From: Cryobacterium glaciale
GTDB lineage: Bacteria; Actinomycetota; Actinomycetes; Actinomycetales; Microbacteriaceae
NCBI RefSeq assembly: GCF_004402535.1
Contig: NZ_SOEY01000019.1
Location: forward strand, 142,447-206,446
Direction of reading: 5' to 3'
DNA: 64,000 bases
In this document: one piece after another, positions 1-64,000 of the stretch
Layout: each line of letters begins with the position of its first letter
Numbering within the stretch: position 1 is the stretch's first letter
Position numbers and translations under genes: made by a program
Notes under the pieces: model-generated
What the model was told of the DNA's origin: nothing
What the model saw: only the letters and a program-made list of their open reading frames with translations
Database searches by the model: none

Positions 1-410
1 GGCGAGAGCCGCAGCCTCCACGGCCGCAGCAGCGGCGGCCGCAGCCGCCGCCTGCGCGAGTCGCTCCGCCTCCCGGGCCTCGGCCGCGCGGCGTTCGGCC
101 GTCTCGGTCTCGCTCATCAACACCCCGACCGCCACCAGCCGGCCCGCCTCGACCCGGCACAGGCCGGTGGCCTGCTGCACCATCAACGTCGGGTTGCCAA
201 ACCCGTGCCGGGCCGCCAACCCGGACTGACCCAGCTGCGGCCGGGACCCTCGGCGATCGTGCCCGCCAGCAACGCCGCCGCCGTGTTGCTCAGCCGCAGC
301 AGCGCCGCGAGCACCTCCACATCCGACAGGCCGCCGAACTCGGCACTGGAACCACCGAGCGCCGCCACGGTGGCCGCCGCCCGGGTGAGCTCCATCGCCA
401 GATTGTTCAT
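1..410 (-). pseudogene. DUF222 (13E12-type) protein, frameshifted, cut by window edge
   Basis: Reading from 410 on the minus strand gives a DUF222-like N-terminus with VLAALLRLSN near residue 32 and LLAGTIAE near residue 47. The frame then runs into unrelated sequence and stops at 183. Moving one base at about 248-251 restores the family continuation: RPQLGQSGL, AARHGFGNP, LMVQQATGL, CRVEAGRLVAVG, then an Ala/Glu-rich helix that runs off the window. One missing base explains it, so I read a frameshift mutation or a sequencing error. DUF222 proteins usually carry a C-terminal HNH nuclease domain, which would lie outside the window, so nuclease function is unknown. The family is multicopy and variable in these actinobacteria. 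I see no clear ribosome-binding site before the ATG at 410. Confidence 0.7.
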
Positions 411-885
411 GATTCAACCCAACACCCGACCACCGACATTCCCGAGGAAAAATCATGCTTACAAGCACTAAACCGACCACATCCACCAAAGAATACCCAA
501 AGAAATGTTTCCGCAGCCATCACAGGCCCCCACCGGCACTGTTCCACAGCGCAGCACGGAACCGCTGCCATGACGTTGGTCCCGCCCCGCCACGCCTGGT
601 ATCGCTGGCCTCGGCGCCACGGTCGACGCCCGAGGACTCGAGCGAGTCGCCCCGCACCTAGCGCGATTCCGCTCCAAAAACCAGCCTGTGGAAACAGCGA
701 AGGATTATAGCTGGCCGCGAATTTCTGGGCGGGAGGATCCGCTCAACTCGGCGAAGGCCTGCTGCTCGGCCAACCAGCGGCGCCTCCCGGGAAGCCCTCG
801 GGCTCACCGAATTCGCCACCACCCCCACCCGTCCCAGCTGCTGAAACGGTCACGACAAGCGTTGGACCGCCACGAAGCAAGCCGG
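411..885. other. 475-bp region without a recognisable gene
   Basis: Several short frames cross this stretch, but none has family-like sequence, a ribosome-binding site or a leaderless promoter at its start. It lies between the broken DUF222 gene and the end of the phosphate-transporter operon. Decayed remains of a mobile or DUF222-type gene are possible but not shown. Confidence 0.4.
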
Positions 886-1218
886 TCAGCGATGCAGTGC
901 GGGCACGATGAGGTAGATGCCGTACAGCACGGCGATTCCGCAGAGCACGAAGCAGGCGTAGCCGGCGCACAACGCCAGGCGCTTCACCCCGGGCGTCAAC
1001 GGGTTCGCAGCAGCCGCCTTCCGCGCTCGTTTGAGCTGCTTCGCAGCCTTCTTCGGCGTCAGAACGGTGATGGCACCGGTGAACTCGAGCGGGTCCACCA
1101 GCGGGATGCGTCCGGCCGTGGTGAGCAGGCGCAGGCCGAGGGAGTAGAGGCTCACGAGGAGGGCCGACGAAAACAGGGAGGCAACCGAAACGATGACGAA
1201 CGCCCTCCAGTCGATCAC
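886..1218 (-). CDS. Small membrane protein linked to phosphate transporter
   Basis: This 110-residue protein has hydrophobic segments at about residues 7-32 (VSVASLFSSALLVSLYSLG) and 85-107 (ACFVLCGIAVLYGIYLIV). A basic stretch around KKAAKQLKRARKAA lies between them, most likely on the cytoplasmic side. The ATG overlaps the stop of the phosphate transporter gene by 4 bp (ATGA), so the two are almost certainly co-translated. I do not recognise a characterised family. From position alone it may be an accessory or regulatory subunit of the transporter. Confidence 0.75.
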   Translation of the reverse strand: MIDWRAFVIVSVASLFSSALLVSLYSLGLRLLTTAGRIPLVDPLEFTGAITVLTPKKAAKQLKRARKAAAANPLTPGVKRLALCAGYACFVLCGIAVLYGIYLIVPALHR

Positions 1219-2411
1219 AGGGACACCCGCTTGCGGCTTGGGCGGGAGGGCCGGCGCGGCGTCTTCTGAATGTTGACCACCCGTCCGGCGTCGTCGATGT
1301 CGTTGAGCAGGGTGTGGTGCGTCACCCGGTTGCGCCGGGACCAGCGGAACAGGGCCATGATGACGATCGTTCCGATCACCATGTCAAGCACGATGCCGAC
1401 CGGGCCGAGCAGGGCGAGACCGGCCGCGAACGCGCCCATGATGGCCGAGGCCGGCAGCGTCATAACCCAGCCGAGCGCGATACGGCCGGCCATTCCCCAG
1501 CGAATCGTCGAGCCGCGGCGGCCGAGGCCCGAACCGATCACCGAACCGGACGCGACCTGCGTGGTGGACAGAGCGAATCCGAGATGGCTCGAGGCGAGGA
1601 TCGTGGCCGCAGTGCTGGTTTCGGCAGCGAACCCCTGCGCCGGCTTGATCTCCGTCAGGCCGGTACCCATGGTGCGAATGATGCGCCAGCCGCCAGTGTA
1701 GGTGCCGATCGCGATCGCGAGGGCGCACGCGGCGATGACCCAGAAGGTCGGGCCGCTGCCGACGGCCTGGAAACCACCGGCGATGAGGGTCAGGGTGATC
1801 ACTCCCATGGTCTTCTGGGCGTCGTTGGTGCCGTGGGCCAAAGCAACGAGTGAGGAGGAGAAGATCTGCGCGTAGCGAAACCCGCCACGGCCGTCTGGCT
1901 TGCCAACGTCCCGTCGGGTGATCAGGTAGGCCAGACGGGTCGCCACGAGAGCGACGATCCCGGCGATCAGCGGCGCGATCAACGCGGGCAGAATCACCTT
2001 GGCGGCGACGACGTTGTAGTCGACGGCCTGGGTGCCAACCCCGATGACCGTCGCACCGATCAGCCCGCCGAACAGCGCGTGGCTTGAGCTTGACGGCAGA
2101 CCCACCAGCCAGGTGACGAGGTTCCACACGATCGCACCGATCAGGCCGGCGAAGATGAGCTCGGGGGTGATCAATATCCCGCCGTCACCCTCCTTGATGA
2201 TGCCGCCCGACACGGTGCGTGCAACCTCGGTGGAGAGAAAGGCCCCGACCAGGTTGAGAATGGCGGCGACACCGACGGCGACCCTGGGCTTCATGGCCCC
2301 GGTCGCGATCGGGGTGGCCATGGCGTTCGCGGTGTCGTGAAAGCCGTTGGTGAAGTCGAAGATGAGCGCCAGCGCGATGACCAGCACGATGATGAGGCCG
2401 AATTCAGGCAC
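1215..2411 (-). CDS. pit: Inorganic phosphate transporter, PiT family
   Basis: This 398-residue polytopic protein matches low-affinity, cation- or proton-coupled phosphate carriers. The two internally duplicated PiT signatures are visible: GFHDTANAMATPIATGA near the N-terminus and AHGTNDAQKTMG in the second half. About ten hydrophobic segments are present, with a loop around GKPDGRGGFRYAQ between the halves. The open frame extends upstream into the Nudix gene, but PiT similarity begins at VPEFGLIIVLVIALAL, so I take GTG at 2411. That start overlaps the Nudix stop by 8 bp and suggests coupling. A small membrane protein follows in the same operon. Confidence 0.92.
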   Translation of the reverse strand: MPEFGLIIVLVIALALIFDFTNGFHDTANAMATPIATGAMKPRVAVGVAAILNLVGAFLSTEVARTVSGGIIKEGDGGILITPELIFAGLIGAIVWNLVTWLVGLPSSSSHALFGGLIGATVIGVGTQAVDYNVVAAKVILPALIAPLIAGIVALVATRLAYLITRRDVGKPDGRGGFRYAQIFSSSLVALAHGTNDAQKTMGVITLTLIAGGFQAVGSGPTFWVIAACALAIAIGTYTGGWRIIRTMGTGLTEIKPAQGFAAETSTAATILASSHLGFALSTTQVASGSVIGSGLGRRGSTIRWGMAGRIALGWVMTLPASAIMGAFAAGLALLGPVGIVLDMVIGTIVIMALFRWSRRNRVTHHTLLNDIDDAGRVVNIQKTPRRPSRPSRKRVSL

Positions 2412-2877
2412 GAGACACCACGCTTTCCAGGTCGGCGCCGAAGGTGAACGTGGCGCGCACCGGAACACCGGCAAGTACTCCCGGCAGCCAGTGACGGGCA
2501 TCGTCCCACATCTCATCGACCGGCAGGCTCTCGACGTCGAACCAGACGGGATTCAGCTCGTTCGATTCCCGCGGTGTGCCCGACCACTCGTCGCAGACGA
2601 ACACGGTCGACTCCTGGCTCCACTCCTCGCGATGCGGAAACAGGTAGGTGAGATATCCCAGTTCGGTCAGAGCGGATGCTGCCACCACGAGACCGGATTC
2701 CTCCTCGATTTCGCGCACCGCGGCATCCACTGCGCTCTCGCCGATCTCGAGCTTGCCACCGAGGCCGACGATGTTGCCCAAGCCGAGGCCTTTCTTCTTG
2801 CGCCCCAGCAGGACCTGCCGGTTGCCTTCGGGAGATAGTCGAGTGAGGTAGCACACGCATACCTGCGGCAAAGTCAT
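2404..2877 (-). CDS. Nudix hydrolase (MutT-like)
   Basis: This 157-residue protein has a complete Nudix box, G-x5-E-x7-REUxEExGU, at residues 41-63 (GKLEIGE then REIEEESGL). The box carries the Mg2+-binding glutamates for hydrolysis of a nucleoside diphosphate linked to another moiety. The early box and short length resemble 8-oxo-dGTP pyrophosphatases that clean the nucleotide pool, but the substrate cannot be fixed from sequence. TAAGAT sits 6 nt before the ATG, so the mRNA is probably leaderless. It is the first gene of an operon with the phosphate transporter and a small membrane protein. Confidence 0.85.
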   Translation of the reverse strand: MTLPQVCVCYLTRLSPEGNRQVLLGRKKKGLGLGNIVGLGGKLEIGESAVDAAVREIEEESGLVVAASALTELGYLTYLFPHREEWSQESTVFVCDEWSGTPRESNELNPVWFDVESLPVDEMWDDARHWLPGVLAGVPVRATFTFGADLESVVSRA

Positions 2878-2883
2878 TGCTTT

Positions 2884-2889
2884 ATCTTA
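2884..2889 (-). promoter_or_regulatory. Leaderless -10 (TAAGAT) of Nudix gene
   Basis: TAAGAT ends 6 nt before the ATG at 2877, placing the expected transcription start on the start codon. It faces the mycoredoxin promoter across a gap of about 50 bp. Confidence 0.6.
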
Positions 2890-2938
2890 ATGCTCGTTCA
2901 ACAGAATGCTCGCGGAGTGGATTCAGAGGAAGCTCAGA

Positions 2939-2944
2939 TAAGCT
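2939..2944 (+). promoter_or_regulatory. Leaderless -10 (TAAGCT) of mycoredoxin gene
   Basis: TAAGCT lies 6 nt (CCGGAC) before the ATG at 2951, with no Shine-Dalgarno sequence. Confidence 0.6.
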
Positions 2945-2950
2945 CCGGAC

Positions 2951-3205
2951 ATGGACTTTGTACCCGCTACCGGAACCATCACCATGTTCACGACCGACTG
3001 GTGCGGCTACTGCAAACGATTGAAGAAGCAGCTCGACACTGCCGGGATCGGCTATACCGAGGTGAACATCGAGCAGGTCGACGGCACACCGGAGCTCGTG
3101 ATGAGCCTGAACAACGGCAACCAGACCGTGCCGACGATTCTGTACCCCGACGGTTCGGCGGCGACCAATCCCTCGCTGTCCCAGGTGCAGGCCAAACTCG
3201 CCTGA
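2951..3205 (+). CDS. mrx1: Mycoredoxin (glutaredoxin-like)
   Basis: This 84-residue single-domain thioredoxin-fold protein has the active site WCGYC at residues 17-21 and the cis-proline loop QTVPTI about 40 residues later. Length and CGYC match actinobacterial mycoredoxin-1, which reduces mycothiol mixed disulfides on cytosolic proteins using mycothiol and mycothiol disulfide reductase. NrdH redoxins are the close alternative, but they usually carry CVQC or CPQC. Its presence implies that the host makes mycothiol. The gene stands alone, divergent from the Nudix gene and convergent with pfkA, with a terminator hairpin directly after its stop. Confidence 0.85.
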   Translation: MDFVPATGTITMFTTDWCGYCKRLKKQLDTAGIGYTEVNIEQVDGTPELVMSLNNGNQTVPTILYPDGSAATNPSLSQVQAKLA

Positions 3206-3227
3206 CCCGCCAGACCCTCCTGGCGGG
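3206..3227. terminator. Hairpin between mrx1 and pfkA
   Basis: CCCGCCAG / CTGGCGGG form a perfect 8-bp stem with a 6-nt loop between two convergent genes. There is no U-tract, as is common in actinobacteria. It could serve both directions. Confidence 0.55.
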
Positions 3228-3229
3228 GC

Positions 3230-4258
3230 TCAGCCGAACAGTACTGCGGCCTCGTCGTAACGGGCCGGCGAGACCCGCTTGAGGCCGATGGTGGCCGAGG
3301 CGATGCTCACGACGTCGATCTCGGTGCCGCGCAGCGATACCATCGACCCCCAGTGAGAATTGTGGATCGCGTCCACCGCGGCCATGCCGAGGCGGGTGGC
3401 GAGCACGCGGTCGTAGGCCGAGGGGGCGCCGCCGCGCTGGGTGTGACCGAGCACGGTCGCTCGGCTCTCCACACCGGTGCGTTCCTCGATGAGCGGGGCG
3501 ATGACCTCGCTGATTCCGCCGAGGCGAGGGCGATGAAAAGCGTCGAGGCCTTTCGTGGAGTGTGCTTCCTCCATGCCGGAGAGCAGAAAGCCCTCGGATA
3601 CGACGATGACCGGAGCCCGGCCGCGATCTCGCACGTGCTCGACCCAGTCACAGATCTGCTCGATGGACTTGGGCTGCTCAGGGATGAGGATGGCATGGGC
3701 GCCGCCGGCCATGCCGGAGTGCAGCGCGATCCAGCCGACGTGGCGCCCCATGACCTCGACGACCATGCAGCGGCCGTGGGATTCGGCGGTGGTGCGCAGG
3801 CGGTCGATGGCCTCGGTGGCGATTTCGACGGCGGTGTTGAAGCCGAAGGAGTAGTCGGTGGCTTCGAGGTCGTTGTCGATGGTTTTGGGTACACCGACAA
3901 TGTTCAGGCCGGCCTCAGTGAGGCGGTGCGCGGCGGTGAGGGTCCCCTCGCCGCCGATCGCTATCACGGCGTCGATACCGTTGGCGTCGAGCGTGCGCTG
4001 GATATTCTCGGGGCCGCCGTTCTCACCCTCGAACGGATTGGTGCGGGAACTGCCGAGGATGGTGCCACCCTGGCGCGACAGGCCGCGCACGCTGTGACGA
4101 TCGAGGGGCATGAACTCGTTCTGCACGAGCCCACGCCAGCCGTTGCGGATTCCGATGAACTCGAAGTCGTACGTGCGCACGCCCTTGAGCACGGCTCCGC
4201 GAATGACCGCGTTGAGTCCGGGGCAGTCGCCGCCGCTGGTGAGAATACCGATCTTCAT
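3230..4258 (-). CDS. pfkA: 6-phosphofructokinase
   Basis: This 342-residue cytosolic glycolytic enzyme phosphorylates fructose 6-phosphate to fructose 1,6-bisphosphate. Visible motifs are SGGDCPGLN (8-16), GGEGT (102-106), PKTIDND (124-130, with the catalytic Asp) and MGRHVGWIAL. Gly at about 105 (equivalent to E. coli 104) favours ATP over pyrophosphate as donor. Lys125 after the proline is the residue typical of PPi enzymes and of the mixed Group III class. I therefore call it a Group III, probably ATP-dependent, phosphofructokinase. The gene is monocistronic and convergent with mrx1. The 160 bp upstream (4259-4418) hold no gene. Confidence 0.93.
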   Translation of the reverse strand: MKIGILTSGGDCPGLNAVIRGAVLKGVRTYDFEFIGIRNGWRGLVQNEFMPLDRHSVRGLSRQGGTILGSSRTNPFEGENGGPENIQRTLDANGIDAVIAIGGEGTLTAAHRLTEAGLNIVGVPKTIDNDLEATDYSFGFNTAVEIATEAIDRLRTTAESHGRCMVVEVMGRHVGWIALHSGMAGGAHAILIPEQPKSIEQICDWVEHVRDRGRAPVIVVSEGFLLSGMEEAHSTKGLDAFHRPRLGGISEVIAPLIEERTGVESRATVLGHTQRGGAPSAYDRVLATRLGMAAVDAIHNSHWGSMVSLRGTEIDVVSIASATIGLKRVSPARYDEAAVLFG

Positions 4259-4418
4259 AGCTGGCCGATCTTGATAGCGGGACGAGTCGTGTCGTGATGA
4301 TCATGTCGCAACCTGCGCTCGGTGACAATCATGTTCTTACAAGGGCACTCCGACAATCATGGTGCCTCAACCGGGGTCGACTCAAATCCACCGAACCCAG
4401 CCAAGGTGCCCGGTCAAC

Positions 4419-6605
4419 CTACAGCTTTCCGTCGAGGGCCTGGGAGAGCACGTAGATGAGAGCACTCGCCTGCACCGAATCGGCCGCCGAGTACTCTTCC
4501 TGGGAACCATCGAGGGCGCGCGCTGCGAGGCCCTGCTTGCTGCCGATCAGATCGGCGATGCGCGCGTCGATGGTGTGCGCGGCGATGATTCGCCAGGCGG
4601 TGACCGGCTCGTCCTGGCCGATACGGTGCACCCGGTCGATGGCCTGGGTCTGCTCGGCCGCGGTCCAGCTCAGTTCGGCGAGCACGACGTTCGATGCGGC
4701 CTGCAGGTTGACGCCGACACCGGCCGCGGTGAGCGAGCACACCGCGATCGCGACGTCGGGATCGTTGTTGAACGAGTCGATGGCAGCCTGGCGGGCCAGG
4801 GCGCTCTGGTCGCCGCGCAGCGAAACCGTGCGCAGGTCGCGTTTGGCGAAGATCTCCTCTGCGGTGTCCATGACATCGATGTGTTTGGCGAAGAACACGA
4901 CCTTGCCCACCGAACGGGCCAGCTGCGCGGCGTAGTCCGCCGCGAGGCCGGCCTTGGCCTGGCCGATCTTGCGCACCATCGTGAAGACGTTTTCGCCGGT
5001 GGTTTGGCCCTTGGAATCTTCGAGCTCGGCGTGGGCGACGGCGCGAATGTAGGCATCTCGCTGGTCTTCGTCGGGTACGGCCGGACCGCCGGAGCCGGCG
5101 TGCCGGGCTGCGACCAGCGCCTGATAGCGAGTGACCAGGCGGGCGCCGAGTTCACGTTCGGCCTGGCGGATGGATCGGCCGAGGTCGTCGTCGAGTTCCA
5201 CCGGCAGGTCGGCGATGCGCTTGGCCGGCAGATCGGCGGCGACGTCGAGCTTGCGGCGACGAACGATGCCCATGTCGATGACGGCGGCGCGAGCTTCCTT
5301 GTAGAAGCCCATGTCGGCCGGGGTCAGCCCGGTTTCCTCGAGTCGTTTCAGCAGGGCGGGGGCTGGCTTGTCGCCGTCGATCCAGCCGAGGAACTGCCAG
5401 ATGGCGCGAAAATCGTCGACGTCGTTGATGAGCGGTGTTCCGGTGAGGGCCATCAGCAGCGGGTTGCCGCCCGGGGTTCGGCGACGAATCTGCTCGGCGA
5501 GCGAGAGCACGTGCTTGGACCGCTGGGAGGACAGGTTTTTTATGAAGTGTGCCTCGTCGACGACCATGCCCTTGAACCCGAGCGTGCCCAGCCAGGCCAG
5601 ATGCCGGTCGAGTACGTCGTAGTTCACCACGACGACATCGGCGAAAGCGTCGAGCGTGTCGCCATCCCCGTGGATGACGGTGGCACGCCGGTTCGGCGTC
5701 CACAGTTCCACTTCGCGAGCCCAGTTCATCTTCACCACGTTGGGCACGATGGCCAACAGCGGGTAGGCGTTGGCAACGGATGCCGCCAGCAGGCTCTGCG
5801 CGGTCTTGCCGAGGCCCGGCTCGTCGGCGAGCAGGTAGCTGCGGTGGCCGAGCCTGGCGCTCTCGATGAAGCGGGCCTGGTGCCGCATGAGCTCCATGCC
5901 GTTCGGCGACAGCCGGTCGAGGCGAGGTGCCTCCGGCATGTCCATGCTGGCCGCCTGGCCGCCTGAGCCGTACTCGAACGATTTGAAGAGCGGGCCGAGC
6001 AGTTCCCAGTTGGCGAGCCTGCGCGGGTGCACGATGGGCTGGGCGGCGGCGCTGAAGTCGGGGGCGAGGAACGGGTTGGCCAGCTGCCTGGCCTTGACCG
6101 ACTGCGGGATGACCTGGTTCTGCAGCACGACGGGTGCAGCTTCGGGCTCGCGGGTGATGATGAGTTCGTCGGGGCTCAGCTCCGCGCCCGATTCGATCAG
6201 CCAGTCCCGGCGAAATCGCTGGGCTACGGTGGAGACACCGGCGTCGGGCTCGAGCAGGGTGATCAGGCTGGTGTCCCTGGCAGCGGTCTTGGCCAGAATC
6301 TGGGCGATGCCGTCGAGGCGTTTGAGCAGCTCTGCTCGGTTTGCGTCGGACAGCTCTTTGTCGCCCTTGACGCGGGCGCGTTCTTCACGCATGAGCAGCG
6401 CGATGACCTGGTATTTCGTGCGGTTGGTGGGTCCGAGCTTGGTGCCGGACTGTGCTTTCGCCTCGACCTCGCGCACCTTGCGGGCCAGAATCGGAATGAT
6501 CGGCGCGTCGTCGTCACGGGAACGCGGGTGGGCGCGATTGCGGGTGGCTCCAGTGCGACCGAGGTTGTTCCGGCTGCCCGAGGCATCGGTGCGGGTATAA
6601 GCCAT
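4419..6605 (-). CDS. SNF2-family DEAD/DEAH-box helicase
   Basis: This 728-residue ATPase has a two-lobe SNF2/SWI2 helicase core after a roughly 220-residue N-terminal region. Visible motifs are I (DEPGLGKT), II (VDEAHFIKN) and III (ALTGTPLIND), and in the second lobe V (GVGVNLQAASNV) and VI (QAIDRVHRIGQ). The layout recalls SMARCAL1-like annealing or remodelling ATPases, so a role in replication or repair on double-stranded DNA is a reasonable guess. The start (MAYTRTD) is preceded by GGAGAACA as a ribosome-binding site. The gene is monocistronic, and no methylase or nuclease partner lies beside it that would point to a defence system. Confidence 0.85.
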   Translation of the reverse strand: MAYTRTDASGSRNNLGRTGATRNRAHPRSRDDDAPIIPILARKVREVEAKAQSGTKLGPTNRTKYQVIALLMREERARVKGDKELSDANRAELLKRLDGIAQILAKTAARDTSLITLLEPDAGVSTVAQRFRRDWLIESGAELSPDELIITREPEAAPVVLQNQVIPQSVKARQLANPFLAPDFSAAAQPIVHPRRLANWELLGPLFKSFEYGSGGQAASMDMPEAPRLDRLSPNGMELMRHQARFIESARLGHRSYLLADEPGLGKTAQSLLAASVANAYPLLAIVPNVVKMNWAREVELWTPNRRATVIHGDGDTLDAFADVVVVNYDVLDRHLAWLGTLGFKGMVVDEAHFIKNLSSQRSKHVLSLAEQIRRRTPGGNPLLMALTGTPLINDVDDFRAIWQFLGWIDGDKPAPALLKRLEETGLTPADMGFYKEARAAVIDMGIVRRRKLDVAADLPAKRIADLPVELDDDLGRSIRQAERELGARLVTRYQALVAARHAGSGGPAVPDEDQRDAYIRAVAHAELEDSKGQTTGENVFTMVRKIGQAKAGLAADYAAQLARSVGKVVFFAKHIDVMDTAEEIFAKRDLRTVSLRGDQSALARQAAIDSFNNDPDVAIAVCSLTAAGVGVNLQAASNVVLAELSWTAAEQTQAIDRVHRIGQDEPVTAWRIIAAHTIDARIADLIGSKQGLAARALDGSQEEYSAADSVQASALIYVLSQALDGKL

Positions 6606-6905
6606 TGTTCTCCACTTCGAAGCAGCACGGTACGGGTACCGGCTTTACCTGTCCACGCGTGCCGGTCACGGCATTCCGGTGTTACCGGAACGCTGCACTC
6701 CGCCCATCGTTTCCGTAGTGCAGAAACAACGGCTCCAGGAAACACAGCACGGGTCCTGATATGACGCCAACCCACAGTCAAGCGGATGCTGTCACAGCGG
6801 TGGTGCCGTTGAATCAACCGATCCAACGGCTAAGGCCACCGGTTACGAGCGCACAGTCGAGACCTGACCCGGTTCTCTCAACGCGATAGTAGTCTACGCC
6901 TTCGT
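6606..6905. other. 300-bp intergenic region upstream of helicase
   Basis: No supportable gene. It holds a small perfect hairpin at 6674-6690 (TTCCGGT-gtt-ACCGGAA) and must contain the helicase promoter. One CGGATGC heptamer lies at 6783. The hairpin could act as an operator. Confidence 0.4.
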
Positions 6906-7253
6906 TCAATCCTTGCGCACCGGTACCTTGGTGCGCAGTCCGACGACGATGAACACGATGGCGGCGATGAACTGCGCCGAAACCCAGCCCTGCCCGCTGA
7001 GGTCGAGGATCACCACCGGATTCCACAGCACGGCCATCGGCACGAGGCCGATCAGCCAGTACCAGGACCGCGCCTGGATCACGAAGACGCAGATGATGAG
7101 CGCGAGGATACTGACCGCGTAGCGGATAATGATGAACGATTCGCTGTCGAGGAGCGCGAGCCCGGCGAGCAGAACGATTGCGCCGAGCAGCCCCGGTGCG
7201 AGGGCCGAGCGCGTGAAGGTCGGTTCGGCTGGCGTGCCCATTACACGTCCCAT
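6906..7253 (-). CDS. Small multi-pass membrane protein (DUF6804-like)
   Basis: This 115-residue protein has four hydrophobic segments: LLGAIVLLAGLALL, FIIIRYAVSILALIICVFVI, WYWLIGLVPMAVLWNPVVIL, and SAQFIAAIVFIVVGL before a basic tail. The pattern, including an aromatic/NPVV segment, resembles DUF6804 proteins, but that is recall rather than a search. I chose ATG 7253, which shares one base with the stop of the DUF2207 gene (TGATG). ATG 7241 is an alternative. It is probably co-translated with DUF2207. Function unknown. Confidence 0.65.
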   Translation of the reverse strand: MGRVMGTPAEPTFTRSALAPGLLGAIVLLAGLALLDSESFIIIRYAVSILALIICVFVIQARSWYWLIGLVPMAVLWNPVVILDLSGQGWVSAQFIAAIVFIVVGLRTKVPVRKD

Positions 7254-9157
7254 CAGACGCCCCCTCCGCCGCCGCCGCCGCCCCCGCCACCCGAGAAGCC
7301 ACCGCCGCCCCCGCCGGAACTTGACGAACTCGTGGAGCTTCCCGACCATGACGCGCTCGTGGCGGTCGAGAATGTGCTGATCGCACCCGCGAAATAGGCC
7401 GCCTGGAACATTCCGGACCCGGAATACCAGTCGGGCTGGGTGTTGCTTTCAAAATAGTACTGGCTGAGCACGCCGGACCAGTCCTTCTCCTGCCCGAACA
7501 ACACGGCCAGGGGAAGCACTCGTTCGTAGAGTTTCACGATCTGAACGGAGGGAGCATCCGCTGTAGCAGTGCGCTGCGTCAGATCGGGGCGTGAATTCTC
7601 CGGCCGATACACGGAGCGCACTGCTCCCTCCGGACTCTGTAATACTCGCAGCCGATCGGATTCGGCGAGACCTATATACAACTTGACGCCCTTCAGATAG
7701 TCACGAAGCTCAGCACCGCTGTCGGTCAGCGGTCGCAAGTTTCCAGCAAACACGAATGTGCCCACCGCGCTGATGATCGCCACGGCGATGATCAGCAACG
7801 GCCACAGACCGCCCACAACGGTGATGATGCCGCCGAGGCTTCCCGCCAGTGCAACGCCGGCGCTGACGACCGCGAGGACGAACAGCCAGACCCGCAACCC
7901 GTCGTTCTGCTTCTCCCGCAGTCCCAGCCGCAACGAGTCGGCTCGGGCAGCCAGGCGCTCCTTCTGCAGGGCTTTGCTCAGGGAGATGCTCTTCTTTTTG
8001 AGGTCTCGCTGGTCGCCAGCCTGCAGGCCGGGGAACAGCTTGCCGAGAATGCGGCTCTCGGTCTCGTCGACACCGTCGGCGTGCAGGAATTCAAGCAGAA
8101 AATGACTCTTCTTGTTGCCCGCCTCGAGGATGCGCACGTTGCCCCGCACGGCGAAGCTGATGAACTGGGCCGCCATAGCCCTGCTGGCGGTGCCGGTTAC
8201 ATCGCCCGAGGTGAGCAGGTTCACTCCCCGGGGCGGCAGGTATTCGGCGATGATCGTGAAGCGGCCGGGGGCGCCCCGCCAGCGCGTAGCCCGCAACAGC
8301 CCAGCGACGAGCGCCGTCAGCAGGCTCACGAGGGCGCCGACCAGCCCCACGCTCGGGAGCGCGTTGGCGAAGAAAGAATCATCCCGCGGCACGAAGGTGC
8401 CGGGCTCGAACGGGACGACGATCGTGAGGTTCTCCCGCGGGCCAAGTTCGAGGGCGAGGGCGGAGACGGACGGTTCGGACTGCGAGCCGACGAGGCGGAT
8501 GCTGTGGCAGGGCAGATCTGAATCTTGCGGTCCCTGAAAACACCGCGCCTCTGCGCCGAACCGGTCGACGAGCTCCGGATCGAACCGCACCGTTGCGGTG
8601 ACCAGGCCGAAGGTTTGGTCCCACCCGGTGCCGTTCACGTCCCAGTAGAACTCCTCGACGTTCGCATCGGAGGGGTAGAGGGTCACGTTGGACTGCTCGT
8701 AGGTGATCACGTAGGTCTGCGCGCCGTGCACGAATTCGTCGGCGGCAATGGTCACGTCGAGAAACTCCTGGTCTCGGTCTTCGCTCGTGGTCTGCGCGTC
8801 GAAACCGCGCGGAGTGCCGTTCTCGTCGGTGACACTGTCGATCGCGATATCGGTGGGGTGGCCCTGGTATCGCGTGGGGAGGGCCCGGCGAATGCCGTGG
8901 TTCTGGTCGCTATCGGGAAACCGGGCCACGATCGTTTCGATGGTTGTTAGCGTCGAGCGGCCGTCAGCGTCAAGCCCGAGCTCGTACTGCGCGTCGAAAG
9001 AGTCAAAACTGAAGTCGTTGGCGTCGGAGCCCACGATGCTGACGGTGCTGGCGCTGGCCGGTGCGGCGACGGCGGCCTGCGCGGGCGTTGCCAGAGCGAG
9101 CACGGCTCCCCCGATGACCAGCGCACCGAGTGTCAGGACAAGGGCAGGTCGGAGCAT
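7253..9157 (-). CDS. DUF2207 membrane protein with Gly-rich tail
   Basis: This 634-residue protein begins with a signal peptide ending near ATPAQA-AV and an extracytoplasmic DUF2207 domain of about 230 residues. A transmembrane segment follows (VGLVGALVSLLTALVAGLL), then a cytoplasmic basic region. A second membrane pair (VWLFVLAVVSAGVALAG, LWPLLIIAVAIISAVGTF) and a soluble region come next. The C-terminus is almost pure glycine and serine, a known feature of this family. The role of DUF2207 proteins is unknown. A TAGAGT hexamer 6 nt before the ATG predicts a leaderless message, and a small membrane protein follows with a one-base overlap. Confidence 0.85.
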   Translation of the reverse strand: MLRPALVLTLGALVIGGAVLALATPAQAAVAAPASASTVSIVGSDANDFSFDSFDAQYELGLDADGRSTLTTIETIVARFPDSDQNHGIRRALPTRYQGHPTDIAIDSVTDENGTPRGFDAQTTSEDRDQEFLDVTIAADEFVHGAQTYVITYEQSNVTLYPSDANVEEFYWDVNGTGWDQTFGLVTATVRFDPELVDRFGAEARCFQGPQDSDLPCHSIRLVGSQSEPSVSALALELGPRENLTIVVPFEPGTFVPRDDSFFANALPSVGLVGALVSLLTALVAGLLRATRWRGAPGRFTIIAEYLPPRGVNLLTSGDVTGTASRAMAAQFISFAVRGNVRILEAGNKKSHFLLEFLHADGVDETESRILGKLFPGLQAGDQRDLKKKSISLSKALQKERLAARADSLRLGLREKQNDGLRVWLFVLAVVSAGVALAGSLGGIITVVGGLWPLLIIAVAIISAVGTFVFAGNLRPLTDSGAELRDYLKGVKLYIGLAESDRLRVLQSPEGAVRSVYRPENSRPDLTQRTATADAPSVQIVKLYERVLPLAVLFGQEKDWSGVLSQYYFESNTQPDWYSGSGMFQAAYFAGAISTFSTATSASWSGSSTSSSSSGGGGGGFSGGGGGGGGGGGV

Positions 9158-9163
9158 GAGTCC

Positions 9164-9169
9164 ACTCTA
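9164..9169 (-). promoter_or_regulatory. Leaderless -10 (TAGAGT) of DUF2207 gene
   Basis: TAGAGT stands exactly 6 nt (GGACTC) before the ATG at 9157. Confidence 0.55.
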
Positions 9170-9217
9170 CCGAGCGTGCAGGGCCCGGACCTCTGCTCGC
9201 CAGCTCAGTCGTGTAGC

Positions 9218-9778
9218 TCAGGCGTGCTGGATGGGAATGGACGTCGTCGATGGAGGGCGTTCGAACAGAATCTCCAGCCCGGGCTTCAGTTCGCCCAGCC
9301 AGGCCGCGTAGCCGGCCGGGTTCAGGTGCAGCCGGTCGATGCCGAGCGCCGGGTCGAGCTCGCCGTCTGGCAGTGCGAGTGCCGGCCACAGGTCGAGGTA
9401 TTGCACGTGCTGGGTGGGCGCGTACTGCCAGATATGCCGGTTGATCGAGCGGATGGTCGGGGCGAAGTCCCGGTCGCGCGGCAGAACCGACTGAACCATG
9501 ATGCGGGTCTCCGGCAGCGCACGGCGCAGGGTGTGCAGGATGGTTTCGAGATTGCGCACGACGTATTCGTCGGATTTGCGCCAGCCAAGGTCGTTGGTTC
9601 CGACCCCGATCACGATGGCATCCGGCCGCAGCTCAATGACCTGATCAAGCTGGGATATCACCTCGTCGGTGGTGTTTCCGCTGACCGCCAGATTATGCAC
9701 GTCATGTTCGGGGAACCATTCGTCCCATTGACCGCCCGCAACGAGGCCGTCGCCCAGAAAGGCGAGAGAAACTGACAT
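9218..9778 (-). CDS. SGNH/GDSL-fold protein lacking catalytic Ser
   Basis: This 186-residue protein has the four SGNH blocks in order. Block I is FLGDGLVAGG (7-16), block II is NLAVSGNTT (Gly34), block III is GTND (60-63) and block V is D148-x-x-H151 followed by NPAGY. The nucleophilic serine of GDSL is glycine here (codon GGC, residue 11), while the oxyanion residues and the Asp-His pair remain. There is no signal peptide, so it should be cytosolic. It is either a pseudo-hydrolase that binds an ester or glycan ligand or it uses another nucleophile. The start is supported by GGAGG 5 nt upstream of the ATG. Confidence 0.75.
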   Translation of the reverse strand: MSVSLAFLGDGLVAGGQWDEWFPEHDVHNLAVSGNTTDEVISQLDQVIELRPDAIVIGVGTNDLGWRKSDEYVVRNLETILHTLRRALPETRIMVQSVLPRDRDFAPTIRSINRHIWQYAPTQHVQYLDLWPALALPDGELDPALGIDRLHLNPAGYAAWLGELKPGLEILFERPPSTTSIPIQHA

Positions 9779-9877
9779 AGTGGCCTCCTACTCGTAACCC
9801 ATCATGCCCCGAACCGGTGCCAGCCGCCAGAATTCTCAGACTATACGCACGCTCTATCCACCCATTTACCCGCGGCC

Positions 9878-11398
9878 TCAGTCCGCGTGGGAGCCAGACA
9901 CGGTCGTGAGCGGATGCCCGGCCTCGGCTTCGCGTTCCACCGCCGCCGCCGCCGTGATGCGCGTGGCCATGCCCTCGAAGATGATGCCGTGGAACGGAAA
10001 AATCACGGCCCAGTACAGCCGACCGCCGAGGCCGCGGGGAAAGAAGATCGCGCGCTGCCGGTAGACCGAGCCGCCGGCATCCGTTGGTAAGACGCTCATT
10101 TCCAGCCAGGCTCGGCCGGGAACGCGCATTTCGGCGCGGAGTCGCAGAAAACTGCCGTGGTCGATCTGCTCGACCCGCCAGAAGTCGAGCACCTCGCCGT
10201 TGTGCAGGTGGTCGGGGTTGCGGCGGCCGCGGCGCAGGCCAACGCCGCCGACGGCCTTGTCCATCAGGCCGCGCACCGCCCAGGCGAGCGGAAAGGAGTA
10301 CCAGCCGTTTTCGCCGCCGATGCTCTCGATGACCCGCCAAAGCGCGGCCGGGTCGGCCGGGGTGGTTTTCTCGCGCAGGTCGGTGTAGACCACGTGGCCG
10401 GCCCAGTCCGGGTCGCTCGGCAGCGGGTTGCTCGACGCGCCCTCGATCGAGGAGTTGCGCCAGCTGGTCTCGACATCGCCGTCGCGCATGCGGCCGAGCG
10501 CCAGGCGCACCGCCCGTCGGTAACCGGTGAGGCCGCCCTCCGGCTGCGGAATGAAATCGTCGATGTCACTCTCGTGCACGACGCAGTCGTATTGCAGGGA
10601 GGCGATGATGGGGATGGCGAGGTTGCGCGGAATCGGCGTGACCAGGTTCACCCACTGGGAGGCCAGCCACGGGGTCAGCACGGGCAGGGCGGCGATGGCC
10701 CGTTGCTTGAGGCCGGCTTCGAGGGCGTAACCGTTCATCATCTGGCCGTAGCGGAGCACGTCGGGGCCGCCGATATCGAAGGTGCGGTTCACCTCGGGCG
10801 CCAGGTCGGCCGCAGCCTGCAGGTAGTAGAGCACGTCGCGCACGGCGATCGGCTGGATCTTGTTGCGTACCCATTTGGGCGCTGGCATGTAGGGCAGCAC
10901 GTCAGTCAGGTGGCGGATCATCTCGAACGAGGTCGAGCCGGAGCCGATGACCACGCCGGCCTGGAACGCGATGGTCGGCACGCCGCTCGCAAGCAGGATG
11001 CGACCAACCTCTCGCCGGGAATTCAGGTGAGCCGACAGCGTCCCGGTCGAAGGATGCAGTCCACCGAGGTAGACGATGCGGGAGACGTGGGCGGCGGCAG
11101 CGGCCTGCGCGACGTTTTCGGCGGCCAGATGCTCGGTTTTCTCGAAGTCACCGGCCGCACCCATCGAGTGCACGAGGTAGTACAGCACGTCGATGTCGGC
11201 GCAGGCGCGCTGCAGGCTGGCGAGGTCGCCGAGGTCCCCCTGCACGACCTCGACCTGGTCGGCCCAGGGCACATCGCGCAGCTTCGAGGGGGTGCGCACG
11301 AGCACCCGCACCGTGAAACCGGCCTCGAGGAGTTTGGGTACCAGGCGTCCGCCGATGTAGCCCGTGGCTCCCGTGACAAGTGCTCTGCGTAAGGTCAT
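9878..11398 (-). CDS. NAD(P)-binding SDR protein with DUF2867 domain
   Basis: This 506-residue two-domain protein opens with an extended-SDR Rossmann fold: GATGYIGGRL (10-19), a strand and acidic residue near VVQGDLGDL, and YYLVHSMG in place of the usual YxxxK region. The last 170 or so residues match DUF2867 (WYSFPLAWAVRGLMDKAVGG, LRRGRRNPD, ending near FEGMATRI). Such proteins resemble NAD(P)H-binding epimerase-like oxidoreductases, but no substrate is known. The gene is monocistronic and leaderless by its promoter. Annotation is firm at domain level only. Confidence 0.82.
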   Translation of the reverse strand: MTLRRALVTGATGYIGGRLVPKLLEAGFTVRVLVRTPSKLRDVPWADQVEVVQGDLGDLASLQRACADIDVLYYLVHSMGAAGDFEKTEHLAAENVAQAAAAAHVSRIVYLGGLHPSTGTLSAHLNSRREVGRILLASGVPTIAFQAGVVIGSGSTSFEMIRHLTDVLPYMPAPKWVRNKIQPIAVRDVLYYLQAAADLAPEVNRTFDIGGPDVLRYGQMMNGYALEAGLKQRAIAALPVLTPWLASQWVNLVTPIPRNLAIPIIASLQYDCVVHESDIDDFIPQPEGGLTGYRRAVRLALGRMRDGDVETSWRNSSIEGASSNPLPSDPDWAGHVVYTDLREKTTPADPAALWRVIESIGGENGWYSFPLAWAVRGLMDKAVGGVGLRRGRRNPDHLHNGEVLDFWRVEQIDHGSFLRLRAEMRVPGRAWLEMSVLPTDAGGSVYRQRAIFFPRGLGGRLYWAVIFPFHGIIFEGMATRITAAAAVEREAEAGHPLTTVSGSHAD

Positions 11399-11404
11399 GC
11401 GGGG

Positions 11405-11410
11405 AGCCTA
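11405..11410 (-). promoter_or_regulatory. Leaderless -10 (TAGGCT) of SDR/DUF2867 gene
   Basis: TAGGCT is 6 nt (CCCCGC) before the ATG at 11398. Confidence 0.55.
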
Positions 11411-11456
11411 TCCCGTTCCCTTGACCCCCTGCTGAGTGCCATCCTGCCCTGTCGAC

Positions 11457-12320
11457 TCAGAGGATGGCCTTGGTGTGCCAGACCGTCTTCAGCTCGGTGA
11501 AGGCGAGGATGCGCTGCAGGGCCGGGGCTGCGGCATCCGCTCCCGATTCGGGCGGGAGCACCCGCTTGAGCGTGTCGGCGGCGCTGATCTGCAGCTCCAC
11601 CCAGTCGAGGTCGCCGGCACCGACCAGGTCGAGGGCGTTGACGTCGGCGTGACTGGCCAGCCAGGGAGCGATCTCGGCCGGGGAACCGGTCACAACGTTG
11701 ACCACCCCACCGGGAACGTCGCTCGTGGCGAGTACCTCACCGAGGCTGATCGCCGACAGCGGAGCGTTCTCGTTGGCGACGACGACGACCGTGTTACCGG
11801 CCACGAGGGCCGGTGCAATAGCGCTGACCAGGCCGAGCAACGACTCACTGCCCTGCGGAGCGATGATCGCGACGACGCCGGTCGGTTCCGGTACCGACAG
11901 GTTGAAGAACGGGCCAGAGACCGGATTGGCGTTTCCGGCCACCTGCACGTATTTGTCGGCCCAGCCGGCGTACCAGACCCAGCGGTCGATGGCCTCGTCG
12001 ACCTGGGCGTTGGCGACGGCGGTGGTCACGCCCTCGCTGCTGACGATTTCGTCGACGAACTGCGCGCGGCGCCCCTCGAGCAGCTCGGCGATGCGATAGA
12101 GCACCTGGCCGCGGTTGTAGGCCGTGGCCCCGGCCCAGCCGGAGAGGGCACTGCGGGCAGCCACGACGGCGTCGCGGGCATCCTTGCGGCTGCCCTTCGC
12201 GGCGTTGGCCAGAAAATCGCCCTTATGTGAGAGCACCTCGTAGACGCGGCCGGATTCGCTGCGCGGAAACTTGCCGCCGATGTACAGCTTGTAGGTCTTG
12301 GGAATGGCGAGGCGGTTCAC
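11457..12320 (-). CDS. Truncated aldehyde dehydrogenase-like protein (non-catalytic)
   Basis: This 287-residue protein aligns with the NAD-binding half of aldehyde dehydrogenases. WYAGWADKYVQVAG matches the neighbour's YYAGWADKL region, and IAPALVAGNTVVVVA matches IAPALAAGNTVVLKPAE. It ends before the catalytic domain, so it has no nucleophilic cysteine, and the cofactor-binding lysine of the LKPAE motif is missing too. It cannot be a dehydrogenase by itself. GTG at 12320 overlaps the stop of the full ALDH gene by 4 bp. The pair mirrors the two-domain ALDH16 class, in which a catalytic domain is joined to a truncated ALDH-like domain. I infer that it binds the neighbouring ALDH. Confidence 0.75.
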   Translation of the reverse strand: MNRLAIPKTYKLYIGGKFPRSESGRVYEVLSHKGDFLANAAKGSRKDARDAVVAARSALSGWAGATAYNRGQVLYRIAELLEGRRAQFVDEIVSSEGVTTAVANAQVDEAIDRWVWYAGWADKYVQVAGNANPVSGPFFNLSVPEPTGVVAIIAPQGSESLLGLVSAIAPALVAGNTVVVVANENAPLSAISLGEVLATSDVPGGVVNVVTGSPAEIAPWLASHADVNALDLVGAGDLDWVELQISAADTLKRVLPPESGADAAAPALQRILAFTELKTVWHTKAIL

Positions 12321-13864
12321 TTGGCGGCCTTCTCTGCGGATGCGGACTTCTTGCTGGCGGATGCGGACTTCTTGGTGACCGGTGACGCACCGTGATCGGC
12401 GGCGGCAATCGACCGTGAGCCGGTACGCACCGCGGGCTTGAGGTAGGCGGCGAGGCCGTGACGGCCACCCTCGCGGCCGTAGCCGCTCTCCTTATAGCCG
12501 CCGAACGGGCTGGACGGGTCGAACTGGTTGAACGTGTTCGCCCAGATCACGCCGGCACGCAGCTTGTCGGCAACGGCGAGGATACGGCTGCCCTTGTCGC
12601 TCCAGATTCCGGCGGAGAGACCATAGGGGGTGTTGTTCGCCTTTGCGACGGCCTCGGCCGGGGTCCGGAAGGTCAGTACAGACAGCACCGGGCCGAAGAT
12701 CTCGTCGCGGGAGATGCGGTGGCTGGTCGTCACGTTGGTGAAGATGGTCGGCGCGAACCAGAAACCGTTCTCGGGGATGACGCAGTCGGCGCTCCAGCGT
12801 TCGGCGCCCTCCTGCTGGCCCAGTTCGGACAGCTCACGAATGCGGGCGAGCTGTTCGGAACTGTTGATGGCGCCGATGTCGGTGTTCTTGTCGAGCGGGT
12901 CTCCCAGACGCAGGGTCTGCATGCGGCGCTTGAGCCGGTCGATGACGTCGTCGTGGATGCTTTCCTGCACCAGCAGGCGGCTGCCGGCGCAGCAGACGTG
13001 GCCCTGATTGAAGAAGATGCCGCGCACGATGCCCTCGACGGCCTGGTCGATCGGGGCGTCGTCGAAGACGATGTTGGCGCCCTTGCCGCCGAGTTCGAGG
13101 CTGAGCCTTTTGTCGGTACCGGCGACCGAGCGGGCGATGGCCCGACCGACCGAGGTCGAACCGGTAAAGGCGACCTTGTTGACGCCCGCGTGGTTGACCA
13201 GCGCCTGCCCGGAGCTGCCGTCGCCGGTGATGATGTTGACCACGCCGGCGGGCAGGTCAGCCTGCTGCAGAATCTCAGCGAACAGCAGCGCGGTGAGCGA
13301 GGTCGTTTCGGCGGGCTTGAGCACGACGGTGTTGCCGGCGGCGAGCGCCGGGGCGATCTTCCAGGCCAGCATCATGAGCGGAAAATTCCACGGGATGACC
13401 TGGGCGGCGACGCCGAGTGAGGCTGGGTTCGGGCCGACTCCGGCGTGGTCGAGCTTGTCCGCCCAGCCGGCGTAGTAGAAGAACCAGGCGGCGACGAGGG
13501 GAATGTCGACGTCGCGGGTTTCCTTGATCGGCTTGCCGTTGTCGAGGGTTTCGGCGACGGCCAGTTCGCGGGCGCGTTCCTGCACCAGACGGGCGATGCG
13601 AAACAGGTATTTGCCGCGGTCGCTGCCGGACAGCCGGGACCAGACCCCGTCGTAGGCGTGACGGGCGGCGACGACGGCGTCGTCGACATCCGTTTCGTTG
13701 GCGGTGGCGATCATGGCGATCTGTTGTTCGGTGGCCGGATTGATGGTCTGGAACGGGGTGCCGCGGCCGGCGGTGAACTCGCCGTTGATGAACAGGCCGT
13801 AGTCGCTCTTGAGGTTCAGCAGGGCCTGCGACTCGGGGGCGGGTGCGTAGTCGAGAAATTTCAT
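12317..13864 (-). CDS. Aldehyde dehydrogenase (deoxyribose operon)
   Basis: This 515-residue NAD(P)-dependent aldehyde dehydrogenase has all catalytic residues: Asn160 in VIPWN, Lys183 in LKPAE, the Gly motif FTGSTSVG (233-240), Glu258 in LELGGKG and Cys291 in FNQGHVCCAGSR. A Lys/Ala/Ser-rich tail of about 30 residues follows the fold. It sits 9 bp after deoC, whose aldolase releases acetaldehyde from 2-deoxyribose 5-phosphate. Oxidation of that acetaldehyde to acetate is therefore the likely role. Its stop overlaps the start of a truncated ALDH homologue. Confidence 0.9.
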   Translation of the reverse strand: MKFLDYAPAPESQALLNLKSDYGLFINGEFTAGRGTPFQTINPATEQQIAMIATANETDVDDAVVAARHAYDGVWSRLSGSDRGKYLFRIARLVQERARELAVAETLDNGKPIKETRDVDIPLVAAWFFYYAGWADKLDHAGVGPNPASLGVAAQVIPWNFPLMMLAWKIAPALAAGNTVVLKPAETTSLTALLFAEILQQADLPAGVVNIITGDGSSGQALVNHAGVNKVAFTGSTSVGRAIARSVAGTDKRLSLELGGKGANIVFDDAPIDQAVEGIVRGIFFNQGHVCCAGSRLLVQESIHDDVIDRLKRRMQTLRLGDPLDKNTDIGAINSSEQLARIRELSELGQQEGAERWSADCVIPENGFWFAPTIFTNVTTSHRISRDEIFGPVLSVLTFRTPAEAVAKANNTPYGLSAGIWSDKGSRILAVADKLRAGVIWANTFNQFDPSSPFGGYKESGYGREGGRHGLAAYLKPAVRTGSRSIAAADHGASPVTKKSASASKKSASAEKAAK

Positions 13865-13873
13865 GGTCGTTCC

Positions 13874-14902
13874 CTAGTCAATCGTCACGTAGTCGGGGCC
13901 GGAGTAGTGCCCGGTGGTCATCTTCTGGCGCTGCAACAGCACGTCGTTCAGCAGGCTGGAGGCGCCGAAACGGAACAGGTGCGGGGTCAGCCACTCCTCC
14001 CCCACGGTTTCGGCGACCGTCACGAGATACTTGATCGCGTCCTTGGAGGTGCGGATGCCGCCGGCCGGTTTCACGCCGATGCGCACACCGGTGAGGCGGT
14101 GCCAGTCGCGCACGACTTCGAGCATCGACAGCGTCACCGGCAGCGTCGCTGCAGGGGCGACCTTGCCGGTGGAGGTCTTGATGAAGTCACCGCCGGCCAG
14201 GATGGCCAGCCAGGAAGCGCGGCGCACGTTGTCGTAGGTGTTCAGTTCGCCGGTCTCAAGGATCACCTTGAGGTGGGCGAGGGTTCCGTCGGTGCGACGG
14301 CACGCCTCTTTCACGGCGACGATCTCGTCGTAGACCTGGCCGAACCGGCCCGCCAGGAACGCTCCGCGGTCAATGACCATGTCGATCTCGTCGGCACCGG
14401 CCGCGACCGCGTCGCGCACGTCGGCGAGCTTGATGGCGAGGGATGCGCGCCCGCTCGGGAAAGCGGTCGCGACGGCGGCGACATGTACTCGCTGAACACC
14501 GGCTCCCTGGGTTCCACCGGCAGCGTGGGCCGAACCGAGCGCGGTGACGGCGGCGCCGACCATGTCGCCATACACGCAGACCGCGGCGACGCGGGGGCAG
14601 CCGGGGTCGCCCGGGTCGGGCACGAGCGCCTTGGCGACGAGGGATCGCACCTTGCCGGGGGTGTCAGCGCCCTCGAGGGTGGTGAGGTCGATCAGGCCGA
14701 TGATGGTATCGATCGCCCAGCGTTTGGAGCTCGTCTTGATCGAGCGGGTGCCGAGGTCGGCGGCGCGGGCTTCGAGGCCGACAGCGTCGATTCCGGGGAT
14801 GCCGTGCAGGTATCGGCGCAGGTTGGCGTCGGTTGCCTCCCCGCCGATCAGCGCGAGGGCGCGCCGTTCCGGCTGGTAGGTGGCCATTGGGCTGCTGGTC
14901 AT
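13874..14902 (-). CDS. deoC: Deoxyribose-phosphate aldolase
   Basis: This 342-residue class I aldolase splits 2-deoxy-D-ribose 5-phosphate into glyceraldehyde 3-phosphate and acetaldehyde. The Schiff-base lysine lies in DFIKTSTGKV, the second active-site lysine in GVKPAGGIRT and the acidic residue in EIDMVID. It has about 90 extra N-terminal residues compared with the short E. coli enzyme, like the longer eukaryotic/actinobacterial form. The frame is open far upstream, but similarity starts at MTSSPMATYQPERR. ATG 14902 overlaps the regulator's stop by 4 bp (ATGA). ATG 14887 is an alternative. Confidence 0.92.
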   Translation of the reverse strand: MTSSPMATYQPERRALALIGGEATDANLRRYLHGIPGIDAVGLEARAADLGTRSIKTSSKRWAIDTIIGLIDLTTLEGADTPGKVRSLVAKALVPDPGDPGCPRVAAVCVYGDMVGAAVTALGSAHAAGGTQGAGVQRVHVAAVATAFPSGRASLAIKLADVRDAVAAGADEIDMVIDRGAFLAGRFGQVYDEIVAVKEACRRTDGTLAHLKVILETGELNTYDNVRRASWLAILAGGDFIKTSTGKVAPAATLPVTLSMLEVVRDWHRLTGVRIGVKPAGGIRTSKDAIKYLVTVAETVGEEWLTPHLFRFGASSLLNDVLLQRQKMTTGHYSGPDYVTID

Positions 14903-15855
14903 GGGGTGTCCTTTTCCTGAAGCAGGGCGTTCGCGGTGTCTTCGTCGGTCACCAGCACGGTGCACAGCCCATTGCGCACGACGGCACGGGCGATGGCGTG
15001 CTTGGTGTTTCCGGAGATGACCGCGATGGTCAGTGGGGCGCGGCGCAGCTGGTCGATCTGAATCCCGACCGTGCGCTCGTTGAGTTCCGGGTCGACGATG
15101 CGACCGTGCTTGTCGATGTAGCGGCCGACGACGTCGCCGACGGCGCCGCGTGCGACGAGTTCGTTGATCTGTTCCACCGTCAGGTAGCCGCTGTCGACGA
15201 GGGCGGAATTCGCATCCGCCTGGCCGGCGCTGAAGACGTAGGCCTGGGCGTTGCGGGCCAGGGCGAGCACCCCGGCGACGGTGCGGTCCGCTTCCATCGC
15301 CTGCTTGGTTTCCAGGCGTTCGAAGATGGCGGGGCTCGGCAGCAGGGTGGCGGAACCGTCGGCTTTGTGGGCGATGGTCACCGCAGTGGATGCCGCGGTG
15401 CCGGTGCGTTGGTTCAGGCTGACACCGCCGTTGATCTGCACCACGTTCACCCCCGGCGCCCACCCCTGTTTCAGGTGCAGCGAGACGTCGTGCAGAGTAC
15501 GACCCCAGCTGATGCCGAGGGTGCGCGGGATCGGGCGCAGGCTCGTGAGATAGTCGGCGGCAGCCTGCGCCGTGCGTGACTGTAGCTCGGCGTCGCTCGA
15601 CACCCCGGCGGAGGAGACCACGATCGCGTCGGTGAGGCCGGTTGATTCGCGCAGGCGACGTTCGATCGGCAGCCGGCGGGCACGCGGATGCACGATCTCG
15701 ATGCGGATGAAACCGTTGGCCTTGGCACTCGCGAGCAGCCGGCCGACCTTCCAGCGGGTCAGGCGCAAGATCACACCGATCTCGTCCTGGGTCTGGTTTT
15801 CTTCATAGTACAGTTCGGCGGCGCGGATGGACAGGAGTTCGTCGGTGTCGCTCAT
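14899..15855 (-). CDS. deoR: SorC-family sugar-binding regulator (DeoR of Bacillus type)
   Basis: This protein of about 318 residues has an N-terminal helix-turn-helix (AAELYYEENQTQDEIG, then LTRWKVGRLLASAK) and a C-terminal SorC sugar-phosphate-binding domain (GISWGRTL, AVISGNTKH). B. subtilis DeoR, which senses deoxyribose 5-phosphate and controls the deoC operon, belongs to this family, so the same role here is likely. It heads the operon deoR-deoC-aldh-aldh' and faces a ROK kinase. The start is uncertain. ATG 15855 fits the family, while TTG 15873 lies closer to the predicted transcription start. Neither has a good ribosome-binding site. Confidence 0.82.
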   Translation of the reverse strand: MSDTDELLSIRAAELYYEENQTQDEIGVILRLTRWKVGRLLASAKANGFIRIEIVHPRARRLPIERRLRESTGLTDAIVVSSAGVSSDAELQSRTAQAAADYLTSLRPIPRTLGISWGRTLHDVSLHLKQGWAPGVNVVQINGGVSLNQRTGTAASTAVTIAHKADGSATLLPSPAIFERLETKQAMEADRTVAGVLALARNAQAYVFSAGQADANSALVDSGYLTVEQINELVARGAVGDVVGRYIDKHGRIVDPELNERTVGIQIDQLRRAPLTIAVISGNTKHAIARAVVRNGLCTVLVTDEDTANALLQEKDTP

Positions 15856-15885
15856 GGTGGTGTTGCGGTCCAATCGTTTGGGCCC

Positions 15886-15891
15886 AGCCTA
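15886..15891 (-). promoter_or_regulatory. -10 (TAGGCT) of deoR-deoC operon
   Basis: TAGGCT predicts a transcription start near 15879. That leaves 6 nt to TTG 15873 or about 24 nt to ATG 15855. Confidence 0.4.
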
Positions 15892-15930
15892 CGTCGACCG
15901 GTCGCCCGAATCAACAGCCGTAGGGATCAT

Positions 15931-15944
15931 TGCTCATCTGAGCA
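15931..15944. promoter_or_regulatory. Palindrome, possible DeoR operator
   Basis: TGCTCA-TC-TGAGCA is a perfect 6-bp inverted repeat in the divergent promoter region between the SorC-type regulator and the ROK kinase. It is placed where one regulator could control both directions. Binding is not shown. Confidence 0.35.
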
Positions 15945-15980
15945 GCGCCGGATGCGCACAGGGACCGCGGCGGGCACCAG

Positions 15981-15986
15981 TACGAT
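15981..15986 (+). promoter_or_regulatory. Leaderless -10 (TACGAT) of ROK kinase gene
   Basis: TACGAT is 6 nt (CGATGC) before the ATG at 15993. Confidence 0.6.
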
Positions 15987-15992
15987 CGATGC

Positions 15993-16937
15993 ATGAGCAG
16001 CACCGCCCGGCCCCGTTACGTTCTCGCCGTTGATGTCGGCGGCACCAAGGTCGAGGCCGCCCTCGTGGATGATCACGGTGTTGTCCTCGGCGCCAGCCGT
16101 CGTCGGGCGGCTACCGGCGCGAGCGCGTCGAGCGAACAGCTCGCCGCCTGGGTCACGAGTGTGGTGACCCAGGCTCGCGCGGCCCTGCCCGTCGACGCGG
16201 CCCTGATCGGGGTCGGAATCGGTTGTGCCGGGCCGATTCATCTGAGTGACGGCGCGGTGTCGCCGCTGAACCTGCCGGTCTGGCGCGAGTACCCGCTGAA
16301 AGAGCTGGTCGCCGCGCTCGTACCAGACCTGCCGGTGCGCCTGCGCATGGACGGGCTGTGCATCACGCTCGCCGAGCACTGGGTGGGCGCCGGGAAGGGC
16401 GTTGACAATCTGATGGGCATGATCGTGTCGACCGGCATCGGCGGCGGCCTCATTCTCGGCGGAGTGACCGCGTCGGGGCCGACTGGCAATGCCGGCCATA
16501 TCGGTCACATCGAGGTGGGCGGCTTTGACGACCCGTGCGCCTGCGGCGGAGTCGGCTGCATCGAGGCGATCGCTTCCGGCCCGAAAACCGTCGCCTGGGC
16601 GCGCAGGCAGGGATTCACCGGCGAGTCGGGCGAAGACCTGGCTCAGGCTTACGCGACCGCCGACCCGGTTGCGGTGGCAGCCGTCGCGCGCAGCGGCCGG
16701 GCGCTCGGCCAGGCGATCGCCTCCGCCGCGACGCTGCTCGACCTCGACCTCGTCGCCATCGGCGGCGGCTTCTCCAACGTCACAGGCGACCTGCTCGTGT
16801 TCGCGCGGGAGGCCATCGCCCAGCGCGTGCAGTTCGCCTACGCCACCCGGGTGCGCGTGGTAGCCTCGGCGCTTTCGGGCGACGGCCCGCTGATCGGCGC
16901 CGCGGCGTTGATCCACCGCGCCGAGCTGGTGCCCTAA
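15993..16937 (+). CDS. ROK-family sugar kinase
   Basis: This 314-residue protein has the ROK fold. The phosphate-binding loop is AVDVGGTKVEAAL (11-23), the sugar-binding signature is NAGHIGHIEVGG, and the zinc-binding motif is CACGGVGCIEAIASG, which supplies three cysteines beside the His. There is no N-terminal helix-turn-helix, so it is a kinase (glucokinase, fructokinase or N-acetyl-sugar kinase) rather than a NagC-type repressor. Divergence from the deoxyribose operon suggests a link to sugar salvage, but the substrate is unknown. Its stop codon lies inside a 20-bp palindrome. Confidence 0.88.
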   Translation: MSSTARPRYVLAVDVGGTKVEAALVDDHGVVLGASRRRAATGASASSEQLAAWVTSVVTQARAALPVDAALIGVGIGCAGPIHLSDGAVSPLNLPVWREYPLKELVAALVPDLPVRLRMDGLCITLAEHWVGAGKGVDNLMGMIVSTGIGGGLILGGVTASGPTGNAGHIGHIEVGGFDDPCACGGVGCIEAIASGPKTVAWARRQGFTGESGEDLAQAYATADPVAVAAVARSGRALGQAIASAATLLDLDLVAIGGGFSNVTGDLLVFAREAIAQRVQFAYATRVRVVASALSGDGPLIGAAALIHRAELVP

Positions 16938-16950
16938 GCGCGCTTGGGGC
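16931..16950. terminator. 20-bp palindrome over ROK stop codon
   Basis: GCCCTAAGCGCGCTTGGGGC folds on itself with a single G-U pair. It lies between the convergent ROK and MFS genes, and its TAA is the ROK stop. It is probably a bidirectional terminator. Confidence 0.5.
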
Positions 16951-16969
16951 CTGTCCCGAACGCCGCCCG

Positions 16970-18193
16970 TCAGCGCGAGCGTTCGAGATCGTCCTCCAGC
17001 ACGTGCGGACGACCGATCACGGCGCCGGCGATGACGATGACCAGCGCGCTGGTCAGCAGAAAGCCGAGTGGCCAGATCCACCCGCCGCTGAGCTCGTGCA
17101 GCAGGCCGAAGACCAGCGGCCCCAGTGCCCCCAGGGTGTAGCCGACGCTCTGCACGAAGCTGCTCAGCGCGACGGCACCGGCGTGAGTGCGAGTGCGCAG
17201 GTTGATGAGCACGAGTGCGAGTGGAAAGAACAGGGGCCCGAGGCCGGCCAGGCAGACCCAGAGCCAGGTCAGGGTCTCTGGCACCAACAACAGCCCGAGG
17301 TCACCGGCCACGAAAACGAGCACACCGACGTAGACGAGCGGTCCCACGTTGGTCAGCCGAGCCGTGAGCACCGGAATGACGAGCGCGCACGGAATACCCA
17401 TGCTGGCGTAGAGGGCGAGGAGCGTTCCCGCCTGGGCCGGACTGACCCCGGCGGTGTCGACGAGCAGTTGCGGCAGCCAGGCGAACATGGCGTAGGCGTT
17501 GAGCGATGACGCAGCGAACACGCCGGCGATCGCCCAGGCGATGGACGACTTCCAGAGGCGACCCAGAATCGCGGCGTCGGCCTCGTCAACGACCGGGCCG
17601 GATACTCTTGCGGTGCGTTGCCGCATGAGCAGGGTGACCCAGGGGACCAGCGCGAACAAAGCGAGCAGCATCCACATGCCGAGCGAGACGCGCCAGCCGG
17701 CGGCATCCGCTACCGGAACGGCGACCAGCGCCGGGATCAGGGTGCTCAGCGAGAGGACGGTGACGTAAAGGCTCGTCACGAGCCCGACGCGGTCGGGGAA
17801 GTATTTCTTGACCAGCGGCGGCAGGAGCACATTGCCGACGCCGAGCCCGGCGAAGGCGATGACACTGCCGAGGACGAGCATGGTGATCGAGCCCGACAGG
17901 CCACGAGTGACGTGTCCGATCAGGATCGCCACGAGGGCGAGCACGAGCGGCAGCTCCAGGCCGTGGCGGCGCGTGATCATGGGGCTGAAGATGCCGAAGA
18001 CGGCGAAACACACCGGGGGAAGCATGCCGAGCACACCGAGCGACAACGCGCCGAGCGGAATATCGACGTTGACCTCGGTCACGATCGGCGAAAGTGCAGC
18101 CACCGCCGTGCGCAGGTTCGCCGCGACCACGATGAGACCCAGAAGGGCGAGGCCGCGTCCCGGCAGCAGTCGGCGCGAGACGGCTGTATTCAC
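16970..18193 (-). CDS. MFS transporter, CynX/NimT-like
   Basis: This 407-residue protein has about twelve hydrophobic segments. The start ALLGLIVVAANLRTAVAALSP is typical of the CynX/NimT branch of the major facilitator superfamily (cyanate or 2-nitroimidazole transporters and many uncharacterised drug or anion exporters). The substrate is unknown. GTG at 18193 is preceded by TAGACT at 6 nt, so it can be transcribed separately from the upstream TetR gene, although the two are only 4 bp apart and may also be co-transcribed. The TetR protein probably regulates it. Confidence 0.85.
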   Translation of the reverse strand: MNTAVSRRLLPGRGLALLGLIVVAANLRTAVAALSPIVTEVNVDIPLGALSLGVLGMLPPVCFAVFGIFSPMITRRHGLELPLVLALVAILIGHVTRGLSGSITMLVLGSVIAFAGLGVGNVLLPPLVKKYFPDRVGLVTSLYVTVLSLSTLIPALVAVPVADAAGWRVSLGMWMLLALFALVPWVTLLMRQRTARVSGPVVDEADAAILGRLWKSSIAWAIAGVFAASSLNAYAMFAWLPQLLVDTAGVSPAQAGTLLALYASMGIPCALVIPVLTARLTNVGPLVYVGVLVFVAGDLGLLLVPETLTWLWVCLAGLGPLFFPLALVLINLRTRTHAGAVALSSFVQSVGYTLGALGPLVFGLLHELSGGWIWPLGFLLTSALVIVIAGAVIGRPHVLEDDLERSR

Positions 18194-18197
18194 TCGG

Positions 18198-18857
18198 TCA
18201 GTCTAGGGCCAGGGCCGCGGCGCGTTCCCGCTGCACGTCAGCCGCGAGGTTCTTCAGGTCGTCCCAGCGTTCGGGTGCGACGAGGCCGGGCAGGAGCATC
18301 GCCCACATCTCCGTCAGGCGCTGGTCGATATCACCGCGCCCGGTCAGAACGTCGGAGACAACCTGCACCCCCGTGAAAGCGGCCGTGAAAAAGTGGGCAG
18401 CTGCACGCACGTCCACCGTCGGAACGACATCGCCCTCGAGAATTCCCCGGCGTAGGAATTGCTCACACGTGACCATCCAGTCCAGATAGGGCGCGGACAC
18501 CGGCGTCGAGAAATTGACCGCTTCAATCGTCAGGCGAACCCCGGCACTGACGATGACGTCATCGCGCAGCTGTCGAGCCAGTTCGTAGGACATCGACACG
18601 AGGGCACGCAGGCCGGGCACGTCGTTTTCGAGCAGCAGTCGACCAGCACCGACCGATTGCTCGTGCTGGGCATCGATGATGGCGACCGCGAGGGCTTCCT
18701 TGGAATCGAAGTGAAAGTACAGTGCGCCCTTGGTGACTCCCGCAGCGGCGCTCACCTGGGCGAGAGACGTGCTTCCGTAGCCGCGCTGTTCGAACGCTGC
18801 CGCCGCGCCGCGAATTATCGCGGCGCGCGTTTCAACAGCTCGTGCTTGTTGTGGCAT
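18198..18857 (-). CDS. TetR regulator, ScbR/gamma-butyrolactone-receptor-like
   Basis: This 219-residue TetR protein has an N-terminal helix-turn-helix (VSAAAGVTKGALYFHFDSKEA). Further features recall ScbR/ArpA autoregulator receptors: ALYFHFxSKExLA, DAQ, AGVRL in the ligand domain, and FTGVQVVS near the C-terminus. That family binds gamma-butyrolactones or related small signals. ATG 18857 is chosen because the TetR fold begins there. The open frame extends to 19094, but the extra part is not conserved-looking. An ARE-like palindrome lies about 100 bp upstream. The predicted targets are its own gene, the MFS gene and the divergent small membrane protein. Confidence 0.8.
   Translation of the reverse strand: MPQQARAVETRAAIIRGAAAAFEQRGYGSTSLAQVSAAAGVTKGALYFHFDSKEALAVAIIDAQHEQSVGAGRLLLENDVPGLRALVSMSYELARQLRDDVIVSAGVRLTIEAVNFSTPVSAPYLDWMVTCEQFLRRGILEGDVVPTVDVRAAAHFFTAAFTGVQVVSDVLTGRGDIDQRLTEMWAMLLPGLVAPERWDDLKNLAADVQRERAAALALD
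18200..18205 (-). promoter_or_regulatory. Leaderless -10 (TAGACT) of MFS gene
   Basis: TAGACT, 6 nt before GTG 18193, overlaps the last codons of the upstream TetR gene. Confidence 0.5.
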
Positions 18858-18955
18858 GGAACCCCCAGGAAAATGCTCGTGTGCCCAGCGTACCGGGGCG
18901 GACTGCCCCCATGAGTGCCCCCGCGGCCTGGCGGCCTTTGTGGCTATACAAAAAA

Positions 18956-18971
18956 CATACTCTTTGGTATG
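18956..18971. promoter_or_regulatory. ARE-like operator between TetR and PLDc_N genes
   Basis: CATAC-TCTTTG-GTATG is a perfect 5-bp inverted repeat. With flanks it reads AAACATACTCTTTGGTATGG, close to the AAACATAC-N4-GGTNTG pattern I recall for gamma-butyrolactone-receptor binding sites (ARE boxes). It overlaps the predicted -10 region of the small gene to its right, so binding would block that gene. The TetR gene to its left encodes a protein of the matching family. Confidence 0.55.
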
Positions 18972-18980
18972 GTATCTGCC

Positions 18981-19199
18981 ATGGGGAACGTAAGCGATGA
19001 CGAGTGGGTGGGCATCGGCCTTGCCCTGCTGGCCGGAATGATCGTACTCGTACTCTCGCTGGTTGCCCTGATTCAGATCGGGCGCGCTGCACACCTGTGC
19101 CCGAGCGTGCGCACCAACTGGGTGTTGGCTGTTTTGCTCGCCCCGCTATTCGGGGCGACAGCCTGGTTCGCCGTCGGCGACCGGCTGCCGCTGGACTAG
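18981..19199 (+). CDS. Small membrane protein with PLDc_N domain
   Basis: This 72-residue protein has two membrane helices (GIGLALLAGMIVLVLSLVALIQI and NWVLAVLLAPLFGATAWFAVG). The spacing matches the PLDc_N domain, the membrane anchor of cardiolipin synthases, here without the phospholipase D catalytic part. ATG 18969 (four residues longer) is the alternative start. That one has TACTCT 5 nt upstream, while ATG 18981 has TATGGT 7 nt upstream. The gene faces the ScbR-like regulator, with the palindromic operator covering its promoter. Stand-alone PLDc_N proteins are common in actinobacteria and have no known function. The stop overlaps the ribF stop by 4 bp. Confidence 0.75.
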   Translation: MGNVSDDEWVGIGLALLAGMIVLVLSLVALIQIGRAAHLCPSVRTNWVLAVLLAPLFGATAWFAVGDRLPLD

Positions 19200-20155
19200 C
19201 TCAAGGTCGAGGTCGACGTCAAAAGATGCAGAATCGTGCGCACCTGCGCGACATCATCGCGCATCTGCACGATCAGCGGGTCGATGCCGGAGTAGGCAAC
19301 CATGCCGCGAATCCGTTCCACGAATGAGACGTCGACAACGTGGTCGTACAGGTCGAGATCGACCTCGTCGAGCACGTAGGCTTCGACCTGCTTCTGCGCG
19401 ACGCCGCCGAAGGTGGGGTTGTTCCCCACCGAGATGGCGGCCGGGTAGCGGGCACCGGCATCCGTCAGCCAGCCGGCATACACGCCGTCGGCGGGAATCA
19501 GACCCTCGGAATCGGAGGACAGGTTGGCTGTGGGAAAGCCCAGTTCGCGACCGCGAGCAGCGCCGTGCACGACGACGCCGCGCACGGTCGGCACGTGCCC
19601 GAGCATCTGGCCGGCCGCGGTCACATCGCCGGCAGCGAGCAGCTCGCGAATCCAGGTCGACGACACCCGGCGTTCGCCGTCGGGCATCACGTCGTCGATC
19701 ATGCGCACCTCATAGCCGAACTCGGCGCCGAGATCACGCAGCAGTGCGACATCGCCAGCTCCCTTCGCCCCGAACCGAAAATCGCGGCCGACCAGCACGA
19801 AGCGAGCGTGCAGGGCGGTGACCAGGATGCGTTCGATGAATTCCCGCGGCGGCAGGCTCGACAAGGAGTGGTTGAACTCCAGCAGCAGCGTCGCGTCGAC
19901 GCCGGTCTCGGCGATCAGGTCGAGCTTCTGCTCGGCACTGACCAGGGCGTTAGGGCAGGATTCCGGAGCGAGCAAGGCAAGGGGATGCCGGTCGAACGTG
20001 ACCACGACGGCGGCGAGCTGTTCCCGCGCGGCAATGGCCTTGAGTTCGGTGATAACGGCCCGGTGCCCGGCGTGCACCCCGTCGAACTTGCCGATGCTCA
20101 CGGCCGAGGACGGCCAGTCGCTCGGTACCGAGTCGACGCCATAGAGGGTTTTCAT
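19196..20155 (-). CDS. ribF: Bifunctional riboflavin kinase/FAD synthetase
   Basis: This 319-residue enzyme phosphorylates riboflavin to FMN and adenylates FMN to FAD. The N-terminal FAD synthetase domain shows the nucleotidyltransferase motif GKFDGVHAGHRAV. The C-terminal riboflavin kinase domain shows GRELGFPTANL and the acidic strand VEAYVLDEVDLDLY. The open frame extends 35 codons upstream, but similarity begins at MKTLYGVDSVP, so I use ATG 20155, which overlaps the previous gene by 4 bp (ATGA). It lies downstream of truB as in many bacteria, with two small membrane-protein genes between them. Confidence 0.94.
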   Translation of the reverse strand: MKTLYGVDSVPSDWPSSAVSIGKFDGVHAGHRAVITELKAIAAREQLAAVVVTFDRHPLALLAPESCPNALVSAEQKLDLIAETGVDATLLLEFNHSLSSLPPREFIERILVTALHARFVLVGRDFRFGAKGAGDVALLRDLGAEFGYEVRMIDDVMPDGERRVSSTWIRELLAAGDVTAAGQMLGHVPTVRGVVVHGAARGRELGFPTANLSSDSEGLIPADGVYAGWLTDAGARYPAAISVGNNPTFGGVAQKQVEAYVLDEVDLDLYDHVVDVSFVERIRGMVAYSGIDPLIVQMRDDVAQVRTILHLLTSTSTLS

Positions 20156-20589
20156 GCGCGGCTCCCGATGGGCGATACCGGGTGGCGCGCGAGCCACCAC
20201 ATGCCGAGCACTGGCAGCACGAGGGGAATGAACAGGTATCCACTGCCATAGACCGACCACACGGTGGCGTGCTGGAACAGTGCGGGGTCGACGAGGCTGA
20301 GCGTTCCGACCAGGAGCACGCCGAACAGTTCGAAGCCGATGGTGACCCAGGCGATGCGATACCAGAGCGCGGTGCGCTTGACCAGGGCGATCGTCGCGAC
20401 GATGTAGACCACGGCGGCGAGGGCCGACAGCGCGTAGGCGAGCGGGGCCTCACTGAAGGCGCGCACGATTTGAACGAAGGAACGCCCGGTTGCGGCGAGG
20501 GCCAACACGCCGTAGACGGCGATGAGGAGTCGACCGATGCCGCTCACCCGATTGGAGGGGACGGTCGTGTCGGTCTGGGAGTCTGTCAT
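20152..20589 (-). CDS. Small membrane protein between truB and ribF
   Basis: This 145-residue protein has four hydrophobic segments (GRLLIAVYGVLALAA, LAYALSALAAVVYIVATIALV, WVTIGFELFGVLLVGTL, GYLFIPLVLPVLGMWWLA). It is conserved-looking but I cannot place it in a characterised family. It overlaps ribF by 4 bp, so the two are likely translated together. The proximity to ribF raises riboflavin transport as a possibility, but I see no known riboflavin-transporter motif. Confidence 0.75.
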   Translation of the reverse strand: MTDSQTDTTVPSNRVSGIGRLLIAVYGVLALAATGRSFVQIVRAFSEAPLAYALSALAAVVYIVATIALVKRTALWYRIAWVTIGFELFGVLLVGTLSLVDPALFQHATVWSVYGSGYLFIPLVLPVLGMWWLARHPVSPIGSRA

Positions 20590-20649
20590 TGCTCGGCATT
20601 CATCTGGTTCGCTAATTATTGCAGCATCCGCAGCCGACCCGGAACCGCG

Positions 20650-21018
20650 TCAGCTTCCCTGCACGTTCCAGATCTGGTTCATGCGGTACAGCATGACCGC
20701 GACCGACAGGCAGGTAACGCCGAGAATCACCGTGCTCCAGCGGCTGCGTTCGACGAGAGCCCAGAATCCGGCCGCGACCGGGAGCGCAAGGGCGCTGACG
20801 AGGTAGGTGTAGAACTCGAGCAGGCTGCCGGTGGCCGTATTGCCGGCCAGCGGCGCCGCGATCGCGGCAGCGAGCTGCACGATCAGCAGGAGTTCGACCA
20901 GCGCGGTCGCTCCCATGGTGAGGTCGGTGGGCTTGCGCCCGACCAGGCCGAGCACGACACAGAGCAGGCCGCCCGCCACGGCGATGGCCAGTTGCAGCCA
21001 GGTGAACCATTCGATCAT
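20650..21018 (-). CDS. Small membrane protein downstream of truB
   Basis: This 122-residue protein has four predicted membrane helices (LQLAIAVAGGLLCVVLGLVG, ALVELLLIVQLAAAIAAPLAG, LEFYTYLVSALALPVAAGFWAL, WSTVILGVTCLSVAVML). The start overlaps the truB stop by 4 bp. It is unrelated by eye to the next membrane protein (20152-20589), though both have four helices. Function unknown. Confidence 0.75.
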   Translation of the reverse strand: MIEWFTWLQLAIAVAGGLLCVVLGLVGRKPTDLTMGATALVELLLIVQLAAAIAAPLAGNTATGSLLEFYTYLVSALALPVAAGFWALVERSRWSTVILGVTCLSVAVMLYRMNQIWNVQGS

Positions 21019-21944
21019 GACGTGGGTGTCGATTCGCTCTCGTGTGGTTCAGCGGGCAGGTCAGGCGGAAAATTCAGCAGCGACTTGGCCTGGTCGCCGC
21101 GGTACTCGACCAGTCCGACCAGTCGGCCGCCGGGAGCGATGGCGGCGACCGGTCCGGTGCGGGTCGCGTCGGGTTCGACGCGGATGCGTTTGCCGTGGCC
21201 GAGATCGATGGCCTGTTCGTCCGACAGGTCGAGGCGCGGGAGCAGCCGGGTGGCGGCATCCGCTGGAGAAATAAGGTCGGCGGCGACGTCGACCTGTTCC
21301 AGCATCGCGGCGTTTTCGATGCGGAATGGGCCGATGCGGGTGCGGCGGAGGGCCGTGAGGTGGCCGCCGACGCCGAGCGCGGCGCCGAGGTCGCGGGCCA
21401 GCGCACGAATGTAGGTGCCGGAGGCGCATTCGACGCGCACGTCGAGGTCGAGAAAACCGTCCCGAAGGGTGCTGGAGAGCAGCGCGAACTCGCTCACGGT
21501 CACCGGGCGGGACGGCAACTGCACGTCTTCGCCGGCCCGCACCCTGGCGTAGGCACGCTTGCCGTCCACCTTGATGGCGCTGACCGCGCTCGGCTGCTGG
21601 CGAATGGAGCCGCTGAGGTCGCTGATGCCGGCCGCGATGGCTGCGGGGGTGATGGCGGCGACCGTCTCTGCGGTGGCGCGGGTGAGGCAGTCCCCCTCCG
21701 CGTCATCCGTTGTGGTGGCCTGGCCGAGGCGGATGGTCGCGAGGTATTCCTTGTCGAGGCCGACGACGTAGGTGAGCAGCCGGGTCGAACTGTTGATGCC
21801 GAGAACGAGGAGGCCGGTCGCCATGGGGTCGAGCGTGCCGGCATGGCCGACCTTGCGCGTTCCGGCCAGGCGCCGGGTTCGGGCGACAGCGTCATGGCTG
21901 GTCCAGCCCTGCGCCTTGTCGATGAGTAGAAGGCCGCTGGTCAC
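21015..21944 (-). CDS. truB: tRNA pseudouridine(55) synthase
   Basis: This 309-residue enzyme makes pseudouridine at position 55 in the T-loop of tRNAs. The N-terminus (GLLLIDKAQGWTSHD) and catalytic block KVGHAGTLDPMATGLLV (Asp39) are diagnostic. CASGTYIRALARDLG and a C-terminal PUA-like region near LGHGKRIRVEP follow. GTG 21944 is preceded by TACCCT at 6 nt, predicting a leaderless message. truB usually follows rbfA. Here a block containing panE, the kinase-like gene, mutY, thyA and folA lies between them. Confidence 0.95.
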   Translation of the reverse strand: MTSGLLLIDKAQGWTSHDAVARTRRLAGTRKVGHAGTLDPMATGLLVLGINSSTRLLTYVVGLDKEYLATIRLGQATTTDDAEGDCLTRATAETVAAITPAAIAAGISDLSGSIRQQPSAVSAIKVDGKRAYARVRAGEDVQLPSRPVTVSEFALLSSTLRDGFLDLDVRVECASGTYIRALARDLGAALGVGGHLTALRRTRIGPFRIENAAMLEQVDVAADLISPADAATRLLPRLDLSDEQAIDLGHGKRIRVEPDATRTGPVAAIAPGGRLVGLVEYRGDQAKSLLNFPPDLPAEPHESESTPTS

Positions 21945-21950
21945 TTCCTG

Positions 21951-21956
21951 AGGGTA
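21951..21956 (-). promoter_or_regulatory. Leaderless -10 (TACCCT) of truB operon
   Basis: TACCCT is 6 nt (CAGGAA) before GTG 21944, divergent from the panE promoter 28 bp away. Confidence 0.55.
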
Positions 21957-21983
21957 TCAGCGTGCGACTTGGACAACGCAATC

Positions 21984-21989
21984 TAGGCT
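21984..21989 (+). promoter_or_regulatory. Leaderless -10 (TAGGCT) of panE
   Basis: TAGGCT is 6 nt (GGGGGA) before ATG 21996. Confidence 0.55.
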
Positions 21990-21995
21990 GGGGGA

Positions 21996-23006
21996 ATGCG
22001 AATTGCTGTAATCGGAGCCGGCGCCCTGGGCGGCCTGTTCGCGACCCTGCTCGCCCGTGCCGGGCACGAGATCACCGTCACGGCACACCAGGCGGCCCGA
22101 TCGGTCATTGAAGACAACGGAATTCGCATCACTGGCGGTTTCGGGGATGCCCAGTGCCGCGTGCTGGTGCGGGAGGTCCTCACCGAAACCCCCGACCTGA
22201 CACTGATCTGCACCAAGGCCCAGGATGCCACAGCCGCCATCTCCGAGAATGCCGACCTGCTCGACGGGTCACCGGTCATCGTGGTGCAGAACGGGCTCGA
22301 TGGCGTGTCGACCGCCGGGCAGCTGCTGCCGCACTCGGACTGTTTCGGGTTGCTCACCCTCACCGCCGCGCACTACATGGGTCCGGGCCGGGTGCGGGTG
22401 ACGACCGCAGCATCGAGCTACCTCGGTCGGGGCAGCGGTCAAACGGATGCCGCCACCCAGCGCTGGCAGGCGGTGCTGGCTACCGCATTCCCCACCCTCG
22501 CGGCTGACAATTTCGTCGGTGCACAGTGGACCAAGCTCGTCGTCAATATGCTCAACGCCCTGCCGGCCATCACCGGGCTGAGCGTGCAGGCGGTGATCGG
22601 CTCGGCCCCGCTCCGCCGGATCCTGACCGCGAGCATGCAGGAGACCGTGCAGGTGGGTGTGGCCCGCGGCGTGACGTTCGGATCGTTGCAGTCACTCACT
22701 GATCGCAACCTGCGGGTATTCGGGCGACTTCCGGTGGCCCTCGCGCAGTCCCTGCCGCTGCGGATGGGGGCGAAGATGGGGCCGGTGACCAATCTCGGCT
22801 CAACGCTGCAGAGCATCAAGCGTGCTCACCTGACCGAAATCGACCACCTCAACGGCGCGGTCGTGCGGGAAGCTGGGCTGGCCGGGCGGGCGGTGCCGGT
22901 CAACACCCTGCTGACCACGCTCGTGCACGAGGTCGAGGTCACCCGGAACTTTCTGAAACCGGCCGACGTGCTTGCCCGGTTCGAGGAACTCACCGACGAC
23001 CGCTGA
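21996..23006 (+). CDS. panE: 2-dehydropantoate 2-reductase (ketopantoate reductase)
   Basis: This 336-residue cytosolic NADPH-dependent reductase has the Rossmann motif GAGALGGLFA (7-16). The catalytic region NFVGAQWTKLVVNMLNA carries the conserved lysine, and a C-terminal helical domain is present. Known members reduce ketopantoate to pantoate for coenzyme A synthesis. PanE/ApbA paralogues act on other 2-oxo acids, so the substrate is likely but not certain. The gene is monocistronic and converges on the kinase-like gene. Confidence 0.85.
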   Translation: MRIAVIGAGALGGLFATLLARAGHEITVTAHQAARSVIEDNGIRITGGFGDAQCRVLVREVLTETPDLTLICTKAQDATAAISENADLLDGSPVIVVQNGLDGVSTAGQLLPHSDCFGLLTLTAAHYMGPGRVRVTTAASSYLGRGSGQTDAATQRWQAVLATAFPTLAADNFVGAQWTKLVVNMLNALPAITGLSVQAVIGSAPLRRILTASMQETVQVGVARGVTFGSLQSLTDRNLRVFGRLPVALAQSLPLRMGAKMGPVTNLGSTLQSIKRAHLTEIDHLNGAVVREAGLAGRAVPVNTLLTTLVHEVEVTRNFLKPADVLARFEELTDDR

Positions 23007-23023
23007 GAGAGCGGATGCTCAGC
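23002..23023. terminator. Weak hairpin after panE
   Basis: GCTGAG / CTCAGC with a 10-nt loop overlaps the panE stop codon and faces the convergent kinase-like gene. The stem is only 6 bp. Confidence 0.3.
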
Positions 23024-23621
23024 ACCGGTCGGTCAGCACGCGGAGCGGGGCCTCTCGGTTCGTCGTGTCGACGACGGCCGACACGACGTCGCGCGGGTGA
23101 ACCTCGGCGAGGTAATGCGCCTGGGCCTCGCTCGCCGGTGCGCCCTCTAACAGCACGCTGTACAGCCAGAGGCCGTGCAGTTCAGGCCGGTTGATGTAGT
23201 CGCCGTCGATGATCAGGATGGCGTCGGCGGGCGCGGTCTGCCAGGTCGGTTGGATCCAGGTGTCCCGATCGGGGTCGAATTCCTCCGTGACGAAACCCGT
23301 GCTGCCTCCCATTCGGAAGGGTTCGACCAGCACCCGGCGGAGCGCCGAGTAGTCGTAGCCGACCAGGTACATCCGCTCGGGGGTGTCGGGTGCGAGTCGC
23401 TGCTGCTCGGCGCGCGAGTGCTGGAAGTAGCGCAGACTCGCCCGAAAGACGTGCCGTTCGTCTTCGCGGAACACCGCGGCGAGGTCGTCGGCGAAGGCGG
23501 CGCGGGCGGCGGCATCCGTTCCGTCGATGGCGATGATCGTGCGGCCACGGCCGTAATTGTGCAGGATCTCGGCGGCGAGGACGCGCAGAAAGTCGATGCG
23601 CGGGGTGGAAACCAGCTTCAT
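23019..23621 (-). CDS. Uridine-kinase-like protein with degenerate P-loop
   Basis: This 200-residue protein looks like a uridine/cytidine-kinase-type P-loop protein (TIIAIDGTDAAARAAFADDLAA near residues 28-49, RASLRYFQHSR, LIIDGDYI). The Walker A motif, normally GxxGxGKT/S, reads GTDAAARAA, so both the lysine and the Ser/Thr are gone. Catalysis by the usual route is therefore unlikely. It could be a binding or regulatory pseudoenzyme. It starts 23 bp from mutY, transcribed away, with overlapping leaderless promoters. Confidence 0.7.
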   Translation of the reverse strand: MKLVSTPRIDFLRVLAAEILHNYGRGRTIIAIDGTDAAARAAFADDLAAVFREDERHVFRASLRYFQHSRAEQQRLAPDTPERMYLVGYDYSALRRVLVEPFRMGGSTGFVTEEFDPDRDTWIQPTWQTAPADAILIIDGDYINRPELHGLWLYSVLLEGAPASEAQAHYLAEVHPRDVVSAVVDTTNREAPLRVLTDRC

Positions 23622-23627
23622 GAATCG

Positions 23628-23637
23628 AGCCTAGGTT
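23628..23637. promoter_or_regulatory. Overlapping divergent -10 elements
   Basis: TAGGCT on the minus strand (23633-23628) is 6 nt before the kinase-like ATG. TAGGTT on the plus strand (23632-23637) is 7 nt before the mutY ATG. They share the CTAG core, so both promoters cannot be occupied by polymerase at once. Confidence 0.5.
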
Positions 23638-23644
23638 AGAACGG

Positions 23645-24544
23645 ATGAACGTCACACCCTCTGCGCCCGTGAAAGCGGCTTCCGTCAGCGCCGCCCTCAA
23701 CTCCTGGTTCGTGGCGAACGCGCGCGATCTGCCGTGGCGCCGTGATGGCTTCGGGGCGTGGGGCATCCTGGTTAGCGAGTTCATGCTGCAGCAGACCCCG
23801 GTGAGCCGGGTCATTCCCCGGCTCGAGGAGTGGCTGGCGCGCTGGCCGACACCGGCGTCGCTCGCCGCGGTGCCGCCGAGCGAGGCGGTGCGGGCCTGGT
23901 CCAGTCTCGGCTACCCGAGGCGCGCGCTGTGGCTGCACGCCGCGGCCGTGCAGATCACGCAGCTGCACGACGGCGTGGTGCCATCCGACCTGGACGATCT
24001 GCTGGCCCTGACCGGCATCGGGGATTACACCGCGCGGGCCGTGGCCGCGTTCGCGTATGGCCATCGGCATCCGGTCGTCGACACGAATACCCGGCGGGTG
24101 ATCGCGCGGGCGATCATGGGCGCCGGGGAACCCTCGCCGCCCAGCCGGGGCCGGGACCTGGACGCGATGGGAGCGCTGCTGCCGCAGAGCGCGCAGGAAG
24201 CTGCGCTGTTCAACGCCGCGATCATGGAGCTCGGCGCGGTCGTCTGCACCAGCCGAAGCCCGCACTGCTCGCTCTGCCCGATCCGGAATGACTGCGCCTG
24301 GCGGGCCGCCGCCTACCCCGAATACACCGGCACCCGCAAGACGGCGCAGAAGAAATTCGAGGGCAGTGACCGGCAGGTGCGCGGCCTCATCATGGCCGAA
24401 CTGCGGTCAACCCACCGCTCGGTGACGGATGCCGAGATCGCCACCCTCTGGCCGGATGCGGCCCAGTTGGAGCGCGCGCTGGCCAGCCTCGTGGCCGACG
24501 GGCTCGCCGTGCCCGCGCCGGAGGGGTACACACTGCCGGCTTGA
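23645..24544 (+). CDS. mutY: A/G-specific adenine glycosylase
   Basis: This 299-residue HhH-GPD DNA glycosylase removes adenine mispaired with 8-oxoguanine. Visible are the catalytic Glu in SEFMLQQTPV, the helix-hairpin-helix LTGIGDYTARAVAAFA, the catalytic Asp in PVVDTNTRRV, and the [4Fe-4S] cluster CTSRSPHCSLCPIRNDC with spacing C-x6-C-x2-C-x5-C. The NUDIX-like 8-oxoG-reading domain of E. coli MutY is absent, replaced by a short tail that may be a winged helix. It lies just upstream of thyA-folA, a nucleotide-quality grouping. Confidence 0.92.
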   Translation: MNVTPSAPVKAASVSAALNSWFVANARDLPWRRDGFGAWGILVSEFMLQQTPVSRVIPRLEEWLARWPTPASLAAVPPSEAVRAWSSLGYPRRALWLHAAAVQITQLHDGVVPSDLDDLLALTGIGDYTARAVAAFAYGHRHPVVDTNTRRVIARAIMGAGEPSPPSRGRDLDAMGALLPQSAQEAALFNAAIMELGAVVCTSRSPHCSLCPIRNDCAWRAAAYPEYTGTRKTAQKKFEGSDRQVRGLIMAELRSTHRSVTDAEIATLWPDAAQLERALASLVADGLAVPAPEGYTLPA

Positions 24545-24553
24545 GCGGGGAAG

Positions 24554-24559
24554 TACGAT
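24554..24559 (+). promoter_or_regulatory. Leaderless -10 (TACGAT) of thyA-folA
   Basis: TACGAT is 6 nt (TGACCG) before GTG 24566. No Shine-Dalgarno sequence is visible. Confidence 0.55.
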
Positions 24560-24565
24560 TGACCG

Positions 24566-25423
24566 GTGACATCAACGACTTCCCCCGCAGTTCGACCTGC
24601 CGCTTCTCCGTCCCGCTATCCCGCCGCCGACGCGCAGTACGCGGCCCTGCTGCGTGAGACCCTCGAGCACGGCACGAAAAAGGCCGATCGCACCGGAACC
24701 GGCACCCGCAGCGTGTTCGGCCGCCAGCTTCGATTCGATCTGGCCGCGGGATTTCCGCTAGTGACGACCAAGCGGGTGCACTTCGCGTCGATCGCCTACG
24801 AACTTCTCTGGTTTCTGCGCGGCGACTCCAACGTCACCTGGCTGCAGGAGAAGGGCGTGCGCATTTGGAACGAGTGGGCCGACGAGAGCGGCGAACTCGG
24901 CCCGGTCTACGGCGTGCAGTGGCGCTCCTGGCCCACCCCGGATGGCGAGACCATCGACCAGATCAGCCAGGTCCTCGACACCCTCCGCACCGACCCTGAC
25001 TCCCGGCGAATGATCGTCTCGGCCTGGAACGTGGCTGACCTGCCGAAGATGGCGCTCGCCCCGTGCCACGCGCTGTTCCAGTTCTACGTCGCCGACGGCA
25101 AACTCTCCTGCCAGCTGTACCAGCGCAGCGCCGATTTGTTCTTGGGCGTGCCGTTCAACATTGCCAGCTACGCCCTGCTCACCCAGCTCGTCGCCGAGCA
25201 GGCCGGGCTCGAGCTCGGCGAGTTCGTCTGGACCGGCGGCGACTGCCACATCTACGACAACCACGTCGAGCAGGTCACCGAGCAGCTCTCCCGCACCCCG
25301 TTTCCCTCCCCCACGCTGCGGATCAAGCCGGGGCGCGGGAGCCTGTTCGACTACGAATACGACGACCTCGTGCTCGAGAACTACCAGCACCACCCCGCTA
25401 TCAAGGGCGCGGTCGCGGTATGA
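24566..25423 (+). CDS. thyA: Thymidylate synthase
   Basis: This 285-residue folate-dependent enzyme converts dUMP to dTMP and methylene-tetrahydrofolate to dihydrofolate. The catalytic cysteine lies in [12 protein letters not shown], the phosphate-binding arginine in [11 protein letters not shown], and the family block is [20 protein letters not shown]. The protein has about 20 residues before the usual E. coli start. The leaderless promoter supports GTG 24566 as the true start. It overlaps folA by 4 bp (ATGA), coupling dTMP synthesis to regeneration of tetrahydrofolate. Confidence 0.96.
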
Positions 25424-25941
25424 CACTCGGCCTGATCTGGGCCCAGACGGTGAACGGTGTGATCGGAGCCGACGGGGTCATGCCCTGGCATCTGCCGGAG
25501 GATCTCGCCCATTTTCGCGCGGTCACCCAGGGCGGCGCCGTCATCATGGGGCGGCGCACCTGGGATTCGCTGCCGGAGCGTTTTCGCCCGCTGCCGGGCC
25601 GGCAGAACATCGTCATCACGCGCCAGCGCGACTGGGCTGCGCCGGGGGCATCCGCTGCCCACAGCCTCGATGATGCCCTCGCGCTGGCCGAGGGGCCGGT
25701 CTGGGTGATCGGCGGCGCCGAAATCTATCGCCTCGCGCTTTCCCGCGCCGACACGCTCGAGGTGACCGAAATCGACGCCTCGATCGCCGGTGACACCCTC
25801 GCGCCCGAACTCGACGCCGCCTGGACCAGGGTCAGCACCAACCCCGCAAACGGATGGCTCCGCTCGAGCGCCGCGCTCCCCTACCGTTTCACCCGTTACG
25901 AGCGCACCCCCGGCCTCCGCGACCCATCTCTCGCTCCGTAA
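25420..25941 (+). CDS. folA: Dihydrofolate reductase
   Basis: This 173-residue enzyme reduces the dihydrofolate made by ThyA, using NADPH. The motifs are [27 protein letters not shown] (active-site acid and helix), [19 protein letters not shown] (cofactor phosphate binding) and [12 protein letters not shown]. The open frame runs far upstream inside thyA, but the true start is ATG 25420, which overlaps the thyA stop. Confidence 0.95.
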
Positions 25942-25961
25942 ACCGCCGCCTTAAACCTGTC

Positions 25962-26025
25962 CGGGCCCGGGCCCGGAAAGCGGGACCACGTTCTATCATG
26001 GGCCCAGTTTCCGGGCCCAGGCCCG
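25962..26025. terminator. GC-rich inverted repeat between folA and rbfA
   Basis: An 18-nt arm (25962-25979) pairs with 26008-26025 with a single mismatch. Each arm is itself nearly palindromic, built from GGGCCC units. It lies between convergent folA and rbfA and probably terminates both, without a U-tract. Confidence 0.55.
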
Positions 26026-26044
26026 GTCGGCAGTGCTGGTGGTG

Positions 26045-26533
26045 CTAATGCTTCGCGGTACTCTCGGCGTCGGACTCTTCGTCGTCGTCTGACTCGTCTT
26101 CTTCGAGGTCGTAGTCACGCGGCTTCTTGTACGGGTCGGCGTCGCCGGCGTAGGTGGCAGTACCCTTGCTGTCCTCGGTCGCGATGTCACGATCGTGGGC
26201 CTCGCGCAGCAGGTCGTCGATCAGAGCCGCGTTTTCGGGGATTCCGTCGGCGATGAACTCGATCGACGGCGTGAGCCGAGCCGTGATGTTCTTGCCGACC
26301 TCGCTGCGCATGAGGCCGGTGGCGGCCTTCAGAGCCGCTGCGCTGTCGGTGCGCTCCTCGATCGAGCCGTACACGGTGTAGAACACCGAGGCGTGCTGCA
26401 GATCGCCGGTGACCTTCACGTCGGTGATGGTCACGAACCCGAGGCGCGGATCGCGCAGGCCGCGTTCCAGTCGCTTGGCGATGATGACCTTAATGCGGTC
26501 CGCCATCTTTCTGGCGCGTTCCGGATCTGCCAT
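26045..26533 (-). CDS. rbfA: Ribosome-binding factor A
   Basis: This 162-residue protein has the RbfA KH-like fold (ARKMADRIKVIIAKRLERGLRDPRLGFVTITDVKVTGDL). RbfA matures the 5' end of 16S rRNA on the 30S subunit, especially in the cold. A C-terminal tail of about 45 residues is strongly acidic (YDLEEDESDDDEE), longer than in E. coli. It is the last gene of the nusA-ylxR-infB-rbfA block, but 218 bp with two large hairpins separate it from infB, so its level may be set independently. Confidence 0.93.
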   Translation of the reverse strand: MADPERARKMADRIKVIIAKRLERGLRDPRLGFVTITDVKVTGDLQHASVFYTVYGSIEERTDSAAALKAATGLMRSEVGKNITARLTPSIEFIADGIPENAALIDDLLREAHDRDIATEDSKGTATYAGDADPYKKPRDYDLEEDESDDDEESDAESTAKH

Positions 26534-26586
26534 GATTCACTCTCTCTTTACCGGCGCATTAGCGCCAGGTTTTCCTATACTTATCA

Positions 26587-26599
26587 CCGTTTTAAACGG
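26587..26599. repeat. Short palindrome upstream of rbfA
   Basis: CCGTTT-T-AAACGG is a perfect 6-bp inverted repeat about 54 bp before the rbfA start. It is a possible operator or part of the promoter region. Confidence 0.3.
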
Positions 26600-26625
26600 A
26601 TGCTGCCTACCCGCTGAGGGTCGGA

Positions 26626-26691
26626 GCAAATTTCCTTCGAAAAGGGAATCGGGGTAGGGGTCCCCGCTCTTTCCTTTTCGAAGGAAATTTG
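26626..26691. repeat. Long hairpin in infB-rbfA spacer
   Basis: A perfect inverted repeat of about 20 bp (arms 26626-26645 and 26672-26691, each containing TTCGAA) has a loop of about 26 nt. It is AT-richer than its surroundings. Outside the arms GGGTC and GACCC can pair again across a 3-nt internal loop on each side. On the infB transcript it would form a very stable stem just before rbfA. Confidence 0.6.
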
Positions 26692-26709
26692 CGGAGACCC
26701 GACCCCAAC

Positions 26710-26739
26710 GGCGTCGGACCCGTAACCGAGTCCGACGCC
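26710..26739 (-). terminator. Hairpin directly after infB
   Basis: GGCGTCGGAC / GTCCGACGCC form a perfect 10-bp stem with a 10-nt loop, 12 nt after the infB stop. There is no U-run. It is probably a terminator or mRNA-stabilising structure. Confidence 0.55.
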
Positions 26740-26751
26740 CCAAAACCAACG

Positions 26752-29607
26752 CTAGACGCGCGGCTTTTCCTTCATTTCGATGGTCTCGATCTCATCGCCA
26801 ATTCGGATGTCGTTGAACTTGCCCAGTCCGATACCACACTCGAAGTCCGTGCGGACCTCGGTGACATCGTCCTTGAAGCGACGCAGCGACTCGATGCCCA
26901 GGTTGTCCCCCACCACGATGCCCTCGCGAATAACGCGAGCCTTGGCATTTCGGGTGATTGTACCGGAGCGCACGATGACACCGGCGACGTTTCCGAACTT
27001 CGACGAGCTGAAGACCTCGCGAATTTCGGCGATACCGCTCTGGATCTCTTCGTACTCGGGCTTGAGCATTCCCTTGAGGGAATTCTCGATGTCCTCGAGG
27101 GCGGAGTAGATGACGGAGTAGAACCGCACGTCGACGCCTTCGCGAGCTGCACGCTCGCGGGCCTTCGTGTCGGGGCGAACGTTGAATCCGATGATGATGG
27201 CGTTGTCGACGGTGGCGAGGTTGACGTCGCTCTCCGTGACCGCACCGACACCACGGTGGATGATGCGCAGCTGAACCGAATCGTCGACCTCGATCTTGAG
27301 CAGCGACTCTTCCAGGGCCTCAACGGCACCGGAGACGTCACCCTTGATGATGAGGTTGAGCGATTCGACCTTGCCCTCTTCGAGGGCGCGGGTGAAGTCT
27401 TCGAGGCTGATGCGCTTGCGGGCCTTGGCCAGCAGGGCGTTGCGCTCGGCGGCTTCACGCTTCTCGGCGATCTGACGGGCGGTGCGGTCTTCCTCGATGA
27501 CGAGGAAGGTGTCGCCGGCGCGGGGAACGCTCGACAGGCCCTGCACCTGAACCGCACGGGACGGCGTGGCGGCGAGAACGGCGACACCGTTTTCGTCGGC
27601 CATCGCACGTACACGGCCGTAGGCCGTTCCGGCGACGATGGAGTCTCCGACGTGCAGCGTTCCGGACTGGATGAGCACGGTTGCCACCGCGCCGCGGCCC
27701 TTGTCGAGGCGGGCCTCGATGGCGACACCACGGGCATCCTTGTTCGGGTTGGAGCGCATGTCGAGTCCGGCGTCGGCGACCAGGAGCACGGCGTCAAGAA
27801 TCTCCTTGATGCCGGTCTTGTTCTTGGCCGACACGTCGACGAACATGACGTCTCCGCCGTACTCTTCGGCGACGAGGCCGAATTCGGTGAGCTGCTGACG
27901 CACCTTCTGCGGGTTCGCGCCGGGCTTGTCGATCTTGTTCACCGCGACCACGATCGGCACGTTGGCGGCCTGGGCGTGGTTGAGCGCCTCAATCGTCTGC
28001 GGCATGATGCCGTCATCGGCGGCGACCACGAGGATGGCGATGTCGGTGACCTGCGCACCACGAGCACGCATGGCGGTGAACGCCTCGTGGCCCGGTGTGT
28101 CGATGAAGGTCAGCGCGCGGTCGATACCTTCGTGCTCGGTGATGATCTGGTACGCACCGATATGCTGCGTGATTCCACCGGCTTCACCCTCGGCGACCTT
28201 GGCGTTACGGATCGCGTCAAGGAGTGCGGTCTTACCGTGGTCGACGTGGCCCATGACGGTCACGACGGGAGGACGAATCTCGAGGTCTTCATCGGTTTCG
28301 TCTTCGAGTTCCTGGTCGATGTCGATGTCGAACGCGAGCAGCAGCTCACGGTCTTCGTCATCGGGCGAAACCATCTGGATCTTGTAGCCGAGCTCGCTGC
28401 CGAGCACGTCGAACGTGGCCTCATCGAGGGACTCCGTTGCCGTAGCCATCTCACCGAGGTGGAACAGCACGGTGACGAGGTTTCCGGGGCTCGCGTCAAT
28501 CTTGTCGGCGAAGTCTGTGATGGATGCTCCGCGACGCAGGCGAACAACGGTTCCACCGTCGCCGCGGGGTACGGATACTCCACCCAGCGACGGGGCCTCG
28601 CGCAGCTCGAACTCTGCTCTCTTCGTACGCTTCGACTTGCGCGCCTTGTTCTTGCCGCCGCCGCGACCGAAGGCACCAGCGGTGCCACCGCCCGGGCCGC
28701 GGCCGCGACCGGCTCCACCGCCACCGCCGGCAGGGCGGGGCGGGCCGAAGCCGGGAGCTCCGGCAGGAGCGCCGGGACGGGTGAATCCGGGGCGTGCTCC
28801 ACCGGCTCCACCCGGGGCGCCGCCGGGGCGCTGGAAGGCGCCTGGACGCTGACCGAAACCGGTCGGGCGGGCGGCCTGGCCGGGTCCGCCGGGGCGCGGG
28901 GCTCCTGGGCGAGGTGCCGGAGGGCGCGGGATGTTGCTCGGGGTGGGGGTTGCGGGGCGCTGGCCCATGCCCTGCGCACTCGCGAACGGGTTGTTGCCCG
29001 GGCGCGGCGGCTGGGTGGGACGCTGTCCCATGCCCTGGTTACTGGCGAACGGGTTGTTGCCCGGACGTGCTGCTCCGGGGCGAGGCATGCCCGGCTTGAC
29101 CGGCTTAGCCGATCCTTCCGTGGTCTTCGCTTCGGGGGTATCCGTGCTCGGCTTGTCGGCAGCAGCAGCTTTGTCGGCCGCAGCGGCCTTCTCGGCAGCG
29201 GCAGCCTTTTCGGCGGCCTGGGTCTGGCGCTCGGCGACGGTGAGGGGCGCGACCGGAAGGGGCGCGGCATCAACCGGAGGAGCAGGCTCGGCGACAGCCG
29301 GAGCAACGGGTTCGGCAGCGGGCTTGGGGCCGGGACGGGCGCCCGGCTTGGCACCGTGGCTCGGACGAGCCGGCGTTGCCTTCGTGGTTGCAGCGGCAGC
29401 TGCACCAGCGGCGGACGCGGGGGTTGCAGCCTTGGCGGCGGCACTTTCCGCCTCGAGAGCGGCGCGGAGGCGACGCGCTACGGGCGGTTCAACACTGGAG
29501 GACGGTCCTTTTACGAACTCGCCCATTTCTTTCAATTTAGCAAGGGCTACCTTGCTGTCGACTCCGAGCTCGGTAGCGATCTCGTGTACGCGTGGTTTCG
29601 CAGCCAC
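26752..29607 (-). CDS. infB: Translation initiation factor IF-2
   Basis: This GTPase of about 951 residues delivers initiator fMet-tRNA to the 30S subunit. It begins with the IF2_N module ([19 protein letters not shown]), then a region of about 350 residues rich in Ala, Pro, Gly and Arg. That region contains two tandem copies of [15 protein letters not shown] at 21-residue spacing. The G domain shows [27 protein letters not shown] and [10 protein letters not shown], followed by the IF-2 C-terminal domains. I choose GTG 29607 because AGGAG lies 6 nt upstream and family similarity begins there. Confidence 0.95.
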
Positions 29608-29683
29608 AATTCTCCTGTTCCGGGTCTGCACCCGGAAAGGGGCAGACCGTTAGTAACGGACGGGTCTCATTTCGAGCCGCTCA

Positions 29684-29941
29684 TTAGTTATCCATAAGCC
29701 AATTCAGCCTGTTCTCTAGTTGTTTCGCGTCCAGTGACCTGGTCACGCGAAAGGCACGCCCGAAAGCGTGTCGCCTTACGGCGTCCTGAAAGCACGATTC
29801 ACGGGCATGCAGCCACGCACCTCTACCGGGCATTGTGGCGGTTTCATCCACCACAATTTCTGATTTCCCAGCAACGATCCGCAAAAGTGAGGATCGAGGG
29901 GCGCGCGAACGGCAGCCAATACACGTTCTTACGGAGTCCAT
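29684..29941 (-). CDS. rnpM: YlxR/RnpM RNA-binding protein
   Basis: This 85-residue protein of the YlxR (DUF448) family has RTCIGCRSRAPRSSLLRIV at the N-terminus and GRGAWLH(x10)A(V/R)RRHAFGRAFR later. YlxR proteins sit between nusA and infB in many Gram-positives. The Bacillus/Clostridium homologue binds RNase P RNA, hence the name RnpM. It lies 8 bp after nusA and 76 bp before infB in the same operon. Confidence 0.9.
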   Translation of the reverse strand: MDSVRTCIGCRSRAPRSSLLRIVAGKSEIVVDETATMPGRGAWLHARESCFQDAVRRHAFGRAFRVTRSLDAKQLENRLNWLMDN

Positions 29942-29949
29942 CGTACCCC

Positions 29950-30987
29950 CTATTCGGCATCCTCCAGAATGCTGTCCGGCTGGATGTCGATTTTCGCACC
30001 GGTCAGCTTGGCCGCGAGGCGGGCGTTCTGGCCCTCTTTGCCGATCGCGAGCGAGAGCTGGTAGTCGGGCACGAGGGCACGAACAGCCTTGATCGACTCG
30101 TCGATCACGTAGGCGCTCGTCACCTTGGCCGGCGACAGGGCGCTCGCGACAAAGGTCGCCAGGTCGGGCGAGAAGTCGACGATGTCGATCTTCTCGTTGT
30201 TCAGCTCAACGGTCACGGCGCGCACGCGCTGGCCGAGCTCACCGATGCAGGCACCCTTGGCATTGACGCCGGGCTCGGTCGCGCGCACGGCGATCTTGGT
30301 GCGGTGGCCGGCCTCGCGGGCGAGCGACACGATCTCGACAACTCCGCTGGCGATCTCGGGCACCTCGAGTGCGAACAGTTTGCGCACGAGCGACGGGTGG
30401 GTGCGCGACACGGTGATCTGCGGGCCCTTGAGTCCGCGACCGACGGCCGTGACGAAGACGCGAATGCGCGCGCCGTGCACGTAGGTCTCGGTGGGAACCT
30501 GCTCCTCGGGGGGCATGATCGCTTCGATAGTGCCGAGGTCGACGTGGATCATGCGGGGGTTTGGACCCTGCTGGATGATTCCGGCGATAATGTCACCTTC
30601 ACGGCCCTTGAACTCGCCGAGCACCGCATCATCGGCCAGGTCACGCAGGCGCTGGTTGATGACCTGCTTGGCGGCGAAGGCGGCGATGCGACCGAAGTCG
30701 GTGGGGTTGTCTACGGCTTCGCCGATGACGTTGCCCTCATTGTCGTGCTCGGGGATGAAGATGTCCACGTGCCCGGTTTTGCGGTCGAGAACGACGCGCG
30801 CTTCGGGGACTTCCTGCATATCGTGCTTGGCTTCAGCAAGCTTCGAAGCCTCGAACTTCGTGACGTCTTGCTGGATGTGCTTGACATAGGCGGTAAGAAT
30901 CGCCTGTTCGATGATTTGCACGAGTTCCTCAAAGGGAATCTCTTTTTCGCGCTCCAGTAGCCGCAAAACACTGAGGTCGATGTCCAT
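29950..30987 (-). CDS. nusA: Transcription termination/antitermination factor NusA
   Basis: This 345-residue RNA polymerase-binding factor controls pausing, termination and antitermination. An N-terminal domain (LRLLEREKEIPFEELVQIIEQ) is followed by an S1 domain (GDIIAGIIQQGPNPRMIHVDLG) and two KH domains (VISRTHPSLVRKLFALEVPEI-like region and the final LAIGKEGQNARLAAKLTG). It lacks the acidic repeats of E. coli NusA, as is normal for actinobacteria. GAGGAGG upstream of the ATG is a strong ribosome-binding site. The usual upstream partner rimP is not here. Confidence 0.95.
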   Translation of the reverse strand: MDIDLSVLRLLEREKEIPFEELVQIIEQAILTAYVKHIQQDVTKFEASKLAEAKHDMQEVPEARVVLDRKTGHVDIFIPEHDNEGNVIGEAVDNPTDFGRIAAFAAKQVINQRLRDLADDAVLGEFKGREGDIIAGIIQQGPNPRMIHVDLGTIEAIMPPEEQVPTETYVHGARIRVFVTAVGRGLKGPQITVSRTHPSLVRKLFALEVPEIASGVVEIVSLAREAGHRTKIAVRATEPGVNAKGACIGELGQRVRAVTVELNNEKIDIVDFSPDLATFVASALSPAKVTSAYVIDESIKAVRALVPDYQLSLAIGKEGQNARLAAKLTGAKIDIQPDSILEDAE

Positions 30988-31115
30988 GGCCGGCCTCCTC
31001 TATTCAGATCTTGCCGCCGCGAAACCGCGCAGCGGGCTGGATACTACGGTACCCGAATCTGCGGTGCCCCGTCACCCACTCGCCCGGACTGGGCCGGTTC
31101 CAGCGGGTTTGCCGA

Positions 31116-31158
31116 AGAGCGGATGCTGCCGGCTGGGCCAGCCGGCAGCATCCGCTCT
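31116..31158. terminator. 21-bp perfect hairpin between proS and nusA
   Basis: Arms of 21 bp (31116-31136 and 31138-31158) are perfectly complementary around one central base. The structure lies about 25 nt after the proS stop on the minus strand. There is no U-tract. Each arm carries the CGGATGC heptamer that recurs through the window. It is the strongest terminator in the window. Confidence 0.7.
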
Positions 31159-31182
31159 CGATAAAACGGGGTACTTAATTTG

Positions 31183-32949
31183 TCACTGGGCGAAATGCCT
31201 GGCGACGTCAGCTACGTCGACCTGCTCGCGGTCGCCGGTGCGGCGGTTCCACAGTTCGACGATGCCGTCGGCGGCGCCGCGACCGACGATGACGATCCAC
31301 GGCACCCCGATGAGCTCGGCATCGCCGAACTTGACTCCGGGCGAGACCTTGCGTCGGTCGTCGTAGAGCACCTCGCGACCGGTGGCTTCGATCGCGGCGA
31401 CGACGGCCTCCGAGGTGTCAAAAACGATCTCGTCCCGGCCGGTGGCGATCACGTGCACGTCGAACGGGGTGACCGATTCGGGCCAGATCAGGCCCTTTGC
31501 ATCGTTGTTGAGTTCGGCGATGACCGCGAGGATGCGGGTGACGCCGATGCCGTACGATCCCATCGTGACGGTGACCAGCTTGCCGTTCTCGTCGAGGACC
31601 TTGAGGCCGAGTACCTCGGCGTACTTGCGACCGAGCTGGAAGACGTGCCCGATTTCCATGCCGCGAATGAGTTCAACCGGGCCGCTTCCGTCGGGGGCCG
31701 GGTCGCCGGCGCGTACGTCAGAGGCCTCGACCACATCGTCGATGGCGAAGTCACGGCCGGCGACGAGGCCGAACACGTGCCGATTGTCTTCGTTGGCACC
31801 GGTGATCCACTCGGTGCCCGCAACCACGCGCGGGTCGACCAGAAAACGGATGCCGGTGGTCGATTTGGTACCAAGAACGGCGCCCTGGGCGCCCCACGGG
31901 CCGATGTACCCCTTGACCAGGCCCGGGTTCTTGGCGAAGTCGCCCTCGTTGGCCGCCTCGACCTCGGCGGGGGCGAAGGCGACCTCGACGCGCTTGAGGT
32001 CGACCTCGCGGTCGCCGGGAACGCCGATCGCGATGAGTTCCCGGGTGCCGTCGAGGTGCGTGAGCGCGAGCACGACGTTCTTGAGGGTGTCGGCTGCGGT
32101 CCACTCGCGACCGTCGAGGCGCGGGTGCTCGGCGTTGGCCTTGTCGACCAGGGTCTGGATGGTCGGGGTGTTCGGGGTGTCGAAGATCTGCGCGGCGGGC
32201 AGCGCGCTGAAATCCCGGCCGGCCGGAACGAGGGTGCGGAACGCCTCGATGTTAGCCGCGTAGCCGCCGGCGCTGCGCACGAAGGTGTCTTCACCGACCG
32301 GGGTCGGGTGCAAGAACTCTTCGCTCTTGGAGCCGCCCATCGCGCCGGCATCCGCCTGCACAATCTCGTACTCGAGGCCGAAGCGGGTGAATATTCGCTC
32401 GTAGGCGTCGCGCTGCAGCTGGTAGCTCAGGTCGAGGCCGGCGTCGGTGTAGTCGAAGGAGTACGCGTCTTTCATGGTGAATTCGCGGCCGCGCAGCAGT
32501 CCGCCGCGTGAGCGTGCCTCGTCGCGGTACTTGTCCTGAATCTGGTAGATCGACAGCGGCAGGTCCTTGTAGCTGCTGTACAGGTCTTTCACGAGCAGCG
32601 CGAAGACCTCTTCGTGGGTCGGCGCGAGCAGCATGTCGGAGCCCTTGCGGTCCTTCAGGCGAAACAGTCCCTCGCCGTATTCGTCCCAGCGGCCGGTCAG
32701 TTCGTACGGTTCGCGCGGCAGCAGGGCCGGAAAGTGCACCTCGTGCGCGCCGGCCGCGGTCATCTCCTCACGGATGATGCGCTCCACTTTTGCCTTCACC
32801 CGCAGGCCGAGTGGCAGCCAGGCGAAAATACCCGGGGCCTGGCGACGGATGTAGCCGGCCCGCACGAGGAGGCGGTGGCTGGTCACCTCGGCGTCGGAGG
32901 GGTCTTCGCGGAGAGTACGGAGGAAGTAGTTGGAGAGACGTGTAGGCAC
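31183..32949 (-). CDS. proS: Prolyl-tRNA synthetase
   Basis: This 588-residue class II synthetase charges tRNA-Pro. N-terminal motifs are [19 protein letters not shown] and [17 protein letters not shown], motif 2 is around [14 protein letters not shown], and motif 3 is [16 protein letters not shown]. An insertion of about 180 residues in the middle matches the INS editing domain of bacterial-type ProRS, which clears misacylated alanine. A C-terminal anticodon-binding domain ends the protein. GTG 32949 has TAAGGT 6 nt upstream, so the gene is predicted leaderless. Downstream is a 21-bp terminator. Confidence 0.96.
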
Positions 32950-32955
32950 CCGTCT

Positions 32956-32961
32956 ACCTTA
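32956..32961 (-). promoter_or_regulatory. Leaderless -10 (TAAGGT) of proS
   Basis: TAAGGT is 6 nt (AGACGG) before GTG 32949. Confidence 0.55.
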
Positions 32962-33009
32962 CGCGCGCGCCACCATCCACTCCCCCACGCTCATTCACGG
33001 CGGAGTGCT

Positions 33010-33171
33010 TCACGGCGTTGGGCGGGCAAATAGGGGTCGGCAGGTGGTGCAGACCTCGCCGTCGACGCTCCCGGTCAGGGTTGCGCGCGTGGCCTTGCGC
33101 TCACTGCCGAGGCGCTCGTGCAGCGCCCAGACCAGCAGCGCCAGGGCAGCGGCGGCCACATACGGCCGCAC
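33010..33171 (-). CDS. Possible small membrane protein with CxxC
   Basis: A 53-residue frame from GTG 33171 has one hydrophobic helix (YVAAAALALLVWAL), a basic middle and a C-terminal CTTC pair. It lies just downstream of the 30-bp palindrome, whose core recalls copper-sensor operators. A small metal-related protein is therefore conceivable. There is no ribosome-binding site or family match, so this may not be a gene. Confidence 0.25.
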   Translation of the reverse strand: MRPYVAAAALALLVWALHERLGSERKATRATLTGSVDGEVCTTCRPLFARPTP

Positions 33172-33202
33172 GTCGCTCGTCGTCTCGGTGCCCGTAGCAC
33201 CG

Positions 33203-33232
33203 TGTGCATATACCCTATAGGGTATATGCACA
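33203..33232. promoter_or_regulatory. Perfect 30-bp palindrome (CsoR-like core)
   Basis: TGTGCATATACCCTA / TAGGGTATATGCACA is perfectly self-complementary over 30 bp. It is AT-rich compared with the surrounding sequence. The core TATACCC-TA-TAGGGTATA resembles operators of CsoR/RcnR-type metal or sulfide sensors (TACCC...GGGTA). No such regulator gene is in the window. Confidence 0.55.
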
Positions 33233-33369
33233 GCGAAGAACGCTCAGTCGCGCGGCCGCCTTCTGCTCGCGCGTCGGGCACGCCAGCCGCGCGAGCAGTT
33301 CGTGGCCGCGCCAGCAGCAATTGAGCGCGCATCGAGCGGATGCCGCGGCGCAACCCCGCAGCTGCGCCG

Positions 33370-34524
33370 CTAGTTCGCGCCGACGGAGACCGTGGGGCTG
33401 CCGAGCGCGGCAGCGGGCATCTCGGCGGCGAGCCGGTTGGCCTCTTCGATGAGGGTCTTCACGATCTCGGACTCTGGCACGGTCTTGATAACCTCGCCGC
33501 GCACGAAGATCTGACCCTTGCCGTTGCCGCTCGCGACACCGAGGTCGGCCTCGCGGGCCTCGCCCGGTCCGTTGACGACGCAACCCATGACCGCGACGCG
33601 GAGCGGCACGGTCATGCCCTCGAGCCCGTCGGTGACATCGTTGGCGAGCTTGTAGACATCCACCTGGGCCCGGCCGCAGCTGGGGCAGGAGACGATCTCC
33701 AGCTTGCGTTCGCGCAGGTTGAGCGATTGCAGAATCTGCAGGCCCACCTTGATCTCCTCGACCGGGGGGGCGCTGAGCGACACACGGATGGTGTCCCCGA
33801 TACCCTCGCCGAGCAGGAGACCGAACGCCGTGGCGCTCTTGATCGTGCCCTGAAAGCTCGGGCCGGCCTCGGTGACGCCGAGGTGCAACGGCCAGTCGCC
33901 GCGCTCGGCGAGCAGCCGGTAAGCCTTGACCATGATGACCGGGTCGTTGTGCTTGACGGAGATCTTGAAGTCGTGAAAGTCATGCTCTTCGAACAGGCTC
34001 GCCTCCCAGACGGCGCTCTCCACGAGAGCCTCCGGGGTGGCCTTGCCGTACTTCTGCATGAGGCTCGGCTCGAGCGAACCGGCGTTGACGCCGATGCGCA
34101 GGCTCACGCCGGCCGCCTTGGCAGCAGCGGCGATCTTGCCGACCTGGTCGTCGAACTTGCGGATATTGCCGGGGTTCACCCGCACAGCAGCGCAGCCGGC
34201 GTCGATCGCGGCGAAGACGTAGTTCGGCTGAAAGTGGATGTCCGCGATGACCGGAATCTGGCTCTTCTTCGCGATGATCGACAGCACCTCGGCGTCATCG
34301 CGCGTGGGCACCGCGACGCGCACGATGTCGCATCCGCTCGCCGTCAGTTCGGCGATCTGTTGGAGGGTCGCGTTGATGTTCGTGGTCGGGGTGGTCGTCA
34401 TCGATTGCACGCTCACTTGAGCATTGCCACCGACGAGGACCTTTCCGACCTTGATCTGACGGGATTTACGTCTGGGAGCGAGTACCTCAGGTACTTTGGG
34501 CATCCCCAAGTTGATTGCAGCCAC
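33370..34524 (-). CDS. ispG: (E)-4-hydroxy-3-methylbut-2-enyl-diphosphate synthase
   Basis: This 384-residue [4Fe-4S] enzyme of the MEP pathway reduces MEcPP to HMBPP. The N-terminal TIM barrel ([32 protein letters not shown]) precedes the iron-sulfur half with [11 protein letters not shown] and [17 protein letters not shown], which supply the three cluster cysteines. TAAGCT 6 nt before GTG 34524 indicates a leaderless message. In many actinobacteria ispG follows dxr and rseP directly. Here about 11 kb separates them, though all three are on the same strand. Confidence 0.96.
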
Positions 34525-34530
34525 TTGCCT

Positions 34531-34536
34531 AGCTTA
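34531..34536 (-). promoter_or_regulatory. Leaderless -10 (TAAGCT) of ispG
   Basis: TAAGCT is 6 nt (AGGCAA) before GTG 34524. It gives ispG its own promoter downstream of the hydrolase operon. Confidence 0.55.
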
Positions 34537-34574
34537 GTTGTCGTGGTGTGAGTCAAGCTGAGTGCCGCCGCGGT

Positions 34575-35624
34575 TCAGCGCTCGAGCTGGGCCAGCAGCG
34601 CCTCCAGGAACGCCGCCGGGTGTTCGAGGTGCGGCGAGTGTCCACAGTCGGCCAGTTCCAGTTCGGTCACCTCTCCACCGGCGGCCCGGTAGGCGTCCAG
34701 CACGGCGCGGGTCTGTTGGATCATCGGCTGCGGCGGCGCGACCTCGGCGCCAGGCCAGCCCGGAATGACGCCGAGTTGGCCGAGAAAGTTGAGGTCGAAG
34801 AACGAGGTATCCGACACGATGACGTCGTCGCTGCCGTGGATCCACAGGATGGCCGGTTTCTCAGCCAGGTCGACGATGCCGGTCGTGTTGAAGTGGCCTG
34901 GCGACATGGTATTGAGCACGCCGTTGCCGCCGGGAGCAAAGCCGGGCCAATTCTCGGAATGGATCGAGTCCCCCGGATAGTTGCCGATGCCGGTCGCCGT
35001 GGTGAGCATCGACTCAACCCAGATGTCGTCGTGCTCCGACGTGAACGGCGGCTTGACGTAGGTGGTCTGGTAGACGGTACGCGGGCTGGTCGGGTCGGAA
35101 CCGCGATCACCGCTCTGCAGCCGGGCGATGAAGTCGGGGTTGGCCCCGCCACCGCCCGTGCCGGCATCGTCGAGGGTGAGCCGATGACCATCCGCTCCCC
35201 CGGTACCGCCGAAGCCGTAGGGCGAGACCGGAGCGACCAGGGTCAGCGTACTAATCAGCCCGGGGTGGTCGAGCAGCAGCTGCATCGTCACACCGCCACC
35301 CATGCTCCACCCCACCAGGTGCGCCCGGTCGACGCCGAGCTCGGCGAGCACTGCGGCGACATCGTCGGAATAGTCGGCCAGACCGCGCGTGGCATCGACC
35401 GGCAGGATCGCACTGGTGCCGAAACCGCGCAGGTCGATGGCGAGCGCCCGTACCGACGCCGGCAAGGCCAGCATGAGCGGCTGCCAGAAAAGGGACGACG
35501 ACACGTTGCCGTGTACAAAGACGACGGTCGCGGTCTCGGCTGCTGTAGCCGGCCGTTCCAGCACGCCGGCGCGCAGCCGCGGGGTGAGAACGCTGCGTTC
35601 GGTGATGCCGTCGAATATAGTCAT
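34575..35624 (-). CDS. Alpha/beta hydrolase
   Basis: This 349-residue protein has an alpha/beta-hydrolase fold. It shows the oxyanion-hole motif VFVHGN, the nucleophile elbow GWSMGG, the acid in HGSDDVIV and the histidine in DCGHSPHLE. A large Gly/Asp-rich cap (GFGGTGGADG, GTGGGGANPD) lies after the nucleophile and may close over a bulky substrate. ATG 35624 overlaps the preceding hydrolase by 4 bp. It is the last gene of the liv/acyl-CoA-ligase operon. An ester, lactone or C-C bond of the imported compound is a plausible substrate. Confidence 0.85.
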   Translation of the reverse strand: MTIFDGITERSVLTPRLRAGVLERPATAAETATVVFVHGNVSSSLFWQPLMLALPASVRALAIDLRGFGTSAILPVDATRGLADYSDDVAAVLAELGVDRAHLVGWSMGGGVTMQLLLDHPGLISTLTLVAPVSPYGFGGTGGADGHRLTLDDAGTGGGGANPDFIARLQSGDRGSDPTSPRTVYQTTYVKPPFTSEHDDIWVESMLTTATGIGNYPGDSIHSENWPGFAPGGNGVLNTMSPGHFNTTGIVDLAEKPAILWIHGSDDVIVSDTSFFDLNFLGQLGVIPGWPGAEVAPPQPMIQQTRAVLDAYRAAGGEVTELELADCGHSPHLEHPAAFLEALLAQLER

Positions 35625-36520
35625 GTCGGGGTCCTCTCTGACTCCATGATCTGCTCCTTCACGGCCTGCGCCACCCGGTCGGCGCCACGGTTGCTCATAA
35701 CGATTGTGTAGTGATTGACGTCGTCGACCTCGTGCACGGTCAGGGTCGGCAGCGACGCCGACCAGTCGGCGGCGGCCGCGCGGTCGTAGAGCGCGGTCGG
35801 TTCGTCCTGCAGCCCGCGCGGTGCCCGCAGAAAGTCGATTGGCACGCTGAGTCCGGCCAGTGCCTCGGCGAACCCGTCGGAACCGTTGAGTTCCATCACG
35901 TTTTCGGCCACGGCTGCCAGCCGCGCCGATGGGTGCAGCAGCGGCGCGGCACCGTCGAGGTCGTACCGGGCGAAATCGGCCACCCGAGACGACCAATCGG
36001 ACGCGAACGCGGGGTGACCGCGCCAGAAGTCCAGGTACGCCGTCTCTGTCTCGAAGGTCTGCGACAGTCGTTCGGCCGCCGGGCCGAGCATGAGCAGCGG
36101 GTCAATTCCAGCGTCACGAGGAATGGGCAAGCCACCGTCGACCAGCACGAGCGAGTCGACCCGGTCGGGGTTGAGATGCGCGAGCCAGACGGCGACGAAC
36201 GCACCCATCGAGTGACCGACCACGACCGCTCGGTCCACCTCCAGAAAGTCCAGCAGCCGGGCCAGATCGTCGGCGTGGCGACGCAGCCCGAATGGTCCGG
36301 GCAGCGCGTTGCTGCGAGCGCGCCCGCGCAGGTCGGGAGCGATCATCCGCTGGCCGGGCAGGCGGTCGGCCAGCCACGGCCAGGTCAGGTGGGAGGCGGT
36401 GATGCCATGGATGGCGAGTACCGTCGCCTCGTCCTCGCCCGGTTGCTCGGCGCGCCACTGGCCGCCGAACAGGTCTCCCCCGGCAACCGGGGCACGGAAC
36501 GGCTGATACTCGTCTCTCAC
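35621..36520 (-). CDS. Alpha/beta hydrolase (lipase/esterase-like)
   Basis: This 299-residue protein has an alpha/beta-hydrolase fold with VLAIHGITASHLTW (oxyanion region), VVGHSMGAFVA (nucleophile Ser) and VNHYTIV (catalytic His). The catalytic acid is not obvious, since the usual strand-7 position reads FLRAPRGLQ. It overlaps its neighbours by 4 bp on both sides. It has little visible similarity to the second hydrolase outside the fold, so the pair is unlikely to be a recent duplication. The substrate is unknown, and the operon points to carboxylic acid or ester breakdown. Confidence 0.85.
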   Translation of the reverse strand: MRDEYQPFRAPVAGGDLFGGQWRAEQPGEDEATVLAIHGITASHLTWPWLADRLPGQRMIAPDLRGRARSNALPGPFGLRRHADDLARLLDFLEVDRAVVVGHSMGAFVAVWLAHLNPDRVDSLVLVDGGLPIPRDAGIDPLLMLGPAAERLSQTFETETAYLDFWRGHPAFASDWSSRVADFARYDLDGAAPLLHPSARLAAVAENVMELNGSDGFAEALAGLSVPIDFLRAPRGLQDEPTALYDRAAAADWSASLPTLTVHEVDDVNHYTIVMSNRGADRVAQAVKEQIMESERTPT

Positions 36521-37191
36521 GGGTTCCTCACTTCAGCGTGTCGCGTGGCGCCGAGCGCACCCTCGATGAAGCGCATCATCTGCTCGAAGACGTGCTCGGG
36601 CACAGCCCGGGTTCCGCTCGCGAACGGATCGGCTGCGGAGCCCTCGACGCCCTCGTCGCCGCTGGCCTCGTCCCCCCACAACACCCAGCGCATGCCGATC
36701 ATTTCACCGATGCCCATGAGTGCCCAGGCGGCGACGGTCGGATCGATGTCGCTGATCTCCCCCGCCGCTCCGGCCGCCCGCAGGCCGGTGATATACCCCT
36801 CGACGATGCGGGTGTAGTGCAGGCGGAGGGCGCCAGGCGAGACGAATTCCGCCTCGCGAATCACCCGGTACAGGGCCGGGTGGTCGGCGGTGAATTGAAA
36901 GAAGGCCCGAAACCCGGCGCGCTCCGAATCGATGCGGTTTTCCGTCGCAGCGGATGCCGCACTCATCGCCAACCGCACGCGGTGATTCAGGTCCTCAACC
37001 AGTTCGTCGAAGATCTGCAGTTTCGAGTCGAAGTACAGGTAGAACGTGCCCTGGCCGATGCCGGCGGCATCCGTTATGCGCGAGATCGACGCGTCGGCGT
37101 AGCCGACCCGCGAGAACACCTGCTCGGCGGCCTCGATGAGTTTGCGTTTCGTTTCTTCGCCTCTGGCGGTGCGCGGCATTCCGGCGCTCAT
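36517..37191 (-). CDS. TetR-family regulator inside liv/ligase operon
   Basis: This 224-residue repressor-like protein has an N-terminal helix-turn-helix (ISRITDAAGIGQGTFYLYFDSK) and a ligand domain with FFQFTADHPALYRVIREAEFV. That domain recalls TetR proteins of fatty-acid and acyl-CoA metabolism, which sense acyl-CoA. The gene lies within the operon, overlapped by 4 bp on each side, so it probably controls its own expression in feedback. A weak quasi-palindrome at 43599-43610, in the livK-thiolase gap, is the candidate operator. Confidence 0.85.
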   Translation of the reverse strand: MSAGMPRTARGEETKRKLIEAAEQVFSRVGYADASISRITDAAGIGQGTFYLYFDSKLQIFDELVEDLNHRVRLAMSAASAATENRIDSERAGFRAFFQFTADHPALYRVIREAEFVSPGALRLHYTRIVEGYITGLRAAGAAGEISDIDPTVAAWALMGIGEMIGMRWVLWGDEASGDEGVEGSAADPFASGTRAVPEHVFEQMMRFIEGALGATRHAEVRNP

Positions 37192-38747
37192 TGTTCGTGT
37201 CCTATCTTCTCAAAATCAAGACCGTGGTGCCAATGCTCCAGCAGCTGGCGCCGCAGTACCTTGCTGCCGAGGGATCGTGGAATCTCCGGCAGGAAACGCA
37301 CGAACGCCGGCACCTTGAATGCGGCCAGCTGGGTGCGGGCGTAGGCCAGGATGCCAGCCTCATCGGGCGAGAAGCCTGGCGCCAGCACGATGAAAGCGGC
37401 GCCGACCTCGCCCCAGCGCTCGTGCGGAACCCCGATGACGGCGACGTCGGCGACCGCGGCGTGCTCGATCACAACGGTTTCCACCTCGGCGGGAGCGACG
37501 CTCTCACCGCCGGAGATGAAGATGTCGGTGAGCCGGTCAAGCACGGCGAAGTAGCCGTGCTTGTCGCGGCGCACGAGGTCGCCGGTGTGCAGCCAGCCGC
37601 CGCGCAGGGTTCGGGCGGTCTCCTCCGGGGCGCGAAAGTAGCCGGAAAACACGCCGGGACCGCGCACGAGCAGTTCGCCAGTGGCGGCACCCCCGAGCAG
37701 GTCGCCGGTGACCGGATCGGCCACGGCAACCTCCACGTGCGGGTACGGCTTGCCGGCATAGCCGACCATGCTGCGCGCCTCGTCGTCGGGCAGGCACAAC
37801 ACGTTCGGGGACGCTTCGGTCAGCCCATAACCCTGGGTGAGGGCCACACCGCGGGCGTGCCAGGTGCGCAGCAGCGGCGCCGGCATTGGCGCCCCGCCGA
37901 CGACGGCATGGTTGAGACTGGACAGGTCTGTCGCGGCAAAGTCCGGGTGTTGCGCGAGGAACAGGTAGTTCGCTGGCACACCCATCATCGTCGTGATGCG
38001 GCGGTCCGCGATGAGGTGCAGCACCCGACCGGGGTCGAAGGTGCGCTCGAGCACGACGGTTGCGCCCATCCACCAGGCCAATAGCGGCTGAATGTTCCAG
38101 CCGCCCACGTGATACTGCGGCATGACCGAGAGGACGACGTCCTTGCTGGTGATCTCGGTGATGCGGGAGAGCGACAGGTTGGTCCAGAAGCAATTCGAGT
38201 GGGTCAGCACGACGCCCTTGGCCGGGCCGAGGGTGCCGGAGGTGAACACGATCAGCAGGGGGTCGTCGTCCTGCACGGATCGGGTCACCAGCGGCTCGTC
38301 CCAGCCGCGGCGCGGGGACGGCACGACCGTTTCAACACCACGAACGCCGAGCAGCGTTGACGGGAGAGGCCCGGGAAGTCGACTCTGGGCATCCGTTGCC
38401 AGGGTTTGGAACTCGTCTTCCACCAGCAACAGTGCCGGATCAGCGAGCTGCAACTGCGCGGCGAGCTCCCGGGGCGCGAGCCGCCAGGATAGCGGCACGA
38501 GCACGATGCCGGCCTGGGCGCAGGCGAAGAACAGCACGACCTGGTCCGAGCTGTTGCCGGTGATGGTCGCGACCCGGTCACCGACGCCGAATCCGGCGGC
38601 GCGAAACGCTGCGGCGAGGTCGCCGGCCCGGTCGTCGAGGTCGCGGTAGCGCAGTGTGACGCCGCGGTCGTCGACGGCGACGCGTTCGGGGGTGGCTCTG
38701 GCGCGGTCCCGGGTCCACCGGCCCAGGGTGTGCAGGTCGTCGGTCAT
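37188..38747 (-). CDS. AMP-dependent acyl-CoA synthetase/ligase
   Basis: This 519-residue class I adenylate-forming enzyme has the P-loop-like TSGTLGPAKGVVLTHS, the A5 motif QGYGLTEASP, the A7 region GDLVRRDKHGY and the C-terminal catalytic lysine in GSKVLRRQL. It should activate a carboxylic acid to its CoA thioester through an acyl-AMP. Position after a liv-type importer and near a thiolase suggests that the imported acid is its substrate. Chain length or aromaticity cannot be told from sequence. It is overlapped by livM and the TetR gene. Confidence 0.9.
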   Translation of the reverse strand: MTDDLHTLGRWTRDRARATPERVAVDDRGVTLRYRDLDDRAGDLAAAFRAAGFGVGDRVATITGNSSDQVVLFFACAQAGIVLVPLSWRLAPRELAAQLQLADPALLLVEDEFQTLATDAQSRLPGPLPSTLLGVRGVETVVPSPRRGWDEPLVTRSVQDDDPLLIVFTSGTLGPAKGVVLTHSNCFWTNLSLSRITEITSKDVVLSVMPQYHVGGWNIQPLLAWWMGATVVLERTFDPGRVLHLIADRRITTMMGVPANYLFLAQHPDFAATDLSSLNHAVVGGAPMPAPLLRTWHARGVALTQGYGLTEASPNVLCLPDDEARSMVGYAGKPYPHVEVAVADPVTGDLLGGAATGELLVRGPGVFSGYFRAPEETARTLRGGWLHTGDLVRRDKHGYFAVLDRLTDIFISGGESVAPAEVETVVIEHAAVADVAVIGVPHERWGEVGAAFIVLAPGFSPDEAGILAYARTQLAAFKVPAFVRFLPEIPRSLGSKVLRRQLLEHWHHGLDFEKIGHEQ

Positions 38748-39850
38748 ATCTCCTCCACCTCAAGCATGCGCTCCCGGCTGCGACGTGACGGCCGATGCGG
38801 CCGCCCGCCGCGTTCGGTCAGGCCGGCGAGCCCTCCCGGAAGGAACAACACCACGAGAATAAACAGGGTGCCGAGAATGAACAACGGCTGCGACAGCGGA
38901 ATTCGCAGCAGGTCGGGCAGTCGGGCGATGAACTCGGACCCGGCAAGGGCGGTCAGCCGCTGGTCGAGCAGCGTGTAGACGATCGCGCCGAGCACCGCAC
39001 CCCAGCGCAGCCCAACGCCGCCGAGCACGACGATCACGAGCAGCGTCAGGGTGAAGTCCGGCGTCGCGACCCGAGGAGACACCCCGCTCTGCAACAGCAG
39101 GAACGCGGCGCCGGCCAGGGCGGCGAGCGCACCGGCGATGCCGAAGATGAGCAGTCGCACAAAGTAGGGACGGATGCCGATGACGCGTGCTCGTTGTTCG
39201 TTTTCGCGCGTCGCGGCCACGACGTGCCCGGCTCGCGACTTTTCCACCCACAACACCACGAGGTAGACAAAGACGAGCACCGCGAGCGAAAGCCAGTACA
39301 GGTTGCGGGTGTTGAGCACCCCAACGAGAGCGTCGGGCACGTGTGAGACGTCGAGGGTGAGCCCTTCCTCACCGCCGGTCTGCCCGCCCGGGTTGCGGCG
39401 TACCACGACCGAACCGGCCTGCGCGAAGGCGAGGGTGACCATGGCGAAGGAAATGCCGGTGACGCGCAAACTCACCGATCCGACCAGCGCGGCCAGGACG
39501 AAACCGATCAGCACGGTGATGAGGATGGCCGCGACGAACGTCGCGCCGGCCGGCAACCAGCTCGGCGAGAAGTTGCGCAACACGATGCCGAGACCGTAGG
39601 CCCCGGCCGCGAAGAACAGCGCATGCCCGAACGAGAGCATGCCGGCCAGCCCGAACAGCAGGTGGTAGCTGAGCGCGAGGGCCGCGATGAGCATGGCGTA
39701 GGCGAGCAATTGCAGGGTGCCCGGAGTGTAGGTCGGGCCTGGAAAGACCCCGGGAATGCTGATATTCAGCAGCGGCAGCAGCAGCATGAGCAGCACCAGG
39801 GCGGAACTCGCGGCTATTTTCGTGACCGGTCGGGCCCAGATCGATCTCAT
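38744..39850 (-). CDS. livM: Branched-chain-type ABC importer permease LivM
   Basis: This 368-residue inner-membrane permease has about nine helices and the signatures HLLFGLAGMLSFGHALFFAAGAYG near the N-terminus and ATRENEQRARVIGIRPYFVRLL in the cytoplasmic coupling loop. A basic C-terminal tail of about 25 residues follows the last helix. The open frame extends far upstream through livH, but LivM similarity starts at MRSIWARPV, giving ATG 39850 with a 4-bp overlap of livH. Confidence 0.92.
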   Translation of the reverse strand: MRSIWARPVTKIAASSALVLLMLLLPLLNISIPGVFPGPTYTPGTLQLLAYAMLIAALALSYHLLFGLAGMLSFGHALFFAAGAYGLGIVLRNFSPSWLPAGATFVAAILITVLIGFVLAALVGSVSLRVTGISFAMVTLAFAQAGSVVVRRNPGGQTGGEEGLTLDVSHVPDALVGVLNTRNLYWLSLAVLVFVYLVVLWVEKSRAGHVVAATRENEQRARVIGIRPYFVRLLIFGIAGALAALAGAAFLLLQSGVSPRVATPDFTLTLLVIVVLGGVGLRWGAVLGAIVYTLLDQRLTALAGSEFIARLPDLLRIPLSQPLFILGTLFILVVLFLPGGLAGLTERGGRPHRPSRRSRERMLEVEEI

Positions 39851-40722
39851 GCTTTTGCTCCCAACAGTCCGCGCGGGCGCAGCAGCAGCACCGCGGCGAG
39901 GGCGAGCACCACGGCGAGGTCGCCGGTGCCGCCGAGATAGAAGTTCGCGAACTGCTGCAGCACCGCCACGAGAACGGATGCGATGGCCGCCCCCGCAAGG
40001 GACCCCAAACCTCCGATGACGGTCACGATGAAGGCGAAGATCAGCAGGGATCCACCGATGTGCGCCGAGACGTAGCCGTAATAGATCGACGCGAGCACCC
40101 CGCCGAGGCCGGCGGCGGCGCCGCCGATCGCGAAGACCAGGGTGAAGGCGCGGCGCACGTCGATGCCGAGCGCGGTGACCATGAGCCGATTCTCGACGCC
40201 GGCCCGAATGATCAGGCCATACCGGGTGAACTTGAGGAACAGTACGATCGCCGCGAGCACGAGCACCGCCACGACAATGAGCATGAACCGGTTGTTCGGA
40301 ATGCGAGCACCGAGAATCTCGGTGGTCTGCCCGAGCCAGGACGGGCTCGTGACATAGGTCGGGTCGGTGCCCCAGATTCCTTCGAACAGGGCAACGGAGG
40401 CGAGTGCGAGGCCGACGGTCACGAGTACCTGTTCGATGTGCCGGTTGTACAGCCGACGGATCAGAAAGAACTCGGTCGCTGCGGCGACGAGCGCACCGAC
40501 GACGGCTCCGGTCAGCATGGCGGCGGCAAGCGCCCACCAGGATCCGTCGCTCAGGCGGCGGGCGACCTCCCAGCCGATGAAGGCGCCGATGGTCAGGAAT
40601 GATCCGTGTGCGAAGTTGAGCACGCCCATGAGGCCATAGATGAGGGAGAGGCCGGAGGCGACCAGAAAGTACAGGGCGCCGAGGCCGAGGCCGGTGATGA
40701 GCAGCAGAACGATGGTACTCAT
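39847..40722 (-). CDS. livH: Branched-chain-type ABC importer permease LivH
   Basis: This 291-residue permease with about eight membrane helices has the LivH N-terminus GLGLGALYFLVASGLSLIYG, then MGVLNFAHGSFLTIGAF and the coupling loop IIRAGVENRLMVTALGIDVRR. It pairs with LivM to form the membrane channel. It overlaps livF and livM by 4 bp each. Confidence 0.92.
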   Translation of the reverse strand: MSTIVLLLITGLGLGALYFLVASGLSLIYGLMGVLNFAHGSFLTIGAFIGWEVARRLSDGSWWALAAAMLTGAVVGALVAAATEFFLIRRLYNRHIEQVLVTVGLALASVALFEGIWGTDPTYVTSPSWLGQTTEILGARIPNNRFMLIVVAVLVLAAIVLFLKFTRYGLIIRAGVENRLMVTALGIDVRRAFTLVFAIGGAAAGLGGVLASIYYGYVSAHIGGSLLIFAFIVTVIGGLGSLAGAAIASVLVAVLQQFANFYLGGTGDLAVVLALAAVLLLRPRGLLGAKA

Positions 40723-41480
40723 GCCCGCACCGTCGCATCCGTCTGTCCGGCACTGCTTCGCTCCGAGCCGCTGTGTACGCCCAGGTAGCGCTGGATGCGT
40801 TCGGGGTCGTCGAGCAGTTCCGTGGCCTCACCGGTGAAGACGACGCGACCACCGGACAGCACGACCACCCGGTCGGCGAGCTGCCGGATGACCTGCAGGT
40901 TCTGTTCCACCAGCAGGATCGGCACCGTTTTCGCGGCGGCGAGCAACGCCTGGGCGACCTCGCCGACGATCTTCGGCGAAAGTCCCTTGGTGGGTTCGTC
41001 GACCAGCAGCAGCCGGTTCTGGTTCAGCAGGGCGCGGGCAACAGACACCATCTGCTGCTGTCCGCCGGAGAGCGTGCCGGCCAGCTGGGCCTGGCGCTGC
41101 ACCAGGTCGGGGAAGAGTTCCTCGACCAGGGCCCGGTTGGGGTGCGCGGAGCGTTCAGCCAGTTTCAGGTTCTCGGCGACGGTGAGCTTGCCGAAAACCT
41201 CACGGTCTTCCGGCACGTAGCCGACGCCGAGCTGCACGACCTTGTGGGTCGGCAGCCGGTCGACCCGGCGTCCGCCCAGAGTGACTTCGCCGCTGCGGTC
41301 GATCAGGCCGAGGATCGACTTGATCGTGCTGGTCTTGCCGACGCCGTTGCGGCCGAGCAGTGCGGTGACTCCGGTGTCTGGCACGTCGAACGAGACGTCT
41401 TCGACAACCTGTTGCCCCTCGATACGGCCGTACAGATTTCGCACGGTGAGGATGTTGGTGGTGCTCGAGTTGGTGCTCAT
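40719..41480 (-). CDS. livF: ABC importer ATP-binding protein LivF
   Basis: This 253-residue ATPase has Walker A GRNGVGKTS, signature LSGGQQQMVSVARAL, Walker B LLLVDEPTKGLSP and an H-loop near the end. The roughly 235-residue LivF core is followed by a short tail. With LivG it powers the import of a branched, aromatic or other hydrophobic carboxylate or amino acid. Confidence 0.92.
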   Translation of the reverse strand: MSTNSSTTNILTVRNLYGRIEGQQVVEDVSFDVPDTGVTALLGRNGVGKTSTIKSILGLIDRSGEVTLGGRRVDRLPTHKVVQLGVGYVPEDREVFGKLTVAENLKLAERSAHPNRALVEELFPDLVQRQAQLAGTLSGGQQQMVSVARALLNQNRLLLVDEPTKGLSPKIVGEVAQALLAAAKTVPILLVEQNLQVIRQLADRVVVLSGGRVVFTGEATELLDDPERIQRYLGVHSGSERSSAGQTDATVRA

Positions 41481-42247
41481 ACCGGGTCTCCGAGGTAGGC
41501 GGATTGCACCGTGGGATTTTTCATCACGGCATCGGGGGTGTCGCAGGCGAGCAGCTCGCCGTGGTGCATGACCGCAACGCGGTCGACCAGACCGAGTACG
41601 ACCTCCATGTGGTGTTCGACCATGAGCACGGTGCAGCCACCGTGGTGCAGGCCGCGAATGACTTCCATCAGGCCGGGGATATCGCCCGAGCCCACGCCGG
41701 CCATCGGCTCGTCGAGCAGGATGACGCTCGGATCCATGGCCAGCAGCATCGCGATTTCCAGCTTGCGCTTGTCGCCGTGCGAGAGGCCGCCGGCCAGGCT
41801 CTGCGCGTGGTCGGCGAGGCCGACCTCGTCGAGTTGGGCAGTGGCCAGCCGGGTGGCGGCATCCGTTACCCGGGGAAACCGGGTGACGAGGCTGCCGCCG
41901 CCGGCCTTGGCCTGCGCGGCCAGACGCACGTTCTCGGTAGCGCTGAGCCCGTTGAACAGGCTCGAAGTCTGAAAGGTGCGGCCGAGACCGGCCCGTGCCC
42001 TGACATGGATCGGTTCCCGGGTCATGTCGCGGCCGTTTTGCCGCACCACACCTTCCGTGGCGAACATCACGCCGGAAATCAGATTAAACAGGGTTGTCTT
42101 ACCGGCCCCGTTGGGGCCGATCACACCGAGCATCTCGCCCCGCGGGATCGACAGCGACACATCGTTGAGGATGCGGGCACCGCCGATCTGCAGTCCGACA
42201 CGCTCTAAGGTGAGCACAGCCATGCTGAGCACGGGCTGGTGCGACAT
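41477..42247 (-). CDS. livG: ABC importer ATP-binding protein LivG
   Basis: This 256-residue ATPase has Walker A GPNGAGKTTLF, signature LAGGLSHGDKRKLEIAMLLA and Walker B VILLDEPMAGVGSGD. The LivG-type helical insert is visible around LGRTFQTSSLFNGLSATENV. The frame is open to 42295, but that part overlaps livK. I choose ATG 42247, just after the livK stop. ATG 42223 is possible. Neither has a clear ribosome-binding site, so coupling to livK translation is likely. Confidence 0.9.
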   Translation of the reverse strand: MSHQPVLSMAVLTLERVGLQIGGARILNDVSLSIPRGEMLGVIGPNGAGKTTLFNLISGVMFATEGVVRQNGRDMTREPIHVRARAGLGRTFQTSSLFNGLSATENVRLAAQAKAGGGSLVTRFPRVTDAATRLATAQLDEVGLADHAQSLAGGLSHGDKRKLEIAMLLAMDPSVILLDEPMAGVGSGDIPGLMEVIRGLHHGGCTVLMVEHHMEVVLGLVDRVAVMHHGELLACDTPDAVMKNPTVQSAYLGDPV

Positions 42248-42251
42248 CGGG

Positions 42252-43466
42252 TTACTTTGCGGCGGTGACCGGCGGGGCGACGGTCTTCGCGTCAACGGTC
42301 TCGATCAGTTCCGGCGACCACGTGCCATCGGTGCCTTCCTTGAGCGTCGCCTGGAACATCGGCTGCAGCACGGCGTGGTCTTCGGCGCGAATGGTGAGCG
42401 ACCCCTTGACCGAGTCGAAGGTGTAGCCCTCGAGCGAAGCGATCATGTCGTCGACGTTGTCGCCGCCGCCTTCACGCACGGCCTGCACGAGCAGCTGCGC
42501 GGCGACGAAGCCGTCGGGCGAGAACAGGTCGGCCTGCGCTTCGTTGGCCTCGAGGTAGCTGATCATGGCCTTGCTCTGCTCGTTGTCGGTGGCCGACGCG
42601 AAGTAGTGCGACAGGAAGCTGATCTTGCTGCTCGCCTCGCCGTAGGCACCGTAGGTCGAGACGTCACCGAGTCCGGTGACCACGGGAACAGCGTCGAAGA
42701 CGCCCTGCTGCTGCAGTGCGGTCCACATAGCGCCGGTGCTGGCACCGGCCCATGCGACGAAGATGAGGTCGGGTGAGGCGTCCAATAGCTGCTGAGCGAA
42801 CGGCGTGAACTCGGTCGCGTCTTCGGCGACGAGTACGCCGTCGACGGTTGCGCTCTTGGCACCGAGCACGGCCTGGACACCGGCGAGGTTGCCTTGACCG
42901 AAGGCGTTGTCCTGGGCGAAGACTACGATCTTCTTGCCGCTCGGGTCGCCGATGAAGGTTCCGGCGGTCGCGACATCTTCGTAGGTCTGACGTCCGGAAC
43001 GGAAGGTGTAGTCGTTGATGCCGGTGATGGCGTCGGCCGCGGCCGGGCCGGAGATGTACAGGATCTTGTTCTGCGCGGCCTGCTCGGCCAGGGTGACGGC
43101 GATGCCAGAGGCGACGGTACCGGCCAGAATCTGGTAGCCCTGTCCGATCAGGTCCTTGGCGACCGAGACGGCGGTATCCGGGTTGCCCTGGTCATCCTTC
43201 CAGGTGATGTCGAGCTCTCGGCCATCGACCGTGCCGGTGCCGTCGGTCGCGTAGTCGAGGCCGGCCTCGAAGCCGGCGGTGTACGCGGCGCCATAGGCGG
43301 CGAGCGGGCCGGTCACGGAGGTGATCATGCCTACCTGCACGGCGGCCTTGTCGGTGGAATCGGTGACTGCTGTGCCGCCGGTCGTTGCCGTGGGTGCGCA
43401 TCCGACCAGGGTGAGGGCGGCGACGGCGATGAACGCCGGGGCCAGGAACATCTTCGTTACCCGCAT
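42252..43466 (-). CDS. livK: ABC importer substrate-binding lipoprotein LivK
   Basis: This 404-residue protein has a lipoprotein signal peptide (basic start, FIAVAALTLVGC lipobox, Cys about residue 23) and a type I periplasmic-binding fold (MITSVTGPLAAYG, AKDLIGQGYQILAGTVASG, FAQDNAFGQG). It is anchored outside the membrane and binds the imported solute. Genes around it suggest a carboxylic acid rather than leucine. ATG 43466 is set by the signal peptide and an AGAGG upstream. It is the first gene of the nine-gene operon. Confidence 0.92.
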   Translation of the reverse strand: MRVTKMFLAPAFIAVAALTLVGCAPTATTGGTAVTDSTDKAAVQVGMITSVTGPLAAYGAAYTAGFEAGLDYATDGTGTVDGRELDITWKDDQGNPDTAVSVAKDLIGQGYQILAGTVASGIAVTLAEQAAQNKILYISGPAAADAITGINDYTFRSGRQTYEDVATAGTFIGDPSGKKIVVFAQDNAFGQGNLAGVQAVLGAKSATVDGVLVAEDATEFTPFAQQLLDASPDLIFVAWAGASTGAMWTALQQQGVFDAVPVVTGLGDVSTYGAYGEASSKISFLSHYFASATDNEQSKAMISYLEANEAQADLFSPDGFVAAQLLVQAVREGGGDNVDDMIASLEGYTFDSVKGSLTIRAEDHAVLQPMFQATLKEGTDGTWSPELIETVDAKTVAPPVTAAK

Positions 43467-43598
43467 GAAATTAGCCTCTGTTCTTTTTAGTTGCTTGCTG
43501 TTGATTTGGGGTGGTGCCAGGAGGTGCCGGGGAGGGACTACCAAGAAAACGACCCAAACATGACAGGTGGTTCAGGTATCAGGAATCTAGGGGCGATC

Positions 43599-43610
43599 GA
43601 CGCTAGTGTC
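43599..43610. promoter_or_regulatory. Quasi-palindrome, candidate TetR site
   Basis: GACGCTAGTGTC matches its own reverse complement at 10 of 12 positions. It lies midway between livK and the divergent thiolase, where a regulator of both would bind. The match is weak. Confidence 0.25.
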
Positions 43611-43673
43611 AAGGGTCAGGCGTAAACCGATACCCAGACGTGGCCAATATGCTGAATACCTCACCTCATTGAC

Positions 43674-43680
43674 AAAGGAG
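43674..43680 (+). promoter_or_regulatory. Strong ribosome-binding site of thiolase
   Basis: AAAGGAG is 5 nt before ATG 43686. Unlike many genes here, this one has a leader, with a likely -10 at TATGCT about 30 nt upstream. Confidence 0.6.
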
Positions 43681-43685
43681 TCCCG

Positions 43686-44870
43686 ATGACCGAAAACGAC
43701 GTCGTAATCCTGGCCGGATCACGCACCCCGCAGGGTCGCGTGAACGGGCAACTCTCGTCCCTCACCGCCGTTGACCTCGGCGCCGCCGCCATTGCCGGCG
43801 CTCTAGCGCGCGCCGGAGTGGCTCCGGAGCAGGTCGATTTCGTGCTCATGGGGCAGGTCCTGCAAGCCGGCTGCGGGCAAAACCCGGCCCGGCAGTCCAG
43901 CGTGGCTGCCGGCATCCCGTGGAATGTGCCGGCCGTAACGCTCAACAAGGTGTGTCTCTCTGGCCTGGCGGCGGTCATCGATGCCGCCCGTCTGGTGCGG
44001 CTCGGCGAGGCGGACGTGGTGGTGGCCGGTGGCCAGGAATCCATGTCGCGCGCTCCCCACCTGCTGCCGGGCTCCCGCCAGGGCTGGGCCTACGGAACGG
44101 TCTCCGCCCTCGACCACGCCGCCCACGACGGCCTCACCGATGCGTTCGACGGCCTCTCGATGGGTCTCTCCACCGAGCGTGCCAACGCGGAGCTCGGCCA
44201 GACCCGGCTCGAGCAGGACGAGATCGCCGCTGCCTCGCACCAGCGGGCCGCCGCCGCAGCCGCGAGCGACCTGTTCAGCGACGAGATCACCCCGATCAGT
44301 GTGCCGCAGCGCAAGGGCGAGCCCCGCCTGATCAGCACCGATGAGGGCGTCCGCGCCGAGAGCACGACCGAGACGCTCGGCCGGCTGCGCCCGGCCTTCG
44401 ACCCGGCGGGAAGCATCACCGCCGGCAACGCCGCCCCCTTGAGCGACGGCGCGAGCGCGGTCGTCGTCACCAGCCGCGCCTGGGCCGAGAAGCACGGCCT
44501 GCCCTGGCTCGCCGTGATCGAGGCGAGCGGCCAGGTCGCCGGCCCCGACAACTCCCTGCACTCCCAGCCGGCCAATGCCATCCTGCACGCCCTCACCAGG
44601 CAGGGGTGGACTGCGGCCGACCTCGACCTGATCGAGATCAACGAGGCGTTCGCCTCGGTCGTGGCCCAGTCGTCGAAGGTGCTCGGGGTTTCCGCCGACG
44701 TCGTGAATATTCACGGCGGGGGCATCGCGATCGGTCACCCGATCGGGTCAAGCGGCGGGCGCGTGGCCCTGCATGCCGCGCTCGAACTGGCTCGGCGCGG
44801 CACCGGCAAGGCCGCCGTCGCACTGTGCGGCGGCGGCGGTCAGGGCGAGGCGCTGCTCCTGTCCCGGTAG
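43686..44870 (+). CDS. Thiolase (acetyl-CoA C-acyltransferase)
   Basis: This 394-residue thiolase has the acyl-accepting cysteine in TLNKVCLSGLAAV (about 88), the histidine block NIHGGGIAIGHPIGSSGGR and the second catalytic cysteine in ALCGGGGQGEA. It either cleaves 3-oxoacyl-CoA in beta-oxidation or condenses acetyl-CoA. Divergence from the liv/acyl-CoA-ligase operon favours degradation of the imported acid after CoA activation. No dehydrogenase, hydratase or 3-hydroxyacyl-CoA dehydrogenase is nearby, so the middle steps must come from elsewhere. Confidence 0.93.
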   Translation: MTENDVVILAGSRTPQGRVNGQLSSLTAVDLGAAAIAGALARAGVAPEQVDFVLMGQVLQAGCGQNPARQSSVAAGIPWNVPAVTLNKVCLSGLAAVIDAARLVRLGEADVVVAGGQESMSRAPHLLPGSRQGWAYGTVSALDHAAHDGLTDAFDGLSMGLSTERANAELGQTRLEQDEIAAASHQRAAAAAASDLFSDEITPISVPQRKGEPRLISTDEGVRAESTTETLGRLRPAFDPAGSITAGNAAPLSDGASAVVVTSRAWAEKHGLPWLAVIEASGQVAGPDNSLHSQPANAILHALTRQGWTAADLDLIEINEAFASVVAQSSKVLGVSADVVNIHGGGIAIGHPIGSSGGRVALHAALELARRGTGKAAVALCGGGGQGEALLLSR

Positions 44871-44883
44871 CAGCAGTCTCCGG

Positions 44884-45243
44884 CTAGGCGGGCGGGGCCG
44901 GGGTATCCGGGCGGTTGGCTCGCAGCACTTCCAGCCGGGCGCGGTATTCCACCTCATCGATGTCGCCCTGGGCGAAGCGTTCGGCGAGGGTCTTCTCGGC
45001 GCTGCGGGCATCCGTTTGGCCCTGCCAGCCCGGGTGCCAGCCCTCCCCCATACTTCGACGCCACCGGCGACCGAAGATGGCGAACAATGCGGCGATTACG
45101 ATGATCCAGAACAGCGGAATCAGCAGGAACCACCAGCCGAATCCGAAACCGTTGCCCATCATTCCGCCGTGGTCATAGTCGTCAGGGCCGGGTCGTGCCG
45201 CGAGCGCGGTCAGTAGGCCCGAATTCAATACCGTGGTCAACAT
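44884..45243 (-). CDS. Small membrane protein with SHOCT domain
   Basis: This 119-residue protein has a short N-terminal stretch, a Gly/Met/His-rich region (DYDHGGMMGNGFGFG), one strong membrane helix (WWFLLIPLFWIIVIAALFAIFG) and a C-terminal SHOCT domain (AEKTLAERFAQGDIDEVEYRARLEVL). SHOCT domains are short oligomerisation tags of unknown role. ATG 45243 is chosen for its ribosome-binding site AAAGGA. GTG 45267 is an alternative. A 20-bp palindrome sits directly upstream, so it is probably tightly regulated. Confidence 0.82.
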   Translation of the reverse strand: MLTTVLNSGLLTALAARPGPDDYDHGGMMGNGFGFGWWFLLIPLFWIIVIAALFAIFGRRWRRSMGEGWHPGWQGQTDARSAEKTLAERFAQGDIDEVEYRARLEVLRANRPDTPAPPA

Positions 45244-45258
45244 GGGGGTCCTTTCGAT

Positions 45259-45278
45259 CGACAACACCAGTGTTGTCG
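45259..45278. promoter_or_regulatory. Palindromic operator upstream of SHOCT gene
   Basis: CGACAACAC-CA-GTGTTGTCG has perfect 9-bp arms and ends 16 nt before the ATG at 45243. It looks like a repressor site. I cannot name the regulator. Confidence 0.5.
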
Positions 45279-45305
45279 CCCAGCGACCTCGCCGCAGCTA
45301 TCCGA

Positions 45306-45325
45306 GGTGTCGATTTGGTGACACC
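45306..45325 (-). terminator. Possible terminator of rseP
   Basis: GGTGTC / GACACC with an 8-nt loop lies 9 nt beyond the rseP stop. The stem is short. Confidence 0.35.
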
Positions 45326-45333
45326 CGGACTGA

Positions 45334-46713
45334 TCAGCCGAAGAGGTTGATCGGCTTGACGATGTCGGCGTAGATGAGCAGCAGGCTCATCCCACCGAGC
45401 AGAATCACGACCGCCAGCGTGAGCGGCATCAGCTTGGCCATATCGACCGGTCCAGGGTCGGGTCGCTTGAACAGCTTCGCGAAGAAGCGACGGATGCCCT
45501 CCCACAGCGCCCCGGCGACGTGGCCGCCGTCGAGGGGCAGCAGGGGAACCAGGTTGAACACGAACAGGGCGATATTGAGTGATCCGAGCAGCTGGAACAT
45601 GCTCGCCACCTTGGACGCCACCGGGATCGTGTCGATGCTCGCGATCTCACCCGCAACCCGGCCGACACCGACCACACTGATCGGACCGTTCAGATCGCGC
45701 TCCCCCGGGCCGAAGGCGGCCTTCGCGACGGCCACGAGCCGGTCGGGCAGGTTGAGGATCATGTGCGCGACACTGCTGATGTTATCGCCGACTGCGGGCA
45801 GTACCGCGGCAGCCGGCTGCGGTACGAGTTCGCTCGCCGCGCCGATGCCGACGAAACCGACCTCTTCGGTCAGCAGAGCGCCGGAGGCATCCGTTTCGAT
45901 CTTCTCCGCGGCGGTGTAGACGTAGCGTTCGGTGAGTTTGGGGGTGAGCGCAAGATCCACGTCAGCGCCGTCACGTTCGACAACAACGGCGAGGGTGCGG
46001 CCGGGGGCTGAACGGATGACGTCGGTCGACTGCTCCCAGCTGGTGATGGCGATTCCGCCGATGCTGACCAGGCGGTCACCAGGCTGCAATCCGGCGGCGG
46101 CACCCGGCGACGCTTCATCGGTGGCCTCACAGGTTTGCCGGTCGCTCGATGCCGGCAGCACGCACTCACTCACGCTGCCGATGGTCGTGCTGATCTGCGG
46201 GGTGCCGAATCCCATCAGCAGAACTGCGAACATCACGATCGCGATGAGCAGGTTCATGGTCGGCCCGCCGAGCATGATGATCACGCGCTTGTAGACGGGA
46301 AGCTGGTAGAACGCGCGGTGGTCTTCGCCGTCACCGATGGTCTCGGCGCTCGCTTGGCGGGCGTCGTCGACCAGGGTCGACAGGGCGCTCGCCTTCTTCT
46401 CCGGCGCGCCCTCCTGCACCATCTGATCGAAGAATCCGGTCGTGGTGCTGCGCGGAGCTCCGCCCTTCTTCGAGGGAGGGAACATGCCGATCATGGCGAT
46501 ATAACCACCGAGGGGCAGCGCCTTGACGCCGTACTCCGTCTCGCCCCTGGTGCGCGACCAGAGCGTTGGTCCGAAGCCGATCATGTACTGCGTTACTTTA
46601 ACACCGAACAGCTTCGCGGGCAGCAGATGGCCGATTTCATGCAGGCCGATGGACACGGCAAGACCCACGACGACAATCGCGACACCCAGAATGAACAGCA
46701 GTACGGTTTCCAC
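45334..46713 (-). CDS. rseP: Site-2 protease family zinc metalloprotease (RseP/Rip1-like)
   Basis: This 459-residue intramembrane protease has the zinc motif LHEIGHLLPAKLFG (H25, E26, H29) in the first helix. A PDZ domain (SPGAAAGLQPGDRLVSIGGIAI) is followed by the second zinc-ligand region LLPLDGGHVAGAL and a final membrane helix. Homologues cut anti-sigma factors and other single-pass proteins in the membrane. The open frame extends to 47334, but I set GTG 46713, which has TACTCT exactly 6 nt upstream and begins the first helix. It belongs to the conserved dxr-rseP-ispG neighbourhood, here separated from both partners. Confidence 0.92.
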   Translation of the reverse strand: METVLLFILGVAIVVVGLAVSIGLHEIGHLLPAKLFGVKVTQYMIGFGPTLWSRTRGETEYGVKALPLGGYIAMIGMFPPSKKGGAPRSTTTGFFDQMVQEGAPEKKASALSTLVDDARQASAETIGDGEDHRAFYQLPVYKRVIIMLGGPTMNLLIAIVMFAVLLMGFGTPQISTTIGSVSECVLPASSDRQTCEATDEASPGAAAGLQPGDRLVSIGGIAITSWEQSTDVIRSAPGRTLAVVVERDGADVDLALTPKLTERYVYTAAEKIETDASGALLTEEVGFVGIGAASELVPQPAAAVLPAVGDNISSVAHMILNLPDRLVAVAKAAFGPGERDLNGPISVVGVGRVAGEIASIDTIPVASKVASMFQLLGSLNIALFVFNLVPLLPLDGGHVAGALWEGIRRFFAKLFKRPDPGPVDMAKLMPLTLAVVILLGGMSLLLIYADIVKPINLFG

Positions 46714-46719
46714 TGTCGT

Positions 46720-46725
46720 AGAGTA
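46720..46725 (-). promoter_or_regulatory. Leaderless -10 (TACTCT) of rseP
   Basis: TACTCT is 6 nt (ACGACA) before GTG 46713, supporting this start over longer frames. Confidence 0.55.
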
Positions 46726-46821
46726 ACCGCACCAAGCTGCAAACCGGCTGGCCGTGCAGCCGACCTCCCGAAGAGGGGATGCATGTGGTTTGCTAGAGGG
46801 CGGACGCACCAGGAGGTCCCC

Positions 46822-48102
46822 TTGTCCCACGAACCTGTTCCCACGCAGCAGCTGCCGGTACCACCACCGCTTGGCCCGGTCGGCAGCCTGCTCGCCGACC
46901 GCTTTTTGATCGCTAGCCTGATCGGCACCGGCGGGATGGCATCCGTTTATCGGGCGACCGACACCGCGCTCGGCCGCACCGTGGCTGTCAAACTCTTTCG
47001 GGCCGATGGTGGCGCATCCGAGCCCGAACGCCAGAGCGGCGAGATCGCCCTGCTCGCGAGCCTGAACCATTTCGCCCTGGTCACCCTGTTCGACGCCGGC
47101 ACCACGACCGTCGAGGGCGTCCCGCGCACCTTCATCGTGATGGAACTCGTCGACGGCCCCGACCTGCGTACCCGCATCAGCGACGGCCCGGTGTCCAGCG
47201 TCGACGTGGCCGGCATGGGCGCCGACCTCGCCGAAGCGCTGCACTATGTGCACGAGCGCGGCATCATCCACCGGGACGTCAAACCGGCCAACGTGCTGTT
47301 GGCGCCGTCCGGTTTTCCCGGCCGCGGCATGCACGCCAAGCTCGCCGACTTCGGCATTGCCCGGCTCCTCGATGAAACCCGACTCACCGCGACCGGGTCG
47401 CTGCTGGGCACCGCGAGTTATCTCAGCCCCGAGCAGGCCCTCGGCGCCGCTATCGGTGCACCCACGGATGTCTACTCCCTCGGCCTGGTCCTGCTCGAGT
47501 GCCTCACCGGACTGCGGGCGTATCCGGGAACCGCTGTGGAGTCCGCGATGGCCCGTCTGCAGCGGCAGCCGGAGATTCCGAGCGCCCTCGGCCGGGACTG
47601 GTCCGAGTTACTCGCAGCCATGACCGCCCGCGATGCCGCCGACCGGCCCACCGCGGCCGAGGCATCCCTGCTGCTGCGCGCTCTCGCCACGGAGAGCGGC
47701 ACGGAGAGCGGCACCGAGAGCGGCACCGCCACCGCGCCCACCCTTCTGCTGCCGGACCTGGCGCCCACGCTGCTGATGCCAGATGTGACCCCTGCGCCGA
47801 CTGTGCTGCTGGCGGCGGCGGCCGATGCCGCTCCGACCGAGATTCTGAAAGCGGATGCTCCCGCCACCGCTCCTGCTGCCAGCACCGCGGTCCCGGTCAA
47901 GCCGCGCCACGCCGGGAGCCGGCGCGTGCCGGTCTTACTCGCCACCGGGATCACCGTGATCGCTCTCGCCGTCGCCGCCCTGCTCCTTCTGAACCCCGCC
48001 AAGAACACCGCCGACAACACCGTGGTGCCACCGAGCTATCCGGCCGTCGACGGCACGCTCGGCACCCACCTTCAAGAGCTGCAAGAAAGCGTGAACCCGT
48101 GA
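46822..48102 (+). CDS. Membrane serine/threonine protein kinase
   Basis: This 426-residue Hanks-type kinase has the glycine loop IGTGGMASVY (34-43), Lys57 in VAVKLF, catalytic loop IHRDVKPANV, DFG in LADFGIARL and GTASYLSPEQ in the activation segment. After the kinase domain come an Ala/Thr/Pro-rich linker with a TESG repeat, one membrane helix (VLLATGITVIALAVAALLLL) and an external tail of only about 35 residues, with no PASTA repeats. I choose TTG 46822 because AGGAGG lies 5 nt upstream. The longer frame overlaps rseP. A coiled-coil lipoprotein gene overlaps its stop by 4 bp. Confidence 0.88.
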   Translation: MSHEPVPTQQLPVPPPLGPVGSLLADRFLIASLIGTGGMASVYRATDTALGRTVAVKLFRADGGASEPERQSGEIALLASLNHFALVTLFDAGTTTVEGVPRTFIVMELVDGPDLRTRISDGPVSSVDVAGMGADLAEALHYVHERGIIHRDVKPANVLLAPSGFPGRGMHAKLADFGIARLLDETRLTATGSLLGTASYLSPEQALGAAIGAPTDVYSLGLVLLECLTGLRAYPGTAVESAMARLQRQPEIPSALGRDWSELLAAMTARDAADRPTAAEASLLLRALATESGTESGTESGTATAPTLLLPDLAPTLLMPDVTPAPTVLLAAAADAAPTEILKADAPATAPAASTAVPVKPRHAGSRRVPVLLATGITVIALAVAALLLLNPAKNTADNTVVPPSYPAVDGTLGTHLQELQESVNP

Positions 48103-48626
48103 TTCGACGCCATCGTCTGACCCTGATCGCGGCCGTCGCCGTCGGGTTCCTTCTGCCCTTGGCCGGCTGCACGGCAGACCCCGTCGACCTGCAGGCGGGT
48201 ACCGCCGAGAGTCTGCAGGGTGAGATCCTGGAGATCAGTGAGGCTGCAGCCGCCGGGGACTTCGCGAGCGCTCAGTCGCTGCTCACGGCCATGCAGTCGA
48301 ATCTGCGCACGGCTGCGGCTTCCGGCCAGGTCAGCGCCGAACGATCAGCAGCGATTCAGTCCGCGATCAACCTGGTTCGGGGCGACTTGAGCGTTGAAAT
48401 CGATGCCGCCGTCGTTGCCGCCGAAGCCGCAGCGCAGGCAGCCGCAGCGGCAGCAGCCCTCGCCGAAAAGCAGAACGACGAAGACGCCGAGAAGAATGCC
48501 GAGCGGGCCCAGAAGGATGCGGAAGAGGCCAGGGAAGCCGCGAAAGACGCTGCGGAAGACGCCAAAAAAGCCAGGGAAGACTGCCTGGCGGACACGGACA
48601 AGGTCAAGGCGGGCGAGTGCAACTAG
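48099..48626 (+). CDS. Ala-rich coiled-coil lipoprotein, partner of kinase
   Basis: This 175-residue protein has a lipoprotein signal (VIRRHRLTLIAAVAVGF, lipobox LAGC, Cys about 24), a helical middle and a long charged Ala/Glu/Lys coiled coil near residues 105-160. It ends with two cysteines (EDCLADTDKVKAGEC) that may form a disulfide. GTG 48099 overlaps the kinase stop. It faces outside the membrane where the kinase's short external tail also ends, so it could be a sensor or tether for the kinase. Not recognised as a named family. Confidence 0.8.
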   Translation: MIRRHRLTLIAAVAVGFLLPLAGCTADPVDLQAGTAESLQGEILEISEAAAAGDFASAQSLLTAMQSNLRTAAASGQVSAERSAAIQSAINLVRGDLSVEIDAAVVAAEAAAQAAAAAAALAEKQNDEDAEKNAERAQKDAEEAREAAKDAAEDAKKAREDCLADTDKVKAGECN

Positions 48627-48663
48627 TGCGCGGGGTCAACCAGTACGTGGGTCAACTAGTTCG

Positions 48664-49746
48664 TTAGTTTGCCGAGATGAGCTTGTCGGCGGCGGCACGC
48701 GCCCACCGTTCGGCGTCGGCGAGCGACTCCCTGGTTAGCTCTGGGCCCTGTTCGTGGGATTCGACCACGCGCAGCACGGTGTCGACGATGTCCAGAAAAC
48801 CGATGCGTCCGGCGTGAAAAGCAGCAACGGCCTGCTCATTGGCCGCGTTGAACACCGCTGGATAGGTGCCGCCCTTGCGACCGACCTTCTTGGCCAGTTC
48901 AACCGCCGGGAAAGCCGTGTCGTCGAGTGGTTCAAAGGTCCAGCTGTGCGGCACGGTCCAGTCGATCGGTGTGCCGACAGCGGCGACCCGATTCGGCCAG
49001 TCCAGTCCAAGGGAGATCGGCAGTCGCATGTCCGGGGGGCTTGCCTGCGCGATCGTCGATCCGTCAACGAATTCGACCATCGAGTGCACCACGGACTGCG
49101 GGTGCACGACGGCGTCGATGCGGTCGTATTCCACGTCGAACAGCAGGTGCGCCTCGATGATCTCCAGGCCCTTGTTGACGAGAGTCGCCGAGTTGGTGGT
49201 CACCACGAGTCCCATATTCCAGGTGGGGTGCGCGAGGGCCTGCGCTGGGGTGACCCGGGCCAGCTGCTCCCGGGTGAACCCACGAAACGGCCCACCGGAT
49301 GCCGTCAGCACGAGTCGACGCACCTCGTGCGGGGTTCCGGCCAGCAATGCCTGCGCGATGGCGGAGTGTTCGGAATCGACGGGCACAATCTGCCCGGGAG
49401 CTGCAAGCGATTTCACCAGGTCACCGCCGACAATGAGCGATTCCTTATTAGCCAGCGCCAGGGTACGACCGGCCTTCAACGCGGCGAGCGTCGGCCCGAG
49501 ACCGACCGAACCGGTGATGCCGTTCAGTACGACGTCGGCGTCGACGTCCCGCACGAGCTGCTCGGCAGCAGCCGCTCCTAAAGCGGTGTGCTCGACCTGA
49601 AAGTCGAGGGCCTGCGCATCGAGGAGTTCACGGTTGCTGCCGGCCGCGAGACCGACCACCTCGAACCGTTCGGGGTTGGCGCGAATGACGTCGAGGGCCT
49701 GGGTTCCGATCGAGCCCGTAGACCCGAGGATGATTACGCTCTGCAC
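48664..49746 (-). CDS. dxr: 1-deoxy-D-xylulose-5-phosphate reductoisomerase
   Basis: This 360-residue MEP-pathway enzyme converts DXP to MEP with NADPH and a metal ion. It shows the cofactor motif [38 protein letters not shown] (metal and substrate residues) and [10 protein letters not shown] followed by HPTWNMG. GTG 49746 has TAGCAT 6 nt upstream. It is the target of fosmidomycin in other bacteria. The expected neighbour rseP lies 2 kb downstream on the same strand, with the kinase pair inserted on the other strand. Confidence 0.96.
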
Positions 49747-49752
49747 CCCTCC

Positions 49753-49758
49753 ATGCTA
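49753..49758 (-). promoter_or_regulatory. Leaderless -10 (TAGCAT) of dxr
   Basis: TAGCAT is 6 nt (GGAGGG) before GTG 49746. GGAGG in this spacer could alternatively act as a ribosome-binding site. Confidence 0.45.
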
Positions 49759-49778
49759 GGTGCAGGGCGCGCGTGGCG

Positions 49779-49784
49779 TAGTGT
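49779..49784 (+). promoter_or_regulatory. Leaderless -10 (TAGTGT) of plsC
   Basis: TAGTGT is 6 nt (CAACGG) before GTG 49791, 21 bp from the divergent dxr element. Confidence 0.55.
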
Positions 49785-49790
49785 CAACGG

Positions 49791-50630
49791 GTGACTGGTG
49801 CCAAAGCAGAACCCAAAGACGACGACGCAACCGACATCAGCGACAGCGATTCCACAGCCGTCCCTCGCGACGTTTCTACGGATCTGGTGGGCGAACCGGA
49901 ACGGGTGAAGCGTCCGGGATTCGTCTATTTTCTCGGCTATGGCATCATGGCGCCCGTTGCCCGCGTCGTGTTTCGCCCGCGCATTCTGAATCGTGAGAAC
50001 ATTCCGGCCACCGGCCGGGTGATTCTGGCCAGCAACCATCTCTCGTTCATCGACAGCATCGTTATTCCGCTCGTCGCGACCCGGCGGGTGCAGTTTCTGG
50101 CGAAGTCGACCTATTTCACCGGAACCGGTTTCACCGGTTGGGTATCGCGCACGTTCTTCACCGCGATCGGCGCTATCGGAGTAGAACGCGGAGCCGGCCA
50201 GGCCGCTCAGGTCGCACTCGACGCCGGCCGGGCCGTGCTCGAGACCGAGGGCGCGTTCGCGATCTACCCGGAGGGCACCCGCTCCCTCGACGGCCGCCTC
50301 TATAAGGGCCGCACGGGCGTCGCTTGGCTCGCCCTCACCACGGGCGCGGTCGTCGTGCCGGTCGGTTTAATCGGCACCCAGGAAATTCAGCCCGTCGGCA
50401 CCAAAGTGCCGCGCATCCGCAAGGTCACTGTCACTTTCGGTGAGCCGCTCGACCTCGGCCATCACGGCCCGGCCACCTCCGGCAAGGCCCGCCGCCAGGC
50501 AACGGATGAGATCATGGCGGCCATCCACCAGCTGTCCGGCCAGGAGTTGGCCAACGCCTACAACGAATCCCCACCGGTCGGCACTCTGAACCGTCTCGCC
50601 CAGCGGGTCTTTCCGCGCGAACGTCTGTAG
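49791..50630 (+). CDS. plsC: 1-acyl-sn-glycerol-3-phosphate acyltransferase
   Basis: This 279-residue membrane-associated acyltransferase has the catalytic NHLSFID (NHx4D) motif and the substrate motif YPEGTRS. VPVGLIGTQEIQPVG, the usual third block, is also present. It probably acylates lysophosphatidate to phosphatidate in phospholipid synthesis. An acidic Asp/Thr-rich start of about 35 residues precedes the domain. Actinobacterial paralogues may act on other lysolipids or mannosides, so the substrate is inferred. Confidence 0.88.
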   Translation: MTGAKAEPKDDDATDISDSDSTAVPRDVSTDLVGEPERVKRPGFVYFLGYGIMAPVARVVFRPRILNRENIPATGRVILASNHLSFIDSIVIPLVATRRVQFLAKSTYFTGTGFTGWVSRTFFTAIGAIGVERGAGQAAQVALDAGRAVLETEGAFAIYPEGTRSLDGRLYKGRTGVAWLALTTGAVVVPVGLIGTQEIQPVGTKVPRIRKVTVTFGEPLDLGHHGPATSGKARRQATDEIMAAIHQLSGQELANAYNESPPVGTLNRLAQRVFPRERL

Positions 50631-50671
50631 TGGCTGCGCCTGGTGCGGTCGGCGGATCCAGCCGACCGTCC

Positions 50672-50677
50672 TAGGCT
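50672..50677 (+). promoter_or_regulatory. Leaderless -10 (TAGGCT) of first gabT
   Basis: TAGGCT is 6 nt (GGAGCA) before ATG 50684. Confidence 0.55.
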
Positions 50678-50683
50678 GGAGCA

Positions 50684-52030
50684 ATGACTGCAACGTATTC
50701 GGTGCCCCAGAAACGCAAGCTCGTAACGGCTCTTCCCGGCCCCAAGTCGGTTGAACTGCAGGCCAGGCGTGAGAAGACGGTTGCCCGCGGCGCCGGAACC
50801 CTCGCCAACATATACATGGACCACGGTGCCGGCGCGATCCTGGTCGACGTCGACGGCAACCAGATCATCGACCTCGGCTGCGGTATCGGGGTGACCACGA
50901 TCGGTCACGCGCATCCGGATGTCGCGGCCGCGGCATCCGCTCAGGCGGCGAAACTGACCCACACCCTGTTTACGGTCACGCCCTACGAGAACTACGTCGC
51001 GGTGGCCGAGAAGCTCGCCGAGATCACCCCCGGTGACTTCGAGAAGCACTCGGTACTCGTCAATACCGGCGCTGAAGCGGTAGAGAACGCGGTGAAGATC
51101 GCCCGCAAATTCACCGGGCGCCGCGCCATTGTGGCCCTCGACCACGCCTTCCACGGTCGCACGAACCTAACCATGACGATGACCTACCGGCCCTGGCCGG
51201 AGCGCGCCGGAATGGGCCCGTTTCCCGGTGAGATCTACAGCGTGCCGACGAGCTACCCGTTCCGCGACGGCCTGAGCGGGCTGGAAGCGGCCGAGAAGAC
51301 CATCGATTACATCAACACGCACATCGGCGCGACCGAGGTCGCGGCGTTCTTCGTCGAGCCGATCCAGGGCGACGGCGGCATCGTCATTCCCGCGCCCGGC
51401 TACTTCAAGCGCATCCGCGAATTCTGCACCGAGAACGGCATCGTGTTCGTTGCCGATGAAATTCAGGCCGGCATTGCCCGCACCGGGCTCTGGTACTCGA
51501 TCGAGCACCACGACGTCGTGCCCGACCTCGTCACCACGGCCAAGGGCATCGCCGGTGGATTCCCGCTGGCCGCCGTCACCGGCCGCGCCGACATCATGGA
51601 TTCCGTGCAGCCCGGCGGCATCGGCGGCACCTTCGGCGGCAACCCGGTCTCGACCGCTGCCGCCCTCGCGGTGTTCAACCTGATCGAGCGGGATGACCTG
51701 CTCGGCGAGGCTAAGCGGGTGGAGGCCGCGCTCTGGGCGCGTATCGGTGACTGGGCCGAGAAGTTCTCCATCGTCGGCGAAGTGCGCGGCAAGGGCGCGA
51801 TGTTCGGTGTCGAGCTCGTGCACCCCGGCACCAAAAAGCCCTACCCAGAAGCCCTCACCGCCGTGATCAAGCACGCCACCACAAACGGCGTCATTGCGCT
51901 GGATGCCGGCAGCTGGGATTCCGTGCTGCGCATCATGCCCAGTGTCGTGATCTCCGACGAGCTCATCGACGACGCAGCGACGGTGCTCGAAGAGGCCCTC
52001 ACCGCTCTCGTCTCCGCCTACCCCGCGTAG
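50684..52030 (+). CDS. gabT: 4-aminobutyrate aminotransferase, copy 1
   Basis: This 448-residue PLP-dependent class III aminotransferase moves the amino group of GABA to 2-oxoglutarate. The PLP-binding lysine lies in VTTAKGIAGGFPL, the cofactor aspartate in FVADEIQAG, and GAEAVENAVKIAR and GGTFGGNPV are family blocks. It is clearly paralogous to the gene at 54401-55792 (same length class, matching blocks throughout), but they are not adjacent: a HAAS/PadR pair and an osmC gene lie between them. No succinate-semialdehyde dehydrogenase is in the window. Confidence 0.9.
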   Translation: MTATYSVPQKRKLVTALPGPKSVELQARREKTVARGAGTLANIYMDHGAGAILVDVDGNQIIDLGCGIGVTTIGHAHPDVAAAASAQAAKLTHTLFTVTPYENYVAVAEKLAEITPGDFEKHSVLVNTGAEAVENAVKIARKFTGRRAIVALDHAFHGRTNLTMTMTYRPWPERAGMGPFPGEIYSVPTSYPFRDGLSGLEAAEKTIDYINTHIGATEVAAFFVEPIQGDGGIVIPAPGYFKRIREFCTENGIVFVADEIQAGIARTGLWYSIEHHDVVPDLVTTAKGIAGGFPLAAVTGRADIMDSVQPGGIGGTFGGNPVSTAAALAVFNLIERDDLLGEAKRVEAALWARIGDWAEKFSIVGEVRGKGAMFGVELVHPGTKKPYPEALTAVIKHATTNGVIALDAGSWDSVLRIMPSVVISDELIDDAATVLEEALTALVSAYPA

Positions 52031-52037
52031 CCAGGTC

Positions 52038-53252
52038 CTAGTCCTCGGCGTCGCCGGCCCCGACCCAGTCCGTGATGTCGACGGAGTGGGTCGGCGGCAG
52101 GTCGATGGCCGACGGGCTGATGACCGCGAACACGCCGGCCGTCATTGTTCGGCTACCGGTGCGGCGGATGCTGTCGGCTCCGGTACCGGCGTGGGCGACG
52201 GCGTGGGCGACGGCTCCCCCCGCTTCGGGTGCCTGCACCAGCGGCTGCACCTGGGCGAACGGGAACGGCGCGGGCGCGGCATCCGTTTGGTGGGCCTGCC
52301 CGAAAACATCGACCGTGTAGTCGATGTCCGTTGACGATACCTGGCGCAAGGGGAATACGTTCCAGCCACTTCCCCCCGGCACCAACAGGCTCGGTACGAC
52401 CACGTCCTGCTCGTCGGTCGCATTTATCGGGGCCAGGTAATTTGTGTTGGCCGGGTCATTGACCACGTTGAGCGCGCGCCCGTCCTGGTCGAACAGCTGC
52501 ACGTCACGAAGCGGCTGGCCATCCGCGTCATACGCGAATAGGTTGGTCACTTCCTGGCCGTTTTGTATGAGTCCCTGCGAGACGTACGGGTCGTAGTCTC
52601 CGTTCCCGTTGGCGTTTGCACTGGCCAGCGCACGAGCCTGATTCGCCGTGGCAATCAGCATCAGCGGCAGCACGATGACCGCGCACACGCTGACCACGGA
52701 GCGAAAGCCGGGCAGCCAGCGCCAGGGCAGCCACCGGCCGCGCCCCCATTGCACGCTCAGAACCACGAAGGCCGCGAGCGCGAGAGCGCGCACGGGGTTG
52801 GTCGGCATGGTGCTGATCGCGCCGCCCACAAAGACCTCCGCGACCGCATAGACCACCCAGCCGCGCAGCACCCACCACAGCGGGCGCAGCACGAGCAGAA
52901 AGTCGAGCACCGCAGCACCCGCCGCACTCGAGCGGATGCGCCGGGCCGCGCCCGCCCGCACCGCACCAACCCGAGTGCGCAGCCGGCGCAGCCACGGCAA
53001 TCGAACCGTGGGGCTCGTTCTTCGTACAGGAAGCCCGGCCGCGCTGCGCAGCTCCTCGGCGTAGGCGACCGGATCACCGAGCTCGAAGCCAGGCGCGGCC
53101 GAGTCGACGGCCTCGACGTCGGCCGCCTGCTCCGTCAGGTCTGCTTCGAGCCCATCGGTGAGGTCGTCGATCTCGTCGTCCGGCAGATCGCTCAGGGCGC
53201 CCCGAACGGCCAGCGCGAAGTCGTGAATGGACTGGGTGGCTGTGTCGCTCAT
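52038..53252 (-). CDS. Membrane protein with HAAS-like domain, PadR partner
   Basis: This 404-residue protein begins with a helical, acidic segment (LSDLPDDEIDDLTDGLEADL and GDPVAYAEELR) like the HAAS domain often paired with PadR regulators. About three to four membrane helices follow (LLVLRPLWWVLRGWVVYAVAEV, ALALAAFVVLSVQWG, VVSVCAVIVLPLMLIA), then an external beta-rich region of about 150 residues. The start overlaps the PadR stop by 4 bp. In such pairs the HAAS protein often acts on the membrane or sequesters the regulator, but the exact role is unknown. Confidence 0.78.
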   Translation of the reverse strand: MSDTATQSIHDFALAVRGALSDLPDDEIDDLTDGLEADLTEQAADVEAVDSAAPGFELGDPVAYAEELRSAAGLPVRRTSPTVRLPWLRRLRTRVGAVRAGAARRIRSSAAGAAVLDFLLVLRPLWWVLRGWVVYAVAEVFVGGAISTMPTNPVRALALAAFVVLSVQWGRGRWLPWRWLPGFRSVVSVCAVIVLPLMLIATANQARALASANANGNGDYDPYVSQGLIQNGQEVTNLFAYDADGQPLRDVQLFDQDGRALNVVNDPANTNYLAPINATDEQDVVVPSLLVPGGSGWNVFPLRQVSSTDIDYTVDVFGQAHQTDAAPAPFPFAQVQPLVQAPEAGGAVAHAVAHAGTGADSIRRTGSRTMTAGVFAVISPSAIDLPPTHSVDITDWVGAGDAED

Positions 53253-53599
53253 GAGTTGGCCCCGATCGTGGGTGTGCGCTGCGGATTATCGAGCAGCTGG
53301 GTGAGGGTGTCGGCAAAGTGGGTCCAGTTCGCGCGCTGTTCGGCGAGCATGGCGCGGCCATGCGGGTTCATTCCGTAGTACTTGCGGTGCGGCCCGCCAT
53401 CCGACGGCACGACGTAGCTCGACAATGCTCCCGCGCTGTACAGCCGCCGCAGGGTGCCGTAGACCGAGGCATCTCCCACCTCATCGAGCCCGGCAGCGCG
53501 CAACCGGCGCACGATGTCATAGCCGTAACCGTCGTCATCGACGATCACGGCCAGAACGGCCATGTCGAGCACCCCCTTGAGTAACTGGGTGGTATCCAT
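53249..53599 (-). CDS. PadR-family transcriptional regulator
   Basis: This 116-residue winged-helix regulator has GVLDMAVLAVIVDDDGYGYDIVRRLR at the N-terminus, SVYGTLRRLYSAGAL as the recognition helix region and GGPHRKYYGMNPHGRAML as the wing and following helix. PadR repressors respond to stress or small molecules. It heads a two-gene operon with the HAAS membrane protein, the standard pairing. AAGGGG before the ATG is a plausible ribosome-binding site. Confidence 0.9.
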   Translation of the reverse strand: MDTTQLLKGVLDMAVLAVIVDDDGYGYDIVRRLRAAGLDEVGDASVYGTLRRLYSAGALSSYVVPSDGGPHRKYYGMNPHGRAMLAEQRANWTHFADTLTQLLDNPQRTPTIGANS

Positions 53600-53702
53600 G
53601 GCATCCCCTTCGGTCGGTCAGGGCGCTCACACACGCCTCTAACGGACCCCACACTACTATGCAAACCGCACTACCGCGCCATGCGTAATTTCGATCACCC
53701 GT

Positions 53703-53810
53703 GCCGAGCCGTGAGTTTCGGGCGCCGACCCGTGAGTTTCGGGCCATTTCCACTCCAGAATTGCCTCACACTCACGGCTCGGCGTTGCGATGCGCCTCAA
53801 ACTCACGCCG
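53703..53810. repeat. Four-copy CGTGAGTTT intergenic repeat
   Basis: Two direct copies with CGTGAGTTTCGGG (about 53703-53722 and 53731-53745) face two inverted copies (53764-53783 and 53794-53810). The first and third copies share a perfect 13-bp inverted repeat, GCCGAGCCGTGAG / CTCACGGCTCGGC. It lies between the padR promoter region and osmC. It could be a repetitive palindromic element, a multi-site operator, or an RNA hairpin downstream of osmC. Confidence 0.6.
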
Positions 53811-53828
53811 CGGCGCGGCGCGAAGTGA

Positions 53829-54311
53829 TCAGACGGTGGTGACCGGCTCGTGCCCGACCGGAAAGTTCATCGACGCTGCGATGAAGCATTCGCGGGCCGC
53901 CTCCGCGTGCAGCGACTGCGCGAATTCCACCTGGGTCGGGTCGGTGATGGTCACGCGGGGGCGCAGGGTAGCGGATGCGAAACTGCCTCCGCCGGCCGGA
54001 AGCTGCCGCAACATGCCGATTGCGGAATCGGTGTAGGCCACGACCGTCACACCGTTCCGCACGGCCACATGCAGGTAGGCCAGCATGTGGCATTGGCTGA
54101 GCGCGGCGAGCAGCAGCTCCTCCGGGTTCCACCGTTCGGCATTGCCGTGAAAGGTCGGGTCGCTCGAGCCCTTGATGACGGCCTTGTCCTCGGCACCCTT
54201 GCCGAGCGGAGTGATCGTGTGCTGCCGCCCGTAGGCACGGTAGCTGCTCGTTCCGGTGCCCTGATTGCCCGTCCAGTCCACCCGTACCGCGTAATTGTGC
54301 TCGCCGATCAT
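53829..54311 (-). CDS. OsmC-family peroxiredoxin-like protein
   Basis: This 160-residue protein of the OsmC/Ohr fold carries both reactive cysteines, one in LAALSQCHMLAYLHVA and one in AARECFIAASMNFPV. Family members reduce organic hydroperoxides by a thiol mechanism. The extended first half (HTITPLGKGAEDKAVIKG, FHGNAERWNPEELLLAAL) fits the OsmC-like/YhfA branch more than Ohr. GAGGGGG before the ATG is the ribosome-binding site. It is divergent from the second gabT. Confidence 0.9.
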   Translation of the reverse strand: MIGEHNYAVRVDWTGNQGTGTSSYRAYGRQHTITPLGKGAEDKAVIKGSSDPTFHGNAERWNPEELLLAALSQCHMLAYLHVAVRNGVTVVAYTDSAIGMLRQLPAGGGSFASATLRPRVTITDPTQVEFAQSLHAEAARECFIAASMNFPVGHEPVTTV

Positions 54312-54400
54312 GGTTCCCCCTCGAAAATCGCTGTCTCGTCCGTCAATTCTGACAGCACAACCAGCGTCGTGGGGAATGGGATCGGTAAAGTGGATGCATC

Positions 54401-55792
54401 ATGACTGACACCCTCACAAACTCTGCCACCGCTGCCGCCACGACCACGTACTCCGTCGCGCAAGAACGAAAGATCGTGACCGCGATTCCCGGTCCGATCT
54501 CGGCGGCGTTGCAGGAGCGGCGCCGAGCCGTCGTCTCCGACGGCGTCAGCTCCATGCTTCCGGTCTACATTGCCAAGGCCAACGGGGCGATCCTCGTCGA
54601 TGTTGACGGCAACCAGTTCATCGACCTCGGTGCCGGAATCGGCGTGACCACGGTCGGCCACACTGAGACCAGCGTTGTTGCCGCGGCCATCGAACAGTCC
54701 CGGGACTTCATCCACACCCTGTTCACCGTCACCCCTTACGAAGAATACGTGCGCGTTGCCGAGCTGCTCGCCGAACACACCCCTGGTGATTTCCCGAAGA
54801 AGAGCGTACTCATCAACTCCGGTGCCGAAGCCGTCGAGAACGGCGTGAAGATCGCCCGCAAGTACACCGGACGTCGCGCCGTCGCAGTACTTGACCACGC
54901 CTACCACGGCCGAACCGTGCTGACCATGGCTATGAACTACAAGGCCATGCCCTATGCCACCGGCTACGGTCCCCTCGCGAGCGACGTCTATCACGCCCCG
55001 AGCTCCTACCCGTACCACGATGGCCTGACCGGTGTAGAGGCCGCCGCCCGCACCATCGCCTACCTCGACAAGGTGGTCGGGGCATCCGATCTGGCCTGTC
55101 TCGTCGTCGAGCCCATCCAGGGTGAGGGCGGTTTCATGGTGCCAGCGGATGGCTACCTGCCCGCCCTGCAGGAATGGTGCACCGCGAACGGCGTCGTCAT
55201 GATCGCCGATGAGATTCAGAGCGGCATGGCCCGCTCGGGCAAGTACTTCGCGAGCGAGCACTTCGGTTGGATCCCCGACCTCGTGCTCAGCGCCAAGGGC
55301 ATTGCCGGCGGCTTTCCGCTCGCCGCCGTCACCGGCCGCGCCGAAATCATGGATGCCTCCCAGCCCGGCGGCCTCGGCGGCACCTTCGGTGGCAACCCGG
55401 TTTCGTGCGCCGCTGCGATCGCCGTCTTCGAGGCGATCGAGGCGAACGACCTGCTCGGCGAGGCGCAGCGCATCGAGCGGTCGCTCACTGCCGGCCTGAC
55501 CGCGCTCAAGAACAAGTACAACATCATCGGCGAGATTCGCGGCCACGGCGCCATGATGGCGATCGAGCTCGTGCAGCCGGGTACCGGCGACGGCGAGAAG
55601 GCGCCCAACGCCGCCGCGGTGAGCGCCATTTCGACCTACGCCGGCCAGCACGGCGTGTTGCTGCTCACCGCCGGAACCTCCGGCAATGTGCTGCGCTTCC
55701 TGCCGAGCCTCGCGCTGTCCGATGCGCTCATCGTCGACGCCCTCTCGGTGATCGACGACGCCATGGCCGCGCTCACTACGTCGTCGCACTGA
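54401..55792 (+). CDS. gabT: 4-aminobutyrate aminotransferase, copy 2
   Basis: This 463-residue class III aminotransferase has the same blocks as copy 1: GAEAVENGVKIARKYTGRR, MIADEIQSGMARSG, LSAKGIAGGFPLAAV with the PLP lysine, and GGTFGGNPVSC. It starts an operon with L-asparaginase (4-bp gap), so a role in catabolising small amino compounds is likely. The pair may split GABA against related omega-amino acids such as 5-aminovalerate or beta-alanine; which does which is not visible. TAAAGT lies 9 nt before the ATG. Confidence 0.9.
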   Translation: MTDTLTNSATAAATTTYSVAQERKIVTAIPGPISAALQERRRAVVSDGVSSMLPVYIAKANGAILVDVDGNQFIDLGAGIGVTTVGHTETSVVAAAIEQSRDFIHTLFTVTPYEEYVRVAELLAEHTPGDFPKKSVLINSGAEAVENGVKIARKYTGRRAVAVLDHAYHGRTVLTMAMNYKAMPYATGYGPLASDVYHAPSSYPYHDGLTGVEAAARTIAYLDKVVGASDLACLVVEPIQGEGGFMVPADGYLPALQEWCTANGVVMIADEIQSGMARSGKYFASEHFGWIPDLVLSAKGIAGGFPLAAVTGRAEIMDASQPGGLGGTFGGNPVSCAAAIAVFEAIEANDLLGEAQRIERSLTAGLTALKNKYNIIGEIRGHGAMMAIELVQPGTGDGEKAPNAAAVSAISTYAGQHGVLLLTAGTSGNVLRFLPSLALSDALIVDALSVIDDAMAALTTSSH

Positions 55793-55796
55793 CGCC

Positions 55797-56789
55797 GTGA
55801 CGGAAACGTTCACGGTCGACGATTCCGTCGAGCTCGCCGTCATTGAGCGCAGCGGCTTTGTCGAGTCCCGCCACGCCGGTTCGGCGATCGTGCTCGGTAC
55901 CAACGGTGAGGTGTTGCGCTCTCTCGGCGACGTGACCAGTCCGGTCTTTCCGCGCTCGGCCATGAAACCATTCCAGGCCGTTGCGGTCATGGCGAGCGGC
56001 GTGGCCCTGCGGGGAGCGGATGCTGCCATCGCCACCGCGAGCCACAGCGGCACGGCAGCCCACATCGATCTCGTTCGCGGGCTCCTCTCCCGCGCCGGAG
56101 TGCCAGAGACGGCCCTCGCCTGCCCGGCGGCCTGGCCGATCGACTCGGCCGCCCGCGACACTCTGGTGCGTCTCGGTGCCGGCAAGGCACCGGTCTACAT
56201 GGAGTGCTCGGGCAAGCACGCGGCGATGCTCGTGGCGTGCCAGCAGAACGGCTGGGCGCTGGCGGGTTATCTGGAGCCGGCGCATCCGCTGCAGAAACGC
56301 ATCCTCGACGTGCTCGAACGTTTCACGGGCGAACGACCGGTGGCTTCAGGAATCGATGGGTGCGGCGCTCCGGTGCACGCGATCTCCCTCACCGGGCTCG
56401 CCCGCGGCATAGCGCGCATCGCCACGAGCAAGTCCAACTCACCGTTTGCGATCTACCGCGAGGCCGGTTTTCTCGCTGAAGCGGTGCGCGCCAATGGGTG
56501 GGTCGTGGCCGGCCCCGGCCACTCGGACAGCATCGTGATCGACCGCCTCGGTCTGTTCATGAAGGGCGGTGCGGAGGGCATCATGGTCGCCGCCGCCGAG
56601 AATGGCACGACCGTGGCGCTGAAAATCCTCGACGGCAACCTGCGCGCCGCCGCGGCAGTCGCACTGAGCCTACTGGCCGACGCGGGTGCTATCGCGCGAA
56701 CGGATGTCGCCGAGGTACTGCCCGAGCTCGGCCTCACTGTCACCGGCGGTGGCCAGCCAGTCGGCGAGATTCGCGCGAGCTACGTCTAG
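55797..56789 (+). CDS. L-asparaginase, type II (AnsA-II/PF06089 family)
   Basis: This 330-residue protein of the asparaginase_II family, distinct from the E. coli AnsA/AnsB fold, shows ERSGFVESRHAGSAIVL, PVFPRSAMKPFQAVAV, SHSGTAAHI and MECSGKHAAML. It hydrolyses asparagine to aspartate and ammonia in the cytosol, since no signal peptide is visible. GTG 55797 follows the second gabT stop by 4 bp. The stop overlaps the convergent diacylglycerol kinase stop by 4 bp. Confidence 0.9.
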   Translation: MTETFTVDDSVELAVIERSGFVESRHAGSAIVLGTNGEVLRSLGDVTSPVFPRSAMKPFQAVAVMASGVALRGADAAIATASHSGTAAHIDLVRGLLSRAGVPETALACPAAWPIDSAARDTLVRLGAGKAPVYMECSGKHAAMLVACQQNGWALAGYLEPAHPLQKRILDVLERFTGERPVASGIDGCGAPVHAISLTGLARGIARIATSKSNSPFAIYREAGFLAEAVRANGWVVAGPGHSDSIVIDRLGLFMKGGAEGIMVAAAENGTTVALKILDGNLRAAAAVALSLLADAGAIARTDVAEVLPELGLTVTGGGQPVGEIRASYV

Positions 56790-57670
56790 TCGGTGAGTGC
56801 GGGCGGCGCGATCACGGAGAGCGCGCCCGGCCTCACCCGTGCACCGACCGGAAGAGGTCCGACGCGGTCGCCGTCGGCGTAGGCATCGACCGGCCCGGTC
56901 GAGTCGATCGTCACCACCCGCCCGGTCTGCACGGTGACTTCGGGCAGCAGCAGGTGCGTGCCGCTGTAGATCATGCGCAACGCTTTGAGTAGTCGCGAGC
57001 GGCCGGCCGCCGCGAAGACGACGATGTCAAGCAGGCCGTCGTCCAACCGGGCCGAGGGCGCCACGTGCATGCCCGAGCCGTAATAGCCCGAATTCGCCAC
57101 GATCACGGTGTGCGCGCTGATACTCCGGCTCACGCCGTCGACCACGATGCGATAGTCGGTCGAACGGTGAGTGGCGATCGCCCAGACGGCTGCGACCGGA
57201 TATTGCAGCCCGACCGGCAGTTGGTGGAACCGATTGACGAGTTTCGAGGTCAGCGAGTCAATGCCGGCGTAGAGACTCCCCACCACGATCTGACCGTCAA
57301 CGTCGATCACATCGATGGAACGCACCGGCCCGGTCAGGAGCAGAGCGGCCACCGACGCCGCATCGTTAGGAATACCGAGCTGTCGTGCAAAATCGTTGCC
57401 CCGGCCCACCGGAACCAGGCCGAGGATTCCCCTCGCCGCCAGGATCGAGCCGGCCACAGATCCGACCGTGCCGTCGCCGCCGACCGCGACGACGACGCTG
57501 CCGCGCGTGGCAGCCGCGGTGGCAACCTGGCAGCCGTGCTCGGCACTCCGGGTGTGGGTCACAGTCACGGCCGCTCCGGCCTCACGCAGGTGCCGGGCAA
57601 CCTCGATGCCCCGACCGGCGGCTGAGGGCTGGCCGGCTGCCGGGTTGATCAGCAGATCGAAGGTTCTCAC
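56786..57670 (-). CDS. dagK: Diacylglycerol/lipid kinase
   Basis: This 294-residue protein of the DagK/YegS family has LLINPAAGQPSAAG at the N-terminus, the nucleotide motif AVGGDGTVGSVAGSIL and PVGRGNDFARQLG. It should phosphorylate diacylglycerol or a related lipid for phosphatidate recycling. It follows potC by 13 bp on the same strand, so it may be read from the polyamine-transport operon, an unusual combination. GTG 57670 has no ribosome-binding site or -10 element of its own. Confidence 0.9.
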   Translation of the reverse strand: MRTFDLLINPAAGQPSAAGRGIEVARHLREAGAAVTVTHTRSAEHGCQVATAAATRGSVVVAVGGDGTVGSVAGSILAARGILGLVPVGRGNDFARQLGIPNDAASVAALLLTGPVRSIDVIDVDGQIVVGSLYAGIDSLTSKLVNRFHQLPVGLQYPVAAVWAIATHRSTDYRIVVDGVSRSISAHTVIVANSGYYGSGMHVAPSARLDDGLLDIVVFAAAGRSRLLKALRMIYSGTHLLLPEVTVQTGRVVTIDSTGPVDAYADGDRVGPLPVGARVRPGALSVIAPPALTD

Positions 57671-57683
57671 GGGGCCGAAACGG

Positions 57684-58490
57684 TCAGCTGAGCTTGGCCA
57701 GACGCCGCGCCTTGGCCGCTCCTGATACCTGCACCGTCACGACCACGATGATCGCGATGATAAACACCATCGAGGCGAGAACGTTCGCTTCCGCCGGAAT
57801 GCCGCGCGCCGCCGAAATGTAGATGTATTTCGGAAACGTCGACACCGCGCCGGAGTTGAAGTTGGTGATGATGAAGTCATCGAACGACAACGCGAACGAC
57901 AGTAGCGCGGCCGCCAGAATGCCGGGCAGCAGCAGCGGGAACGTGATCCGAGCGAACACCTGCGCCGCCGAACCGTAGAGGTCCCGACCGGCCTCTTCCA
58001 GCGCCGGGTCGAGGCTCGCGACGCGTGCCTTGACCGTGACCACGACGAAGCTGATGCAAAACATGGTGTGCGCGAGGATGATCGTCAGCATGTCCTTTGG
58101 CACGCCCACCGACAGGAACTGGGCCGCGAGGCCGGCCCCGAGCACGACCTCTGGGGTGGCCATCGGCAGGAACAGGAGCAGGCTGGTCTGCGAGCGAAAT
58201 TTGAACCGATAGCGCACGATGGCGATCGCGATCATGGTGCCGAGGGTGGTCGCCGCGACCGTGGCGACGGCTCCGATGAACAGGCTGTTGCCGAAGGCCT
58301 GGCAGACGGCTCCGTTTTGCACGTTGCACACGTTCAGCCACTTGTCGAAGGTAAAGCCCTGCCAGGTGATGTTCGATTTGAGGGAGTCGTTGAAGGAGTA
58401 GACGAAGGTGTAGCCGATGGGGATCATGAGGAACAGCAGGGCGAGGCCGCTGTAGACGGGCAGCAACCATTTGCCGAGGGAGAGTTTCAC
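57684..58490 (-). CDS. potC: Polyamine ABC importer permease PotC
   Basis: This 268-residue permease with six membrane helices starts with WLLPVYSGLALLFLMIPIGYTFVYSFND. The EAA-like coupling loop is SLDPALEEAGRDLYGSAAQVFARITFPLL. Helix pattern and position after potB match PotC/PotI. It overlaps potB by 4 bp. Confidence 0.92.
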   Translation of the reverse strand: MKLSLGKWLLPVYSGLALLFLMIPIGYTFVYSFNDSLKSNITWQGFTFDKWLNVCNVQNGAVCQAFGNSLFIGAVATVAATTLGTMIAIAIVRYRFKFRSQTSLLLFLPMATPEVVLGAGLAAQFLSVGVPKDMLTIILAHTMFCISFVVVTVKARVASLDPALEEAGRDLYGSAAQVFARITFPLLLPGILAAALLSFALSFDDFIITNFNSGAVSTFPKYIYISAARGIPAEANVLASMVFIIAIIVVVTVQVSGAAKARRLAKLS

Positions 58491-59404
58491 AGCAGGTCCT
58501 CCGTTCCGGATCGTTTGACGTAGATACTCACGATCACGAGGATCACGGTCATCAGGATGATCGACAGGGCCGCGGCGGCGGGAAAGTTTTGCAGGACCAG
58601 AAAGTTGGCCTCGATGACGTTACCCATCATCTGGGTGCCGGTACCTCCGAGGAAGTCCCGGCTGGCGTTGATGTAGTCGCCAGCGGCCGGGATGAAGGTG
58701 AGCAGGGTTCCCGCCACGATGCCGGGCATCGACAGCGGAATCGTGACCTTGCGGAACACGTGGAACGGGCTCGCATAGAGATCATTGCCGGCTTCGAGGT
58801 AGCGCAGGTCGAGCCGCTCCAGGGTCGTGTACAGGGGCAGCGTCATGAACGGGATGAAGTTGTAGGTCAGGCCGAAAATCACCGAGAAAGCCGTTCCGGT
58901 CACGTGGGCTTCCGGCCCGAGCAGCGACAGCGCCTTCAGCGACTGGACGACGAAGGACTCGTCCGAGAACAGCTGCTTCCAGGCCAGGGTGCGCAGCAGG
59001 AAGCTGATGAAGAAGGGCGCGATCACGAGCACGAGCATGAGGCTCTGCAACAGCGGCCACCTGCGGGCCTTCACCCCGATGAAATAGGCCAGCGGGTAGC
59101 TGATCAGCAGCGCGAAAAACGTTGCGGCAAGCGCATAGCCGAACGATCGCGCGATGTGCGGCCAGTAGGTCGTGACGACCTCGACGTAGTTCTGCCAGCG
59201 AAAAGCGTAATCGAACTGGCCGATGTCGCCGAATTCCCGCGGTGCCTGAAACGACGTCAGAAGCAGCGACACGAGCGGGGTGAGAAAGAACAGCACCAGA
59301 TAGAGGATGCCCGGCAACAGCAGGAACAACGCAACCGGACTGCGGCGCCGAGCGACTGGATCGGTCGACGGCGCGGCCTGGGACGAGAATGCGGCGAAGG
59401 CCAC
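58487..59404 (-). CDS. potB: Polyamine ABC importer permease PotB
   Basis: This 305-residue permease shows ALFLLLPGILYLVLFFLTPLVSLLLTSFQ, six helices and the coupling loop YLEAGNDLYASPFHVFRKVTIPLSMPG. It forms the membrane channel with PotC. It starts 2 bp after the potA stop. Confidence 0.92.
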   Translation of the reverse strand: MAFAAFSSQAAPSTDPVARRRSPVALFLLLPGILYLVLFFLTPLVSLLLTSFQAPREFGDIGQFDYAFRWQNYVEVVTTYWPHIARSFGYALAATFFALLISYPLAYFIGVKARRWPLLQSLMLVLVIAPFFISFLLRTLAWKQLFSDESFVVQSLKALSLLGPEAHVTGTAFSVIFGLTYNFIPFMTLPLYTTLERLDLRYLEAGNDLYASPFHVFRKVTIPLSMPGIVAGTLLTFIPAAGDYINASRDFLGGTGTQMMGNVIEANFLVLQNFPAAAALSIILMTVILVIVSIYVKRSGTEDLL

Positions 59405-59406
59405 AG

Positions 59407-60606
59407 TTACGCCTCCTCGAGCTCCGTGAGCAGCGACGACCGTCGCTGCTGTGCGATGGTCTTGGTGTCCAGGTCCGCCTCGAACCGCGGGGCATCAGCT
59501 GGATCGTCGTCGAGACCGAAGCCGTGGTCGACGTTCCAGCTGAGCCAAACTTCAGCACCGACATGCGCGGCCGGGCCGAAGGCCATGTTCTGGGCGAACA
59601 CGACCAGGGTTCCCACTCCGGGCACGGCCACGAGGTATTGCGTGCTGACCCCGCTGAACGACACGTCGATGACTTTGCCCGGGCCCATCACGTTGCGCCC
59701 GGCATCGTGGGTCGGCGCTGCGGCGTGCAGGGTGAGTTTTTCGGGACGCACCCCGATCGTGACCTCGCCCGACAGCCGGTGCGCGCGCTCCAGCGGCACC
59801 ACGATCTTCTGTCCGGAGACGTCGACGGCGATGGCGGTGCTCGTCGTGGAGACGACCGGCCCGGTGAACAGGTTGGACTGGCCGAGGAAATTCGCGACGA
59901 ACGCGGTCCTGGGCAGTTCGTAGAGTTGCTGCGGTTCACCCATCTGCTCGATGCGACCCTTGTTCATGACAGCGATGGTGTCGGCCATGGTCATGGCCTC
60001 CTCCTGGTCGTGGGTCACGTGCAGAAAGGTGAGGCCGACCTCGTCCTGGATGGTCTTCAACTCGAGCTGCATTTGACGTCGGAGTTTGAGGTCAAGTGCC
60101 CCGAGCGGCTCGTCGAGCAGGAGCAGCGCCGGCCGGTTGACGATGGCGCGGGCCAGCGCGACCCGCTGCTGCTGGCCGCCGGAGAGCTGCTGTGGTTTGC
60201 GGTGCGCGAGGTGATCGAGCTCTACCAGCAGCAGCGCCTCGTGGGCCTTGGCCACCGGGTCGGCGATCTTGCGTCGACGCAGCCCGAATGCCACGTTTTC
60301 CAGCACGGTCATGTGGGGAAAGAGAGCATAGCTCTGGAACACGGTGTTGACCGGGCGCTGGAAGGATTTCTGAGTCGTCACATCCGTTCCCCCGATGAGG
60401 ATGCGACCGCTCGTGGGTTCTTCCAGCCCGGCAACGAGCCGCAGCGTGGTCGTCTTGCCGCAACCAGAGGGGCCGAGCAGGGCGAAGAACGACCCGGCCG
60501 GAATGGTGAGGTTGAGATTTTCGATGGCGGTGAACCCGGGGAAACGTTTCTCGATGCCGACCAGTTCCAGGTCAGCGCCGCGATCGGCGAACGCACCGAC
60601 GGCCAT
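59407..60606 (-). CDS. potA: Polyamine ABC importer ATPase PotA
   Basis: This 399-residue ATPase has Walker [18 protein letters not shown]-loop [16 protein letters not shown], signature [16 protein letters not shown] and Walker [13 protein letters not shown], followed by a C-terminal TOBE-type regulatory domain of about 130 residues. It powers import of spermidine or putrescine. It shares one base with the potD stop (TGATG). Confidence 0.94.
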
Positions 60607-61823
60607 CAGGCTGCGCCCAGCAGGATCGCCTGGAACTGCGCGTTAAAGGTCTGTTCCTCGGTGCCGTCGAGGCCACGGAAGACGTAGGCGTTGGCAAGGG
60701 TGGCCTCGTCTGGAAAGATCAGGGGATCTTCGGCCAGGGTCGGGTCGATGGCCAGCATGGCTTCCTTGGCGCCGACAACGGGGGTGATGTAGTTGACGTA
60801 CGCGGCGACCTCCGCGGCGACGGCCGGGTCGTAGTAGTAGTTGATGAGCTCTTCAACGTTCTTCTTGCCGGGCGAACCGATCGGCACCACGAAGTTGTCG
60901 TTCCAGAGCGTGCCGCCCTTTTCGGGAACGACGAACCCCCACTTGTCCCCGTTTTCGGCGTTCAGCTGCACGATATCGCCGGACCAGACGATCGCGGCGA
61001 GGGTGTCCTCGTTGGCGAGGTCTTCCTTGTAGGAGTTGCCCTTGATGTTGCGGATCTGGCCGTCGGAGACCTGCTTCTTGAACTCGTCGATGGCAGCGGT
61101 GAATTCCTCTTCGCCCCAGGTGCCGGAGATGTCGACGCCCTGGTCGAGCATGATCAGGCCCATCGTGTCACGCATTTCGGAGAGCACCCCCACACGACCC
61201 TTCAGTTCCGGCGCCCACAGGTCTTCGACGGAGGTCAGACCCTGCGGATACTTTTCCTTGTTCCAGGCCAGGCCGGCGAACCCGCCCTGCCACGGCACGC
61301 TCATGGCGCGACCCGGGTCGAAGTCGACGTCCTGCAAGGAGGGCAGAAGGTTGGCGAGGTTGGGGATGTTAGCGTGGTCGAGTTCCTGGGTGTAGCCGAA
61401 CCGAATCATACGACTGACCATCCAGTCGGTCAGGCACACGGCGTCGGCGCCGATGTCCTGGCCGAGGGCGAGCTGGTCTTTCACCTTGCCGTAGTACGAG
61501 TTGTTGTCGTCGACGGCTTCGGTGTACTTGACCGAGATGCCGGTCTGCGCCTTGAACGCGTCAAGGGTGGGGTAGTTGCCGGCGTCGTCGACGTCGACGT
61601 AGAGCGCCCAGTTGTCCCAACGAATGATTTTATCCGTCGCTGACGTATCGGCGGCGGCAGTGGGTTTGACCGCGGCACCGGAGGAGCACGCGGCGAGAGC
61701 GAGCGCAGTGGCACCGGCACCGGCACCGGCCAGGAGAGTGCGACGGCCCATCTGGGCGTTCTGCGCCTGGCGGATGAGTTGGCGGATCATGGGATCGGCG
61801 GGCAGCGGCTTGGACTTCATCAT
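60606..61823 (-). CDS. potD: Polyamine-binding lipoprotein PotD
   Basis: This 405-residue extracytoplasmic binding protein (IIRWDNWALYVDVDD, YTEAVDDNNSYYGKVKDQL, VPWQGGFAGLAWN) belongs to the spermidine/putrescine family. The signal region has a twin-arginine motif (MGRRTLLAGAGAGA) followed by a lipobox (LAAC), so it appears to be a Tat-exported lipoprotein, a known form in actinobacteria. ATG 61823 is set by AGGAG 5 nt upstream. It heads the potDABC operon and is divergent from ald. Confidence 0.93.
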   Translation of the reverse strand: MMKSKPLPADPMIRQLIRQAQNAQMGRRTLLAGAGAGATALALAACSSGAAVKPTAAADTSATDKIIRWDNWALYVDVDDAGNYPTLDAFKAQTGISVKYTEAVDDNNSYYGKVKDQLALGQDIGADAVCLTDWMVSRMIRFGYTQELDHANIPNLANLLPSLQDVDFDPGRAMSVPWQGGFAGLAWNKEKYPQGLTSVEDLWAPELKGRVGVLSEMRDTMGLIMLDQGVDISGTWGEEEFTAAIDEFKKQVSDGQIRNIKGNSYKEDLANEDTLAAIVWSGDIVQLNAENGDKWGFVVPEKGGTLWNDNFVVPIGSPGKKNVEELINYYYDPAVAAEVAAYVNYITPVVGAKEAMLAIDPTLAEDPLIFPDEATLANAYVFRGLDGTEEQTFNAQFQAILLGAA

Positions 61824-61933
61824 GGTTCTCCTAGCATTCTGGGCACGCACACGGTCAAGACTCGCTGCGTTGCGAGTTGGTCGATAGTTGCACATATCGG
61901 TGGTAGAAACACCTAAAAGAGGTCAAAACATTG

Positions 61934-61975
61934 ATCTTGCAATCGGTTTGTCACGAAATCAGCACAATCTTGCAA
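61934..61975. promoter_or_regulatory. Direct repeats between potD and ald
   Basis: ATCTTGCAA occurs at 61934-61942 and 61967-61975, exactly 33 bp apart (about three helical turns). Further TTGC half-sites lie at about 61869 and 61888. Spaced copies upstream of an alanine dehydrogenase gene fit an Lrp/AsnC-type activator such as AldR. The regulator is not in the window. Confidence 0.45.
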
Positions 61976-62093
61976 CATTCGCCCTCGAAATCGTCGGTTC
62001 GTACGCGACTAGGGTGGTGGCGAGGAGCGGCACTGAACGCTTCGACGGAAGAGCCTGCTTCGGGTGCGGGGCGCGCTTCGAGAGAGGAGCACC

Positions 62094-63209
62094 ATGCGAA
62101 TCGCCATTCCCACCGAGATCAAGAACAATGAGTTTCGGGTCGCGATCACCCCGGCGGGGGTGCATGACCTCGTTCTGCACGGCCACGACGTTCTCGTGCA
62201 GGCCGGCGCCGGCGTGGGTTCCTCGATCAGTGATCAGCAGTATGCCTCGGCCGGTGCGACGATTCTGCCGGACGCCGTGAGCATCTGGGCGACCGCCGAC
62301 CTGCTGCTCAAGGTCAAGGAACCCGTGGCGAGCGAGTACGGCTATTTTCGTGCCGATCTGGTGTTATTCACCTACCTGCATCTGGCCGCCGAACCCGAGC
62401 TGACCCGGGCCCTGCTCGATAGCGGTGTCACCGCCATCGCCTACGAAACAGTGCAGTTGCCCTCGCGGTCCCTGCCACTGCTGGCGCCGATGAGTGAGGT
62501 CGCCGGCCGCCTCGCGCCGATCGTCGGCGCCAATGCCATGCTCAAGCCGAACGGCGGCCCCGGTCTATTGGTGCCCGGCGTGCCCGGCACCCATCCGGCG
62601 AAGATCGTTGTGCTCGGCGGGGGTGTGGCCGGCACCGCCGCGATGCAGGTCTCCCTCGGCCTCGGTGCCGAGGTGACCGTGCTCGACACGAACCTGTTTC
62701 GGCTGCGCGAGATCGACGCGCTGCACTTCGGCCGGGTCAAGACCATCGCCTCGAACAGCTTCGAGATCGACAAGGCAGTGTCGGAGGCCGACATGGTCAT
62801 CGGCTCGGTCCTTATTCCGGGCGCGAAGGCACCCAAGCTGGTCAGTAACGAGCTCGTGTCGCGAATGAAGCCGGGCAGCGTATTGGTGGATATCGCTGTC
62901 GACCAGGGCGGGTGCTTCGCCGACAGCCACGCGACCACGCATGCCGACCCCACGTTCACCGTGCACCGGTCGTTGTTCTACTGCGTCGCGAACATGCCCG
63001 GTGCCGTGCCGCACACTTCGACCTATGCCCTGACGAATGCGACGCTGCCCTACGTGCGGGCTCTCGCCACGCTCGGATGGGTCAACGCGCTGCGCGCGGA
63101 CGCCGCGCTCGCCCAGGGGCTCAATACCTTCGATGGGCGGCTGACCAGCGCTCCCGTGGCGCTCGCCCACGGATTGCCGCACCAGCCCGTAGCCGAAGTT
63201 CTGCTCTAG
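62094..63209 (+). CDS. ald: Alanine dehydrogenase
   Basis: This 371-residue enzyme interconverts L-alanine and pyruvate plus ammonia with NAD. MRIAIPTEIKNNEFRVAITPAGV and KVKEPVASEYGYFR cover the substrate-binding lysine region, and GGGVAGTAAMQVSLGLGAEVTVLD is the NAD motif. I set ATG 62094 because GAGAGGAG lies just upstream and family similarity starts there. The longer frame to 62064 is not supported. A -10-like TAGGGT near 62011 gives a normal leader. Divergent from potDABC. Confidence 0.95.
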   Translation: MRIAIPTEIKNNEFRVAITPAGVHDLVLHGHDVLVQAGAGVGSSISDQQYASAGATILPDAVSIWATADLLLKVKEPVASEYGYFRADLVLFTYLHLAAEPELTRALLDSGVTAIAYETVQLPSRSLPLLAPMSEVAGRLAPIVGANAMLKPNGGPGLLVPGVPGTHPAKIVVLGGGVAGTAAMQVSLGLGAEVTVLDTNLFRLREIDALHFGRVKTIASNSFEIDKAVSEADMVIGSVLIPGAKAPKLVSNELVSRMKPGSVLVDIAVDQGGCFADSHATTHADPTFTVHRSLFYCVANMPGAVPHTSTYALTNATLPYVRALATLGWVNALRADAALAQGLNTFDGRLTSAPVALAHGLPHQPVAEVLL

Positions 63210-63211
63210 CG

Positions 63212-64000
63212 TCACCGGTCAGGTTGCGTCAGCATCGCCCGAGTCACCTCGCCGTTGGGGTGCAGCACCCAGACGCGCCCGCGCCCGGGAGCCAGCGGCG
63301 GTGGGAGCTCCCGACGGTGGCTGAGCAGCCGAAAATCCGACAGGCTGCACCGATCGAAGACCAGACTCACCGCCTCACCGCTCGAGGTCTGGCCGCGCAG
63401 TTTCGCCAGCAGCGTCCAGTGCGCCTGCCACGTTTCGGGGTCACCGACGACGATCACCCGGCCAGCAGCATCCGGTTGGCTGCCTTCCCCCGAGACCTGC
63501 AAGGCGGAAGCTGCCGGCCCGCTCGTTCCCGCCAACTCGGTCACCGCCACGCCCAGGGCACCGCGCAGCCGGGTTGCTGTACTCCGGGGAGACGAGGACA
63601 CGATCAGGAGCGGGCCGGAGCGCGGGAGGGCCGGGATGGACGACTCGGGTGGCGCCGGCACGTGAGACAGTGCGGGAGCCAGAAGTTGCACGCGCAGGGA
63701 GTGCCAGACTCCCCCGCCCGCCGGCAGAGAGGCGTTGTAGCTGGCCGATTGTCCCCCGGCAGCGAGATGGTCCTGCACCGTGGGCAGTTTCAGCAGCAGC
63801 GTGCTCTGACAAAGGGCGGCGAGCCCGGGAACCACGCTCGTGTGCCGTTGCACGGCGACGACAACGTGCACACCGGCGGCCGGACCGTCCCGTAGCAGCC
63901 CGGTAAGCAGGTCCACGGCAGCCAGCCGATGGTCGGGCTGCCAGCGAGCACACACGGAGTCGAAGTCGTCGAACAGTACCAAGCGAGGTGACGCCGGCGT
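63212..64000 (-). CDS. FtsK/SpoIIIE-like ATPase, C-terminal part (runs off window)
   Basis: The visible 262 or so residues begin at the window end with SPRLVLFDDFDSV, a Walker B strand with two Asp, then LTGLLRDGPAAGVHVVVAVQR and LCQSTLLLKLP. These are typical of the last ATPase domain of FtsK/SpoIIIE-type proteins. A degenerate second ATPase-like domain follows (PLLIVSSSPRS, RVIVVGDPETW). The frame is open past 64000, so the start lies outside. The P-loop is not in view. Two-domain proteins of this kind include EccC of type VII secretion, but that cannot be judged here. It converges with ald across 2 bp. Confidence 0.7.
   Translation of the reverse strand, partial: TPASPRLVLFDDFDSVCARWQPDHRLAAVDLLTGLLRDGPAAGVHVVVAVQRHTSVVPGLAALCQSTLLLKLPTVQDHLAAGGQSASYNASLPAGGGVWHSLRVQLLAPALSHVPAPPESSIPALPRSGPLLIVSSSPRSTATRLRGALGVAVTELAGTSGPAASALQVSGEGSQPDAAGRVIVVGDPETWQAHWTLLAKLRGQTSSGEAVSLVFDRCSLSDFRLLSHRRELPPPLAPGRGRVWVLHPNGEVTRAMLTQPDR

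Follow-up and report, generated by a model that had tools for sequence, protein, structure and literature searches.

Which acid is handled by an operon that joins a branched-chain-type ABC importer to an acyl-CoA ligase, a TetR-family regulator and two alpha/beta hydrolases? Such a locus lies in a stretch of 64,000 nucleotides from the cold-living bacterium Cryobacterium glaciale (Microbacteriaceae; contig NZ_SOEY01000019.1; hereafter the window), and an earlier note on this DNA had read it as a transport and activation operon for an unknown acid. No description of this operon appears in the titles and abstract openings of the open-licence papers surveyed.

Organization of the operon

Gene content, synteny and family assignments can be taken directly from the sequence. 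The minus-strand gene order is livK-livG-livF-livH-livM-ligase-TetR-hydrolase-hydrolase, and the coordinates given below bear out the earlier claim of a nine-gene unit from livK to the last hydrolase; profile scores uphold the family label previously given to every part. livK (42252..43466) encodes a lipoprotein-like substrate-binding protein of the Peripla_BP_6 family (PF13458, 200.8 bits). The start of livG (41477..42247), an ABC ATPase with PF00005 and PF12399 above cut-off, is 4 nt past the livK stop, and livG is overlapped by 4 nt by livF (40719..41480), a second ABC ATPase (PF00005 above cut-off). The permease genes livH (39847..40722) and livM (38744..39850) follow, matching PF02653 with 137.6 and 128.7 bits respectively. 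All seven junctions from livG to the second hydrolase are 4-nt overlaps, exactly as had been stated. By comparison, 4-nt overlaps were found at 7/33 other same-strand junctions in the window and at 8/39 junctions in three other stretches of the same genome, counts that depend on the gene caller used (a simple codon-score script trained on window genes); at this background rate a chance run of seven is unlikely (about 0.21^7 by simple arithmetic). Most of these overlaps are kept in orthologous clusters from other genera (16 loci examined). A predicted livK promoter (TTGACA-17-TAGATT; 43584..43612, minus strand) was recognized as a consensus match, with boxes and spacing identical in 7/7 aligned Cryobacterium sequences. 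Inspection by eye of the conserved spacer between livK and the neighbouring thiolase gene gave no convincing candidate for a TetR operator.

That gene, divergent from livK (43686..44870, plus strand), encodes an acetyl-CoA C-acyltransferase which, among the models listed, passes only the general TIGR01930 (403.9 bits versus a cut-off of 240.55) and no specific one; it falls below PRK08235 for acetyl-CoA C-acetyltransferase (411.8 versus 526), and its best matches are acetyl-CoA acetyltransferases. The earlier note had added it to the operon; gene and family were correctly named, but it is not specific to the operon, being present in 39/57 congeners, 27 of these without a long hydrolase 2, as against 9/57 for LivK. 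We therefore rejected it as an operon member; it is a resident neighbour.

The importer and its binding protein

The HAAT/liv-type importer is complete, with one Peripla_BP_6 protein, two ABC ATPases and two BPD_transp_2 permeases, and has its five-component architecture in common with E. coli LIV-I (LivJ/LivK-HMGF). The LivKGFHM family names would suit uptake of branched-chain amino acids, the genes that follow being unrelated to this role. The amino-acid-binding residues of LIV-I are, however, not retained in the window LivK, which scores 61.3 bits against a cut-off of 477 for the LivJ/LivK model. The columns of LivJ Glu226 and Thr102, which we take to be the residues holding the alpha-amino acid, are Thr and Ala in 20/20 aligned LivK orthologues, Ser79 being retained, and a HMMER pairwise alignment places the same Thr opposite a Glu of the Leu-binding protein 4n0q. 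On the model score, these two columns and the 4n0q alignment, branched-chain amino acid uptake was rejected as highly improbable; a LivK binding only branched-chain amino acids, which had been named as a finding that would overturn the first reading, is thus not favoured by the alignments. Likewise, in Rhodopseudomonas palustris very few of 22 binding proteins of this kind showed a shift when given Leu, Ile, Val or short amides (PMC3223731).

The best solved relative of LivK is RPA4397 (3n0x). The ligand-bound solved structures closest to LivK have hydroxybenzoate as ligand, with 4n0q (Leu, amino-acid-binding) in the same list.

3-Hydroxybutyrate genes in orthologous operons

The content of related loci was surveyed for the 80 top-ranking loci among 466 confirmed hydrolase-2 candidates; the counts from this survey describe those 80, several of which are short contigs where a missing neighbour means little. 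In related genera the same operon carries a 3-hydroxybutyrate dehydrogenase (BDH) gene between tetR and hydrolase 1 and, at many loci, genes for the two 3-oxoacid CoA-transferase subunits (SCOT A/B) between the hydrolases. The BDH proteins, members of the SDR family, pass TIGR01963 in all three cases scanned (317, 310.9 and 314.1 versus 307.05 bits), and the SCOT A/B pair of locus L044 passes TIGR02429 and TIGR02428 (240.1 versus 128.5 and 332.2 versus 243.55, respectively). Among the best 80 loci BDH was present in 28, all 28 of which also have hydrolase 1; of the 23 with the liv transporter, 17 carry BDH, the six without it all being Cryobacterium, and 11 carry SCOT. In a separate whole-genome sample, 11/28 genomes with a long hydrolase-2 match had BDH no more than 10 kb away from it. 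Of 29 stretches extracted, 25 contain a long hydrolase-2 match; L058 has scraps of one, and L064-L066, with only a weak core match, were left out.

The window operon itself is without BDH. The genome has an orthologue at a separate locus (G000:C26:10827-11576), which at 308.8 bits is less than 2 bits above the TIGR01963 cut-off and adjoins an MFS transporter gene and a LysR gene. Locus L110 holds all of these in a single cluster, livKGFHM-ligase-tetR-BDH-hyd1-SCOT-hyd2, followed by homologues of that MFS transporter and LysR.

Catabolism of 3-hydroxybutyrate (3HB) proceeds through 3-hydroxybutyrate dehydrogenase, SCOT and acetoacetyl-CoA thiolase. The BDH and SCOT of the relatives' operons lie above curated cut-offs for the first two steps and the window thiolase resembles acetyl-CoA acetyltransferases; the known route, however, includes neither a binding-protein-dependent importer nor the operon's two hydrolases and ligase, and in the window genome BDH stands apart beside the MFS transporter. 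Since the relatives' copies of the operon hold BDH and SCOT, the previously unknown acid can be narrowed to 3HB or a close relative freed from an ester. On the same grounds the middle steps of beta-oxidation, reported as missing and indeed absent from the operon, would not be the ones to look for: the middle step would be BDH, in a ketone-body route, encoded elsewhere in the genome.

An alternative is that the substrates are aromatic or fatty acids, on the pattern of the liv-type systems of R. palustris, with BDH and SCOT as incidental neighbours. The hydroxybenzoate of the LivK relatives is in its favour, as is the name feruloyl-CoA synthetase borne by one of the nearest solved ligase entries. 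Beside pimFABCDE, R. palustris has an ABC cluster that includes the binding proteins RPA3723-3725 (PMC3223731) and that, like the window operon, sets an organic-acid ABC importer and its binding proteins near a CoA ligase, with acyl-CoA breakdown genes adjoining the importer; that cluster, however, is for beta-oxidation of fatty and dicarboxylic acids, in contrast to two hydrolases with BDH and SCOT here. The constancy of hydrolase 1 at the 28 BDH loci, which span many genera, and the position of SCOT inside the operon argue against incidental neighbours; further, no gene for ring cleavage or beta-oxidation could be recognised among the genes of the clusters read, which were identified only by inspection and by similarity to those of the operon. 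We consider this alternative improbable.

The two hydrolases

Hydrolase 1 (35621..36520, minus strand) is an alpha/beta hydrolase (PF00561, 77.5 bits), and hydrolase 2 (34575..35624, minus strand) is PhaZ-like by its predicted model and its Foldseek and VIA-align matches. The predicted structure of hydrolase 2 has a pLDDT of 96.8 and a presumed catalytic triad of Ser107, Asp267 and His329, the serine being present in 37/38 and the other two residues in 38/38 aligned sequences. Sequence, profile and fold comparisons all give PhaZ as its best match in the PDB, and PhaZ entries 8ynv/8ynw come first in both Foldseek and VIA-align; in VIA-align many generic esterases are separated from PhaZ by no more than 3 to 4 Z units, so fold alone leaves the substrate of hydrolase 2 unfixed. 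The Bacillus thuringiensis PhaZ of these entries, from the NF050089 family of intracellular short-chain PHA depolymerases, has the motifs G-W-S-M-G-G and G-H-S-P in common with hydrolase 2; the two align poorly, however, past the first ~140 residues of hydrolase 2, which scores 112.8 bits against the NF050089 cut-off of 300. Hydrolase 2 occurs without hydrolase 1 in 45 of the best 80 loci, and no 3HB gene adjoined it in the 12 of those 45 that were inspected. Given this distribution and the low NF050089 score, hydrolase 2 may be a general esterase of a widespread family. In one genome (G043, locus L060) hydrolases 1 and 2 are fused as one ORF.

PHA synthase (PF07167) was found in 0/20 genomes tested, a Caulobacter control being positive. 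Mobilisation of the cell's own PHB storage was rejected on this count; a storage polymer of its own is an unlikely substrate and imported esters or oligomers are pointed to. The PHB-esterase domain PF10503 exceeded its cut-off in 3/20 genomes only, the window genome not being among them.

Low-scoring matches to PcaD were also obtained for both hydrolases (58.4 and 61.7 bits), and one family model is common to SCOT and PcaIJ, as would fit a 3-oxoadipate (pca) type pathway of lactonase-like hydrolase, CoA transferase and thiolase. The PcaD cut-off is nevertheless 255.85, the thiolase reaches 262.8 against a PcaF cut-off of 597, and the window genome has a separate pca cluster (L068; PcaDC 497.5 versus 390) with its own CoA-transferase pair and thiolase; BDH, moreover, has no place in a 3-oxoadipate route. 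This pathway was rejected on the PcaD and PcaF scores and the separate cluster, and its probability is very small.

Proposed function

On balance we favour, as the probable role of this operon, the scavenging of 3HB held as an ester, in the form of short PHB-derived oligomers or small 3HB esters; substrate, direction of transport, specificity of the ligase and regulation we infer. LivK would bind 3HB, esterified or as the acid, on the outer side of the membrane; LivFGHM would bring it in, after which hydrolases 1 and 2 would free 3HB in the cytosol. BDH, encoded within the operon in relatives and elsewhere in the window genome, would convert 3HB to acetoacetate, which could be activated by SCOT, by an acetoacetyl-CoA synthetase encoded elsewhere or by the operon's ligase; a thiolase would then yield two acetyl-CoA from acetoacetyl-CoA. 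The parts found are compatible with the import, hydrolysis, CoA activation and cleavage scheme put forward earlier.

PHB, a widespread bacterial bioplastic with 3HB as its monomer, is broken down extracellularly to oligomers and monomers when it comes from dead cells and bioplastics. In the open-licence literature on 3HB uptake, as represented by titles and abstract openings, no importer for 3HB oligomers is described. We suggest more tentatively, as a possibility somewhat short of even, that the operon combines a liv-type importer dedicated to 3HB oligo-esters with paired cytosolic oligomer hydrolases, in actinobacteria that apparently do not make PHB and would feed on the PHB breakdown products of others. 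The conserved operon of importer, two hydrolases and 3HB dehydrogenase would give testable genes for 3HB oligomer uptake, and the default label of branched-chain amino acid transporter on these genes could give way to a specific, checkable prediction.

The ligase and the TetR-family regulator

The AMP-forming acyl-CoA ligase (37188..38747, minus strand; PF00501, 280.6 bits and PF13193, 68.8 bits) has 8weu/8wev (feruloyl-CoA or fatty-acyl-CoA synthetase) as its nearest solved structures, FadD13 also being near, and its alignments fit neither a dicarboxylate nor an aromatic substrate decisively. It is followed by the TetR-family regulator gene (36517..37191, minus strand; PF00440, 52.7 bits). 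Ligase and TetR co-occur in 21 of the best 80 loci, and neither was found alone; given this joint presence or absence, TetR probably senses the ligase product. Ligase and SCOT stand together in 11 liv loci among these 80, and would be redundant in one cluster for acetoacetate; the ligase may therefore act on another acid.

From this it might be argued that the imported ester has two fates, the hydrolases freeing 3HB for BDH together with a second acid that is activated by the ligase, and TetR sensing the resulting acyl-CoA. The pairing of ligase and TetR and the dispensability of the ligase for acetoacetate beside SCOT speak for this, as do L092 and L117 (2/23 liv loci among the best 80), which lack ligase and TetR and yet retain BDH and both hydrolases. 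Against it, no gene in the clusters read could be recognised as encoding an enzyme for a second acid, and 8weu/8wev and FadD13 fix no substrate for the ligase. We regard a second acid as unlikely, albeit the most plausible departure from the scavenging of 3HB esters alone. The pairing itself is not absolute, as L048 has a tetR homologue (61%) behind only a distant ligase (36%).

Operon structure and substrate

The genes livK-livG-livF-livH-livM-ligase-tetR-hydrolase 1-hydrolase 2 form a nine-gene minus-strand unit running from livK (42252-43466) to hydrolase 2 (34575-35624), with a thiolase gene (43686-44870) divergent from livK, as the earlier note had described. The gene calls likewise bore out a 4-nt overlap at every one of the seven junctions from livG through hydrolase 2; the livK/livG junction is a 4-nt gap. 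With the same gene caller, 4-nt overlaps were found at 7/33 other same-strand junctions of the window and at 8/39 junctions in three further stretches of this genome (an assembly of 3.7 Mb in 35 contigs), so that the run of seven exceeds chance, and the majority of the operon's overlaps were seen again in the 16 orthologous loci examined. A sigma-70-like site (TTGACA-17-TAGATT) is predicted in the livK-thiolase spacer; both boxes and their spacing are unchanged in 7/7 aligned Cryobacterium sequences. The flanks are housekeeping genes, with ispG and a class II tRNA synthetase gene (read as proS) at one end and an M50 peptidase gene (rseP-like) and dxr at the other.

The operon is real and is a variant of something already known: liv-type uptake of organic acids coupled to catabolism. 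Its substrate had been put down as an unknown acid; this can be narrowed, probably to an ester of 3-hydroxybutyrate (3HB), through the 3-hydroxybutyrate dehydrogenase (BDH) and 3-oxoacid CoA-transferase (SCOT) genes in the operons of relatives, and scavenging of such esters is the probable function. The imported compound would be a 3HB ester or oligomer, from which hydrolases 1 and 2 would release 3HB.

BDH and SCOT in the operons of relatives

A long hydrolase-2 match (250 bits or more) was present in 28/149 related genomes, the window genome included; that of Cryobacterium genome G021 covers residues 39-348 and contains an internal stop codon. Neighbourhoods were fetched from 25 of the 28, from one genome with scraps and from three with weak core matches. 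The first four loci read (L044, L049, L050 and L055) contain the same operon with an extra short-chain dehydrogenase gene between tetR and hydrolase 1, and L044, L050 and L055 have two additional genes between the hydrolases. All three dehydrogenases scanned exceed the curated BDH cut-off, and the two additional genes of L044 exceed those for SCOT subunits A and B. Six loci group BDH with both hydrolases without the transporter, and another (L071) reads livH-livM-ligase-tetR-BDH-hydrolase 1-SCOT, with hydrolase 2 on a different contig of that genome. In four neighbourhoods (L047, L054, L056 and L057) none of the operon, BDH or SCOT partners was seen beside hydrolase 2. Overall, 11/28 genomes with a long match have BDH no more than 10 kb from hydrolase 2.

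Partners were also counted by tblastn at fixed identity thresholds in the best 80 of 466 confirmed hydrolase-2 candidates, the top named matches being six Cryobacterium records (87-91%). Of these 80 loci, 35 have hydrolase 1, 28 have BDH and 23 have all five liv genes; ligase and TetR were each found in 21, the two SCOT subunits (A and B) each in 12, and thiolase in 6. BDH was always accompanied by hydrolase 1; the seven loci with hydrolase 1 and no BDH are six from Cryobacterium and a 5-kb contig that stops just upstream of hydrolase 1. The 23 liv loci all have hydrolase 1, with ligase and TetR in 21, BDH in 17 and SCOT in 11. Ligase and TetR co-occurred strictly in these 80; in the whole-genome sample, a tetR homologue lies behind a distant ligase (36%) in L048. 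Hydrolase 2 occurred without hydrolase 1 in 45 of the 80 loci, mostly from Microbacterium, and reading around it in twelve loci of this type revealed no 3HB genes. Locus counts do not represent independent events, because the sequences are related; BDH with both hydrolases is nonetheless spread across many genera of the 80 (Agromyces, Homoserinimonas, Salinibacterium, Leifsonia, Pseudolysinimonas, Diaminobutyricibacter, Nostocoides, Microbacterium and others). On a short contig of Microbacterium azadirachtae (L135:1-5980), BDH-hydrolase 1-hydrolase 2 is present twice, face to face, perhaps an assembly artefact, and the hydrolase 2 of actinobacterial type carried by a 6-kb Stenotrophomonas maltophilia P13 contig (L130) is probably assembly contamination.

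The hydrolases

The top NCBIfam model for hydrolase 2 is the intracellular short-chain PHA depolymerase (112.8 bits, not reaching the cut-off of 300). Its best PDB match is Bacillus thuringiensis PhaZ, both by sequence and by profile (105.9 bits; runner-up 75). Its structure was predicted with high confidence (pLDDT 96.8), PhaZ chains occupy the top six places in Foldseek, and VIA-align ranked PhaZ first (Z 32.2, rmsd 2.6, 271 aligned, 27% identity) with the next match at Z 29.8 (rmsd 2.5, 262 aligned, 16%). The presumed nucleophile Ser107 is present in 37/38 aligned sequences and the presumed triad partners Asp267 and His329 in 38/38; all three are present in 14/14 of a more diverse set. The sole exception, from Zafaria cholistanensis (L128:10001-11032), has Asp at the Ser107 position.

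Hydrolase 1 is a generic alpha/beta hydrolase. In Cryobacterium genome G043 both hydrolases lie in a single 698-residue open frame (L060:16356-18452), a hint that they might act together, or it may be a sequencing error; neither transporter nor ligase was found at that locus.

The hydrolases could instead mobilise the cell's own polymer, but PHA synthase was found in 0/20 genomes tested, which makes this unlikely, and imported esters are the simpler reading of the hydrolase substrates. Three of 20 genomes, the window genome not among them, have a PHB-esterase domain above cut-off; depolymerisation outside the cell would therefore fall to other organisms or to an unrecognised enzyme.

LivK

In E. 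coli LivJ, Glu226 holds the ammonium group of the ligand. The columns of LivJ Glu226 and Thr102 are Thr and Ala, and those of Tyr150 and Tyr202 are Phe and Ala, in 20/20 LivK orthologues, whereas Ser79 is retained; a separate HMMER alignment to 4n0q backs this register, setting the same Thr against Glu. With the ammonium holder replaced, an alpha-amino acid ligand is unlikely. The closest solved relative of LivK (predicted structure of middling quality, pLDDT 77.7) is R. palustris RPA4397 (3n0x, 30% identity; no ligand in the listed title), followed by hydroxybenzoate-bound proteins, with the Leu-bound 4n0q at rank 10. Of 22 binding proteins of this type in R. palustris, very few reportedly shifted with Leu, Ile, Val or short amides, and the ligands named are other amino acids and aromatic, fatty or dicarboxylic acids (PMC3223731).

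The 3HB route in the window genome

In the checked Cryobacterium genomes carrying the full operon, BDH is located away from it. The window-genome orthologue (G000:C26:10827-11576; 74% to the BDH of L044) passes TIGR01963 by a narrow margin (308.8 vs 307.05), and its closest solved relatives bear the name 3-hydroxybutyrate dehydrogenase. It adjoins an MFS transporter gene and a divergent LysR-family gene, as in two more Cryobacterium genomes checked (L072 and L073); the transporter's best model, a metabolite/H+ symporter, is under cut-off (401.5 vs 443.45). Homologues of these neighbours (transporter 71%, LysR 45%) occur in a Microbacteriaceae metagenome bin (L110) at the end of one cluster comprising livKGFHM, ligase, tetR, BDH, hydrolase 1, SCOT and hydrolase 2. 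A LysR homologue is divergent from liv-BDH-hydrolase genes in L092 and L117, where ligase and TetR are missing, and LysR adjoins BDH and the hydrolases in four further loci of the best 80 of 466 candidates. The sole close BDH of G021 lies within the hydrolase locus.

The window genome also encodes an acetoacetyl-CoA synthetase (TIGR01217, 728.1 bits; present in 2/20 genomes) and three CoA-transferase B matches: one in a CoA-transferase pair of the pca cluster (L068), where PcaDC is over cut-off, a second beside a similar gene set on a 7.1 kb contig (L070, G000:C34) and a third adjoining an IclR-family regulator gene. The genes of this genome thus allow a full 3HB route to be put together. At L184:6230-14301 (G000:C35), two dehydrogenase-like genes come after a second liv-type transporter of this genome, and an acetoacetyl-CoA synthetase gene (TIGR01217) lies on the other strand.

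Acetoacetate, 3HB or a second acid would be the substrate of the ligase, whose product TetR would sense. The ligase is the weakest link of the 3HB reading: next to SCOT it is redundant for acetoacetate, and both ligase and TetR are missing from two liv loci.

Thiolase and probable loss of the locus in Cryobacterium

Inclusion of the thiolase in the unit was unsupported: across 57 genomes of the genus, thiolase (E at most 1e-150) was found in 39, LivK (E at most 1e-80) in 9 and long hydrolase 2 in 12. Its function suits the pathway, since in G131 and G115, genomes of another family, a 63% similar thiolase directly follows hydrolase 2 on the same strand. Thiolase without long hydrolase 2 occurred in 27 genomes, of which 26 gave 27 thiolase loci and the remaining one is represented by L058. 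In 27/27 of the loci from the 26 genomes ispG is <1 kb from thiolase (with gaps of about 0.9 kb in five). Thiolase is a resident neighbour of the operon. Scraps remain of hydrolase 1 in L159, of hydrolase 2 and livK in L163 and of hydrolase 2 in L058, and G016 (L042:13161-15175) has broken liv genes (livM and livH split, livF partial) beside the hydrolases and tetR; these remnants make stepwise loss of the locus in several Cryobacterium lines probable.
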